DNA from: a virus
Length of the DNA: 40,918 nucleotides
Reading direction: 5' to 3' (one strand)
Virus record (IMG/VR): IMGVR_UViG_3300033180_000003
Location: 1-40,918 of that record
The first letter of the stretch is position 1, and the number at the start of each line of letters is the position of its first letter. The translations under genes and the position numbers were made by a program. Under the pieces are notes generated by a model. It searched no databases. It was given only the letters and a program-made list of their open reading frames with translations, and was not told the origin of the DNA. Shown piece after piece: positions 1-40,918 of the stretch.

Positions 1-14
1 GTCATAGCCGGGGG

Positions 15-32
15 TCGTTTTCTAAAAAACGG
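15..32. terminator. A/T-rich inverted repeat at the left end of the genome
   Basis: A short inverted repeat CGTTTT/AAAACG with a four-base loop sits just beyond the stop of the last early gene. It could act as a weak terminator for the minus-strand early operon or be part of the packaging end. It has no long U tract, so the call is tentative. Confidence 0.3.
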
Positions 33-40
33 GGCGTGTT

Positions 41-340
41 TTACCAGTTTCGGGACGGTTTCGGTGTCTGTTGGCCTGATTGGCCTGCTTGGCGCCTGTT
101 GCGGCGTCTTGCTGCTTCGGAGCGGTTGCAGCGTGCGTGGGCTGGGCCGCGGTAGGTGTCGCGGGTGGGGCCGTGTGCTAGATCCCATCGGGTGCCGGGT
201 GGTATCCACCGTGTGGGTTCGAGGCAGATGGGTTCGGTGCAGTAGGCGTGGCCGGCATCAACGGTGGGTTGGTGGCGGTGCCGCTCTTGCTGGTGTTGGT
301 AGCCGTAGCCCCGCGCTGTGGTGTTACCTGAGCGGGGCAT
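41..340 (-). CDS. HNH endonuclease (end-of-genome, terminase-associated type)
   Basis: A 99-residue protein with the layout of small actinophage HNH nucleases usually encoded beside the terminase genes. A Cys-containing segment (AYCTEPIC) is followed by the His metal ligand in WDLAHGPT and the Asn/His helix in GPAHARCNRSEAARR. Such nucleases work with HK97-type terminases in cos cleavage and packaging. The start chosen is the ATG giving MPRSGN; it overlaps the end of the upstream gene by 17 bases. It is the last gene of the minus-strand early chain. If the molecule circularises at the window edges it lies directly before the small terminase gene, which fits the packaging role. The basic C-terminal tail follows the HNH core. 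Confidence 0.72.
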   Translation of the reverse strand: MPRSGNTTARGYGYQHQQERHRHQPTVDAGHAYCTEPICLEPTRWIPPGTRWDLAHGPTRDTYRGPAHARCNRSEAARRRNRRQAGQSGQQTPKPSRNW

Positions 341-596
341 CGCCGGCGTGCCCGTGCTTCCAGCAAAGAAGGAACCGATCATTCGCCGTGATCTCTCCAC
401 GATCGATCCGGGCATGACCTTCGGCGACGCGCTGCTCGGGTGTGAGTCGAGGATTCTCCGCACGCTTCATTGCTGCGAGGCGGCGGGCGTACAGGTTGTC
501 GAGTAGTAGGTCTTGGTCTGCCTGGATAGGCATCGGTTCGCGGTATGCGGTGGTCAACAGTTCGTCTACTTGGGTGACGGTCTCTTCGGGGTACAT
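324..596 (-). CDS. hypothetical early protein, 90 aa
   Basis: No family recognised. The protein is mostly helical and charged, with an acidic N-terminal half and a Cys/His-containing end (FLLCWKHGHAGD). It starts three bases after the stop of the 24-residue membrane peptide gene and overlaps the HNH gene by 17 bases, so it belongs to the same operon. Composition and codon use match neighbouring early genes. Confidence 0.6.
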   Translation of the reverse strand: MYPEETVTQVDELLTTAYREPMPIQADQDLLLDNLYARRLAAMKRAENPRLTPEQRVAEGHARIDRGEITANDRFLLCWKHGHAGDAPLR

Positions 597-599
597 GGG

Positions 600-674
600 C
601 TACAGGTGCCGGATCAACCAGAGGCAGGCCAAGCAGCCCGCGACGATGGCCACGATGATGGCGATGTCGGTCAT
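600..674 (-). CDS. 24-aa single-helix membrane peptide
   Basis: A tiny open frame whose ATG overlaps the stop of the upstream gene (ATGA), implying translational coupling. The product is one hydrophobic helix (residues about 3-19, rich in Ile, Val, Ala, Leu and with two Cys) ending in the basic tail LIRHL. No homologue is claimed. The coupling and the unambiguous membrane profile support it as a real microprotein. Confidence 0.55.
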   Translation of the reverse strand: MTDIAIIVAIVAGCLACLWLIRHL

Positions 675-829
675 CGTCCGGCCTCCTGTGCTGCGGCGTA
701 ACGGTCCAACAGCCAGTCGGTCCAGTGACAGAGGAACGCGATGGGGAGGTCGGGTGGGAAGGCGCGGCCGATAGCGATCTCATCGAGGACATGAGCGGAT
801 GTGTCGAGGGCTTCGGTTGTGTCCGGCAT
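671..829 (-). CDS. hypothetical early protein, 52 aa
   Basis: Unrecognised small protein. The ATG at MPDTTEAL was chosen over longer upstream in-frame starts because those would overlap the HTH gene deeply. A GGGG-containing ribosome site lies upstream. The middle (PIAFLCHWTDWLLDRY) is aromatic and amphipathic. It overlaps the membrane peptide gene by four bases. Confidence 0.5.
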   Translation of the reverse strand: MPDTTEALDTSAHVLDEIAIGRAFPPDLPIAFLCHWTDWLLDRYAAAQEAGR

Positions 830-848
830 GGGCTGCACCGCCCCTGAA

Positions 849-1043
849 CTACGCGACTCGGCTGTTATGCGGGGATAGTCGGCCGTCCGCTTCGAGTTGA
901 GCGAGGCGATCCCAGTCGTACAGCTTCCGACCGCGATCATCAACACCGTGCGCGGTGAGTTTCCCTCGGTTCACCCAGGATCGGATCGTTGTCGGGGTGA
1001 TCTGGAGACAGGCCGCGGCTGTTGGGGCGTCGATGAGGACCAT
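849..1043 (-). CDS. MerR/excisionase-type helix-turn-helix DNA-binding protein, 64 aa
   Basis: A small winged-helix protein of the MerR/excisionase class. An N-terminal helix (APTAAACLQIT) leads into the recognition segment TPTTIRSWVNRGKLTAHG, followed by the wing DRGRKLYDWDRLAQLE. Such proteins are transcription regulators or directionality factors. The ATG giving MVLIDAP was chosen because the longer frame lacks a domain before it. A strong hairpin lies about 25-60 bases upstream, so this gene may have its own regulation within the operon. A second protein of the same class lies beside the integration switch (18447-18626), which is the better Xis/Cro candidate. Confidence 0.7.
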   Translation of the reverse strand: MVLIDAPTAAACLQITPTTIRSWVNRGKLTAHGVDDRGRKLYDWDRLAQLEADGRLSPHNSRVA

Positions 1044-1065
1044 CGGCACCTGCCTTGGAACGCGG

Positions 1066-1101
1066 GAAAGCCGCCCTCGCAACAGGTGCGGGACGGCTTT
1101 C
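1066..1101 (-). terminator. strong hairpin between early genes (terminator or attenuator)
   Basis: GAAAGCCG pairs with CGGCTTTC, and the inner CCCGC pairs with GCGAGGG through a single A bulge around a loop of about seven bases. It lies in the gap between the 248-aa protein gene and the HTH gene, one of the few real gaps in the early region. There is no U tract, so it may be an attenuator or a 5'-leader element of the HTH gene rather than a simple terminator. Confidence 0.5.
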
Positions 1102-1151
1102 GGCAAGACTAGACGTGGGGGAAGCGTTGCAGTTCCTGGTTGATCTAGCAA

Positions 1152-1898
1152 CTACCCCGCCGCGCGTGTCGGGATCTTCCGCGACTCAGCCAACGCCATG
1201 ACCATCTCGTCGTATTCGTCCAACGTCATCAGCCGGCCGCAGTCCTTGTTTGTGCATTCGATGTGGCGGGTTCCGAGTTGGTGGACCAGGGTGCGGCGCT
1301 GACAGCGGGGACATGGGGCGGAGCGGTGCTGTCGGACATCCCCCGTTTTCGTGGCCGTCGTGAGCCGACGGTGTTCCGTGATGACCTCGTGGCCGAAGCT
1401 GAACGCAAGATCGGTGTCCTGGGTGAGGATCCAATGCAGGTTGTACGCGAGATAGGTGACGGATGAGGTGATCGTCAGATCCCACGGTTCCGTCACCGGG
1501 AACGGCTGGTACATCTCCGCCGTGGTGAGATGGTGCGCTTCGAGTTGTTCGCGGATTGTGCGTTCCCAGTCCCACAGCCAGCGGGCTTCGTCGTCCTGAT
1601 CATCGACCTCACGCGACGGTGATGGGGCGCCACCTTTCGCTGGACGATCCTGCTTGTCGGGTGTCGACATGGCTTTCGCGTTATCGAGGTGCGTGAACAG
1701 GTCGGGCATCTCGAGGAGTGCTTTGCGGATGTTCGCGGTGCACGAGATGTCGATGCCGTCATCGTTTTCCCGGTCTCGGCACCACACCGGCCATGCTCGG
1801 TAGGGCCGAAGCCGGTTCGCGTCACCGCCGCTGTTCTCCACGGCTTGGGCGCTGCGGTATCGGTTGTTGCAGGATCCGGGGCAAATCTCCTCTTTCAC
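1152..1898 (-). CDS. hypothetical zinc-binding early protein, 248 aa
   Basis: Resembles a widespread actinophage protein type that begins VKEEICPGSCNNRYR and carries a short-spaced Cys set at each end. Visible metal-binding features are CPGSC near the N-terminus, WCRDR..DISC around residues 40-52, and a C-terminal zinc ribbon CPRCQ...CTNKDCG. The GTG start at 1898 has an excellent GGAAGG ribosome site and overlaps the stop of the upstream 25-aa frame as GTGA. The middle carries a charged linker and an aromatic region. Role unknown; nucleic-acid binding is plausible from the zinc ribbons. Confidence 0.65.
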   Translation of the reverse strand: MKEEICPGSCNNRYRSAQAVENSGGDANRLRPYRAWPVWCRDRENDDGIDISCTANIRKALLEMPDLFTHLDNAKAMSTPDKQDRPAKGGAPSPSREVDDQDDEARWLWDWERTIREQLEAHHLTTAEMYQPFPVTEPWDLTITSSVTYLAYNLHWILTQDTDLAFSFGHEVITEHRRLTTATKTGDVRQHRSAPCPRCQRRTLVHQLGTRHIECTNKDCGRLMTLDEYDEMVMALAESRKIPTRAAG

Positions 1899-1972
1899 GC
1901 TCGAACCTTCCGGGCCTGGACCGGTTTGTTGTGGCGCAGGACGCACAGGACGCGGAACGGCTCGTCGCTCAT
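1895..1972 (-). CDS. 25-aa coupled micro-ORF
   Basis: The frame begins MSDEPFRVLCVL and ends KVRA. Its ATG overlaps the previous stop (ATGA) and its stop overlaps the next start (GTGA). It is basic and has one Cys. It could be a functional microprotein or a coupling leader that delivers ribosomes to the 248-aa gene. Confidence 0.4.
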   Translation of the reverse strand: MSDEPFRVLCVLRHNKPVQARKVRA

Positions 1973-2217
1973 GCGTCTTCCTCCCCAACTAGAGAACGGA
2001 CGGCCTCGATCGCACCCTCTATGGCTTCGTACTGGAAGTCGTACGGGATCGGGACTTCTTCGATCGCCGCTACGGCTGCTTCCACGAACTTGGGGAGCAG
2101 AGCAGCGATGACAGCGTCGGCGATGGTGTCGGACGTCGGGATGTACCTCTCCCGCGACATCTCCCGTTTGTGTTCACTGATGGCCGCTATCGCTGCTTCC
2201 CTGAACTGATCGGTCAC
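1969..2217 (-). CDS. hypothetical early protein, 82 aa
   Basis: An acidic, Ala/Glu-rich, helical protein of unknown function (start MTDQFREAAIAAISEH, end VRSLVGEEDA). It overlaps its neighbours by four bases at both ends. No motif recognised. Confidence 0.55.
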   Translation of the reverse strand: MTDQFREAAIAAISEHKREMSRERYIPTSDTIADAVIAALLPKFVEAAVAAIEEVPIPYDFQYEAIEGAIEAVRSLVGEEDA

Positions 2218-2402
2218 GGCGTCTCCTCAGGCAAACGGATCAGGCCGCGGTCCCACGCCCACAGCAACGCCCCGAGAGTCGACCAGAACGTCTTCCTACG
2301 GCATTCGCAACGCGACTTCGTGAGATGAACACAGTCGGTTTCGGCCTCGCGGACACGGGCGATATGGGCGAGTTCGTCGAGCGGTGCGAGCGTCGCAGTC
2401 AC
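2214..2402 (-). CDS. hypothetical early protein with His/Cys cluster, 62 aa
   Basis: Unrecognised. The segment CVHLTKSRCEC may bind a metal, and an aromatic stretch (TLGALLWAWDRG) follows. Four-base overlaps on both sides. Confidence 0.5.
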   Translation of the reverse strand: MTATLAPLDELAHIARVREAETDCVHLTKSRCECRRKTFWSTLGALLWAWDRGLIRLPEETP

Positions 2403-2827
2403 AGCTCCGGCCCCTCAGGTGAAGGAGGAGCGGCGGGGTTAGAGATCATGCTGTCTAAGACGGCTTGGGTTTCAGAAGCGCCACAGTCGCACTCATCACT
2501 TCGGCGGGCGTCATCGCAGGTCAACGTGGCGCACGAGTACCAGCAGTCCTCGCAGTCGTAATGCTGCGCTGCGCGCTTGAGGACCGGGATACCTTCCGGC
2601 TCAGGTGAAGGAGGAGCGGGATAGCCGAGCCGTATCAGCGCCCACTCCACGTGACCGCCACACACCCGAAGCGGTCCAATCTCAGTCACGGCCCAGCGGG
2701 CCGACATTCCATATGGCGTCTCGGCCGCACACCCCGCACAGACAAAGATCGGCGGCGTGTAGGTAGGCATCGGGGCAGCAGAAGGACCGATGGTTCCATG
2801 CCAATTACTCGGAAGCGGATTGCTCAT
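2399..2827 (-). CDS. Cys-rich hypothetical early protein, 142 aa
   Basis: Contains a CxxC knuckle (FVCAGCAAETPYG) near residue 30. A second, denser Cys set lies around residues 92-118 (CEDCWYSC, TCDD, CDCGA), with His53 and His89 as possible further ligands. The N-terminus is proline-rich. The repeated Cys pairs suggest zinc binding. The function is not recognisable. Confidence 0.55.
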   Translation of the reverse strand: MSNPLPSNWHGTIGPSAAPMPTYTPPIFVCAGCAAETPYGMSARWAVTEIGPLRVCGGHVEWALIRLGYPAPPSPEPEGIPVLKRAAQHYDCEDCWYSCATLTCDDARRSDECDCGASETQAVLDSMISNPAAPPSPEGPEL

Positions 2828-3006
2828 TCGTTCTGTCCTTCCGTGAACGCAGCAGCGTCAGCGATCTGTTCTTCGATCTCGCGGCAGTCGTGGCGCTTGT
2901 CCTCAGCGCGCGAGATGCCGTCCGCGCGGGGGATGTAGCAGCAGCCGCAGGACCGTTCCCCGTATGCGGCCACCCGACCGCGCATCGGCCGCTGGGACTC
3001 GCTCAT
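2824..3006 (-). CDS. hypothetical early protein with CGCC motif, 60 aa
   Basis: Small protein with SCGCCYIP near residue 20 and a downstream His-Cys (RHDC), which could together form one metal site. The C-terminus is acidic. It overlaps its neighbours by four bases. Confidence 0.5.
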   Translation of the reverse strand: MSESQRPMRGRVAAYGERSCGCCYIPRADGISRAEDKRHDCREIEEQIADAAAFTEGQNE

Positions 3007-3299
3007 TTCTCCTCCTGTTCAGCCAACAGGGCCATGTAGGCGTCAGCGAGACGCGCCATCACCGCAGCGGTCAACATGTCGTTTCGGAACACCGCCCGCT
3101 CTATGAGGTCCCGAGCCCGCTGCACTACTTCCGGTTCTTCAGGCGGCAGGACTTCTAGGGATGCCATGCGGCGGTTGATGGATGCGTATAGAGGGCCCTC
3201 GTCGCCCTGCCGCAACTCCCACCAATCGAGCGTCTCACCCTCAAGGATCGCTTCAAACGTCACGCGTACCCGCGTTCCCGGCTTGATGGACTCAGACAT
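3003..3299 (-). CDS. hypothetical early protein, SH3-like N-terminus, 98 aa
   Basis: Starts MSESIKPGTRVRVTFEA, a beta-rich opening reminiscent of the small SH3-like or Tudor-like domains of phage proteins, followed by a helical C-terminal half (RARDLIERAVFRN..). The ATG at 3299 is preferred over the in-frame TTG just upstream. It overlaps the upstream gene by eight bases. Function unknown. Confidence 0.55.
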   Translation of the reverse strand: MSESIKPGTRVRVTFEAILEGETLDWWELRQGDEGPLYASINRRMASLEVLPPEEPEVVQRARDLIERAVFRNDMLTAAVMARLADAYMALLAEQEEK

Positions 3300-3453
3300 C
3301 AAAAGCCTCCAGAACGTGCGAAAGGCTGCACCCAGCGTCTAGGTACGAGCGGAGCCATTTCTCGACGCCCCGTTCGACCGCCTCTATGTCGAGAGGCTCG
3401 GGCGTTTCTTGCCAGACGTAATCGCTCAGACTCATCGGCTCGTCGTCACTCAT
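3292..3453 (-). CDS. hypothetical early protein, 53 aa
   Basis: Acidic small protein (MSDDEPMSLSDYVW start). The internal ATG was chosen because the longer frame would run into the upstream gene; at this ATG the overlap with the previous stop is one base. No motif recognised. Confidence 0.5.
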   Translation of the reverse strand: MSDDEPMSLSDYVWQETPEPLDIEAVERGVEKWLRSYLDAGCSLSHVLEAFDV

Positions 3454-3812
3454 CAGATCTCCCCGTCTTGGCGTTCGCTTGGAGCAGCGGGAGCGTGCTC
3501 GTGGAGGGAAATGTCGCAGCGATAGGTCGTGCACTCGTCGCAGTAGGCGTTCATGTATGGCGAGTACGGGGTCTCGGTCGCGGGCTCAGCGCAGCAAGCG
3601 CACCGTTCCGGCTCTCCGGTGTCTGCTCGCTCCGTCAAAGAGTCGATGAAGCGTGTGACCTCGGCCCATGCCCTCTCGCGGCGGATGTACATGTTCGCCG
3701 CCACGAACTCGCCAGGCGGAACGGACGCCAAGTACTCCACGTGGCTAATGACCGCGTCCGTGTGCGCCTGCAAGAGCCCCAGCAACTCGATAGCCTGCGC
3801 CTTGGTGATCAC
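3453..3812 (-). CDS. hypothetical early protein with zinc knuckle, 119 aa
   Basis: The N-terminal half is helical. The C-terminal half has CACCAEP, then CDECTTYRCD and a His pair (LHEH), consistent with a two-knuckle zinc site. It overlaps its neighbours by one and four bases. Function unknown. Confidence 0.55.
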   Translation of the reverse strand: MITKAQAIELLGLLQAHTDAVISHVEYLASVPPGEFVAANMYIRRERAWAEVTRFIDSLTERADTGEPERCACCAEPATETPYSPYMNAYCDECTTYRCDISLHEHAPAAPSERQDGEI

Positions 3813-4003
3813 TGCTCACCACCATCCAAGATGGCGCGGAGGCGGTCGACTCTAACAACCTTGGCTTTCGGCTTCTCGAACATCTCAACGAAGATCCATT
3901 CCTCGTCGCACAGTTCTTCGATGCGCCGGAGCTTCGCCTCGGCGATCTTGGCCCGGCGCGCGTAAGCCGCCCGGTCGTCGTAGAGCCGCTCGGTGTCGAT
4001 CAC
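3809..4003 (-). CDS. hypothetical coiled-coil early protein, 64 aa
   Basis: A charged helical protein (DRAAYARRAKIAEAKLRRIEEL) ending RAILDGGEQ. The GTG start follows a GAGGAG ribosome site and overlaps the stop of the upstream membrane peptide gene. No family recognised. Confidence 0.5.
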   Translation of the reverse strand: MIDTERLYDDRAAYARRAKIAEAKLRRIEELCDEEWIFVEMFEKPKAKVVRVDRLRAILDGGEQ

Positions 4004-4119
4004 TGCTGCTTCTCCTCTGTCGCTGCACCCTCGGATGCTGGACGTTCGATCACGATGCCGACAACCAAGCCCACTAGGTAGGCACCAAGAAGCGCGAGCG
4101 GCAGCCACGTCAAGCTCAC
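4000..4119 (-). CDS. 39-aa single-pass membrane protein
   Basis: One hydrophobic helix (residues about 4-24, with GxxxG-like spacing LLGAYLVGLVVGIVI), then a polar charged tail ending TEEKQQ. The GTG start overlaps the upstream stop (GTGA). One of several short membrane proteins in the early chain; it may affect the host membrane, but nothing specific can be read. Confidence 0.55.
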   Translation of the reverse strand: MSLTWLPLALLGAYLVGLVVGIVIERPASEGAATEEKQQ

Positions 4120-4340
4120 TTGTCGTCCCCTTCGGTTGCCGCTTCGGCCTCGACTACCGCGCCAGGCCACCATCGCGGGATGCGCAGCCACTCCCAATCC
4201 GGATCACGCCGCAACGCCTTGACGGACGGGAACTCCATCAGCAATTCGCACATGTCGTCCCACCACTCGGGGTCATCGTCCGTCCAGTCGCCGTAGTTCT
4301 CAAGGATCAGGTCACCGGCTTGCTCCCGCGTGATGCTCAT
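4116..4340 (-). CDS. hypothetical acidic Trp-rich early protein, 74 aa
   Basis: Strongly acidic and rich in tryptophan (GDWTDDDPEWWDDM, then DWEWLRIPRWWPG). Acidic Trp-rich small proteins can act as DNA mimics or inhibitors, but this is only a composition-based thought. The start MSITREQ overlaps the stop of the upstream gene by one base. Confidence 0.5.
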   Translation of the reverse strand: MSITREQAGDLILENYGDWTDDDPEWWDDMCELLMEFPSVKALRRDPDWEWLRIPRWWPGAVVEAEAATEGDDK

Positions 4341-4699
4341 CAGTCCTCGCTCTCGGTTACCGCTACGGACACACCAGCAGCGGGTCTGGAATCCAAGTCG
4401 CCGCATCGCTCGCAGGAACGAAGATCACGGCATTCGTGATTCTCGGCAGGTGGCTGCGCCCACAATTCGTGCCTACAGGGGGTGAACTCGTCCCAGTCGT
4501 GCCCGTTCGCGAGGCATGACCTGGCGGCGATGCAATGCGGGCAGAACGCAGCGCCATCGTCGGCGATGTTCCAGTCATCCCCCAGATACCGGCGGGCGTC
4601 GTCGATCGACGGGAAGTGGATGACGCCGTCGAGTTGGTCGTACCAGTCCTCTCCGCAGTCGTCACAGCGAACGACGACACAAGCGCAGGTCTCGATCAT
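4340..4699 (-). CDS. zinc-ribbon hypothetical protein, 119 aa
   Basis: At least three Cys pairs are visible: CDDCGEDW near residue 13, CPHC near residue 53, and CRDLRSCERCGD near residue 95, with intervening His residues. This looks like two zinc ribbons. It lies in the early chain with overlaps on both sides. Function unknown; DNA or RNA binding is plausible. Confidence 0.55.
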   Translation of the reverse strand: MIETCACVVVRCDDCGEDWYDQLDGVIHFPSIDDARRYLGDDWNIADDGAAFCPHCIAARSCLANGHDWDEFTPCRHELWAQPPAENHECRDLRSCERCGDLDSRPAAGVSVAVTESED

Positions 4700-5076
4700 T
4701 CGCTACGGCCTTCCGCTTCGGACACACCAGAACCGGCAAGGAGAGAACGGATCTCAGACGTGTACATCCAGCCCTCGTGGTGGATCGGGTCCGGCATCGC
4801 TCGTTGCACGCGGTCGGCTTCCTCACAACGGCGTTCTAGTCCGGCACGCAGTCGTGTTATTTCTGTGAGGAGTGCGTCGTAATCCTCCCAGCGCCACGGC
4901 CCTCGCTTCGCAAGAGCATCCTTCTCGTCCACCAGACGGCCCAACGAAACTAAGGCACGGTCCCGTTCGGCTTCGGCTTCCCGACACCGTTCTTGCCACC
5001 CCCCGACGCAATCTGTGAGGCGCGCGTTCTCCTGGACAAGCTCAAGGACGCCCATCGGGCGTATGCGGACCATCAC
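4696..5076 (-). CDS. coiled-coil hypothetical protein, 126 aa
   Basis: A heptad-like helix spans most of the protein (LELVQENARLTD..ERCREAEAERDRAL). It ends SLLAGSGVSEAEG, which resembles the end of the neighbouring 169-aa protein (LLLAGSGGE), so the two may be paralogues or share a C-terminal module. The start is GTG at 5076 or the adjacent ATG at 5073. Confidence 0.55.
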   Translation of the reverse strand: MMVRIRPMGVLELVQENARLTDCVGGWQERCREAEAERDRALVSLGRLVDEKDALAKRGPWRWEDYDALLTEITRLRAGLERRCEEADRVQRAMPDPIHHEGWMYTSEIRSLLAGSGVSEAEGRSE

Positions 5077-5582
5077 TCACCACCAGAACCGGCAAGGAGG
5101 AGGGATTCGAGTTGGAAGCTCCACCATGTGCCATTCGTCATCGAGTACTCGGCTCCGGCCGCCATCAGCGTCGCGATCCCAGCCCGCAGTCGGTCCCGTT
5201 TGGCTTCGGCGGCTTCCCTTCGTTCCCGCTCCACAACAAGAGAAGACTCGGCGGACGCAGCGCGGGACAGGGCCAAATTCAAGCGGTAGTGCTCGTCGAA
5301 GGCGTCGTAGACGGCACCGTGACAGTTGGGGCCCGGGCTCTCGGTCGTTCCCCAGATGGCAGCGCGGACCCAGTCGAGGTTCCGGTTCGCGTTCGCCAAC
5401 TCCTCAGCAGCCTTCCCGTGGTTGAGGAGACCGGCCGAGGCAAGATCATGAGCGAGGCTTCCGACCCGGCTATCCGGGCTTGCAAGCCATCGGCGGATTA
5501 GCTCCGCAGCCTGCTGCTCGATCGCTTTCTGCTCGACCGTCCCCCCTTCTACGCCTGTACGTACCGGGTCAGACAAGGTCAT
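5073..5582 (-). CDS. hypothetical early protein, 169 aa
   Basis: A helical protein whose central part (ESSLVVERERREAAEAKRDRL) is a coiled coil. The C-terminus YSMTNGTWWSFQLESLLLAG parallels the end of its downstream neighbour. The ATG at 5582 overlaps the stop of the upstream zinc-knuckle gene as ATGA. Function unknown. Confidence 0.55.
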   Translation of the reverse strand: MTLSDPVRTGVEGGTVEQKAIEQQAAELIRRWLASPDSRVGSLAHDLASAGLLNHGKAAEELANANRNLDWVRAAIWGTTESPGPNCHGAVYDAFDEHYRLNLALSRAASAESSLVVERERREAAEAKRDRLRAGIATLMAAGAEYSMTNGTWWSFQLESLLLAGSGGE

Positions 5583-5746
5583 CGCGTTGGCCCCCACTGC
5601 TCTACGTGGTCACCAACGTGACGCCACTGCGAGCCGTCCTTGTCGATCTCCCGACCACAGGTGCCGCAAACTGGCACGATGAAGTGATCCCCGCCGAGCT
5701 TCACGGGGTTGTTGGTAGTTCCGGATTCCGACACTGGTCGCATCAT
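5579..5746 (-). CDS. 55-aa zinc-knuckle-like protein
   Basis: Has one CGTCG knuckle followed by two His residues (WRHVGDH), a CCHH-like spacing. A GGAGACAGAG ribosome site precedes two adjacent ATGs at 5746 and 5743. It overlaps its neighbours by four or fewer bases at both ends. Confidence 0.5.
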   Translation of the reverse strand: MMRPVSESGTTNNPVKLGGDHFIVPVCGTCGREIDKDGSQWRHVGDHVEQWGPTR

Positions 5747-5820
5747 TTCTCTGTCTCCTCAGTAGCTAGAGAGGCCACCCTCATTGCGTGTAACACAGCA
5801 GGGAGATCAGAAGGGATCAT
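5743..5820 (-). CDS. 25-aa coupled micro-ORF
   Basis: Starts MIPSDLPAVLHAM and ends EETEK. Start and stop both overlap neighbouring genes. It may be a microprotein or a translational relay between the flanking small genes. Confidence 0.38.
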   Translation of the reverse strand: MIPSDLPAVLHAMRVASLATEETEK

Positions 5821-5987
5821 GAGCAGCCACCATCCGCGCCGATCGTGAGGTGCAGAAGCATCCGGCCGCGTTCTGCCTCGTCGGAGCGCACCCACTGCCG
5901 AAGCCAGATATCCACACCCTCGGGCCTGTAGGTCTCGCGGAGGAGCGCCATCGCCTTCGCGTTCGGCAGATCAGATTCGCCGCTCAT
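5817..5987 (-). CDS. hypothetical early protein, 56 aa
   Basis: Small mixed-charge protein (MSGESDLPNAKAMALLRETY start, GGCS end). It lies one gene downstream of the 147-aa protein, separated by an 11-codon frame. No motif recognised. Confidence 0.45.
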   Translation of the reverse strand: MSGESDLPNAKAMALLRETYRPEGVDIWLRQWVRSDEAERGRMLLHLTIGADGGCS

Positions 5988-5990
5988 CTC

Positions 5991-6026
5991 TCAGCCTTCT
6001 TTCCGGGGAACCACAAACAAGGTCAT
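5991..6026 (-). CDS. 11-aa coupled micro-ORF (possible leader)
   Basis: The frame MTLFVVPRKEG has its ATG inside the stop of the upstream 147-aa gene (ATGA) and stops three bases before the next gene. The last codons overlap a GAAAGAAGG-like ribosome site for the 56-aa gene. Most likely a coupling device if it is translated at all. Confidence 0.25.
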   Translation of the reverse strand: MTLFVVPRKEG

Positions 6027-6466
6027 GCGGACACCCCAGCTCTCAGATCGCATTCGCCCGGATGACCGGCTGGGAGACAGCAGCCCCGGTCGCGCATGCA
6101 CCAGTCCAGATGCTCGGGGTCGATCAACGCCGAGGTGGCCGAAGCATTCCGGACATTGCTTCGGGGCTGCGATATCTGCTCCAGGGCGACGCGGGCAATG
6201 CACTGGTCGCACCACGCGTCTGCCCCATATTCGGCGTCCCGGACGCGGCCAGCGTTCACGCAGTTGGACTCGCCCGTGTAGGTCGAACAGTGCTCACCCG
6301 CAATGAGGTACAGAGCTTCATCTAGGGCGGCGTAGGTCCGCTGCAAGTGGAACAAGACCCCACCTAGCCTGTTAGCCGCCTGCTCGACCTCACTGTTTGG
6401 TTCGGCGCCGTAGTAGATGTCATTGCGGAGGGAAACTGCCTCTGCCAAGAGTTCGTTGCGGTTCAT
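6023..6466 (-). CDS. hypothetical early protein with Cys/His cluster, 147 aa
   Basis: A helical N-terminal half, then Cys residues at CSTYTGESNC, WCDQC, WCMRDRGCCLPAGHPGEC. The last group resembles a CxxH-type zinc knuckle often found in actinophage small proteins. Its start overlaps the stop of the cytosine methyltransferase gene (ATGA). Function unknown. Confidence 0.55.
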   Translation of the reverse strand: MNRNELLAEAVSLRNDIYYGAEPNSEVEQAANRLGGVLFHLQRTYAALDEALYLIAGEHCSTYTGESNCVNAGRVRDAEYGADAWCDQCIARVALEQISQPRSNVRNASATSALIDPEHLDWCMRDRGCCLPAGHPGECDLRAGVSA

Positions 6467-7260
6467 GCGGCCATCTCCTTCGAGTGGCCGATGATGAGTA
6501 GGCCGGCGTATTCGGCGACCTGCGGCACTACCGCGTTTCCGAGGGCTCTAAGTCTGTCCACCCGGTTGGGAACCCCATCAGCCACTCGACCCACGGCGGG
6601 TTCAGTTGGCCAGGTCCCACCGCATTCGGGAGCTGACCAACGAAACCTTGGCCCTTCCAATCGCGAGCAGTCGGCGTCGGCCACGTATCGTGCCTGGCCA
6701 TCGACTCCAATGATTCCCGCACCGCCGCGCCCGGGCTCGGAGACTGATTCGACCCATACGGTTTGGCTGTTGGGGTAGGCAATGCCGAGCCATCGATCGC
6801 GGCGGTGAGGGGCACCGAAGGCGGCAGCTGGTACGCAATCCCAGCGCAGGTCATACCCGACCTCGGCCAAGTCCCCGGCGACGACGTCAAGTCCTCGGCC
6901 AAGGATTGCTGCCACGTTCTCCAACAGGGCGTACCGCGGTCGTAGCTCGCGAATGGCGTGGGCGAAGAAGGTCCAGAGGGACGAACGCTCCCCTTCGATG
7001 ATCCCCGCCCGCTTCCCCGCGTTACTGATGTCCTGGCAAGGGAATCCACCGCAAACAACGTCAACTCCGGGTCTGGGCTGTCCTCGCCACCATTCGACAG
7101 CGGTTCTGACGTCGTCATGCCTCGGTACCTCCGGCCAATGCTTCGCCAACACGCGCTGGCAGTACGGGTCGATCTCCACTTGGCCGACGACGGTCATCCC
7201 GGCCCGCTCCAAACCGAGCTCGAAACCGCCGATTCCCGAAAACAGCGAGAGGACGTTCAC
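6463..7260 (-). CDS. DNA (cytosine-5) methyltransferase
   Basis: Transfers a methyl group from SAM to C5 of cytosine in a short DNA site. Family motifs in order are motif I (LSLFSGIGGFELGLERAG, SAM site), motif IV (CGGFPCQDIS, with the catalytic Cys), motif VI (LLENV), motif VIII (FGAPHRRDRW) and motif X (LRALGNAVVPQ). The 265-residue length is short, with a compact target-recognition region between motifs VIII and X, so the recognition sequence cannot be read. The GTG start at 7260 overlaps the stop of the zinc-ribbon gene (GTGA). No cognate restriction enzyme is adjacent. It probably protects phage DNA from host restriction, as is common for orphan phage methylases. Confidence 0.9.
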   Translation of the reverse strand: MNVLSLFSGIGGFELGLERAGMTVVGQVEIDPYCQRVLAKHWPEVPRHDDVRTAVEWWRGQPRPGVDVVCGGFPCQDISNAGKRAGIIEGERSSLWTFFAHAIRELRPRYALLENVAAILGRGLDVVAGDLAEVGYDLRWDCVPAAAFGAPHRRDRWLGIAYPNSQTVWVESVSEPGRGGAGIIGVDGQARYVADADCSRLEGPRFRWSAPECGGTWPTEPAVGRVADGVPNRVDRLRALGNAVVPQVAEYAGLLIIGHSKEMAA

Positions 7261-7421
7261 CGGTACCACTTCCAGTGACGGAACCGGCGGCAGGAACAAA
7301 GACAACACTCAGCGAGGACATGCCCAGTCCCGTGCTCATGGGCGGTCCGACCGTGCCCGCATTTTTTGCAGGGCTTCACTACCGTGGAAGGGACCACCAA
7401 AACCGGCGCCGAAGTGGTCAT
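7257..7421 (-). CDS. 54-aa zinc-ribbon protein
   Basis: Cys ligands appear as CKKCGHG and then CCLCSC, a compact zinc ribbon with an intervening His-rich loop. It is coupled by four-base overlaps to the metallophosphoesterase gene upstream and the methyltransferase gene downstream, which supports it being translated. It may be an accessory DNA-binding factor. Confidence 0.55.
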   Translation of the reverse strand: MTTSAPVLVVPSTVVKPCKKCGHGRTAHEHGTGHVLAECCLCSCRRFRHWKWYR

Positions 7422-8134
7422 GCGACACGCGCCAACGGTGCGGCGAGGTCCAAGACCAGCCAGGACTTGTCCGGGTTCTCATCGCAGTCCAAGCCTTCGA
7501 CGCGGATGCCGTCGAGGTCGGCGCTGTAGCGGTGGTGGTAGTGCCCGTGGATGAGGATGTCCGGGTCGTGGGTCGTCGCGAGTTCCGTGATCCACCGCCG
7601 GTTCGCGGAGCTGATCTCATCGCCCTTGTAGCCGGGGTTGATGATCGGGCAAGTGCCCTCAGGGGCGTCGTGGGTGAGCAGGACATCGACCACGGTGGCT
7701 TCGAGTGCGCGTTCCTGCTCGAGTCGCGTCGGGAGTTCCTGCGGCCACCACGACGAGCCCTCGACACGCCACTGCTTGTCGATCGAGTAGCCACCACCGA
7801 ACGCCATGAACCGGACGCCGTCCCACTCCCACGTGCACCCGCGCGGCAGGTACGTCAGGCCGTTCGCCATCAGGACCGGCACCGGTGATGCCATGTCCAC
7901 CGCGTCTTCAAGGGCGTCGAAGTTCTCGTGGTTCCCGTCCAGCCAGTACCAGGCGATCCCGGCCTTCGCAGACAACTCGGCGACCTCATCGTCGAAGTCC
8001 GACATGTGCGGCCAGTAGCCGAAGTCCCCTAGCTGCACGATCCGGTCGCACCGTTCCCGGATAGCAACCGCGAGGAGCCGGCGAACGTGCGACAGGTTTC
8101 CGTGAACATCGCCTGCGAACAAGATTCGCGTCAT
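7418..8134 (-). CDS. metallophosphoesterase (calcineurin-like)
   Basis: Carries the full set of metal-binding blocks of the family: GDVHGN near residue 9, LGDFGYWP near 37, GNHEN near 67, a THDAP block near 155, and HGHYHHR near 195. The 238-residue length matches single-domain phosphoesterases that hydrolyse phosphodiester or phosphomonoester bonds with two metal ions. The substrate cannot be told from sequence; nucleotides or nucleic acid are usual. The ATG follows a GGAGAG ribosome site. It sits directly upstream of the zinc-ribbon and methyltransferase genes and overlaps the former. Confidence 0.85.
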   Translation of the reverse strand: MTRILFAGDVHGNLSHVRRLLAVAIRERCDRIVQLGDFGYWPHMSDFDDEVAELSAKAGIAWYWLDGNHENFDALEDAVDMASPVPVLMANGLTYLPRGCTWEWDGVRFMAFGGGYSIDKQWRVEGSSWWPQELPTRLEQERALEATVVDVLLTHDAPEGTCPIINPGYKGDEISSANRRWITELATTHDPDILIHGHYHHRYSADLDGIRVEGLDCDENPDKSWLVLDLAAPLARVA

Positions 8135-8172
8135 TCGTCGCTCTCCTGGGGTTCGTTACGGGACCAGGTCAT
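8131..8172 (-). CDS. 13-aa coupled micro-ORF
   Basis: MTWSRNEPQESDE bridges the stop of the 60-aa gene and the start of the phosphoesterase with ATGA overlaps on both sides, and the phosphoesterase ribosome site lies within it. Its RNEPQ codons sit in a 16-base sequence that recurs at about 8877-8892 in the end of the 137-aa gene. Confidence 0.28.
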   Translation of the reverse strand: MTWSRNEPQESDE

Positions 8173-8351
8173 GCAACACGAGCCAACTTGCACGTCGCCT
8201 CGACCTCATCAGAAAGCCAATCCAGAACTGTCTTCAGACGAGGGGGATCGGCCACCGGCACTGGGCTGGCGTAGCCGCCGATAGACGACGACGTCGTGTA
8301 GGTGATGGTTCCGAGGTTGGTGTAGCCGGAGAAGCCGTTGAAGGACGGCAT
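8169..8351 (-). CDS. hypothetical early protein, 60 aa
   Basis: The N-terminus is rich in Gly, Ser and Thr (FNGFSGYTNLGTITYTTSS), followed by a short helix. Its start shares a base with the stop of the upstream coiled-coil gene. No family recognised. Confidence 0.5.
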   Translation of the reverse strand: MPSFNGFSGYTNLGTITYTTSSSIGGYASPVPVADPPRLKTVLDWLSDEVEATCKLARVA

Positions 8352-8845
8352 CAGACCGGCTCCTTGACCTTGGCTGGCGCTCCGACCCGGCCACTGAGGC
8401 TCGCGTTGATGTTCGGGAGACGCTCAAGGATCTTGCCGAGGATGCCGTCGATCCGCTCGACCTCGCCCTGCAAGTGCTTGCGCTGGAACTCCATCTCGGC
8501 GGCGAAACGCTCCTTGTCTGCCGTCAAGTTTCCTTCGCGGACCTCGAGCTTGGTTTCTCGCTTCGCGTTCTCAACCTCGTGTTCCTGCTTCGTCTTCAGC
8601 AGCCCGACCTTGTGTTCGGTTTCCCGGATCTTGCGGTCGTTATCCTCGACGAGCTTCGCCTTCTCGATCTCCAGATCGGTGATCGTTCGCCGCAGGGTGT
8701 TCACCTGATCGGCGAGGCGGAGGGCGCTGCTCGCGTCGTCACGTTCCTTCCGCAGAGCCCGAACCTCTGACTTCAGGTCGGCGAGTTCGTCGGCGAGACG
8801 CTCCCGCTCAGAGGTCTCTCGTTCCTTCGTCGCGGCAAGCTTCAC
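8351..8845 (-). CDS. coiled-coil protein, 164 aa
   Basis: Almost the whole protein is a long charged coiled coil with Leu/Ile heptads (residues about 5-135), then a Gly/Pro-containing tail (SLSGRVGAPAKVKEPV). Probably an oligomeric scaffold or inhibitor. No enzymatic motif. It overlaps the upstream 137-aa gene by four bases. Confidence 0.6.
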   Translation of the reverse strand: MKLAATKERETSERERLADELADLKSEVRALRKERDDASSALRLADQVNTLRRTITDLEIEKAKLVEDNDRKIRETEHKVGLLKTKQEHEVENAKRETKLEVREGNLTADKERFAAEMEFQRKHLQGEVERIDGILGKILERLPNINASLSGRVGAPAKVKEPV

Positions 8846-9255
8846 AGCGTCTCCATTCCTTGATCAGTTGATGTTTGGGGTTCGTTACGGGCTAGAGCGG
8901 CCAGAGCTTCTTTCGCTTTTTCCATCGCCTCAGACCTCGCCCTGTCCCTCGCTGGGATGTCTTCCTCACGGATATCCCGCGATCGTTGCAACGGCGACCT
9001 AGAGCCACTACGAGGCCACCAGTTACCGTTCTCCGCAAGACGTCCCGGACGTTCCGTGTCCTTATCCGACCAGCACGCCGCCGCCGCCAACTTCACGTCA
9101 AACAGCGACACCGACGACAGGGCCACATCCGACAGCGCGCGGGCAATCGACTCCGGGTCCCAACCGTCACGAGGGTTGTCATCCCGGTCCCGGCCGAACA
9201 GCCACACCGCACCCGACACGAGCTTCGCGACCTCCGCCGCATCCGACGCGTTCAC
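8842..9255 (-). CDS. hypothetical early protein, 137 aa
   Basis: A protein type seen in many actinophage early regions. A helical segment (SIARALSDVALSSVSLFDVKLAAAACW) is followed by PGRLAENGNWWP, then an Arg/Glu-rich helix. The GTG start at 9255 has an AGGAG ribosome site and overlaps the stop of the upstream gene; the longer ATG frame is unlikely. Function unknown. Confidence 0.55.
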   Translation of the reverse strand: MNASDAAEVAKLVSGAVWLFGRDRDDNPRDGWDPESIARALSDVALSSVSLFDVKLAAAACWSDKDTERPGRLAENGNWWPRSGSRSPLQRSRDIREEDIPARDRARSEAMEKAKEALAALARNEPQTSTDQGMETL

Positions 9256-9515
9256 CGAGGACTCCTGCACAGGACGCATTCCCGGTAGGTCACACGCTGG
9301 CCTGCCTCATCAACGTGAAGTCCGAGGCCCTCGTCCCAGTCGTCGAGTAGTGCCATCCCGGCCGCTCGACGCAGGTTCATCAACCGGTCAGCCCAGGACC
9401 GACTCTGGTAGTCGAGCGCCTTGACCGCGTTGTTCACCCAGTCCCGGGCTAGGCCACCCGGCAACGTCTCGTGGTAGTACGCCCGGAGTTCGTCGACGCT
9501 CAGATCGCCGTTCAC
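9252..9515 (-). CDS. hypothetical early protein, 87 aa
   Basis: A helical protein (LSVDELRAYYHETLPGGLARDW...) ending in a CVLC pair. The GTG start overlaps the stop of the upstream HNH gene (GTGA). No family recognised. Confidence 0.5.
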   Translation of the reverse strand: MNGDLSVDELRAYYHETLPGGLARDWVNNAVKALDYQSRSWADRLMNLRRAAGMALLDDWDEGLGLHVDEAGQRVTYRECVLCRSPR

Positions 9516-10168
9516 CGCGCATCCCCACTTGCGCTTGCCCGCTTCGCCTTCTGCTTTTCGACGTACCGCCGCTGTCCCGCCCGTTGGCACACCAAGCAAC
9601 GCCGGTAGCCATCCTTCGTCCAGAAGGTGTTCGCCTCGGTCATCGCGTGGCCTTTGGTGCATTCAGGCTTGCGGGGCGACGGCCGCTTGTTCGCGTTCTG
9701 CTGGCTCCACGTAGCCCAGCGCACGTTCCCTGGCTCGTAGTTGCCGTCGTTGTCGATGCGGTCGATGGAGTGAGCGAGGCTGGGGCGTGGCCCCATGTAC
9801 GCCAGGAATGCGTCGAAAGAGGCCTGCCACTCCGCGCATACCGTGATCCCGCGCCCGCCGTACCTCTCCCACCCAAGGTCTTTCGGATTCAAGCATCGGC
9901 GCTTCATGGATGACCAGATCCGGTATTCGGTCTTGCTACTGCGCCAGCCGTGGAAGTTCTGCTCTAGGTAGTGGTCATGGCACACGCCCGCCTGCTCGCT
10001 TTGAACGGAACAGCTTGGCTCTGAACAAGTAGGTAGCCGAGGTCCACCACGCAGAGGGCGAGAGGCTTGGACCTCGCCGTTGTACCTCAGGCGCGTGTAG
10101 TGCCCGATACACAGTCCCCTAGTAGTCGGAACGCGCTCGCATCCTTCGACCGCGCATTCGTCAGCCAC
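9512..10168 (-). CDS. HNH homing-type endonuclease with N-terminal zinc fingers, 218 aa
   Basis: The N-terminal part has two CxxxxC..C..H knuckle repeats (CAVEGCERVPTTRGLCIGHY and a second copy around CSEPSCSV..GVCHDHY). The core is the HNH block SIDRIDNDGNYEPGNVRWAT with the typical NxxWAT ending. A basic C-terminal tail follows a third Cys set (CLVCQRAG). This is the architecture of mobile HNH nucleases in phages. The GTG start at 10168 has a GGGAGG ribosome site. It may be a homing element inserted after the replication gene. Confidence 0.8.
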   Translation of the reverse strand: MADECAVEGCERVPTTRGLCIGHYTRLRYNGEVQASRPLRGGPRLPTCSEPSCSVQSEQAGVCHDHYLEQNFHGWRSSKTEYRIWSSMKRRCLNPKDLGWERYGGRGITVCAEWQASFDAFLAYMGPRPSLAHSIDRIDNDGNYEPGNVRWATWSQQNANKRPSPRKPECTKGHAMTEANTFWTKDGYRRCLVCQRAGQRRYVEKQKAKRASASGDAR

Positions 10169-10313
10169 GCCCTGTCCTCCCTAGTAGGGAGGGAGCCGGT
10201 TCACGGTCAACCCCAAAGACCGCAGCAACGAGCGGATGGGTCAGGGGTCGGGTTTGATCTTCGCGGCGCAGCTCGGTTTTCCCCAAAGAACGCGAGCACA
10301 GCGCGGCGTTCAT
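10161..10313 (-). CDS. possible 50-aa protein in the gap beside the replication gene
   Basis: An open frame whose ATG overlaps the stop of the replication-like gene (ATGA) and whose stop overlaps the HNH start by eight bases. The product has no motif and is Arg/Pro-rich. The same 140-base stretch holds two copies of CCCCAAAGAMCGC, so it may be a regulatory or origin sequence instead. Confidence 0.3.
   Translation of the reverse strand: MNAALCSRSLGKTELRREDQTRPLTHPLVAAVFGVDREPAPSLLGRTGRG
10211..10293. repeat. two direct copies of CCCCAAAGAMCGC (origin candidate)
   Basis: Near-identical 13-base copies occur at 10211-10223 and 10281-10293, just downstream of the replication-initiation-like gene. 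Iteron-like repeats next to such genes are typical of phage origins, but two copies are few, so this is only a candidate. Confidence 0.25.
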
Positions 10314-10750
10314 TCGCCGACCGCCTGTAGGTAGTTCTTGTCTCTGTCCGAAGGACTAGAGACAGTGGATTGGAGTGGATTGGATAGGACACCGTTTGTC
10401 ACAGGTTCCGTCACGGATTCCGTAACGCGTGACTCACGGTGTTTACGCTGCCGTTCCTTCGACGCGTTACGTCGCTTTGTGACGTCGGCCTTGGATGGGT
10501 TCCAGTCCAAGAAGTCATGGATCTCGAATCCATCGGGACTCGTGTGCCAAACCCCGGCGCCGAGCAGCTCTGTTAGTGCCTTCGACGTGTACCCGACGAG
10601 ACGGGCCGCCCGAGAAGCAACCACCTTGCCGTCAGTCTGGTGCTTCGCGCAGTAGCACAGGCCAGAGACGTGGAGGCGGAACGCTTTGTCCGAGAGAGCT
10701 TCCACCTTCGGGTGATCGGCGAAGTTGTCATCGACTGTGAGCCAGGTCAT
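10310..10750 (-). CDS. replication-initiation-like protein (winged-helix, DnaD/replisome-organiser type)
   Basis: The N-terminal 90 residues (MTWLTVDDNFADHPKVEAL..., FEIHDFLDWNPSKADV) match the pattern of actinophage and actinobacterial proteins that open with a winged-helix domain and are annotated as replication initiators or helicase loaders. The C-terminus is a basic then Ser/Thr-rich tail (KRRNASKERQRKH...). The start at MTWLTV overlaps the stop of the upstream HNH gene (ATGA). It is the only replication-like gene recognised, so the phage probably recruits the host replisome. The C-terminal codons contain the tandem TGGATTGGAGTGGATTGGA. Confidence 0.62.
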   Translation of the reverse strand: MTWLTVDDNFADHPKVEALSDKAFRLHVSGLCYCAKHQTDGKVVASRAARLVGYTSKALTELLGAGVWHTSPDGFEIHDFLDWNPSKADVTKRRNASKERQRKHRESRVTESVTEPVTNGVLSNPLQSTVSSPSDRDKNYLQAVGE

Positions 10751-11154
10751 GAGAGCTTCGCCCCTTTCCGCAGATTGCAACGAGAGTGGGCGACCTGAAG
10801 GTTGTCTAGGTCATCAGTCCCCCCGTGTTTGACAGGGTGGATGTGGTCGATGTGGACATCAGTTGGTTCCACCGCGCCGCCGCAAAGACGACATCTGTGG
10901 CCGTCGCGTGCGATGACAGCCGAACGAACAACCGAGGAGAGGGATCGACTCTCCCCAGGGTTACGGCCTCGCCGCCAGTGCCACTCGTACCAGGCCCGGC
11001 TTTCGATCCAGGCGATCGGCTGGTAGCCGGGGCCCATGGCTAGCCATCGCTCGGGAGGATGCGGGAGCGCAGCGAGACGATCGATCTCCGCGCGCATGTC
11101 TACGGGGAACCCCTCCAACGGAAATGCCTGCTTTTGCCGGAGCGATGGACTCAT
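10747..11154 (-). CDS. HNH endonuclease, 135 aa
   Basis: Classic HNH core: RDGHRCRLCGGAV with a CxxC knuckle, VHIDHIHPVKHGG with the catalytic His, and LDNLQVAHSRCNLRKG with the Asn/His helix. The N-terminal region (ERWLAMGPGYQPIAWIESRAWYEWHW) is an extra module of about 60 residues. It lies between the replication-like gene and an HTH gene. It may be recombination-related or a mobile nuclease. Confidence 0.85.
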   Translation of the reverse strand: MSPSLRQKQAFPLEGFPVDMRAEIDRLAALPHPPERWLAMGPGYQPIAWIESRAWYEWHWRRGRNPGESRSLSSVVRSAVIARDGHRCRLCGGAVEPTDVHIDHIHPVKHGGTDDLDNLQVAHSRCNLRKGAKLS

Positions 11155-11606
11155 CAGACGGCCACCGTGTAGCGCGTCGACTTGATGCCGGTGGTCCGCT
11201 CAAGGTCGGCCGATCCGCGGCCAGATTGCTTCCAGCGGCGCGCTATCTCTGCCCTCTCGTTCTTTGTGAGTCGTACGGTTTTGTCGCCCCGCATCCGGCG
11301 TTCGATCGCGACCTCATCGAAGTGGGTCAACGATCGGACGAGGTCGGCTCGGCGCTGCTCCACGACCGTCAACGGGACCGGTGGGGAACATCGTTCGGTC
11401 CAGCGCAGCAGGGTGCGGACGGGCTTGGACACGTCCACCATCGCCGCCAGGGCAACGGCGATCGCCGCAAGGTCAGGCCGGGTGAGGATCTCGGCGACTG
11501 TCCGGCTGTCAAAGTCCCGGACCGCACAGGCCAGTGACGTTGCTGCCTCGATCGCTTCTGGTGGCAGGAAATCCCCGTAGTCCTCCCACGACACGGCGGC
11601 GGTCAC
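11154..11606 (-). CDS. hypothetical HTH-containing early protein, 150 aa
   Basis: The C-terminal 35 residues (LTKNERAEIARRWKQSGRGSADLERTTG) look like a helix-turn-helix of the resolvase/sigma-like sort. The N-terminal two thirds are helical. The GTG start overlaps the stop of the upstream HNH gene (GTGA). Probably DNA-binding; its role is unknown, though it sits among recombination genes. Confidence 0.55.
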   Translation of the reverse strand: MTAAVSWEDYGDFLPPEAIEAATSLACAVRDFDSRTVAEILTRPDLAAIAVALAAMVDVSKPVRTLLRWTERCSPPVPLTVVEQRRADLVRSLTHFDEVAIERRMRGDKTVRLTKNERAEIARRWKQSGRGSADLERTTGIKSTRYTVAV

Positions 11607-12019
11607 GCGACGTCCCCGCGGTGGCCGTTGCGGTCCTCGGAGTAGCCGTTCGCCTTCGCCCACATCGGATGTTCAGTGACATAGGCGTGATGCTCGGCGC
11701 ACAAAGCGAGCCAGTGGGCGTCGTCGAGGAGGTCGGCGCCGACCCGGCCGCGCATGTGGTGCAACTGCAACGGCGGGCCGATGCCGCACCAGGCGCATAC
11801 CTGGCCGTCGAGCCACACCGGGCGGCGCTTCGCCAGTTTTCGTTCCTCAGCAGCGCGGCTCGGTGTGTTCTTACGGAGTGACCTGCGGGAGGTGAGGGCG
11901 CCAACAGGGCTAAGACGGGCCTTCCCCGACCCCAGACGTCGCTCTACTGATCCCACCTCCCGCAGGGGCTTGGAGGAACGCAACGGGGTTATGCGAGGCG
12001 GCATAGGTGAGCGCTTCAC
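11603..12019 (-). CDS. HNH endonuclease (NinG/Rap-like context), 138 aa
   Basis: A basic N-terminal region rich in Arg/Lys/Pro (MKRSPMPPR...) precedes a compact nuclease core: [19 protein letters not shown] with a CxxC and a double His, and [14 protein letters not shown]. This matches the short recombination-associated HNH proteins of the NinG/Rap kind, which act on branched DNA with phage annealing proteins. The ERF annealing gene is three genes upstream, supporting a recombination role. Confidence 0.75.
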
Positions 12020-12675
12020 GCGACCACATCGCCGAAGTCGAGGACGTCCTGCGCTAGGCGCTTCGCCGCGATCTCGCAGTACCGTTCGTCGATCTCCACG
12101 CCGATCGCTCTGCGGCCCTGGAGCTTTGCCGCTACGAGAGTGCTACCCGACCCCGCGAATGGGTCCGCTATAGCGCCGTCAGGGGCCGGGAAGATGAGTG
12201 CCTGAAGCAGCGCGACGGGTTTCGCGTGGGGGTGATCCCCATTCGCGTAGGCGTTCAGGCTGCCTCGGGTGCGTAGGACCGCGCTGCGTTGCGCGGGGCC
12301 TTGCGGCCAGTCGCCGAGTAGGTAGATCGGTTCCCAGTCGCGGCGCCACCCGCCGACCGAACCGAAAATCCCCGCGTCGGGCGGCTTCGCCCAGACGAGA
12401 GTTTGTTTCGTGCCCCTCGGACGTTCTGCGGTGGGACTGCCGAACACCATCGACGGCTTAGCTCCGAACGCTTTCAGGACGTGATCTCGGGCCGCGGTGT
12501 CCGCGTCGTTAGCGATCCCAAGGTGTTCCCGTCCCCCGTTGTACGCGGGCAGTGTCCAGCCGATCCCGTACGGCGGGTCGGTGACTAGAACATCGGCCGT
12601 CAGCCATTCGGTGACCTCCCGGCAGTCCCCGAGGAACAGCGTCACGTGATCGTCGGTGTAGTACGGGGCGGTCAC
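12016..12675 (-). CDS. DNA methyltransferase, N6-adenine/N4-cytosine class
   Basis: Order of motifs is the beta class: catalytic DPPYGIG (motif IV) near residue 33, then the helical and target region, [12 protein letters not shown] (motif X) near residue 148, and [15 protein letters not shown] (motif I, SAM site) near residue 168, ending with [16 protein letters not shown]. The 219-residue length is normal for small phage methylases. Sequence alone does not decide between adenine and N4-cytosine, although DPPY is most often adenine. It overlaps both neighbours by four bases. Likely role: escape from host restriction. Confidence 0.9.
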
Positions 12676-13001
12676 TCCTCACCTGCTAGGAATGTGAGAG
12701 CCCGCTGACCGGCAGGACTAGACAGGGCGGAACGGCCGAACTTCTCGGTGACCTCGACGCACAAGTCCCCGAGGATTTGCCGTGCCGCAGTCGCTTCGGC
12801 GGCGAACTCCTCCGCGAACTGGCGGGCACTCAGAGCCCGCGCGCACGCGTCCATGTACAGGTCGTTGGACTTCGTCAGAAGGTCCCGGCGTAGCCGCTCC
12901 CCGCTCTCCGAGACGATCCGGCGGGTGGTCGTCAGGTCGAACACTTCACCCGTCGCAGGGTCGATCGCCCACGCCGGATAGAACATCTCCTCCCGGCTCA
13001 T
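12672..13001 (-). CDS. hypothetical protein between annealing and methylase genes, 109 aa
   Basis: A short beta-containing N-terminus ([24 protein letters not shown]) leads into a long charged helix. It overlaps the ERF gene stop (ATGA), so it may act in the recombination module. Not recognised. Confidence 0.5.
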
Positions 13002-13669
13002 AACAGCGGCGCCTGTTCACCCTGGGCGGCTTTCTCCGCCACCAGGTCATCGAGGTATAGGCCCAGTTCGTCCTCGCCCGCGCCCGCAAGCGGGGTGTTG
13101 TAGCGGCGGGTGTAGTCCTCCTCGGCGGTCTGCTTGTCGTGGATACCAATGGCCTGCTGCGCCTGCCACACGCGGCGTTTCAACGACGTCAGCGGGGACA
13201 CTGCCTCGATCGCCCCAGGGCCGTGCGACACGGCGCGTTCATGCGTTGTGGTGTCAGGGTCCGGTTCGTCAGTGGGGATGCAGAGGGCTTGCAGGATCGC
13301 GGTCCGGTACGCCACCGACATCGCCTTGCTCACGGCTTTGTCGCCGCTGTCTGCTGCCTGCCCTGCCGCCGCAACGGCGATGGTGTCCCCGGCCGGACCG
13401 TGGATCGTGTAGTCGACGATCACGGTCACGCCATCCATCAGCGACCCCTTGGCGGTCGTGTACCGCTCGTGTTCCACCGACACCACATGCGATGGGGTGA
13501 ACACAACGCCGTGCTTCCGCAAGGCAGGGCCGACCGCTTGAACGACTGCGTCAACGCCTCGGAAGTTGAACCGCACCGGGCCTTCGGTGACCCGCTGGTC
13601 CTTCCCGACGGCCTGAACCATCTCCATGACAGCGGCAAGTGCTTCTGTGACAGTTGGCTTATCGCTCAC
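12998..13669 (-). CDS. erf: ERF-family single-strand annealing recombinase
   Basis: Residues from about 15 match the ERF superfamily: VRFNFRGVDAVVQAVGPALRKHGVVF, then ERYTTAKG..VTVIVDYTIHGPAGDTI, and GDKAVSKAMSVAYRTAILQALCIP. These proteins form rings that anneal complementary single strands, driving phage recombination and circularisation. The C-terminal 70 residues are a charged, less conserved tail. The GTG start at 13669 overlaps the stop of the upstream gene (GTGA); a much longer in-frame extension is rejected because it covers two other coupled genes. No partner exonuclease was recognised. Confidence 0.85.
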   Translation of the reverse strand: MSDKPTVTEALAAVMEMVQAVGKDQRVTEGPVRFNFRGVDAVVQAVGPALRKHGVVFTPSHVVSVEHERYTTAKGSLMDGVTVIVDYTIHGPAGDTIAVAAAGQAADSGDKAVSKAMSVAYRTAILQALCIPTDEPDPDTTTHERAVSHGPGAIEAVSPLTSLKRRVWQAQQAIGIHDKQTAEEDYTRRYNTPLAGAGEDELGLYLDDLVAEKAAQGEQAPLL

Positions 13670-13911
13670 TCGACACCTGCCACGGCAGCGAAGTGGGCGT
13701 AGTCGATAGCAGCGATCTGAGCCTTCTCCGTGAACTCGCACATGCACGCGTCGCAGGAACCGGCGCCGATACCCGGCCCGGTGTGCAGGGAGTGGTCGTC
13801 GCGGCACCGGCCGGAAACGTCGGCGTTGTCCGGGTCGGTCACGTCCCGCATGACGTCGACGAGTTTCAGGAACGCTGCTGCCGCTTCCTGCCGTTCCTGT
13901 GACGTACTCAC
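13666..13911 (-). CDS. hypothetical early protein, 81 aa
   Basis: A helical N-terminus, then Cys/His residues (GRCRDDHSL, SCDACMCEF) that could bind a metal. It overlaps the ERF gene and the 69-aa gene by four bases each. Unrecognised. Confidence 0.5.
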   Translation of the reverse strand: MSTSQERQEAAAAFLKLVDVMRDVTDPDNADVSGRCRDDHSLHTGPGIGAGSCDACMCEFTEKAQIAAIDYAHFAAVAGVE

Positions 13912-14117
13912 GAGACACCGAGTTCTGGGAGCTTGGGAACAGACGGGGCACCACGAGCACCCCGCACCGTGATCGTGTGGGTGCCGTTACTCGACGCATT
14001 GACGTAGCTCTGGTAGCAGGAACCGGCGGTGATCAGGACGTAGTTGTCCGTGATCTCGCAGCTATCGGATTCGCCCGTCGCCAGGTCCGTTACGACAACA
14101 CGAATCTGCGCGCTCAT
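13908..14117 (-). CDS. hypothetical beta-rich early protein, 69 aa
   Basis: Starts MSAQIRVVVTDLATGESDSCE and continues in short beta strands (NYVLITAGSCYQSYVN, GTHTITVRG). It has two Cys. The ATG overlaps the upstream stop (ATGA). Function unknown. Confidence 0.5.
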   Translation of the reverse strand: MSAQIRVVVTDLATGESDSCEITDNYVLITAGSCYQSYVNASSNGTHTITVRGARGAPSVPKLPELGVS

Positions 14118-14335
14118 TGTCCGAGTCCTATGTAGGTGCAGACGACGAAGAAAACGGCTGAGACGGTGATGAGGAGGGCGGCGCCCCGGTTGGTCAACCG
14201 GAGACCGTGGTGACGGGAGACGGGCTGGACGTAAACCGGTCCGTCTCCCGTCCGGCCCTGGCCGGGAGCGAGCTGCTTGCCGGCAGCATTCCTCGAACCA
14301 GCCAAGTCTCGATCCCACAACTCGCTGTGACTCAT
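14114..14335 (-). CDS. C-terminally anchored membrane protein, 73 aa
   Basis: A polar, Arg/Gly-rich N-terminal 45 residues precede one membrane helix at the C-terminus (AALLITVSAVFFVVCTYIGLG). A tail-anchored topology is likely. The start MSHSELW overlaps the upstream stop by four bases. Function unknown. Confidence 0.55.
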   Translation of the reverse strand: MSHSELWDRDLAGSRNAAGKQLAPGQGRTGDGPVYVQPVSRHHGLRLTNRGAALLITVSAVFFVVCTYIGLGQ

Positions 14336-14577
14336 AGCTCCACGTCGCCATCTGCGATAGCCGCGAGCGAGCGCAGCGCACCGCCGCGGGTGTTGTCGTC
14401 CTCCGGTGCGTAAAGGGTTGGCCCGACCCGCTTCCAACGATTACCGCGCGCGACCTCGACATAGGCACCGACGAGATTCGGACCTTCGGAGAACAAAGGG
14501 AACCCGGAGGTGAACACGATCCGGGCCGGTCCCTGCTGGACGGCCTCGCACAATTCCTTAATCGGGCTCTCGCTCAT
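14332..14577 (-). CDS. hypothetical early protein, 81 aa
   Basis: Compact alpha/beta protein (PARIVFTSGFPLFSEGPNLVGAYVEV, then GALRSLAAIADGDVEL). The ATG at MSESPIKEL overlaps the stop of the upstream two-helix membrane gene, which decides the start. Unrecognised. Confidence 0.5.
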   Translation of the reverse strand: MSESPIKELCEAVQQGPARIVFTSGFPLFSEGPNLVGAYVEVARGNRWKRVGPTLYAPEDDNTRGGALRSLAAIADGDVEL

Positions 14578-14726
14578 GGGGTTGTCGCCACCCACACTGC
14601 GACCGCACAGGAAACGACCGCGGCGATAAGGAGACTGATCGTGAGGGCTGTCGGGCCGTTGGCGGTCAGGTACCCGACGACGACGCCGACAGCGAACACA
14701 CCGCAGAGCACCGCGAGGCCGCTCAC
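14574..14726 (-). CDS. 50-aa two-helix membrane protein
   Basis: Two hydrophobic helices (residues about 4-21 and 28-46) joined by the short polar turn LTANGPTA give a small hairpin membrane protein with Cys in both helices. The GTG start overlaps the stop of the Ala-repeat gene (GTGA), and its stop overlaps the next start (ATGA). Small-holin-like topology, but it lies in the early region, so another membrane role is more likely. Confidence 0.55.
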   Translation of the reverse strand: MSGLAVLCGVFAVGVVVGYLTANGPTALTISLLIAAVVSCAVAVWVATTP

Positions 14727-15538
14727 GCCGACACCGAGATCAGCCGGTCGAACAGGTCTATGGCGGACTGCTGAAGCTCAGCGACGGTAGGGGCGAGAGC
14801 GGCCCAAGCAGCGGCCCAAGCAGCGTCCCCAGCAGCGTCCCCAGCAGCGGCCCCAGCAGCGGCCCGAGCAGCGTCCCGAGCAGCGTCCCGAGCAGCGGCC
14901 CCAGCAGCGGCCCGAGCAGCGGCCCAAGCAGCGTCCCCAGCAGCGTCCCAAGCAGCGGCCCGAGCAGCGGCCCCAGCAGCGTCCCCAGCAGCGTCCCAAG
15001 CAGCGGCCCCAGCAGCGGCCCGAGCAGCGGCCCGAGCAGCGGCCCCAGCAGCGGCCCAAGCAGCGTCCCCAGCAGCGTCCCAAGCAGCGGCCCGAGCAGC
15101 GGCCGAGTGGGTTGCTGCGTCGCGGACCATGTCGCCCACTGCCGCAGCGGCTTCCAGCGTGTCGATCGGCTTCAACCCCGCCAGCGCGTCGGCATCGGGC
15201 ACGAGCGCGGGAACGAGCCGTAGCCACGTTGGGGTGTAGACGCGGATCAGCCAGTCCAACGCCATGTAGCCGCGGCGCTCATCCAAGACCGGATTTCCAG
15301 CAGTGCCGATCAGCCGGGGCGCGAAGGGAACAAGTTGCTGCCGCAGATCATCAGGTAGGGCGTCGTTGAGCCGCTGCCCGTACGTCGCCAAGACGGAGGC
15401 GACGCATTCCGGTCGGTCCGACCACGGCTCGCCCGCCATCCACCCGGCGAGTTCAAGGAGACATGCTCCTTCCTCGAACCGGGAGTGCCCGCCGGTGTCG
15501 AGTTGCAAGTTCTGGGGGATGTCGTGGACAACGGTCAC
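14723..15538 (-). CDS. conserved protein with Ala-rich tetrapeptide repeat tail, 271 aa
   Basis: The N-terminal 140 residues (GGHSRFEEGACLLELAGWMAGEPWSD..., LNDALPDDLRQQLVPFAPRLIGT, DWLIRVYTPTWLRLVP) belong to a protein type common in actinophages and Actinobacteria; no biochemical role is known to me. The next roughly 100 residues are about 25 copies of a tetrapeptide, A/D-A-A-(W/G/R), encoded by a 12-base DNA repeat. This would form a continuous helix with one stripe of Trp, Gly or Arg. The C-terminus (VAELQQSAIDLFDRLISV) is an ordinary amphipathic helix. The GTG start overlaps the upstream stop (GTGA). The repeat number probably varies between relatives. Confidence 0.7.
   Translation of the reverse strand: MTVVHDIPQNLQLDTGGHSRFEEGACLLELAGWMAGEPWSDRPECVASVLATYGQRLNDALPDDLRQQLVPFAPRLIGTAGNPVLDERRGYMALDWLIRVYTPTWLRLVPALVPDADALAGLKPIDTLEAAAAVGDMVRDAATHSAAARAAAWDAAGDAAWAAAGAAARAAARAAAGAAAWDAAGDAAGAAARAAAWDAAGDAAWAAARAAAGAAARDAARDAARAAAGAAAGDAAGDAAWAAAWAALAPTVAELQQSAIDLFDRLISVSA
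14806..15110. repeat. about 25 tandem 12-bp repeats inside a coding region
   Basis: Units are variants of GCGGCCCRAGCA and GCGTCCCMAGCA in head-to-tail order with no spacers. They lie fully in frame with the Ala-rich protein on the minus strand. Variation is confined to a few positions that switch the encoded Trp, Gly, Arg, Ala and Asp residues. Confidence 0.9.
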
Positions 15539-15732
15539 AGCGAAACTCCTAGCGGGATAAGGGGTGCGGGGGTGTGGTCGATGAGCCGGACGAGTACGGA
15601 CCTGAACGCCTGGTGTGTCTCCAGGACGGCGAGGGCGTTCGCCGCGGTGCCGTCCTCCGCGCACGCCAGGACCGCTGCTGTCGCCGCCTCAAACTTTTGG
15701 TTGAGCCACGCCGCCTGCGATTCGGTGATCAC
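15535..15732 (-). CDS. hypothetical helical early protein, 65 aa
   Basis: Helical throughout (ESQAAWLNQKFEAATAAVLAC..., NALAVLETHQAFRSVLVRLID). The GTG start overlaps the stop of the upstream 53-aa gene (GTGA), which decides the start. No family recognised. Confidence 0.55.
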   Translation of the reverse strand: MITESQAAWLNQKFEAATAAVLACAEDGTAANALAVLETHQAFRSVLVRLIDHTPAPLIPLGVSL

Positions 15733-15890
15733 CTGTCCCGCCTCCCGTCGAATCCGAAACGGTCGGTGCGGGTGCGGTTCAGGCGGCGTTCCACCCAGCC
15801 ACGAACCCGGACCTGCAGCGACACAGCGGTCCAGGTGCGGTCCTGGCAGCACGGGCATGACCGCACCACCGGAATGTCCAAGGCCCTCAC
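15729..15890 (-). CDS. hypothetical basic protein with CPCC motif, 53 aa
   Basis: Contains SCPCCQDRTW and a strongly basic C-terminus (ERRLNRTRTDRFGFDGRR). A half zinc site dimerising through the Cys cluster is possible. The GTG start is coupled to the upstream gene. Confidence 0.45.
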   Translation of the reverse strand: MRALDIPVVRSCPCCQDRTWTAVSLQVRVRGWVERRLNRTRTDRFGFDGRRDR

Positions 15891-16099
15891 CGGACGCGAC
15901 CCTGCGCGGCAGCCGTTACCGTCACAGTCACCTGCGGTGCGGGGACGGAATGCGGCGCCTCCCACCTGTTACACAGGCCGGGACCGTTCGCGTCTGCGCA
16001 TCCGCGCTCCGTCATCCAAAAGAGCGTTGCCCCGCTCCAAACAACGAGAGCTACCAGTAGGCCCATGACGATTGCGAGTGCCCATCCCCGGCCACTCAC
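15887..16099 (-). CDS. signal-anchored membrane protein, 70 aa
   Basis: One N-terminal membrane helix (residues about 6-28), then an outside-facing segment with two Cys (GCADANGPGLC) and a Val/Thr-rich stretch. The GTG start overlaps the stop of the 26-aa membrane peptide gene. Function unknown. Confidence 0.55.
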   Translation of the reverse strand: MSGRGWALAIVMGLLVALVVWSGATLFWMTERGCADANGPGLCNRWEAPHSVPAPQVTVTVTAAAQGRVR

Positions 16100-16176
16100 G
16101 GAGTCACAACCATCACCGCGAAGGAGACGGCGGACATCGCGACGATGGCAAGGAACACGAACGTCTCGGCGGTCAT
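16096..16176 (-). CDS. 26-aa single-helix membrane peptide
   Basis: After MTAET the whole peptide is hydrophobic (FVFLAIVAMSAVSFAVMVV) and ends TP. The ATG overlaps the stop of the ParB-like gene and its stop overlaps the next GTG. Strong coupling and a clear membrane profile. Confidence 0.5.
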   Translation of the reverse strand: MTAETFVFLAIVAMSAVSFAVMVVTP

Positions 16177-16982
16177 CCGAGACCGTCTTCCTTGAACCAA
16201 GGCGCGAGTTTCACGTTCCGGCCACGGCCAGCGTTGATGACGTCAACAGCGGATGCGGCGACGCACTGCGCGACCTGGTTACCGGTGCGCTCGCGAAGAC
16301 GGAACGCCTTGTTCAGCAAACCGCCTACGCCGCCGTGCATCCCGCCGAGTTTCGACACGGCCAGGTCATCCGGCAGCGCGCCGTTGTACCGCTGACACAG
16401 CAGGCCGATCCCGGCGATGACATCGGCTTCGAGACCAGCGTCGCCGTAGGCGTCGCGGATGATCCGTAGGGAACGACCGAGGGTCGCCGCCCCGGCCTGC
16501 TGGTAGACCTTGCGGAGCGTCCCCACAGCGGACACGCAACCTTCGCCCTGCGAGCGGGACACTTTCAGTCCTTGCGCGCGGACGACACGGTCGATGTCTG
16601 TTTCGGTTTCCCGCTCGGCGGTGATGCCAATGCGGAACTTGTCGAACGCGGAGATAGCGCGCCGCTCGTCACGGCGAAGGAACAGCTCGGCTTCTTCGGC
16701 TTCGCTGAGTCCCTCAAGGAGGTCGCATTGGACCTGCTGATCGCCCCAGCCGATCATCTTCATCGCTTCGATACGGTGCTGCCCGTCGATGATGAAGTAC
16801 TGACCGCCATCCCGGAGGTTCACCAGCGGGTAGCCGAGAGATTCCAAGTCGAAGTTCGCGGCGATCTTCGCAGCGTCGGAAGGGCGGAACTCACGCTGCG
16901 CCCGGTCGGAAACTCGAAGTAACGCGATGGGCACCCATTTCAGATGCGCCACCCTCGCCTTCTTGTTGGTAGATTCAGTCAT
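16173..16982 (-). CDS. ParB/Srx-superfamily nuclease-like protein, 269 aa
   Basis: Residues about 15-95 have the ParB N-terminal fold signature: WVPIALLRVSDRAQREFRPS, then the strand-turn YFIIDGQHRIEAMKMIGW, which contains the GQHR core of ParB-like domains. The C-terminal 150 residues are helical, with a YGDAGLEADVIAGIGLLCQRYNG segment. Phage proteins of this type are usually single genes without ParA and have been assigned nuclease, CTPase or regulatory roles. It overlaps the 260-aa gene upstream by eight bases, so the two may form a functional pair. Confidence 0.72.
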   Translation of the reverse strand: MTESTNKKARVAHLKWVPIALLRVSDRAQREFRPSDAAKIAANFDLESLGYPLVNLRDGGQYFIIDGQHRIEAMKMIGWGDQQVQCDLLEGLSEAEEAELFLRRDERRAISAFDKFRIGITAERETETDIDRVVRAQGLKVSRSQGEGCVSAVGTLRKVYQQAGAATLGRSLRIIRDAYGDAGLEADVIAGIGLLCQRYNGALPDDLAVSKLGGMHGGVGGLLNKAFRLRERTGNQVAQCVAASAVDVINAGRGRNVKLAPWFKEDGLG

Positions 16983-17757
16983 GGGTCAGTTCCCTTTCCA
17001 GTCGGGTCTTGAGCCTCCGAAGGGCATTGATCGACTCGCCGAGGGAACTGGCCCACTCGTTGAGCTTGGAGCGGTCTAAAGCGGCGAAGTCGACCTCATC
17101 GAGCAAGCTGTCGATGACGATGTTCGAGGCATCCATAACGGTCGCGTTGATAACCCGGTCGGGGTCGATACGCCTGGTACCGCGGAGTAGTTGGTGGCGC
17201 TGGCTCTTGGACTTCGCGGGCTCGCCTTTGAGCTTCCTGACGACGTTTGCGCGTGAGAGGTTCCCGTCGTCCTTCGCCTCAGTTACCGCCGAGTCGAACT
17301 GTTCGTCGGATATCTCGTCCGTCAGGTCGTAGTAGTCGCTGAGCACGCTCTGGTCCAGCCCGGCAGCGTCGGCGGGGCTGACCTTGTTGTCGGCGGCAAC
17401 AAGGTCCCTGGAGTTCACTCCGTGTTGACGTGCATCATCAAGAGACCGGATCTCGCCGCGTTCTTGCCCAGCACGGATCGCGACCCCCACACCCCGCTCG
17501 GCGCGCCGGACCATTTCGAGTGCGTCGAGTTGGATCTCCTTGGACAGATTGAGTTGCCGGGTTGTCTCTGCGACGGTCGCGACCCAAGCCCGGAACTCCG
17601 ACACCGTCTGCGGCTGCGTCGCTTCCATCGCATGAGCGAGCCAGGACCGGGCCTCGCCGAGCATCTTCGTGACCGCGATCTCGCGGTCCTGCGGCGCGAG
17701 CTGGTCAAGCGCGGCGATGTTCGCCACTGGCACCAGTTCGCCGGTACTCTGGGTCAC
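16975..17757 (-). CDS. hypothetical ParB-associated protein, 260 aa
   Basis: A helical protein whose middle (RRAERGVGVAIRAGQERGEI) is typical of actinobacterial phage and plasmid proteins encoded beside ParB-like genes. A helix-turn-helix-like stretch (DGNLSRANVVRKLKGEP) follows, then a basic KSKSQRHQLL segment and a C-terminal charged helix. Probably DNA-binding. The GTG start at 17757 has a GAGAGG ribosome site. A hairpin lies 40-60 bases upstream in the leader. Confidence 0.6.
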   Translation of the reverse strand: MTQSTGELVPVANIAALDQLAPQDREIAVTKMLGEARSWLAHAMEATQPQTVSEFRAWVATVAETTRQLNLSKEIQLDALEMVRRAERGVGVAIRAGQERGEIRSLDDARQHGVNSRDLVAADNKVSPADAAGLDQSVLSDYYDLTDEISDEQFDSAVTEAKDDGNLSRANVVRKLKGEPAKSKSQRHQLLRGTRRIDPDRVINATVMDASNIVIDSLLDEVDFAALDRSKLNEWASSLGESINALRRLKTRLERELTHD

Positions 17758-17794
17758 GTCGTTCCTCTCGGTTAGGAATGGCTTGGCTCGTCGG

Positions 17795-17820
17795 CCCCGT
17801 CTCTCGCAACAGAGGCGGGG
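17795..17820 (-). terminator. leader hairpin upstream of the ParB-associated gene
   Basis: CCCCGTCTC (17795-17803) pairs with GAGGCGGGG (17812-17820), nine pairs with one wobble around an eight-base loop. It sits in one of the few gaps in the early operon. No U tract follows, so it may attenuate transcription or protect the downstream mRNA. Confidence 0.45.
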
Positions 17821-17828
17821 CTTCGCCG

Positions 17829-17906
17829 TTACGGGGACCGCGGGGCAGGATTCATGCGCTGGCGAATCAGGTCGCGCCAAAGGAGATCTGAGGGCAGCTC
17901 GTTCAC
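17829..17906 (-). CDS. 25-aa coupled micro-ORF
   Basis: VNELPSDLLWRDLIRQRMN... begins with a GTG overlapping the stop of the 33-aa membrane peptide gene (GTGA) and ends before the leader hairpin. It has a regular amphipathic helix and plausible codon use. Function unknown. Confidence 0.45.
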   Translation of the reverse strand: MNELPSDLLWRDLIRQRMNPAPRSP

Positions 17907-18004
17907 GCCGACCCCTCCGGTGCCCTGAACGCCCAGTTCAGGCAGAGCGCGGCGACGGCCAGCCCGGCTGCTAGTCCGGTGATGAAACCGGCAAGACGGA
18001 TCAC
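17903..18004 (-). CDS. 33-aa single-helix membrane peptide
   Basis: One hydrophobic helix (residues about 4-24, GFITGLAAGLAVAALCL), then a short polar tail. The GTG overlaps the stop of the HNH gene and its stop overlaps the next start. Being early and immediately after the switch, it is expressed among the first genes. Confidence 0.5.
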   Translation of the reverse strand: MIRLAGFITGLAAGLAVAALCLNWAFRAPEGSA

Positions 18005-18447
18005 GAAGCACTCGCAAGGTCAGCGAGGAGACGCTTCCGGCCAGCCCGCAGGCGGCGCAGGTAGGCGTTCTCACAAGTGCGGCACTTCCGGTGCCCGGTC
18101 TTCGTCGGCTTCACGTTCTCCGGCGTCCACTCGTGGCCGTTGCGGCAGTGCGTCGAGGCGGGCAACGCTTGGACGAAGTCCCGTGCGCGCTCGTTGTTCA
18201 AAGCGGCACTGACGGGCTCAAGGTGAGTGACGTTCACACACGCCCGGTTCCGGCACAGGTGATCAAGGTGTTCGGCGACGATCGGGCCGTTCAACCACTC
18301 CCACACCCGGCGGTGAGCGGTTGTCACACCCCCGCGGCCGTTCCCTGCTTGGCCGTAGCCGCTGGGCATCCGGCACCCGGACCACTCGATGCAGTCATCG
18401 ACGCCCTGGGCTTGGATCGCCCGGTACAGCGGCCCCCCGCGGCGCAT
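18001..18447 (-). CDS. HNH endonuclease (homing type), 148 aa
   Basis: Pattern of mobile HNH nucleases: CIEWSGCRMPSGYGQ at the start, HRRVWEWLNGPI, then the HNH core EHLDHLCRNRACVNVTHLEPV, and a C-terminal zinc finger CRNGHEWTPENVKPTKTGHRKCRTC. It is the second gene of the leftward early operon, overlapping the stop of the HTH gene. Homing nucleases often sit beside regulatory genes, so this may be an inserted selfish element. Confidence 0.85.
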   Translation of the reverse strand: MRRGGPLYRAIQAQGVDDCIEWSGCRMPSGYGQAGNGRGGVTTAHRRVWEWLNGPIVAEHLDHLCRNRACVNVTHLEPVSAALNNERARDFVQALPASTHCRNGHEWTPENVKPTKTGHRKCRTCENAYLRRLRAGRKRLLADLASAS

Positions 18448-18626
18448 CAGGACGCGGCCTTGGTGCCCGAAGCGCGGATCTGGTCGATGACTGCCGGGTC
18501 GTACTTGTAGCGCCCGCTGGGCAGCTTCACAGCGTCGATGTCGCCCTGCGTCGCCCAGCGAGTGAGCGTTCGTACGCTGACACTGAGCCGTTCGGCTGCT
18601 TCCTTGGGTGCCAGTAGTGACGACAT
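18447..18626 (-). CDS. Xis/Cro-like helix-turn-helix protein, 59 aa
   Basis: A compact MerR/excisionase-type winged helix: LLAPKEAAERLSVSVRTLTR (helix-turn-helix), then WATQGDIDAVKLPSGRYKY (wing). It is the first gene of the leftward early operon and diverges from the repressor, the place of a Cro or excisionase gene. It probably represses the repressor promoter and/or sets integrase directionality. Its predicted transcript starts at the ATG itself: TTGACG, 17 bases, TAGAAC, then TGACGCATG. Confidence 0.75.
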   Translation of the reverse strand: MSSLLAPKEAAERLSVSVRTLTRWATQGDIDAVKLPSGRYKYDPAVIDQIRASGTKAAS

Positions 18627-18713
18627 GCGTCAGTTCTACGCCATATGCCGAGTGGCGTCAAGCGTCAATTGTCGTGTCTTGACGTGGATCATGGTTTGGT
18701 GCACATTTGACGC

Positions 18714-18716
<3 letters not shown>
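18624..18716. promoter_or_regulatory. divergent, mirror-symmetric leaderless promoters and operators of the lysogeny switch
   Basis: Rightward (repressor): TTGACG at 18679-18684, 17 bases, CACATT at 18702-18707, then TGACGC and ATG. Leftward (Xis/Cro): TTGACG at 18656-18661, 17 bases, TAGAAC at 18633-18638, then TGACGC and ATG. Both start codons are thus embedded in TGACGCATG (18708-18716 and, inverted, 18624-18632), and both transcripts would begin at the start codon. TGACG-type hexamers recur five times in both orientations and may double as operator half-sites. An outer inverted repeat GTCAAG/CTTGAC overlaps both -35 elements. Confidence 0.65.
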
Positions 18717-19088
<372 letters not shown>

Positions 19089-19091
19089 TCC

Positions 19092-19955
19092 GTGTCCGTA
19101 GTCGTCCACGTCGCGTTCGGTAGTGCCACCCTTCAGCCCGTGCTGGGGATCGAAACCGAATGGGCAGGCGCAATCGATCTCTGGGTTAAGTGGCTGACCG
19201 CCGCGCAGCGCCCAGCGACGACGATCGGGCTGCGGGTGTACCAAATCCAGCGGTTCGCGTTAGATCACCCGGATGCCGACCCGTTCGGGCTGACCCTCGA
19301 TGACCTCATCGGGTGGCTCGCCGCATTCGAGTGGAAGCCGCAGACCCGCCGTTCCTACCGATCCGCCCTTCGGGTGTTCTGCGCGTGGGCACACGCCACC
19401 GGCCGGGCCTCAGCGAACCCGGCAGCTCTACTACCGGCAGTCACCCCGCCGCGGGGGAAGCCACGTCCGGCACCCGACGACGTCCTCAGCCAGGCGATGA
19501 CCGTCGCCACGGACCGGGTTCGGCTGATGCTGCGCCTCGCCGCCCACGCAGGTCTACGCCGCGCAGAGATAGCGGCCGTCCATCGCGATGACCTCGAACT
19601 CGACGCGGACGGCTACATGCTGCGCGTAGTCGGGAAAGGTGGGACGGTGCGGCTCGTGCCCGTCCTCGATGACCTCGCGATGGCGATCCGCATGTCTCCC
19701 ACCGGGCCGATGTTCCCCGGCCGGATCGACGGCCACCTATCCCCCCGCCGAGTCGGCGAGCTGATGTCCGAAGCGCTCCCCGGACACTGGACCGCGCACA
19801 CGCTGCGGCACCGCTTCGCGAGCAAGGCGTACGCCGCCGAACGCGACATCCTCACAGTCTCCGCCCTACTTGGGCATGCCTCCGTGACGACGACGCAGAT
19901 CTACACCGCGATCCCGTCCGGGGCGTTACGCAACGCTGTCATCGCGGCAGCTTGA
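19092..19955 (+). CDS. int: tyrosine integrase
   Basis: Site-specific recombinase that joins attP to the host tRNA-Lys gene. The N-terminal SAM-like core-binding domain spans residues about 25-115, and the catalytic domain follows. Active-site residues are Arg in HAGLRRAEIA, Lys in VGKGGTVR, His-x-x-Arg in HTLRHRFAS, His in LLGHASVTTTQ and the nucleophile Tyr in IYTAI. At 287 residues it is a short integrase with little or no arm-binding domain visible, as in BPs-type phages. It ends AVIAAA, an ssrA-like C-terminus that may cause rapid turnover. The GTG start lies three bases after the repressor stop, so the two are co-transcribed before integration and separated after it. Confidence 0.92.
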   Translation: MSVVVHVAFGSATLQPVLGIETEWAGAIDLWVKWLTAAQRPATTIGLRVYQIQRFALDHPDADPFGLTLDDLIGWLAAFEWKPQTRRSYRSALRVFCAWAHATGRASANPAALLPAVTPPRGKPRPAPDDVLSQAMTVATDRVRLMLRLAAHAGLRRAEIAAVHRDDLELDADGYMLRVVGKGGTVRLVPVLDDLAMAIRMSPTGPMFPGRIDGHLSPRRVGELMSEALPGHWTAHTLRHRFASKAYAAERDILTVSALLGHASVTTTQIYTAIPSGALRNAVIAAA

Positions 19956-20016
19956 CCATTCCTTGCCCGTACCTGTCTCTGATCCGTTAGCCTGCACTCC
20001 GAATCTAGGGGGAACC

Positions 20017-20583
20017 GTGAAGGCACTGGTAGCCGCGTTCGCGGCCGGGAGCTGCATCGCGCTCACAGCGTGCGGCCAGAACTCTGCGGCGAAGGCGACA
20101 GCACCCACGACGACCACGCCGAGTACGGCGACAGCCTCGACATCATCCACGCCAGCACCGACCGTGGACTACGCGGCACAGTACCTACGTCTCGTAGCCC
20201 CGCCCAACGCCGCCGCCGATGTGCTCGGGGACACGTTGGATGCTCTCGCTAAGCGCAAGGCGGGGAATGCTGCGTACATCCCGCCGTTCACGACCTACGC
20301 TGCCGCGCTACAGACATGGAACAACGTCCTGCTCCGATCGCCGTGGCCCGAAAAGGTACTGCCCGACGTGAAGGCGCTTGTTGGAGCGAACGCGGATGAG
20401 ATCGCGGCGGTGAACAACTTGATCACGGCGGCGACTACGAATCGGGGCGACTTCCAAGGCTTGTTCAACGCCTGGGGCGCCGCAGGAACGAAGGGGTCCA
20501 CCGCCGCCAACGTCGTCAGGGCCGATCTCGGTCTTCCCCCTCCCGGCAGTACTCCCTCGCCATCGGTATCGAGCGCCACGTAG
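20017..20583 (+). CDS. lipoprotein, probable lysogenic-conversion gene, 188 aa
   Basis: A signal peptide (residues 1-18) ends in the lipobox LTACG, so Cys would be lipidated and the protein anchored outside the membrane. A Thr/Ser/Pro linker of about 30 residues follows, then a helical domain (YAAQYLRLVAPPN..., NNLITAATTNRGDFQGLFNAWG). The GTG start has a TAGGGGGAA ribosome site. It lies downstream of the integrase in the same direction, outside the lytic operons, which is the usual site of genes expressed from the prophage. Superinfection exclusion is the leading guess. A possible promoter (TTGCCC with TAGCCT) lies just upstream. Confidence 0.72.
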   Translation: MKALVAAFAAGSCIALTACGQNSAAKATAPTTTTPSTATASTSSTPAPTVDYAAQYLRLVAPPNAAADVLGDTLDALAKRKAGNAAYIPPFTTYAAALQTWNNVLLRSPWPEKVLPDVKALVGANADEIAAVNNLITAATTNRGDFQGLFNAWGAAGTKGSTAANVVRADLGLPPPGSTPSPSVSSAT

Positions 20584-20605
20584 GCCCGCTGAACGCCGAC
20601 GCCGG

Positions 20606-20833
20606 CTAGTACGCCTCGCTGCATTGCCCGTCCCGTGGCGGGTGCGCCCACTGCCCGCCGCACCGGTTGCAGGTCCATAGCCGGTGCAAGCCATGTGCCC
20701 CGCAAGGGGTGGAGGTGCGGGTAAACCGGCGCGGACCCCAGACGTGACCGGCCGGGCACTCTGTCGGATCCAGTTCTTGGACGCCAGGGCCGTTCGGGGT
20801 GGGGATCAGCCCGAACGTCGGCACGTAGACCAT
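20606..20833 (-). CDS. zinc-ribbon protein, 75 aa
   Basis: Zinc ligands appear as TECPAGHVWG and WTCNRCGGQW, with CGAHGLHR between, a compact zinc ribbon. The segment GPRRFTRTSTPCGAHGLHRL is Arg-rich and probably contacts nucleic acid. It is convergent with the lipoprotein gene, 22 bases away. The ATG at MVYVPTF is the only sensible start. Function unknown. Confidence 0.65.
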   Translation of the reverse strand: MVYVPTFGLIPTPNGPGVQELDPTECPAGHVWGPRRFTRTSTPCGAHGLHRLWTCNRCGGQWAHPPRDGQCSEAY

Positions 20834-20905
20834 GGCCCCGAGGGTAGAAGCAGGGTCGGACGCTCAAGCGACACCGAACTGTTACCGACTACCTACTTGC
20901 CGTCA

Positions 20906-20920
20906 TACATCACTGATGTA
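20906..20920. promoter_or_regulatory. 15-bp palindrome, operator candidate
   Basis: TACATCA and TGATGTA form perfect seven-base arms around one central base. It lies in the spacer between the zinc-ribbon gene and the tRNA-like gene. A regulator such as the ribbon-helix-helix protein encoded 300 bases away could bind it. No second copy was noticed. Confidence 0.35.
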
Positions 20921-20944
20921 CGGTGTTCGCACGACCGAAGGTAG

Positions 20945-21017
20945 TGCCCCTGGCAGGATTCAAACCTGCGACCTTGCCGCTTCGAGACGGATGCTCTTTT
21001 CACTGAGCTACAGGGGC
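20945..21017 (-). tRNA. atypical tRNA-like gene, anticodon uncertain (CGA by position)
   Basis: Exactly 73 bases with paired acceptor arms GCCCCTG/CAGGGGC and discriminator A, a D stem GCTC/GAGC, and a T stem GCAGG/CCTGC. Three abnormalities stand out. The D loop (AGTGAAAA) lacks the GG pair. The T loop is TTTGAAT instead of TTCGAAT. The anticodon stem pairs only as TCCG/CGG-A with a bulged C, leaving an eight-base loop TCTCGAAG. By U33 position the anticodon would be CGA, yet the long serine variable arm is missing. It could be a decayed tRNA, a noncanonical decoder or a structural mimic. No CCA is encoded. Confidence 0.55.
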
Positions 21018-21221
21018 CCGGAGGTTTCGATCGACCGGGAACTTTCCACGGTGACCGGAAGAACGATTCCTCCGCCTTCGGTTCTACCATGCAAGGTCGG
21101 CGCAACTCGGGAGCTGCGCCACGTTTTGTTAACGAGTCGCGGCGCGCCGCTAACGGTCATAGGCGTGAAGCCCTCCGGATGCGACAGTGGATCAGGACTT
21201 CATCAGCCACGGAGGTTCCCC
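21018..21221. other. intergenic leader between tRNA-like gene and RHH gene
   Basis: About 200 bases without a convincing gene. It contains the perfect 12-base palindrome GCGGCGCGCCGC at 21139-21150, flanked by TAACG on both sides. The plus-strand promoter of the ribbon-helix-helix gene is probably within this stretch, but no clear -35/-10 pair can be named. Confidence 0.35.
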
Positions 21222-21392
21222 ATGTCCGCGCCTGCCAACTCCCGCCACCGACGTACTCCACGAACCGATCTCGTCGGTGTCCGTCTGCGCCCTGAGGAAA
21301 CCGAAGCGATCCGCGAAGCCGCGCTCCGTGAGGACTGCACCGTTCCGGAGATGATCCGTCGAGCGGTACGCCGCGAACTTCAGATCGCCTGA
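21222..21392 (+). CDS. ribbon-helix-helix (CopG/Arc-type) DNA-binding protein, 56 aa
   Basis: After a basic N-terminal arm (MSAPANSRHRRTPRTD) the beta strand LVGVRLRPEE and two helices (TEAIREAALREDC, VPEMIRRAVRREL) form a typical ribbon-helix-helix repressor. The ATG has a near-perfect GGAGG ribosome site six bases upstream, suggesting strong translation. It is a solitary plus-strand gene with its own terminator, probably expressed in lysogens or controlling late genes on the opposite strand. No toxin partner is adjacent. Confidence 0.75.
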   Translation: MSAPANSRHRRTPRTDLVGVRLRPEETEAIREAALREDCTVPEMIRRAVRRELQIA

Positions 21393-21403
21393 CAACGCAG
21401 AAG

Positions 21404-21433
21404 AGCGCCCCCCACCCGAAGGTGAGGGGCGCT
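21404..21433. terminator. bidirectional hairpin terminator between convergent genes
   Basis: AGCGCCCCCCACC pairs with GGTGAGGGGCGCT (one mismatch) around a CGAA tetraloop, between the ribbon-helix-helix gene and the end of the late operon. It should stop transcription from both sides. U tracts are short, but stem strength and location are persuasive. Confidence 0.75.
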
Positions 21434-21455
21434 GCTGCATACCTGTAAGCCAGGG

Positions 21456-23105
21456 CTAGCTGTTGGTGACTGTTGGCTGGGCTGGGCGGACAGAGGTGAC
21501 GGACGGGCCTGGCGGGTTGACGCCGGTCACCGATGGCGTCCGGCGGGTGACCGCTGTGACGGTGCCGCCGGACGATGATGTGACGGTTCCCTCGACGACG
21601 AAACCGATCTGAAGGGAAAGCGCGGCAGTTGATGGGGCCGTGACCGCACCGGAGACCGTCAGACCGACCGTGACCGGGAGTGCGCCAGCGGTCGGTTTGG
21701 CTGCCGTTCCGGCTGCCGCGATCCCGACCGTGACCGGAATTGCTGTGTCGCCGTAGCGGGTGACGAACCCGGTAGCGGTGAGCCCGACGCTCGTGGCGAG
21801 CGAGGTAGCCGAGTTCTTGGTGGCGGTGCCCGATGCTGTCAGCGCCACCGTTGCGCCAAGGGAAGACGACGCCGGTTTCGTCGCCTGTCCGGTGGCGGAC
21901 AGCGCGACGGTGGTGTCTAGGGTTGCGGTGGTCGCACCTGCTGATGTAACCGTGCCAGCGACGGCGAGCCCGATGGTCGTCGCGAGTGTTGCGGTGGTGG
22001 GCTTCGACGCGTCGCCGGATGCAGCGAGGGTGACCGTCGTCGCGAGCGTATTGGCGTCCGACGTCTTCGTCGCCTGTCCGGTAACCGCCAGACCGACGGT
22101 CGTGGCAAGCGTCGCGTCGGTTGCCTTCGACGCCGTCCCGGTCGCCGCGAGCCCGACGGTTGTCGCCAAGGTTACGGTGGTCGGCTTGCTGGCGGTGCCG
22201 GTCGCGGACAGGGCGACTGTGATCGGGATGGACACGTCGCCGAGACGAGTCACCGAGGCGGCCGCGGACAAGGCGATCGTGGTGGCGAGCGACGCCGTGG
22301 ATGACTTAGTGGCCTGTCCGGTGGCGGACAGCGCAACCGTTGTCGCGACCGTCGATGTGGTCGCCTTGTCCGCGGTCCCTGATGCCGACAGGCCCACGGT
22401 TGTCGCGAGGGTCGCTGTCGACGTCAACGTGCCAGCGGCCGGTGCGATGACGACCGTAGCGAACGTCCGGCCGGTGCCGGGGTTGCCGTCGGAGAACGTG
22501 ACAGCACCCGGTGTTTGCGAGACCCCCGATCCGCCCGTGAGGACGCGGTACTCCGTCGTGCCCGTGTGGTAGATCGAGGGGATCGCGCCGCCACCCGCGA
22601 GGGTGTAGCTCGCACCGGCGGAGAACGTGACACCAGTGTGCCCGTTGCCGTTGCAACCAGCGGCGCCGATGACCATGCAGTCGTTGACGCTAGGCGTCCG
22701 CGCGGGCGGCGGAATCGTCGTCGCAGTGTTGTTATCAGAACCGATCGTGTTCTGGTTGATCGGGCTGGTCGCGTCCGCGCCGGTGATTTCGAGGATCTCG
22801 CCCGAGCACAGGTCGCCCGCCCCGGAGATCGTGAACGTGACTGTCGTTTCGCCGCCGGTGACGTTCGCCTGCGGCTTGTAGTAGGTCGCGAGCGCCGTAC
22901 CGCTAGTGACTGCGGTGACGGTGTCGATGCGGGTCCAGCCGGTGGGGGTGGTGACCGTGAAGCTGCTGCCCTTCCACCGGATCGTGGCGTACAACAGACT
23001 GCCGGCGGTCGGCGCAGCCCACCCCGCACCGGAGTTGAACACGACCGATCCGGCGTTCCCTGAACCGGACCCGGCCTTTGCCCACTGAGCGACAGCGAGG
23101 ACCAC
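21456..23105 (-). CDS. virion-associated protein with about 13 tandem repeats, 549 aa
   Basis: Residues about 1-225 form a beta-rich domain with Gly/Thr/Ser character (WAKAGSGSGNAGSVVF..., FTISGAGDLCSGEILEITG) like phage appendage proteins. Residues about 228-520 are roughly 13 copies of a 20-residue unit with consensus LATTVxLxATGxAxK. Two or three copies have insertions such as TRLGDVSIP. A Thr/Pro/Val tail ends the protein. The GTG start has a GGAGG ribosome site. It is the last gene of the late operon, a usual place for tail-tip or surface-decorating proteins. Host-surface adhesion is the likely job. Confidence 0.7.
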   Translation of the reverse strand: MVLAVAQWAKAGSGSGNAGSVVFNSGAGWAAPTAGSLLYATIRWKGSSFTVTTPTGWTRIDTVTAVTSGTALATYYKPQANVTGGETTVTFTISGAGDLCSGEILEITGADATSPINQNTIGSDNNTATTIPPPARTPSVNDCMVIGAAGCNGNGHTGVTFSAGASYTLAGGGAIPSIYHTGTTEYRVLTGGSGVSQTPGAVTFSDGNPGTGRTFATVVIAPAAGTLTSTATLATTVGLSASGTADKATTSTVATTVALSATGQATKSSTASLATTIALSAAASVTRLGDVSIPITVALSATGTASKPTTVTLATTVGLAATGTASKATDATLATTVGLAVTGQATKTSDANTLATTVTLAASGDASKPTTATLATTIGLAVAGTVTSAGATTATLDTTVALSATGQATKPASSSLGATVALTASGTATKNSATSLATSVGLTATGFVTRYGDTAIPVTVGIAAAGTAAKPTAGALPVTVGLTVSGAVTAPSTAALSLQIGFVVEGTVTSSSGGTVTAVTRRTPSVTGVNPPGPSVTSVRPAQPTVTNS

Positions 23106-23135
23106 GACGCGCCTCCGCTGCTAGATCGGAAAGGG

Positions 23136-23510
23136 TTAGGCAGCGAGCGGTGTGGCGGTCGCGGTGACCGCAGTGAGCGAGAAGGTGTTCCCGGTGTTGA
23201 GGGTCTGTGATGCGGCAAGCGCAGCCGAACCGGCGAACGTACCTGCGGTGGACGCGGACCAGAACGAGACGTGCGTGACGATCTCGCCGTTCGTGCCCGC
23301 CCAGGACGTCCACGACGGCAACGTGCCGTTCCCCGCCTTGGAACCCGAAGCGGCGGACGCCCAGGCCAACGCCGGGCGGGTCGTCACCGACGACGCGTTC
23401 GACGTGCCGGCGGAACCGGGATCGCCGGTGTGGAGCTTCACGAAAGCCATCGGGGTCGCGATGGTGTCCAGCATCGTGTTCGCCATCGCAGCCGTGATTC
23501 CAGCGGTCAT
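23136..23510 (-). CDS. minor structural (tail fibre-associated) protein, 124 aa
   Basis: Matches a common actinophage structural protein: an N-terminal helix (AMANTMLDTIATPM), then FVKLHTGDPGSAGTSN, followed by an Ala/Ser/Thr-rich beta domain (GEIVTHVSFWSASTAGTF). It overlaps the 39-aa gene by four bases. Probably part of the tail tip. Confidence 0.65.
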   Translation of the reverse strand: MTAGITAAMANTMLDTIATPMAFVKLHTGDPGSAGTSNASSVTTRPALAWASAASGSKAGNGTLPSWTSWAGTNGEIVTHVSFWSASTAGTFAGSAALAASQTLNTGNTFSLTAVTATATPLAA

Positions 23511-23626
23511 TCCTGGTTCTCCTTCTGTGCGTCACCTTCGGTGACTTGGCTTTCGATGACGAACGTGATCGCGGGCGCGATACCGACCGGTGGTTCCACC
23601 GGTTCGTCGGGGATGTACTCAGCCAT
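23507..23626 (-). CDS. 39-aa late protein
   Basis: An acidic short protein (MAEYIPDEPVEPPVGIAP...) with a strong GAAAGGA ribosome site. It overlaps the next gene by four bases. Small acidic proteins of this sort precede tail fibre genes in several actinophages; function unknown. Confidence 0.5.
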   Translation of the reverse strand: MAEYIPDEPVEPPVGIAPAITFVIESQVTEGDAQKENQE

Positions 23627-23654
23627 CGCTGTTTCCTTTCGGGCATGCAGGAAC

Positions 23655-23675
23655 GACGGCCCGGCTGTTGCCGTC
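23655..23675 (-). terminator. hairpin after the GH16-like gene
   Basis: GACGGC and GCCGTC flank a nine-base loop just after the stop of the 400-aa gene. Probably a partial terminator or mRNA-stabilising hairpin within the late operon. Confidence 0.4.
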
Positions 23676-23708
23676 CGTACGAGAGGGGGGGTTGGGTCTA
23701 GCTGCTGG

Positions 23709-24911
23709 CTAGATCTGCCAGAGCTTCCAGTAGCCGAGCTTCGCGCCATCCCCGAGGACGGGCGTGCGGCTGTTGAGGATCGCCAGGTTGAACGCGAGGT
23801 CGTACGTCAGGTCCGGCGTCTCATTCATCACGCCTTCGGTGTACAGCTTCCCGTCTGCGTAAGGCGACATTTTGCCGCCCTTCATCGTGAACAGCACCCG
23901 CACCCAGCGGTTCCCGACGTCCGCCGGACCCCACCCGGCGGGGTGACCGGGGTAGTTCCCGTAGTTCGGGGACTTGTGGTAGTTGTCGGTGTAGTCGCCG
24001 TTCTCCCACTTTTCGATGACGTCGAGTTCGCGGTACGGCCCAGACCAGTTCCGGTTTCCCCAGCCCCACAGTGCGGGCCACAGGCCGACGCCATCGGCCA
24101 TCCACACCATCGCTTCGAGCGCCGTGTTGTCGCCCCACGGGATGTCGAACCAGTTGACGCACCCGGACTGGTAGCCGAGGTTGCCCCCGCTGGTGTTCTT
24201 CGCCGCGGACAGGATCAACTCGCCGTTCTGGATGCGGACCTGCGACGGCGCGAAGCAGGCGTTCTCCCCGCCACCATCCGACGTCGGTCCGTTGAACGGC
24301 CCGGACACCCCGGTGTCTTTCGGCCCGCCGCGGCTGCGGTTCGGCGATGCGTTCGCCGGAAGCGCCCCGCTTGCAGCGGTCCAGCTCGTCAAAAGTTTCG
24401 CGGTCCCGCTGTAGCCGAGCGGTGCCGTGTCGGTCCATCCAGTCTGCGCGGAACCCCCACCAGTCGGAGGCACTACGACCGGTGCGGTCGGATCGCTGGT
24501 CTGGGTCGACGGGCCACCAGCTGGGTTCGGGATGTACCAAACCCCGGAGGCATTGACGAAGTAGCACACACCCGCCTTCGCATACAGCTTGGAGACGGTC
24601 GAGGTCGCTCCGTTGACGGTGCCGTTGATCGCGATCTGCCCGTTGACGATCGTCCACACGACCCCGTTCTTGTCGGTCACTGAGCTCGCATACCCGTCCG
24701 GTGTCACCGTTATGACAGGCGGCACGACAACGGGCGGTAGGACCGGGTCGGGTTGGATCGCGAACACCGCCGACTGCGCCGCTGTCGCGTCCGCGACGGC
24801 CTGCGACTGGGCGTCTTCCGCGTCCTGCATTTTCAACGCTGCCGCCTGCGCGGACGCCTTAGCCTTCGCGACCGCCGCCACAGCAGCCGACTTTTGCGCG
24901 TCGAAGGCCAT
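23709..24911 (-). CDS. GH16-like glycanase tail protein, 400 aa
   Basis: An N-terminal Ala-rich helix (residues 1-50, a probable trimeric coiled coil), then a Pro/Val linker. A small domain (SSVTDKNGVVWTIVNGQIAING...) follows, then a Thr/Pro linker, and from about residue 160 a concanavalin-like jelly roll. The segment YRELDVIEKWENGDY contains the GH16 catalytic signature E-L-D-V-I-E (nucleophile and acid/base Glu). Trp-rich strands (MVWMADGVGLWPALWGWGN) fit the sugar-binding cleft. Family 16 enzymes cut beta-1,3/1,4-glucans and galactans. Placed beside the lysis genes and tail proteins, it probably degrades a host surface polysaccharide during adsorption. Confidence 0.75.
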   Translation of the reverse strand: MAFDAQKSAAVAAVAKAKASAQAAALKMQDAEDAQSQAVADATAAQSAVFAIQPDPVLPPVVVPPVITVTPDGYASSVTDKNGVVWTIVNGQIAINGTVNGATSTVSKLYAKAGVCYFVNASGVWYIPNPAGGPSTQTSDPTAPVVVPPTGGGSAQTGWTDTAPLGYSGTAKLLTSWTAASGALPANASPNRSRGGPKDTGVSGPFNGPTSDGGGENACFAPSQVRIQNGELILSAAKNTSGGNLGYQSGCVNWFDIPWGDNTALEAMVWMADGVGLWPALWGWGNRNWSGPYRELDVIEKWENGDYTDNYHKSPNYGNYPGHPAGWGPADVGNRWVRVLFTMKGGKMSPYADGKLYTEGVMNETPDLTYDLAFNLAILNSRTPVLGDGAKLGYWKLWQI

Positions 24912-24913
24912 GG

Positions 24914-25201
24914 TCAGTTCCCCCCGGGTGCGGCGTGTTTACCCTGCGGGCCGGGATCGAGAGGGACGAGCGGAACACCCGCAGACGTCTGCGGCTTCGA
25001 CAGCGGCGTGACCGTGAACCGCGTGACCGCAAGCACAACAGCGAACGCGAGCGCGGAGATGGTGTCGAAATCGGCCCCGTGTCGAAGACCCGCATACACG
25101 CCGTAGACGGCGGTCAGGAGCGCGAAGATCGCGACCTTCTCCCGCTCCGCCCACTTCGCCGCGGCGACAATCGCGGCGCCGATCTTCCTGAGCGTCGTCA
25201 C
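24914..25201 (-). CDS. holin candidate, 95 aa
   Basis: Two hydrophobic helices (residues about 20-40 and 50-65) lie between a basic N-terminus (LRKIGAAIVAAAKWAEREK) and a polar C-terminal tail. The GTG overlaps the stop of the endolysin gene (GTGA), the classic arrangement. It would make lethal membrane holes that release the endolysin. Other small membrane genes upstream of the endolysin are rival candidates. Confidence 0.65.
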   Translation of the reverse strand: MTTLRKIGAAIVAAAKWAEREKVAIFALLTAVYGVYAGLRHGADFDTISALAFAVVLAVTRFTVTPLSKPQTSAGVPLVPLDPGPQGKHAAPGGN

Positions 25202-25938
25202 TTCGCGGCGTCCGCGACGAGCAGAGCGTGTTCCGCGTCGGAGATCGGACCGGCCGAGACCGCGCCGCCCCGCGCCCACGCTTCTGTGTCTCTCGGGGTG
25301 GGCAAGTGGTGGTAGCCGCCGTTGTAGAGCACCCACTGCCCGCCTGCGGCGTCGAAGATGATCGGTTTCATGTCTTCGTCCTCCTGGACTGGGGGTGGCG
25401 GGGCTGGCGGATTGAGTGCTTGCGAGACGAGCTGCAGCACATGCGCTGCCGGAAAGTTCGGGCCGGGGTCGGTGTGCGTCGAAAGCTTGAACACCCGCGA
25501 CACCTGCGCGTGCGTCGTATGGCCTGGTGTCTTCCGGTCGGCGAGTTGCGCGTCCGTCAGGAACCGAACCGGGATGACGCGAAGTTCAGGCTTCGACGCG
25601 ACCCACACGGCCGCGCGCCGCAACGTCGCCTCCGACGCGGGCGACGCCCATTCTGCGGCCGACTGTCGGGCGTACCCGGCCAACTCGATGCCGCAGCCGT
25701 CAGCGTTCGCGCCCGGCGCGTGCCAGGCAGTGTCCTGCAGCTTCACGCACTCGACCTCGGAGTCGAGGTCCACGCACACATGTGCTGAGGACTTTCGGCC
25801 GTTCGGGTCGGCGAAGTTCCGGGCGACGTTCTCGGCGGCCGTCGCGCCGTTCACGACCTCCATGTCATGCCAGACGATCAGCCGCAGTGGCCTTTGCCGA
25901 CCGCGGTAGTAGTGCGGCGACTGGATGAACGCGGCCAT
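25198..25938 (-). CDS. lysA: endolysin, N-acetylmuramoyl-L-alanine amidase (Amidase_2)
   Basis: Cuts the amide bond between MurNAc and L-Ala in peptidoglycan. The catalytic domain covers residues about 15-175. Zinc ligands are His24 (IVWHDME) and the His in STHTDPG near residue 155; other core features are SSAHVCVD, TAWHAPGANADGCGIEL and the Tyr/Arg strands. A Pro-rich linker (NPPAPPPPVQEDED) follows, then a C-terminal segment of about 60 residues (AAGGQWVLYNGGYHHLP) that may bind the wall. No signal peptide, so release needs a holin. No second lysin (mycolyl esterase) is found. Confidence 0.88.
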   Translation of the reverse strand: MAAFIQSPHYYRGRQRPLRLIVWHDMEVVNGATAAENVARNFADPNGRKSSAHVCVDLDSEVECVKLQDTAWHAPGANADGCGIELAGYARQSAAEWASPASEATLRRAAVWVASKPELRVIPVRFLTDAQLADRKTPGHTTHAQVSRVFKLSTHTDPGPNFPAAHVLQLVSQALNPPAPPPPVQEDEDMKPIIFDAAGGQWVLYNGGYHHLPTPRDTEAWARGGAVSAGPISDAEHALLVADAAK

Positions 25939-25946
25939 CAGGTCTC

Positions 25947-26357
25947 CTATTTGGGAATGGCCGGGCAGACGAGCAGCGCCTGGTGATACGGCTCGTACTG
26001 GGCGACCCGCTTCGCCTTCTCCTCGGGCGTGAGGACTTTCGATTCCTTCGTGCCCTGGATGATCAGGTCGACGATGCCGTTAATGAACGCGATCGGTTTG
26101 TTGTTCTGCTCGCACTGGATCGCGAGGCCCCGCAGTGCCTTGAGGTTGTCCTCACGGTTCTGCGCGGCGATCTGGTCGATGTGCGCGGAGAGCCTCTGCA
26201 CCTCCGCGAGGGAGCGCTTGGATTCCGCAGCCGAGTTATCGATGCGGACACCCCAGATCACCATCACCGTGACCATCACCGCGCTGATGCACAGCAGCGG
26301 CTTGTCGAGGAAGTCCGGTTTGGTGCGCAGCCACCACCGCCACACGCGGCGGGTCAC
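25947..26357 (-). CDS. single-pass membrane protein with coiled coil (spanin/holin-like), 136 aa
   Basis: A basic aromatic N-terminus (VTRRVWRWWLRTKPDFLDKP) precedes one membrane helix (residues about 22-38), then a long helical exterior part (ESKRSLAEVQRLSAHIDQIAAQNRED...). Two Cys occur in the distal part. The GTG start overlaps the stop of the 33-aa gene. Such single-helix coiled-coil proteins next to endolysins act in lysis timing or envelope disruption; the exact role is not readable. Confidence 0.6.
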   Translation of the reverse strand: MTRRVWRWWLRTKPDFLDKPLLCISAVMVTVMVIWGVRIDNSAAESKRSLAEVQRLSAHIDQIAAQNREDNLKALRGLAIQCEQNNKPIAFINGIVDLIIQGTKESKVLTPEEKAKRVAQYEPYHQALLVCPAIPK

Positions 26358-26455
26358 ACCCACGGCGTCGGCCACACGAGTTGGCAGGTGATCACGCAAG
26401 CCGCCGAGAACAGCAGGTAGATGGCGCGCGCATGCCGCCGGGATCTACCGGTCAT
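26354..26455 (-). CDS. 33-aa membrane peptide of the lysis cassette
   Basis: A basic start (MTGRSRRHAR) is followed by a single hydrophobic helix (IYLLFSAACVITCQLVW). It overlaps the two-helix gene upstream by 11 bases and the next gene by four. Likely a lysis-cassette component. Confidence 0.5.
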   Translation of the reverse strand: MTGRSRRHARAIYLLFSAACVITCQLVWPTPWV

Positions 26456-26609
26456 TGCGGTCCTTGAGGAACCCGAGGGTAAGACCCATACAGGCAGCGC
26501 AGAATGCAATGACAGCAGCACTAGGAGGTCGAACAAGAACCGTTTCATACACAACCCCGATCAGCCCGAGGGTGAAAAGAAGGTTTGATCTGGTCAGGAA
26601 CCGTTTCAC
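26445..26609 (-). CDS. 54-aa two-helix membrane protein of the lysis cassette
   Basis: Two helices (residues about 10-22 and 30-47) with a short loop (LVRPPS) and a charged C-terminus (LKDRNDR) match the small membrane proteins that accompany actinophage endolysins. The GTG start overlaps the stop of an 11-codon frame (GTGA). It could be the true holin or an antiholin. Confidence 0.6.
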   Translation of the reverse strand: MKRFLTRSNLLFTLGLIGVVYETVLVRPPSAAVIAFCAACMGLTLGFLKDRNDR

Positions 26610-26641
26610 TGGTCATCGGCTGTTCCGGTGCGCACGCGCAC
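26606..26641 (-). CDS. 11-codon leader frame upstream of the lysis cassette
   Basis: VRVRTGTADDQ has its own GGGAGG ribosome site and ends by sharing GTGA with the two-helix membrane gene, which lacks a ribosome site of its own. Probably translational coupling that sets lysis protein levels. Confidence 0.4.
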   Translation of the reverse strand: MRVRTGTADDQ

Positions 26642-26668
26642 GGCGCACCTCCCCGATCACGTTGAACT

Positions 26669-27166
26669 TCAAGCCCCGAGGAAAATGCCGGTGAGGGTCA
26701 CGATGGTGGTCGCTGTGTTCAACGCCACGCCCGACGACTGATAGGCCTTGACCTGCACCGTGTTCCCGGCCGCGAGGCGGGTTTGCAACGTCAAGTTGCA
26801 TGGGGCGGTGGTCAGCGGTGAGCCGACCGTGTACAGCGGCGTGTAGGCGTCGGTGATCGTGCCGGTGGAAACGATGTGCAGGAACCTTCCGCCTGCACCG
26901 CTCGCAGCCCACTGGTGGCACGCAACGAACAGGTAGTCGCCGGGGGTGACGCAGGTGAAGATGCCCGTGCCGGTCGCGTACGCCCCGTCCAAATCCCGGT
27001 CGACCGTGTTGTACAGGACGGTCGCTTCGACTGAGTCCGTGAACGACTGTGTGGTGGAGCGGTGCACGATCAGGCACGGTTTGCGTCCGGCCGCGCCGCC
27101 GAGCATGAACAGGTAGTGCGCGGCGGTGAGTTTCGTGCCGGTCGTCGCGGTCGGGATCGTCGCCAC
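26669..27166 (-). CDS. C1q-like minor tail protein, 165 aa
   Basis: The strand pattern FTDSVEATVLYNTVDRDLDGAY, GIFTCVTPGDYLFVACHQW and RLAAGNTVQVKAYQSSG is that of C1q/TNF-like jelly rolls often found in phage tail tips and fibres. It forms trimers in characterised members. A GTG start follows an AAGGGTG site. It lies between the plus-strand membrane gene and the lysis cassette. Confidence 0.65.
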   Translation of the reverse strand: MATIPTATTGTKLTAAHYLFMLGGAAGRKPCLIVHRSTTQSFTDSVEATVLYNTVDRDLDGAYATGTGIFTCVTPGDYLFVACHQWAASGAGGRFLHIVSTGTITDAYTPLYTVGSPLTTAPCNLTLQTRLAAGNTVQVKAYQSSGVALNTATTIVTLTGIFLGA

Positions 27167-27229
27167 GCTGCGTCACCCTTTCAGGTTGTTCGGGTAGCAG
27201 GGGGCGGGGGTTTGTGTCACGCTTCGTGC

Positions 27230-27640
27230 ATGAACAAGCTTGGGGTGGGAGTAGTCGGGCTGGCCCTGGTAGCGGGGGTCGGCGTCGGGGTGGGCTTCGC
27301 GGTGGCCGGGGGCGGGGGTTCGGGCGGGCCGGTGAACGTGCGCGTCGTTGACGAAACGTCCGACGTGCCAAGCGATGTGCCGTCAGAACCACCGGCCGAA
27401 ACGCCGACGCCGAGCGCCGGGCCAACATCCGTGGCACCAGCTCCCGCGCCGACTCACTCGGTTGTGGTCACGAAGGCTGCGGTTGCTCCGTCAACCGCAC
27501 CAGTAGCGGGAGCCACGGTCGGGGCAGTGCCCGGTGCCGGCACCGACGCCGAGGGCAATCAATGCCCGACGCTCGCCGATGGGACCACACATGTGACAGA
27601 CGGGAAATGCTGGACCTATCCGAACAACCCACCGGCCTAG
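27230..27640 (+). CDS. membrane-anchored Pro/Thr-rich protein on the opposite strand (probable moron), 136 aa
   Basis: Reads against all surrounding late genes. A signal-anchor helix (residues 4-27, GVGVVGLALVAGVGVGVGFAV) is followed by a Gly/Ser run, then 60 residues of Pro/Thr/Ser/Val-rich linker. The C-terminal patch holds two Cys (NQCPTLADGTTHVTDGKCWTYP), probably a disulfide. It would be exposed outside the cell. Its TAG stop and the TAG stop of the convergent tail gene share the palindrome CTAG. Isolated, reversed genes in late operons are typically expressed by the prophage. Superinfection exclusion or surface modification is a guess. Confidence 0.7.
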   Translation: MNKLGVGVVGLALVAGVGVGVGFAVAGGGGSGGPVNVRVVDETSDVPSDVPSEPPAETPTPSAGPTSVAPAPAPTHSVVVTKAAVAPSTAPVAGATVGAVPGAGTDAEGNQCPTLADGTTHVTDGKCWTYPNNPPA

Positions 27641-28140
27641 CGCAGGAACGTCACGAACGTGCTCAGCCGGGCCGTAGCCGACGCCGACGCGGCCCACGGG
27701 TTCCCGCCATTCGCGTTGACTTTGATCGTGGTGGTGAAGGTCGCACCTGCAGTAAGTCCGGTGAGCAACCGGACCTGATGGTTGTGTGCGGTCCCGACGA
27801 GCCCGGTCGGGGTCTGCTGACCGAACATGCCCGATGAGTAACCGCCATTGATCCCAATCAGGATCAAGATCAGGTCGTTGCCGGCAGTCGAGTTGAACGC
27901 GCACACGGTCCCGTGCGCGATGACCTGCGCCCGCGTGAACCCGTTCGGCACAGTGATCGTTGCAGAGGTCAGGACAACTCCTGCGGTTCCTGGTATCGCG
28001 AAGTTGGTTGTGAAGTCGTCGTGCTGGTCGGCCTGCGTGATCAGCGAGTCCAACGACGTCTGCTGGGTGTTCGTCTTCCCCGTGACGGCCTGCATTTGGT
28101 CTTCGAGTCGGGTGATGCGCTGCTCGAAATCACCGGGCAT
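27637..28140 (-). CDS. minor tail protein with N-terminal coiled coil, 167 aa
   Basis: An N-terminal coiled coil (MPGDFEQRITRLEDQMQAV...) leads to a beta-rich domain (TSATITVPNGFTRAQVIAHG, HNHQVRLLTGLTAGATFTTTIKV). Probably a trimeric tail-tip or fibre protein. It follows the 705-aa tail protein with a gap of 12 bases. Confidence 0.65.
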   Translation of the reverse strand: MPGDFEQRITRLEDQMQAVTGKTNTQQTSLDSLITQADQHDDFTTNFAIPGTAGVVLTSATITVPNGFTRAQVIAHGTVCAFNSTAGNDLILILIGINGGYSSGMFGQQTPTGLVGTAHNHQVRLLTGLTAGATFTTTIKVNANGGNPWAASASATARLSTFVTFLR

Positions 28141-28152
28141 AAGTTCCTCATC

Positions 28153-30270
28153 TCAGATTGCGAACCTTGCGGCCAAAAAGACGTCTACGGCTTCGTTCGC
28201 GGCGTGGACCCGGGCGACAGTTGGGGCAACACCCCGTGCGGTAACAGTGAACGTCTGCGGGCTGGTGGACCCACCGGGGACCGTGACGGTGATCCGTTCC
28301 CCGTTCCAATCCAAATCCATCGAATAATCCCCACCGGCAGTGGAGAACGTCGGCCCCACATCAGTGGTCACGATCACCGTGCCGGTGCCCGTACCACCCA
28401 CACACGTACCGCCAGTGACCCGCGCACCCTCAGATGCGAACCGGCCATACGTCGAATCGACGAAGTAGCCCTCCGATGGTGAGTCGGCAGGTGTCGCGTC
28501 CAAGAACACGCCGCACTGATCGACGCCGACCGTCAACGTGTAGCCCTGGACGTACTCGTCGATGTAGCTCACCCCGAAGTAACCGGAAGGGACGTTCGCG
28601 ACCCGCACCCGCGACCCAACCAAAACCGCCCCGAACACGGTGGCGTACAGGTCGTTTTGGGCGGTCATCAAATCGACACCCAAACCTTCCAACCGGAGGT
28701 TGGGGGAGATCACCAGCAGCGCGTTCGCCAACCCGCCCGCCTGATCGGCGTTCGCCGACGCGGACGTCACCGACGTTGCCTTCACCGGGGCACCGGCCGT
28801 TTCCGCCGCGGTGTTGATCACGTTCACCGTGACTGTCGGTGCGGACACCGACACCCTTGTGGGGATGATGTCGATCCCGCGCCCCAACGACAGCCCGGCG
28901 GGGGCGTCATCGTCGGATTCCAACGTCACGGTGAACGCGACCGTGGTGGGCCGGGCGGCGTCCGGGAGACGAAGGGTCGGCACACCCGTCGACCCTTCGA
29001 TCGACAGCGACCCTTGGATGGTGGTGACGAGCTTGTCCAACTCGGCCAGGATGTTCGACCCGACGGTGGAGGTGCGGATCACCAGCCGGTCATCCGACCC
29101 CTGCACCGTCGTGGACGGGGTCAGTGGACTGTAGGACGTCAACTCCAAGAAGCGTTCCTGCGCGCCAACCAGCTGGTTCTGCAGGGCGTAGGGGCGGTGG
29201 GATGTCGTCACGTCGTATTGCACGGCCAGCCCGGCGAAGGTGGTGCTCGGCGGGCAATACTGCGCCTGCGGATACCCCGAGTAGTAGTAGCCGCCCAAAT
29301 GGCCGAGTACCTGCCCGGATGTCCAGGCGATCCCCGCGCCGTGCCCGAACGACACGTCGTCGATGTAGCAGTCCCAGTTCGACCCGTTCTTGATCAGCCG
29401 AATGTGGTGCGGCAGGCCGTCGTTCGCAACAACCGTAGTGGTGATGACCGGCCCCGGGCCGAAGATGAACACCAGATCGGTACCCGACACGGACATGCCG
29501 ACGAGGACACCCAGCGCGAGACTGTCCAGCAGGTAGTAGGTGCCGTCCGTCGGGGCGGTGGACGTGACCCAAAACTCGATGGACTGCGCGCCCGTGTAGG
29601 TGAACTCGACGACCGGCCCGGACGAGAACGACGTTCCCGTTCCACCCGCTATCACCGGGGTTCCGGCGAACCCGCCGTCCATGTTGATGCCCTGCGGTGC
29701 ACCGAAACTGTACGACGACCCGATCGGGCCAGGGATGACCGTTGCCGGCACATCACCCGCGTTGCCGGTGTTCGCCAACACCGTTGTGGAGGAGTTGCCG
29801 TCGTCGAACAGGAACAGGTCCACACCCAACGTGTCATTGTCGACCAAAGCCTGCTCGGCGTAGTCCGACTTCAACGGCCGGTTCGCATACACCCCGAGGA
29901 GGTCGGTGCATGCCACTTGCACCGCGGCGGTGTTCAACTCCCCCGCCAACTGCGGCTGCAACTTGGTGATCCACCCGATGAACGGCACATAGTCGACAGC
30001 AGATTTCGTCAACGTCTGCCGGACCCGCTTGTTCTCCACCACGTTCGGCCAGTACGGCCCCAACGGGTTGTTCGGCGTGTACGGCGGGATGCCGGAGCTG
30101 TTGGGGATGTTCTCCAACGTGAAGTTCATCGACCCCGGCTGCAAAGTGTCGAACTCGGTTGCCCGCCCCCGGTGCACTGTCACCGGCCCGCGCGCGTCGG
30201 TGGTGACGTCAGTCCACACCCCGGCGGTGAACTCGACTTCCGTCTTCGATGTGGGTAGGCCGGTAGCCAT
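28153..30270 (-). CDS. large minor tail protein with LamG-like insert, 705 aa
   Basis: The N-terminal part (TEVEFTAGVWTDVTTDARG, FTLENIPNSSG..) matches actinophage tail proteins that begin with a hub-like beta domain. Residues about 180-340 hold a concanavalin/LamG-like insertion (SIEFWVTSTAPTDGTYYLL, DGLPHHIRLIKNGSNWDCYIDDV) of the carbohydrate-binding kind. The rest is a second tail domain (YIDEYVQGYTLTVGV near residue 590). It follows the tape measure gene with a one-base overlap, so it is the distal-tail/baseplate-type protein. Confidence 0.75.
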   Translation of the reverse strand: MATGLPTSKTEVEFTAGVWTDVTTDARGPVTVHRGRATEFDTLQPGSMNFTLENIPNSSGIPPYTPNNPLGPYWPNVVENKRVRQTLTKSAVDYVPFIGWITKLQPQLAGELNTAAVQVACTDLLGVYANRPLKSDYAEQALVDNDTLGVDLFLFDDGNSSTTVLANTGNAGDVPATVIPGPIGSSYSFGAPQGINMDGGFAGTPVIAGGTGTSFSSGPVVEFTYTGAQSIEFWVTSTAPTDGTYYLLDSLALGVLVGMSVSGTDLVFIFGPGPVITTTVVANDGLPHHIRLIKNGSNWDCYIDDVSFGHGAGIAWTSGQVLGHLGGYYYSGYPQAQYCPPSTTFAGLAVQYDVTTSHRPYALQNQLVGAQERFLELTSYSPLTPSTTVQGSDDRLVIRTSTVGSNILAELDKLVTTIQGSLSIEGSTGVPTLRLPDAARPTTVAFTVTLESDDDAPAGLSLGRGIDIIPTRVSVSAPTVTVNVINTAAETAGAPVKATSVTSASANADQAGGLANALLVISPNLRLEGLGVDLMTAQNDLYATVFGAVLVGSRVRVANVPSGYFGVSYIDEYVQGYTLTVGVDQCGVFLDATPADSPSEGYFVDSTYGRFASEGARVTGGTCVGGTGTGTVIVTTDVGPTFSTAGGDYSMDLDWNGERITVTVPGGSTSPQTFTVTARGVAPTVARVHAANEAVDVFLAARFAI

Positions 30271-31865
30271 CAGACGGTCGCCAGGACACGCGTCTGGTAG
30301 CCCTGCGCTTTCGCCTGACCCGCGACCTTCTCCAACGCTGCCATGATCGAACGCGGATCACCCAGCGGTGCCTGGATCGTGTAGTTGTTCACGACCGTGA
30401 CACCGCCGCTAGACGAGCCGACACCACCGCGGCCGATGAGCGCTGCGACACCAGCCTGCTGGTTGGGGTTGAGGACAACCTCACCACCATGAGCCAGGAT
30501 CGGCACCGCAGCACCCACCCGGCCCGGGACAACCCCACCGTCAGCGAACGGATTGAGACTTCCGATGAACCCACCGGCCTTGCCTGCGGCGCCAGCGACC
30601 GCGCCGACCGCACCTTTCACCGCTCCGATAGCACCGGAAATCTTGTCGACGACCGGCTTGATGAGTTTCGACCAGACCCAGTCCACCACGGCGTAGATCG
30701 AGTTCCAGATGTCCGACCAGGCGTTGAAGAACCCTCGAGCGGCGGATTCGATGCCAGACCACATACCGGTGAAGAATCCGGCGATCTGCTTCCAGTGCCC
30801 GATGATCAGCAGTGGGATACCGAGGAACGGGAAGATTACGGCGATAGCTGCTGAGATGGCGGTGCCCCAGGTGCCACCGAGGAAGTCGGTGACCTGACTG
30901 AAGTGAGTGACGAGCAGGAAGATCCCAGCTGCGAGTAGGGCAACGGCTGCGATGATCGCGAGGATCGGCCAGGTAGCGGCAATAGTCGCCGCAGCAGCAG
31001 CGATCATATTGACGGTGTACGCGATCACGGCGACCACCAGCACCCCGCCAACAACCCCGGCTAGGATCTTCGCCTGCCCCGAGTGATCACGGAAATACGC
31101 GGTCACCTTCAGAGTAATGTCCGCGACCTCCGCCAGCGCCGGCAGCAGCGCCGTCGCCAATGACTGCGTGACATCCTCGTAGGCGCGTTTCGTCCGGGCG
31201 ATCTGCCCCGGCATCGTCTCGCCGTACGCCTTCGCCGAGCCGCCGAACTCCTTGTTCAGCTCCCCGAGGATGATCTTCTGCGCGCCGATCGTGTCACCGG
31301 ACTTGACCATCGCGGCGATCTGATCCTTCTGACCCTGCGTAAAAGACACGCCGACGCGGGTCAGTGCGGTGATGCCCTTGATCGGGTCGTTCAGCGCCTT
31401 ACCGAGGACGATCGCCTTCTCCGACGCATCCCCACCCATACGGGCGGCCATGTCCGCCGCGGCCTTCGTCGTCTCATCGAAGATTTTGTCCGGGCCGACG
31501 TTACGGATGTTCGTGAACGTCAGCAGTAACTTCTCTGTAGCGACGATCGAGTCGTCGGTCTGACCCGAGTACGCCTGAATGTTCGACGCCAGGTCTTCCA
31601 TGCCCTTCGCGGTCGTACCCGACACACCGCCGGTTGACTTCAACCCGGCGTTCAACTGGGCGAGGCCGGTCTGGTAGTCCGACACCTCACCGAAACCAGT
31701 CTTCAGTGCGAGCCCGACCGCAGCGATACCCGCGATGGTGGCGGCCTTACCGATCGTCGCGAGTTTCGACCCCGTCGTTTCGCCCTCTTGCCCAGCCCGT
31801 TTGAGCGCCGCGGAAAGCGTCTTATCGTCGCCGTAGAGGAGCGCGCGTAACGTCAGATCGGCCAC
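30270..31865 (-). CDS. tape measure protein, 531 aa
   Basis: Sets tail length. It starts with a helical head (LSAALKRAGQEGETTGSKLA) and carries the TMP segment around residues 80-250 (EDLASNIQAYSGQTDDSIVATEKLLLTF, ALNDPIKGITALTRVGVSFT). Several membrane-like helices cover residues about 265-365, then Gly-rich regions (GGGVVPGRVGAAVP..). The size is small for a tape measure and predicts a rather short tail, about 80 nm by the usual 0.15 nm per residue. It is preceded by the frameshifted chaperone genes, the standard order. Confidence 0.92.
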   Translation of the reverse strand: MADLTLRALLYGDDKTLSAALKRAGQEGETTGSKLATIGKAATIAGIAAVGLALKTGFGEVSDYQTGLAQLNAGLKSTGGVSGTTAKGMEDLASNIQAYSGQTDDSIVATEKLLLTFTNIRNVGPDKIFDETTKAAADMAARMGGDASEKAIVLGKALNDPIKGITALTRVGVSFTQGQKDQIAAMVKSGDTIGAQKIILGELNKEFGGSAKAYGETMPGQIARTKRAYEDVTQSLATALLPALAEVADITLKVTAYFRDHSGQAKILAGVVGGVLVVAVIAYTVNMIAAAAATIAATWPILAIIAAVALLAAGIFLLVTHFSQVTDFLGGTWGTAISAAIAVIFPFLGIPLLIIGHWKQIAGFFTGMWSGIESAARGFFNAWSDIWNSIYAVVDWVWSKLIKPVVDKISGAIGAVKGAVGAVAGAAGKAGGFIGSLNPFADGGVVPGRVGAAVPILAHGGEVVLNPNQQAGVAALIGRGGVGSSSGGVTVVNNYTIQAPLGDPRSIMAALEKVAGQAKAQGYQTRVLATV

Positions 31866-31881
31866 GACACCCTCTCCCTGT

Positions 31882-32435
31882 TCAGGTTTTGCGGCTCGCC
31901 GTGTCCCACGCGTCCGCGCCGGCGGCGAAGATCAGCCAGTCCCCGTAGGTCATGTCCCACACGTTCATCGGGGTAATCCCCGGCCAGACGTGGCAGATCG
32001 TCAAGATGCGGCGGCGGACCGCTTCCCGGATGCTTTCGCTTTCGGCCGTGCGGTTTTCGGTTGGTGCCCGGCGCCCCGAACGGAACCCGCTCGGGGTCGG
32101 GGTTTTCCCGCTGCCTCCAACGGGATCACGTCACCCGGTTCCTCCTGGAACACCTCGGTGAACGGCAGGTCGATGACGTACTCCCAGGTCACCTGCTTGC
32201 CCGCGTTCCACAGTGCCAGCCAGATCGAGACGCCGGCGAGTTTCAGGCCCTCGCTCGACAGCGACCATTTCCGGGTAGCCGCAGGGTCCAAACGCTTCGC
32301 CATGTCGGCTAGGGCGTTCACCTCGTCGAGGGTCATCCCGATCTGCTCTTCGAGGGCCGACAGGAGCCTGATCGACACCTTCAACTTAGAAAGGTCGGCG
32401 ACCGGATACGACACCCCCTCGACCACGATCTTCAC
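31882..32435 (-). CDS. tail assembly chaperone GT fusion made by -1 frameshift, 184 aa
   Basis: The first 111 codons are shared with the G protein. At GGGAAAA (32109 to 32103 on the minus strand, in-frame codons GGA AAA) a -1 slip continues for 73 residues in the overlapping frame, ending at 31882. The extension has the typical T-domain core (MTYGDWLIFAAGADAW) and is open throughout. Such fusions chaperone the tape measure in tailed phages. A run of acidic and basic residues follows the slip site; no pseudoknot was examined. Confidence 0.85.
32001..32435 (-). CDS. tail assembly chaperone G, 144 aa
   Basis: The GTG start overlaps the stop of the tail-completion gene (GTGA). It has a helical acidic core (KVSIRLLSALEEQIGMTLDEVNALADM, VSIWLALWNAGKQVTWEYV), then a basic tail after the slippery site (KTARPKAKASGKRS). 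Made by ribosomes that do not slip. Its position between the major tail and tape measure genes is diagnostic. Confidence 0.85.
   Translation of the reverse strand: MKIVVEGVSYPVADLSKLKVSIRLLSALEEQIGMTLDEVNALADMAKRLDPAATRKWSLSSEGLKLAGVSIWLALWNAGKQVTWEYVIDLPFTEVFQEEPGDVIPLEAAGKPRPRAGSVRGAGHQPKTARPKAKASGKRSAAAS
32103..32109 (-). other. -1 programmed frameshift site GGGAAAA
   Basis: Canonical X-XXY-YYZ heptamer in the correct phase (codons 110-111 GGA AAA), placed 33 codons before the 0-frame stop of G. It is analogous to the lambda G-T heptamer GGGAAAG. Confidence 0.85.
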
Positions 32436-32911
32436 TTCAGTGACCTCAGGGCTTCTTCCATCGCATCCGCGACCGCCTTCCTCACTTCGTCCTTGCGGGG
32501 TTCGATGACGTTCCGGAAGTACGGCCGGCCGAACTGGCTTGTCCACACGTCGAAGTTCCCGAACACCGGATGCCGCCAACGGCGGGTGCCGTCGTAGCCG
32601 CGGGCCATCAACCCAGATGACACGATCGTCACACCCGGCTTCGCCCCGGTGTTGATCTTCACCTTGACGTTCGCGGCGATGTTCTTCCGAAGCCCGGTGG
32701 ACTTCGTGTTCGCCGCCGACTTGTACGTCGGGGGCTTGAGAACTTCGGCCTGGACGTCCTTGACGATCGCCTTCGTGACCTCGCGGATGTTCTTCCGCAG
32801 TGCCGTCTTCAGCTTCTTGTCGACCTGCGACGTTTTCCCGAACAACGCCCGGAACTGCGCGGTATCGACCCGGACCGAGACCGGCCCGGAACGGAGCGCC
32901 TCACCGGACAT
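32432..32911 (-). CDS. tail completion / HK97 gp10-like protein, 159 aa
   Basis: Matches the gp10-like neck-protein pattern: charged helices (VDKKLKTALRKNIREVTKAI), a basic middle (KPPTYKSAANTKSTGLRK), then PVFGNFDVWTSQFGRPYFRNVIEPRKDEVRKAV. It lies between the major tail protein and the chaperones, a variant order also seen in some actinophages. It joins head and tail or completes the tail. Confidence 0.7.
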   Translation of the reverse strand: MSGEALRSGPVSVRVDTAQFRALFGKTSQVDKKLKTALRKNIREVTKAIVKDVQAEVLKPPTYKSAANTKSTGLRKNIAANVKVKINTGAKPGVTIVSSGLMARGYDGTRRWRHPVFGNFDVWTSQFGRPYFRNVIEPRKDEVRKAVADAMEEALRSLK

Positions 32912-33939
32912 CAGAGAGCGGTATCGGCGGTGCGGATGACGAGCCAGATCGGTTGTGTCGCAACCCCGTTGTCCAGCACTTCGAAGTCGATCGACTGCAA
33001 CGAAACCCCGTCTGAGATCGGGGGCAGTTCGCCGTCCAACTTGATCTCCGGGAGGACGATCTGCAGCCGTTCCGTACCCGTCGACAGGGCAACACCCGTA
33101 TCGAAGTCGAGGAGCAAGGGCAGCGGGGTGTCCGCCATGAACGCGTCCCGTAACGTTGTCGCGTTGAACTCGACGGTGATATTCCCGGTGATCTTCCGCT
33201 TACCGACAGTCGGCGCGGATTTCTTCCCCCCGCCGCCGCCGTTGTTCCGGCCGAGGTCAAGGTTGTTGTCGACCTTCAAGTTGAAACTGCGAATGTTCGT
33301 GGTGGCCGTGCCACCGGACGCGAGCGCGGTCGTCGTCGGGGCGGTGACCGCACCACCCAAACCGACGGACCACTGCGCGAAGTGGAACAGCGAGACAGGT
33401 TCGGCCGGGTACGACGGGGTCGCGTACGCCGTGGCGGTGAGGACATCCCGGGCGTTCAGCGCACATTTGAGTGTCGCGATGTTCCCGTTAGGGCAGTCGA
33501 TTTCGAAGCTGGGGATCACCACCCCGTTCGCGGTGTGCGCAACCAACGTCCCTGACGCATCAGCGGATGGCACCGTGTATTGCATCGTCGCGGACGGCAT
33601 GTACATGGTGTTCTCGAGCGTGAACAACTGCTGGTAGGTAGCACCGGAAACGACGGTGCTCGCACCGTTACCGAACGCCAGCGCGAGCGTGGTCCCCAAT
33701 CCTTTGCTCACAAGTTCCGTGTCGTACTGCCCGGAGCCGCTCACCAGTGGGGTGACCCGACGCCCGGATCGGGCAACGAGCGACCCGACACGCAAGCCCT
33801 GTCCCTGGACACGGGTCGGGTCGTACTTCATCCCCGATGAGTTCAGGAACTCATTCCACCTGTCGACAGTGACCGGAGTGCCGTAGGTCGCTTCGGCTTT
33901 CAGTCCCCACGAGTAGTCGGTGATCATCCCGGTTGCCAC
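32911..33939 (-). CDS. major tail tube protein, 342 aa
   Basis: Starts MATGMITDYSWGLKAEATYGTPV, typical of actinophage major tail proteins. A beta-rich body follows, with VDRWNEFLNSSGMKYDP and RKITGNITVEFNATTLRDAFM. A Gly-rich insertion NGGGGGKKSAPT lies near residue 235. It is longer than the usual 200-250 residue tube protein, so a C-terminal surface domain is possible. It forms the tail tube hexamers. Confidence 0.82.
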   Translation of the reverse strand: MATGMITDYSWGLKAEATYGTPVTVDRWNEFLNSSGMKYDPTRVQGQGLRVGSLVARSGRRVTPLVSGSGQYDTELVSKGLGTTLALAFGNGASTVVSGATYQQLFTLENTMYMPSATMQYTVPSADASGTLVAHTANGVVIPSFEIDCPNGNIATLKCALNARDVLTATAYATPSYPAEPVSLFHFAQWSVGLGGAVTAPTTTALASGGTATTNIRSFNLKVDNNLDLGRNNGGGGGKKSAPTVGKRKITGNITVEFNATTLRDAFMADTPLPLLLDFDTGVALSTGTERLQIVLPEIKLDGELPPISDGVSLQSIDFEVLDNGVATQPIWLVIRTADTAL

Positions 33940-34181
33940 TATGCGTCACCCTTCTCGTCGGACTTGCTGGCCTTCGATACGACGGGCTTCACCAGGGCAA
34001 AGTTGCTCGTCTGTGCAAGCAGCCCCTCACCGAGGTCGTAGCCGTCTTCGCCTTCAACCCCCGAAGGCGGCCGCCCGGCGACGTCGTCCGGGACCTCGAA
34101 GTCCTCGCCCGCTTTCACGAAGACCCGAAGCTGCGGGATCTGCAGATCACCCAAGGGGGAAATGTTCTTCAGGACAGGCAC
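33939..34181 (-). CDS. small head-tail/tail protein, 80 aa
   Basis: VPVLKNISPLGDLQIPQLRVFVKAGEDFEVPDDVAGR leads into a polar tail ending DEKGDA. The GTG follows an AGGAG ribosome site. A long upstream in-frame extension is rejected because it runs into the tail terminator gene. Small proteins here are commonly part of the neck. Confidence 0.55.
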   Translation of the reverse strand: MPVLKNISPLGDLQIPQLRVFVKAGEDFEVPDDVAGRPPSGVEGEDGYDLGEGLLAQTSNFALVKPVVSKASKSDEKGDA

Positions 34182-34189
34182 AGTCGCTC

Positions 34190-34648
34190 CTAGGGGCGGG
34201 ACTTGGAAAGGATCTTGACGGTGATCTCGCAGACCCGACCGGTGGCATTGCCGGTGGCCGGGTCGACTGCTACGGAGGGGACGTCGTCGTATTCGGAGAT
34301 CCACGAGTCGTACGCCGCACCGCCGAGGCGGGCATTGAAAGCGGCCCGGAAGTAGTCGGACATTTGGCCGACCATCGCGTAGGCACGTTCGGTGGCGGTC
34401 TGTTGCGCTTCCTGCCCGCCGGGGACGTACACGGACACGATGACCGTGGTCTCGGCGCCCTCTTCGCGGGACCGGTTGGTGCTCGCGGTTGGCCTGGACA
34501 CCGGCACGACAGAGCCCATGACGGCGATGATCTCGTTCGGCTGGTACTCCCCCGGATCGCCGTACGACACCAACGTGGGGGCTGGGAACAGGCCGGTGAA
34601 CGCGTCGAACAAAGCCGACTTCACCGACCCGACAAGCGTCCCGGCCAT
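34190..34648 (-). CDS. tail terminator-like protein, 152 aa
   Basis: Alpha/beta protein with the pattern of tail terminators: SVKSALFDAFTGLFPAPTLVSYGDPG, ETTVIVSVYVPGGQEAQQTATERAYAM, RVCEITVKILSK. Forms the hexameric ring that caps the tail tube. Its stop is 8 bases before the next gene. Confidence 0.7.
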   Translation of the reverse strand: MAGTLVGSVKSALFDAFTGLFPAPTLVSYGDPGEYQPNEIIAVMGSVVPVSRPTASTNRSREEGAETTVIVSVYVPGGQEAQQTATERAYAMVGQMSDYFRAAFNARLGGAAYDSWISEYDDVPSVAVDPATGNATGRVCEITVKILSKSRP

Positions 34649-35482
34649 TTAGGCGAACCCGGGTAGGGCGGGTGAGGCTTGCAGGTAGGCCATCGCCTGG
34701 TGCGGGATCAGGTAGCCGATGCCATTGACGGTTTCGACCGCAGTGTCGGGTGCGCCGAGCTGCGGGCGGAACCCTTGCTGGGTGCCCTGCCAGGTGTGCC
34801 GCAGGATCAGCCGAGCACCGAGGAGCACGTTCGCCGGGACGGCCTGGTTGCCTTTGGTGAAGGTGACGGAGATGTTCTGGATGCCGCTCTTGAAACAAGT
34901 CACCCCGAGGGTGCTGCCGCGGTAGAGGATGCTGGCGCGGGTGTCGACGGTGTAGTCCGTCACGGGTGTCAGCGTTATGCCGGATTCGACGACCGTCGTC
35001 ACCGCACTCACGTTCGACGGGAGCAGGATCGCTACTTTCCCACCGTTGTACGTCTGGGTGACGGCCCGCAAGATTTGCGGGCCGCAGATACGTTCGACCA
35101 CGGTGGTGACCCCGGCGATGTACTCCCGCAGTAGGCCATCTTTCGACGTGTCCCCGGACGGTAGTTGCAGGATCGTGCGGGCGTCGTCGAGGGAGAACAG
35201 CCCTTGCGGGTCAGCCGATTGAACGTTGTAGACGTCGGTGATGGCAACGGGCGGGCCGGTGCACAGGAACCGGACCGTGTACTCCCCGGCCGTAGCCGGG
35301 ACGTAGGGAGTGGTCGGGTTGTAGGTGCCCGTCGGGCTGGCCGTGACCGGCACCGTCACCGGTGCACCATTGCGGGGCGTGACGGTGAGAACCGCTGTGG
35401 CCGCGTTGACCGGCGCACCCGCGCTGTCGGCTACGAGGTATTCGAGGGGGAGGGAATCGCCGAGGTCAATGGGACCGGACAC
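34649..35482 (-). CDS. head-tail adaptor with N-terminal Ig-like domain, 277 aa
   Basis: Residues 1-90 form an Ig-like beta sandwich (LEYLVADSAGAPVNAATAVLTV..., GTYNPTTPYVPATAGEYTVRF). The rest is the gp6-like connector (FSLDDARTILQLPSGDTSKDGLLREYIAGVTTVVERICG..., VLLGARLILRHTWQGT). The fused Ig domain is unusual and might be exposed at the neck or on the capsid. It follows the capsid gene as expected. Confidence 0.75.
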   Translation of the reverse strand: MSGPIDLGDSLPLEYLVADSAGAPVNAATAVLTVTPRNGAPVTVPVTASPTGTYNPTTPYVPATAGEYTVRFLCTGPPVAITDVYNVQSADPQGLFSLDDARTILQLPSGDTSKDGLLREYIAGVTTVVERICGPQILRAVTQTYNGGKVAILLPSNVSAVTTVVESGITLTPVTDYTVDTRASILYRGSTLGVTCFKSGIQNISVTFTKGNQAVPANVLLGARLILRHTWQGTQQGFRPQLGAPDTAVETVNGIGYLIPHQAMAYLQASPALPGFA

Positions 35483-35523
35483 AATGCTCCCTCCGCATTC
35501 AGATCTGGGGTGCGGTCGGGGGA

Positions 35524-35736
35524 CTAGCGGGTCTCGACGTCGGCGTCGGGTGCGACGGCCTTCTCGACCTTCGGCTTGGCAGCCTTCGGCTTCTCATCCG
35601 GGGCGACTGCGATGCCGCTGGCGATCAAGCTCGCCGCTTCGCCGTCGGTCGTGTCGAGGGTCTCACCGGGCTTGGGCCAGTCCACGCCGTCGCGGGAACC
35701 GCTCATCTGAACCTTCATCTGCACTGACGCCATCAC
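35524..35736 (-). CDS. small capsid-associated protein, 70 aa
   Basis: Starts MASVQMKVQMSGSRDGVDWPKPGETLD and ends in a Lys/Ala/Pro-rich tail. Genes like this follow actinophage capsid genes and may be head-decoration or head fibre proteins. An ATG preceded by AGGAGAT supports the start. Confidence 0.5.
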   Translation of the reverse strand: MMASVQMKVQMSGSRDGVDWPKPGETLDTTDGEAASLIASGIAVAPDEKPKAAKPKVEKAVAPDADVETR

Positions 35737-35766
35737 AGATCTCCTGCCATCGAAACGGGTTGGGAA

Positions 35767-35810
35767 CCGTTGGGGGTGGACGCCTATGACGGGACGTCCA
35801 CCCCCAACGG
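35767..35810. terminator. perfect 16-bp inverted repeat after the major capsid gene
   Basis: CCGTTGGGGGTGGACG pairs base for base with CGTCCACCCCCAACGG around a 12-base loop, 12 bases after the capsid stop on the minus strand. Strong enough for a terminator, though only a short T run follows, so it may be an attenuator that makes capsid mRNA more abundant or protects its 3' end. Confidence 0.75.
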
Positions 35811-35821
35811 ATAGAGCTAGA

Positions 35822-37066
35822 TCAGGTGGCTGCGCCGACGAAGTACTTGACCGCCCCGGTGAGGTCGATCAGCGCGCCGTCCGCGCGGACCAGGCAGCGG
35901 AAGCTGACGAGGTCTGTGTTGAACGCGTAGTCGTCGGAGCGCTCGAAGCGGATGCCGTTGACCATGCGCACGAAGTACTGCGAGAAGTCCCCGAACAGCA
36001 CCGACTTCGCCGACGTTGCGACCGCCGCCACGTTCGGGTCCGTGTGAACCGCCTTGCCGAGCAGCGTGTCCGGCACGCCGATCTGCAGCGACGGCTGCCA
36101 AAGGAACTGCCCGGTGGTGTCCTTCAACTTGCGGACCGCACCGAGGGTTGCGTCCTTCATCAGCCAGCCAGCCGACGGGCTGTTGCGGTACGGGGCGATG
36201 ACCGAGAAGTACAGGTCGATCAGTTCCGTCGACAGGAACGCGCCTGCGACACCGGTCGTGACACCTGTGACACCAAGCGTCGCATCCGTGACGACACCGC
36301 GGGGCAACGTGGAACCCGCACCGACAACAAGGTCAGTGCCGAGCGCGTTACCGACCGCGCGGCCGGCGGACATCGCCAGGTACCCAAGGAGGTCAACGGA
36401 CGTGTCGTTGACGAGCTCCGAGGAGACCTGGATCAGCTTGCCGTACTTGTACGCGCCGAGGGTGATCTGACCGAACGCCGGGTCGGACGCCGCGATCGTG
36501 CCACCTTCAGCGACGAGCGCCGCAGAACCGTGGGACGTGGTCTTCGGGACCTGCAGGGACTCACCGGACGTGGTGTTCAGCACCGTCGGGCCGGCCTGCA
36601 GAATGCCGGACACCTCGATGAGGTGGGCGACGAGCTGGTCGTAGAACGACGTCTTGACCGTGTTCAGACCAGCGCCAGCGGAGAGCTTCGAAAGAACCCG
36701 GAACTCCTCGGAGCCCATCGGCTTGTTCGCCCGGACTTCGAACGACTTCCCGCCCTCGCCGCGGAAGAACTTCCGGGCTTCCTCGTCCGCCGCCCCGGCC
36801 GGGTCACCGCGGTCTTCACGCGTCGCCGACCGTGCGAGCAGATCCGACATGGCCTTCTCGGCGTCCGCGGAACGCTGCTGCGCCTCTTCGACGTCCTTGA
36901 TCCGGGCGTCACGCTCATCGATCGCAGCGTTGAGCGCCTTCCACTTCGCATCTTCCTCACCCGTGAGATCACGGTTCTCGGCAGCGGCAGCATCGAGGAG
37001 GGCTTTGCCCTCTTCCCAGATGTTCGCCCGCTGCTCGAGGAGGCTCTTGATGAAGTTGCTGTCCAT
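35822..37066 (-). CDS. major capsid protein, HK97 fold, 414 aa
   Basis: The N-terminal 110 residues are a helical scaffold (delta) domain (KSLLEQRANIWEEGKALLDAA..., DERDARIKDVEEAQQRSADAEK), removed by the protease encoded upstream. The shell domain follows (FRVLSKLSAGAGLNTVKTSFYDQLVAHL.., ASDPAFGQITLGAYKYGKLIQVSSELV, NPNVAAVATSAKSVLFGDFSQYFVRMVNGI). The start MDSNF is downstream of a GGAAGG ribosome site. Confidence 0.92.
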   Translation of the reverse strand: MDSNFIKSLLEQRANIWEEGKALLDAAAAENRDLTGEEDAKWKALNAAIDERDARIKDVEEAQQRSADAEKAMSDLLARSATREDRGDPAGAADEEARKFFRGEGGKSFEVRANKPMGSEEFRVLSKLSAGAGLNTVKTSFYDQLVAHLIEVSGILQAGPTVLNTTSGESLQVPKTTSHGSAALVAEGGTIAASDPAFGQITLGAYKYGKLIQVSSELVNDTSVDLLGYLAMSAGRAVGNALGTDLVVGAGSTLPRGVVTDATLGVTGVTTGVAGAFLSTELIDLYFSVIAPYRNSPSAGWLMKDATLGAVRKLKDTTGQFLWQPSLQIGVPDTLLGKAVHTDPNVAAVATSAKSVLFGDFSQYFVRMVNGIRFERSDDYAFNTDLVSFRCLVRADGALIDLTGAVKYFVGAAT

Positions 37067-37157
37067 CAGGGCAATTCCTTCCAAGCAGAGTGGCCCGTCG
37101 GCCTGGTGGCCGCGGGCTGGGGTGTTGTTGGGCGAGGTGCGTTGCGCGCTGCCTCAG
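37067..37157 (-). promoter_or_regulatory. leader with hairpin between protease and capsid genes
   Basis: GCCCG, TC, GGCC, TGGT, GGCC, G, CGGGC forms a nine-pair hairpin with a small internal loop. The leader also holds the sequence GTGCGTTGCGCGCTGC, which recurs about 75 bases away inside the end of the protease gene (near 37212). It could be a promoter-proximal element or processing site for capsid mRNA. Confidence 0.35.
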
Positions 37158-37847
37158 TTACTTGCGGAGATCGCTCCACGTGCGTTGGCGGAGCAGGACC
37201 GACACGGCCGAGTGCGTTGCGCGCTGCTCGTCGGTGTCGGGGTCTTCCTCGCCACGTTCGGCGGGGAGGTAGGGGACGAGGTACTTCCGCAGATCGCCGG
37301 TTTCGGCGGCCTTGCGGACTTCCTCGAGTTCGGCGTGCGCATGGTCGGCGAGGGAACGCAGGCCGGCGGACGTGTCCAAGTAGGCGGGGGTGTTCACGGG
37401 GGCGACGTCACGCAGACCAACCGCGATGAGGGTGCGCAGCGGCATGCCCGATTCGGTTTCACCCCAGGAGTCCTGGTGCGTGACGAACGCGAACGACGAC
37501 TGTGAGATGTCGCCGCGGGCGGCGAGGACGGCGACGTCGCGGCCGACGGACGTGTCAGGCAGTGTCACGTCGTAGCGCAGGCCAACCTCGTCGACGGCCA
37601 GGGTGACGGAGCCGGAGGCGGTGCGCCCAAGGAGCATGTTGTCGTCGTGGTTGTAGCGGGCGAGAACATCGAGGTTGTCGGCGAGTGACTTCGTGAACGC
37701 GCCGGGGTCGACTTGCTCGACGAAACCGCCGAGGTTCTGCGACATCCGGTTGAACTTCGCGGCGTAGCCCGCCAGGATCCCGGGGCCGCTGTCGGATGCA
37801 CGGAGTTCGACGCGTTCGGTGAGATACCTGCGTTCGATGTCGGGCAC
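37158..37847 (-). CDS. HK97-family prohead protease, 229 aa
   Basis: Serine protease of the HK97 group: LAGYAAKFNRMS, catalytic His in ARYNHDDNMLLGRT, catalytic Ser in ISQSSFAF, and the C-terminal LRDVAPVNTPAYLDT. It cleaves the capsid scaffold domain. It lies between portal and capsid genes, as usual. A charged C-terminal tail is likely removed on maturation. Confidence 0.88.
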   Translation of the reverse strand: MPDIERRYLTERVELRASDSGPGILAGYAAKFNRMSQNLGGFVEQVDPGAFTKSLADNLDVLARYNHDDNMLLGRTASGSVTLAVDEVGLRYDVTLPDTSVGRDVAVLAARGDISQSSFAFVTHQDSWGETESGMPLRTLIAVGLRDVAPVNTPAYLDTSAGLRSLADHAHAELEEVRKAAETGDLRKYLVPYLPAERGEEDPDTDEQRATHSAVSVLLRQRTWSDLRK

Positions 37848-37859
37848 GGTTATCTCCTC

Positions 37860-39050
37860 TTACGCTTTCGCTGTCGGGGCGGGTGCAGTCGGGACCGCGG
37901 CTGGTTTCGGGTAGTTCGCCTGCCAGAACGCGATCTCTTCGGGCGTCAGCGGCGGCTTGTCCTCTTTCGCACGGCCCTCGTCAAGCGTTTCCAGGCCCGT
38001 GGTCAACCCGATCTGGTGAACCTCGAACCGGGTTTTGATGTCCGCCCGCACCAGCGCGTCAAGGTTGAACTTCGTGTACTGCGGTTTCGGGAGCATTTCG
38101 GTGACCGCTTCCTCGAAGCGGATCGCTAACGGCCGCAACGGGAACGTGGTGAACCGGATGCCCTTCTGTTCCATCGTCGCGTAGGTCAACGAGTTCGCCG
38201 CCTCCCCGCCGACATCCTCAGGGTCAAGCCCATACACCGAAGCGACCTGCCCGGCGGTCAGACGGGCGGTGGTGACGAACGCCGCGTCATCAGCAGAGAT
38301 CGAGATCGGGTCGAATGACCAGTCGTTCCCCGAGACGAACACGCTCCGGTCCGCTGTCGTCGCCTCGAACCGGTCCCGGATCACCGACGCCTCTTCAGGT
38401 TCGAGCGTCTTCGCCACGTTCTTCAGATGACCGGTGGGGGCGGCGCCGTTGCGGAACCAGTCCACCGAAAACTTCTGCGCCTGCAACCCCTGTTCGATCA
38501 TCAACCGGAACGCGGTGATCGGCGCCAGGCCCTTCGTCCGGCCCGGCAGCGAGTAGCCGGGGATGTGAACGATCGAGCCGACCTCGTGACGGTTCGTGAA
38601 CAACTCGACCGGACGCCCGCGCAGGTAATACTTCGCGTTCGGATAGTTCGAGTCGTCGACCTCAACCGTGGACGGGTGGACCCACTCGACCATCGTCGGC
38701 CAACCCAACGGCGACATCTGCGTGACCAGCCCGTAGGCGTTACCCCGCAGCAGCAGCGACGTGCACGCCCGGTACTTCCACGCGAACAGGCCGCCTGCGA
38801 CAACCGACGGGTTCTTGAACAACACCGGGTCCGGGATCCGCTCGGCAAGCTGGCCGTTCTGCCGGTACGCCTGCAGTGGGGTTGAGGAGAACTGGTCGGC
38901 GAGCAGCCTGGTAGCCGAGTACAGCGGCACCAGCGACAGCGCCGCTTCCATGCCCTGCCCGAGTAGATCCGCCGCGTTCCCGCCTTGACCCCAAAAGTCC
39001 TGGTAGGAGATCGATCGCTTCTCACCGACACGCCCGGTCAGGAAGCCCAC
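37860..39050 (-). CDS. portal protein, 396 aa
   Basis: Forms the dodecameric portal. HK97-type portal features are SLVPLYSATRLLADQFSSTPLQAYRQ, FAWKYRACTSLLLRGNAYGLV, VGSIVHIPGYSLPGRTKGLAPIT and the wing LTAGQVASVYGLDPEDVGGEAAN. The GTG at 39050 has a GGAGG site. The C-terminus is Pro/Ala-rich (PKPAAVPTAPAPTAKA). Confidence 0.9.
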   Translation of the reverse strand: MGFLTGRVGEKRSISYQDFWGQGGNAADLLGQGMEAALSLVPLYSATRLLADQFSSTPLQAYRQNGQLAERIPDPVLFKNPSVVAGGLFAWKYRACTSLLLRGNAYGLVTQMSPLGWPTMVEWVHPSTVEVDDSNYPNAKYYLRGRPVELFTNRHEVGSIVHIPGYSLPGRTKGLAPITAFRLMIEQGLQAQKFSVDWFRNGAAPTGHLKNVAKTLEPEEASVIRDRFEATTADRSVFVSGNDWSFDPISISADDAAFVTTARLTAGQVASVYGLDPEDVGGEAANSLTYATMEQKGIRFTTFPLRPLAIRFEEAVTEMLPKPQYTKFNLDALVRADIKTRFEVHQIGLTTGLETLDEGRAKEDKPPLTPEEIAFWQANYPKPAAVPTAPAPTAKA

Positions 39051-39063
39051 AGCGCGCCTCCGG

Positions 39064-39246
39064 TCAGTCGGTGAACAGGTCGGCGAGCACAAGAACCCCG
39101 GCGACGATCGGCGCCGCAGGCCAGTAGATGAACGCCACCCCCGTGGAGATGAGACCGACCGCCACGGCGGTGCGGGTCAGCTTCCACGCGAGCACCGGAT
39201 TCCTCGGCCGCACCACCGAGGTCAGTGCGACCTTGATGCGTCGCAC
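39064..39246 (-). CDS. small membrane protein between terminase and portal, 60 aa
   Basis: A basic N-terminus (VRRIKVALTSVVRPRNPVLAWK), then two hydrophobic helices separated by FIYWPAAP. It has an AGGAGG-like site upstream. Membrane proteins here are unusual for a packaging operon, yet spacing is tight on both sides. Function unknown. Confidence 0.55.
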   Translation of the reverse strand: MRRIKVALTSVVRPRNPVLAWKLTRTAVAVGLISTGVAFIYWPAAPIVAGVLVLADLFTD

Positions 39247-39254
39247 GGGGCCTC

Positions 39255-40688
39255 CTAGAAGAAGCTGTCGAGGACGTCGTAGCTGTTGACCAGATCACTG
39301 GTGTGACCCCAGGCCGCCAAGATCGCCGCATACGCGGGCACGATGTCGACGGCCGATTTGCGGCGGCCCAAGATCCAGGCGCCGTCGCGGTCAATCCGCC
39401 GGGCGCCCCGCAGCGCACCATCAAGTTCCGGCTGCCCGAGGTGCACCAGCCGGCCGGACGTGACGAGGTCATGGAACGAGCCGCATGCCTGCGCGACCTC
39501 GGTGCCGTTCAGGGCGACGACGTCAATCCCGGCGGCTTCGAGCTGCGGGCGGAACGCCTCGGCGCCCTGCCCGGCCGCGATCACGACCTTGAACGTCGAC
39601 CAGCGGGACGCCATGTCGATCAGGCGAGGAACGACCCAGTCCGTACCCGGGCGGTGGTCGATCAGCCCATCCGAGCCAGTGATCTCCACCTGACATAGAC
39701 CGGCCTCGGTAGCCCCGGCGACACCAACAGCCGCCGAATCCCGTAGCGGTGCAACGTCCAGGCCGAAGACCGGCGGTCCCGCAATGTCCGAGGTTGGGTT
39801 TAGACTCCGCGCCCACGCCTCAGCGGGGATCACGCCAGATGCGAACTCCGGCTCATCCCAGAACCCCATGACCTCGCGGCCGAACTCGTCCGCGTCCAAA
39901 GCGGCCTGCTCGTCCCGAATGAACTGCTCAGAGATCCGAATCCCCAGGCCGGGGTTCGCGACCGCAACCGCATCCATGTCCGTCGGGTCCGAGCCATCCG
40001 GTGCAGACCACTCCGCGTAGAACAGCCGCGGTGAGCCCTCGATCCCCCGCGTGCGGATGGACCGCAACACGTCCGAGTCTTCTTGCCCGGCACTCGAGAA
40101 ATACCAGATCTGCGGATTCGGCTGCGCCGACAACGTCGGCAGAACAGCGCCCATCGCCGACGCCGGCAAGTCATACGCCTCATCGAAGATCAACCGCCGC
40201 GACGAAAACCCACGGCCCGAACCCTTCGACCTCGCCAAGAACCGCAAACGGCAGCCGTTGTCCAACTCGAACCCGGACTCATTCGTCGACTGCACCCTGC
40301 GAACGACCCGCTTCGACAACCACGCCTGTCCGGCGATCAACTCGTCGATCCGCCGATACGTCTCCTGCGCCGTCTTAAACTCATGCGCCGAATAGATCGT
40401 CAGCCGGTCCTCGAACAGGAACAGTCCGGCCAGGCACAGCGCCTCGATAATCGCGCCCTTACCGTTCTGGCGAGGAACAACAACCGCAGCCTCGAACGCC
40501 GCCCAATCACCGTCAGTGCGCTCACCCAAGCCCTGCTCGAGCACCCACGCCTGCCAGTCATCCAGCACCAGACCGGCCCGGCCCGCGAGATCCGTGACCT
40601 CCGGCCCCGACGACTCCCGGAACGCCGGGACGCTAGACAGCCTGGGACGCTGCGCGCCTCGCCGCACGAGCAGCTGCGACCTCGTCAA
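39255..40688 (-). CDS. terL: terminase large subunit, 477 aa
   Basis: Packaging ATPase and nuclease. Walker A is AAVVVPRQNGKGAI near residue 70, Walker B with the catalytic Glu is LIFDEAYDL near residue 165, and motif III is IWYFSSAGQ near residue 195. The RNase H-like nuclease has an Asp in VFGLDVAPLRDSA and another in SAVDIVPAYAAILAAW. The upstream start is uncertain: TTG at 40688 has a GGAAGAGG-like site, while GTG at 40667 is the alternative. Both overlap the end of the small terminase gene. Confidence 0.92.
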   Translation of the reverse strand: MTRSQLLVRRGAQRPRLSSVPAFRESSGPEVTDLAGRAGLVLDDWQAWVLEQGLGERTDGDWAAFEAAVVVPRQNGKGAIIEALCLAGLFLFEDRLTIYSAHEFKTAQETYRRIDELIAGQAWLSKRVVRRVQSTNESGFELDNGCRLRFLARSKGSGRGFSSRRLIFDEAYDLPASAMGAVLPTLSAQPNPQIWYFSSAGQEDSDVLRSIRTRGIEGSPRLFYAEWSAPDGSDPTDMDAVAVANPGLGIRISEQFIRDEQAALDADEFGREVMGFWDEPEFASGVIPAEAWARSLNPTSDIAGPPVFGLDVAPLRDSAAVGVAGATEAGLCQVEITGSDGLIDHRPGTDWVVPRLIDMASRWSTFKVVIAAGQGAEAFRPQLEAAGIDVVALNGTEVAQACGSFHDLVTSGRLVHLGQPELDGALRGARRIDRDGAWILGRRKSAVDIVPAYAAILAAWGHTSDLVNSYDVLDSFF

Positions 40689-40869
40689 CCGGGGTCACCT
40701 CTTCCACAGCCGGCAACGAATCCAGCTCCCGCATCACGGCCATCAACTTGTCCGCCAGAGCCGCCAACGACCGCACATCGGCGGTGCCGTCAATCGACGC
40801 AGCCAGCCGATCCCGCAACGCCACGAGTCCCGGACGCCGGCCATCAGCAACGTCGGCAGCGAGCGACAT
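40633..40869 (-). CDS. terS: terminase small subunit, 78 aa
   Basis: A very short small subunit made of helices (PGLVALRDRLAASIDG, SLAALADKLMAVMRELDSL), then an Ala/Arg-rich tail. The ATG has a perfect AGGAGG ribosome site. It is the first late gene, 49 bases from the window end, and binds the packaging site. Its length is typical of the short actinophage type. Confidence 0.78.
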   Translation of the reverse strand: MSLAADVADGRRPGLVALRDRLAASIDGTADVRSLAALADKLMAVMRELDSLPAVEEVTPVDEVAAARAARRAASQAV

Positions 40870-40918
40870 AGGGGCCTCCTATGTGGCATGGAGAACCCCG
40901 TACAAAAAAGGAACTGAC
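40870..40918. other. right window edge: leader of the terminase genes
   Basis: 49 bases with an A/T-rich tract CTTTTTTG (minus strand), no gene and no clear promoter. With the left edge it forms the probable chromosome ends. No palindrome or overhang can be proved from one linear sequence. Confidence 0.5.

What the first reader, a model, noticed from the sequence alone, without database searches (positions are those of the whole stretch)
18624..18716. Mirror-image leaderless promoters in the switch
Both divergent genes show exactly the same layout: TTGACG, 17 bases, a -10-like hexamer, TGACGC, then ATG. The start codons lie in inverted copies of TGACGCATG. Both mRNAs should begin at the start codon. 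One protein binding the repeated TGACG motif could control both promoters symmetrically. This tidy symmetry is not forced by coding constraints.
Basis: seen in the sequence. Interest (0 to 1): 0.72.

Follow-up and report, generated by a model that had tools for sequence, protein, structure and literature searches.

The report
Leaderless phage switch with start-codon operators
This is the lysis-lysogeny switch of an actinobacterial virus, in which both control genes appear to be read from their very first letter and the repressor's binding sites sit on the lytic gene's promoter and start codon; the layout recurs in dozens of related viruses.

Summary
The layout is real and not chance: TTGACG-17-hexamer-TGACGC-ATG occurs exactly twice in the window, facing outward. 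It is the control region of an integration-dependent immunity (IDI) switch. A repressor (phrog_2328) with a tRNA-Lys attP core inside its 3' end lies next to a tyrosine integrase; both proteins end in -AA. Opposite is an excisionase-like HTH gene.

Among 46 non-redundant related switches, the lytic gene has TTG 34-37 nt before a start codon in 46 of 46 and the repressor gene in 35 of 46, against 2 of 45 control genes; Shine-Dalgarno-like cores are nearly absent. Leaderless transcription of both genes is therefore well supported, though not measured.

The mirror symmetry is only partial. Repressor-type palindromes are centred on the lytic promoter's -35 box (4 of 5 pairs here) and its start codon (5 of 5); the repressor side has one weak copy. 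Repressor residue 48, in the predicted recognition helix, covaries with the half-site across relatives; no excisionase residue does significantly.

In this phage alone the tRNA piece is in sense, so integration should cut the repressor from 124 to 112 residues and put tRNA-Lys under phage transcription. New variant of a known kind.

The parts
18447..18626 (-). 59-aa HTH_17/MerR-like protein, excisionase / lytic regulator (xis); first gene of the lytic side
   Evidence: Pfam HTH_17 35.3 bits (cut-off 27); phrog_66 excisionase and transcriptional regulator E 1.7e-8
18656..18661 (-). -35 box TTGACG of the lytic promoter (PR)
   Evidence: TTG at -34..-37 in 46 of 46 relatives
18633..18638 (-). -10-like hexamer TAGAAC of PR, ends 6 nt before the ATG
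   Evidence: not a strict TANNNT
18618..18632 (-). operator centred on the xis start codon: TGACG-CATGT-CGTCA, 10 of 10 half-site bases; reaches into codons 2-3
   Evidence: only 10/10 site in the window, 0.13 expected; same place palindromic in 18 of 46 relatives
18653..18667 (-). operator centred on the PR -35 box: TGACG-CTTGA-CGCCA, 9 of 10 half-site bases, 4 of 5 arm pairs
   Evidence: 33 of 46 relatives have 4 or more pairs there
18646..18660 (+). overlapping alternative site TGCCG-AGTGG-CGTCA in the PR spacer (9 of 10)
   Evidence: may be a by-product of the shared CGTCA
18679..18684 (+). -35 box TTGACG of the repressor promoter (Prep)
   Evidence: TTG at this distance in 35 of 46 relatives
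18702..18707 (+). -10-like hexamer CACATT of Prep, ends 6 nt before the ATG; CACACT and CAGACT in phages Schnabeltier and Babsiella
18708..18722 (+). half operator over the repressor start codon: TGACG-CATGA-CAGCA (8 of 10; only the left arm intact)
18714..19088 (+). 124-aa immunity repressor (Rep), 434-type HTH, ends PLRRAA
   Evidence: phrog_2328 E 3.4e-15; model residues 14-80 match 434 Cro, Z 10.8, rmsd 1.7 over 65
18993..19031 (+). 39-base core shared with the 5' half of host tRNA-Lys(CTT), in sense and in frame in rep: presumed attP core; tRNA-like sequence begins at 18987
19032..19088 (+). rep tail (18 codons, ends LRRAA) that integration should remove
   Evidence: ssrA-like tag by analogy with BPs
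19092..19955 (+). tyrosine integrase, ends NAVIAAA
   Evidence: Pfam Phage_integrase 58.3 bits; end read

Best explanation
This is the immunity and integration switch of a temperate actinobacteriophage of the integration-dependent type. Two divergent sigma-A-type promoters each start transcription at or within one base of the start codon, so both mRNAs are leaderless. The repressor, a 434-type HTH protein, binds TGACG half-site palindromes centred on the -35 box and on the start codon of the lytic (xis) promoter and so shuts it off; a weaker half operator over its own start codon may give mild autoregulation. In the free phage Rep is a 124-residue form with a degradable -AA tail. Integration at a host tRNA-Lys gene through the core inside rep replaces that tail, giving a stable form of about 112 residues that holds lysogeny. 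Shown: sequence layout, conservation, palindromes, covariation, gene identities, in-frame tRNA core, predicted fusion. Inferred: actual start sites, DNA binding, degradation, integration site.
For: Exact double layout. Repressor, excisionase and integrase families, and the same gene order in the 10 phage records read. Layout at 46/46 and 35/46, background 1.5 and 2.25 of 46 at other offsets. Best -10-like hexamer ends 6-7 nt before the start in 44/46 and 35/35; Shine-Dalgarno-like cores 0/46 and 1/35 against 22/45 controls. Independent of the -35: strict TANNNT peaks at 6-7 nt (summed 24 and 17, against 0.92 and 0.28 per offset elsewhere). Operators on the -35 (33/46) and start codon (18/46), background 3.1%. 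Rep residue 48: E with TCG/TCA 14/14, T/L/I/M with CTG 11/11; partial correlation 0.375, 0 of 300 permutations; best Xis column 0.237, 34 of 300. tRNA core in frame; fusion stops at residue 112 with all five host tRNA-Lys genes tried. In 7 of 25 loci scanned a host tRNA overlaps the rep 3' end.
Against: No transcript, footprint or lysogen data. Window -10 hexamers are poor and a consensus scan finds no promoter. 11 of 46 relatives lack the TTG box on the repressor side, and four of these also lack TANNNT (L125, L151, L167, L172). Up to three candidate starts per gene were allowed, which inflates counts, though the offset controls had the same freedom. The covariation test corrects for overall identity but not fully for ancestry, and residue N48 itself goes with TGA (2), TTG (1) and TCG (1). 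No exact 45-base attB in 396 actinobacterial genomes. No excess of operators elsewhere in the window (5 sites of 9 or more outside the switch against 3.1 expected overall), unlike BPs.
Confidence: 0.8

Rival explanations
1. The TGACG palindromes are binding sites of the 59-aa excisionase-like HTH protein (Cro-like), not of the repressor.
For: It is a DNA-binding protein of the MerR/HTH_17 type encoded next to the sites, and overall Xis identity correlates with half-site similarity somewhat more than Rep identity does (0.568 against 0.43).
Against: No single Xis column exceeds chance (34 of 300 permutations), while Rep residue 48, in the predicted recognition helix, exceeds all 300. L158, with a different Rep subtype, shares both N48 and the TGACG half-site with the window.
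Confidence: 0.15
2. The mirrored TGACGCATG boxes are coincidence plus ordinary promoter consensus: TTGAC is a common -35 core and only the start-codon hexamer needs explaining.
For: TGACGCATG twice in the window is reached in 10 of 100 shuffles; the repressor-side box is not kept in L158, the only other TGACG-type switch.
Against: Same six bases plus both TTGAC boxes arose in 0 of 20,000 shuffles, and both start codons lie in operator-like sequence, fully palindromic on the lytic side.
Confidence: 0.2
3. Both genes have short leaders made from other start sites, and the boxes are operators only.
For: Degenerate -10 hexamers; no consensus promoter.
Against: Distance from -35 and -10 to the start codon is held across the family and Shine-Dalgarno-like cores are nearly absent.
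Confidence: 0.1

Closest known systems
Integration-dependent immunity of mycobacteriophage BPs (gp32 integrase, gp33 repressor, gp34 Cro-like; PMC4557955) and of Brujita-type phages
   Same: attP inside the repressor gene, integrase downstream, divergent lytic promoter, -AA tail on the repressor, repressor sites overlapping PR and the Prep start
   Different: BPs half-site is CGACATATGTCG between -35 and -10 and recurs at other loci of its genome; here TGACG palindromes sit on the -35 and the start codon, with no excess elsewhere; the tRNA piece here is in sense; the word leaderless does not occur in the BPs paper text
Gordonia phages of Cluster CW (GMA5, GRU3, Jeanie, McGonagall; PMC5559632)
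   Same: integration-dependent immunity with attP matching a tRNA-Lys gene; related integrase stretch
   Different: repressors differ in sequence and their C-termini (CAIRDSNPEPAD) read like the antisense of a tRNA
Phage PY54 cI/cro switch (PMC4488713)
   Same: both repressor mRNAs shown by RACE to begin at the AUG, i.e. leaderless on both sides
   Different: lambda-type switch of a telomere phage; no attP in the repressor gene; operator OR3 upstream of cI
M. abscessus prophages MabA1 (PMC8092301)
   Same: attP rebuilds the 5' end of the host tRNA, noted there as unusual
   Different: not among the integration-dependent clusters listed in that paper

Membership tests
Integration-dependent immunity system | attP core lies inside the repressor reading frame | tested here: met
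   39-base tRNA-Lys core at 18993-19031, in frame in rep; its use as attP is not shown
Integration-dependent immunity system | tyrosine integrase gene downstream of the repressor | tested here: met
   19092-19955, Phage_integrase
Integration-dependent immunity system | repressor (and integrase) end in an ssrA-like -AA tail | tested here: met
   PLRRAA and NAVIAAA read from the translations; degradation itself not testable here
Integration-dependent immunity system | integration shortens the repressor through a stop codon at the junction | tested here: met
   in silico fusions with five host tRNA-Lys genes all stop after 112 residues; the real host is unknown
Integration-dependent immunity system | only the short form confers immunity | not testable with these tools
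   needs strains expressing each form
Integration-dependent immunity system | repressor homologous to those of known systems | tested here: met
   phrog_2328; 36-49% identity to nine phage repressors aligned, Schnabeltier and Brujita among them
Leaderless divergent promoter pair | transcription starts at the start codon | tested here: inconclusive
   spacing, conservation and lack of Shine-Dalgarno support it; no 5'-end data
tRNA-dependent lysogeny | short core, host tRNA not rebuilt, phage tRNA of the same isotype | tested here: not met
   core is 39 bases and would rebuild tRNA-Lys; the one phage tRNA-like gene (20945-21017) has no Lys anticodon

The most novel reading that the evidence does not exclude
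Switches of this family are leaderless on both sides, and the lytic gene's start codon is itself the centre of a repressor operator, so that repressor specificity, read by one recognition-helix residue (position 48), and the second and third codons of the excisionase evolve together. In this phage attP is turned round, so that in the lysogen the host's tRNA-Lys is cut from its own promoter, rebuilt behind rep, and must be transcribed from the phage, tying an essential host tRNA to the repressor transcript.
Probability: 0.3. Interest if true: 0.7.

Novelty: new variant of a known kind. Interest (0 to 1): 0.55.

Why it matters
Integration-dependent immunity has been worked out mainly in BPs. A shared design rule (leaderless on both sides, operators centred on the lytic -35 and start codon, one recognition residue that tracks the half-site) would allow immunity specificity and start sites of many actinophages to be predicted from sequence, and makes the code testable by swapping one residue. 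If the sense-oriented attP works as predicted, prophage loss or repressor shut-off would also affect a host tRNA.

Tried and rejected
A single-sequence search of the viral collection with Rep found nothing; the alignment A1 did. Dispersed operators as in BPs were sought and not found in excess. tRNA-dependent lysogeny was considered and set aside. BPs itself is not in the phage collection under the two accessions tried, so its intergenic sequence was not compared. Aca2, HipB and 434 repressor came up as weak sequence matches of Rep (best E 0.01); only the 434-type fold is used, from the model. Four small Gordonia phages with another repressor type (L185-L188) were printed and not scored. Rows dropped before the counts of 46: L136, L142 and L150 (repressor hit on the other strand or no excisionase found) and 15 near-duplicates. 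L173, a disrupted repressor, is counted in the 46; it is not among the 33 loci of the covariation test, which needs 4 or more operator pairs. Of 34 phage records with a Rep match ten were fetched for the comparison.

Full report
What is there. The window is a 40,918-base virus record. Between 18447 and 19955 lie a 59-aa HTH gene on the minus strand (Pfam HTH_17, phrog_66 excisionase and transcriptional regulator), a 124-aa gene on the plus strand (phrog_2328 transcriptional repressor) and a tyrosine integrase. The 87 bases between the two start codons hold the reported layout exactly; the full 38-base pattern matches twice in the window, both here, and the next places have 3 mismatches. In 20,000 shuffles of the intergenic stretch the shared hexamer plus TTGAC on both sides never arose. 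Against this, TGACGCATG alone is only mildly rare, the -10 hexamers are poor, and a strict promoter scan finds nothing.

What kind of switch. A 39-base stretch inside the repressor frame, 18993-19031, is identical to the 5' half of tRNA-Lys(CTT) genes of a Blastococcus and a Nocardiaceae genome. The integrase lies just downstream and both proteins end in -AA. These are the features of integration-dependent immunity, which I read about in PMC4557955 (abstract, passages, two sections), PMC5559632 (passages) and PMC8092301 (passages); the founding 2013 paper is not held and is known to me only from citations and recall. Ten phage records with related repressors show the same divergent HTH or excisionase-like gene and an integrase downstream. 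In 7 of 25 loci scanned for tRNAs, a host tRNA gene overlaps the 3' end of rep (L141, L168, L175, L177, L181, L182, L183), as expected for integrated copies.

Comparison set. An alignment of ten repressors (A1) brought 43 viral and 10 genome loci. With the window and ten phage loci this makes 64; 3 were dropped for lack of a usable pair and 15 as near-duplicates, leaving 46.

Leaderless layout. A TTG box lies 34-37 nt before one of up to three candidate start codons in 46 of 46 lytic genes and 35 of 46 repressor genes; at other distances the mean is 1.5 and 2.25 of 46. For the chosen starts the best -10-like hexamer ends 6-7 nt before the start in 44 of 46 and 35 of 35; since that hexamer was searched within spacers of 16-19, this is partly built in. 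Strict TANNNT, scored without regard to the -35, peaks at the same 6-7 nt (repressor side 10 and 14, lytic side 1 and 16; elsewhere 0.92 and 0.28 on average). Shine-Dalgarno-like cores are found in 0 of 46 and 1 of 35, against 22 of 45 other genes from six phage loci, of which 2 of 45 have the TTG. [quoted passage not shown] Phage PY54 has both repressor mRNAs leaderless by RACE (PMC4488713, passages), so two-sided leaderless switches are not new in themselves.

Operators. Palindromes with 5-base arms and a 5-base centre sit on the lytic -35 box (centre usually CTTGA; 4 or more pairs in 33 of 46) and on the lytic start codon (18 of 46), against 3.1% at other places; on the repressor side the counts are 3 of 35 and 0 of 35. 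In the window these are TGACG-CTTGA-CGCCA and TGACG-CATGT-CGTCA. The half-site differs between phages (TCGTG, TCGCG, CTGTG/C, TTGTG, TGACG and others). A perfect TGACG-N5-CGTCA occurs once in the window, at 18618-18632 (0.13 expected), and sites of 9 of 10 elsewhere are few (5, with 3.1 expected over the window).

Who reads them. Over 33 switches with a clear -35 operator, identity at Rep residue 48 tracks half-site similarity beyond overall identity (r 0.375, 0 of 300 permutations reach the best column); the best Xis column does not stand out (0.237, 34 of 300). Residue E goes with TCG or TCA (14 of 14), T, L, I or M with CTG (11 of 11), N with TGA (2), TTG (1) and TCG (1), S is mixed (3), H with TGG (1). 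In the model (mean pLDDT 78.6; HTH part above 90) residue 48 lies in helix 43-50; residues 14-80 match 434 Cro with Z 10.8, rmsd 1.7 over 65 residues. Ancestry is not fully removed by this test.

The attachment site. In 14 of the 46 relatives rep carries an antisense tRNA T-arm pattern; the window alone carries a sense D-arm pattern (one sense T-arm-like match in L133 and one downstream of rep in L141 were also printed). So here the core is the 5' half of the tRNA and runs with rep. Joined to five real tRNA-Lys genes, rep would stop after 112 residues (ending VRGSSP or VRGSKP), losing the 18-residue tail. The rebuilt tRNA would then lie behind rep, away from its own promoter; that part is inference. 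M. abscessus MabA1 phages also rebuild a tRNA 5' end, noted as unusual, but are not listed among the integration-dependent clusters. I found no paper that describes leaderless promoters or start-codon operators in integration-dependent switches in five searches; the library holds open-licence papers only.

Noticed in passing
window 20945-21017 (-): A phage tRNA-like gene (Rfam tRNA 51.8 bits) whose anticodon loop folds with 6 bases, so that ARAGORN gives no isotype (anticodon 'cg').
   Followed up: partly
window 14723-15664 (-): A 313-aa frame with a long run of alanine-rich repeats; only a weak PHROG match of unknown function.
   Followed up: partly
window 21456-23105 (-): A 549-aa frame with many imperfect repeats of the type LATTVGLSATGTA; no PHROG match.
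   Followed up: partly
window 18001-18447 (-): An HNH endonuclease gene whose start overlaps the end of the excisionase gene, so it is probably in the same early lytic transcript.
   Followed up: no
L158 (IMGVR_UViG_2622736604), 2471-2878: The only other switch with a TGACG half-site; its repressor belongs to another subtype but also has N at position 48.
   Followed up: partly
L177 (Blastococcus sp.), 3287-3361: A related prophage repressor runs into the same kind of host tRNA-Lys(CTT), but in antisense.
   Followed up: partly
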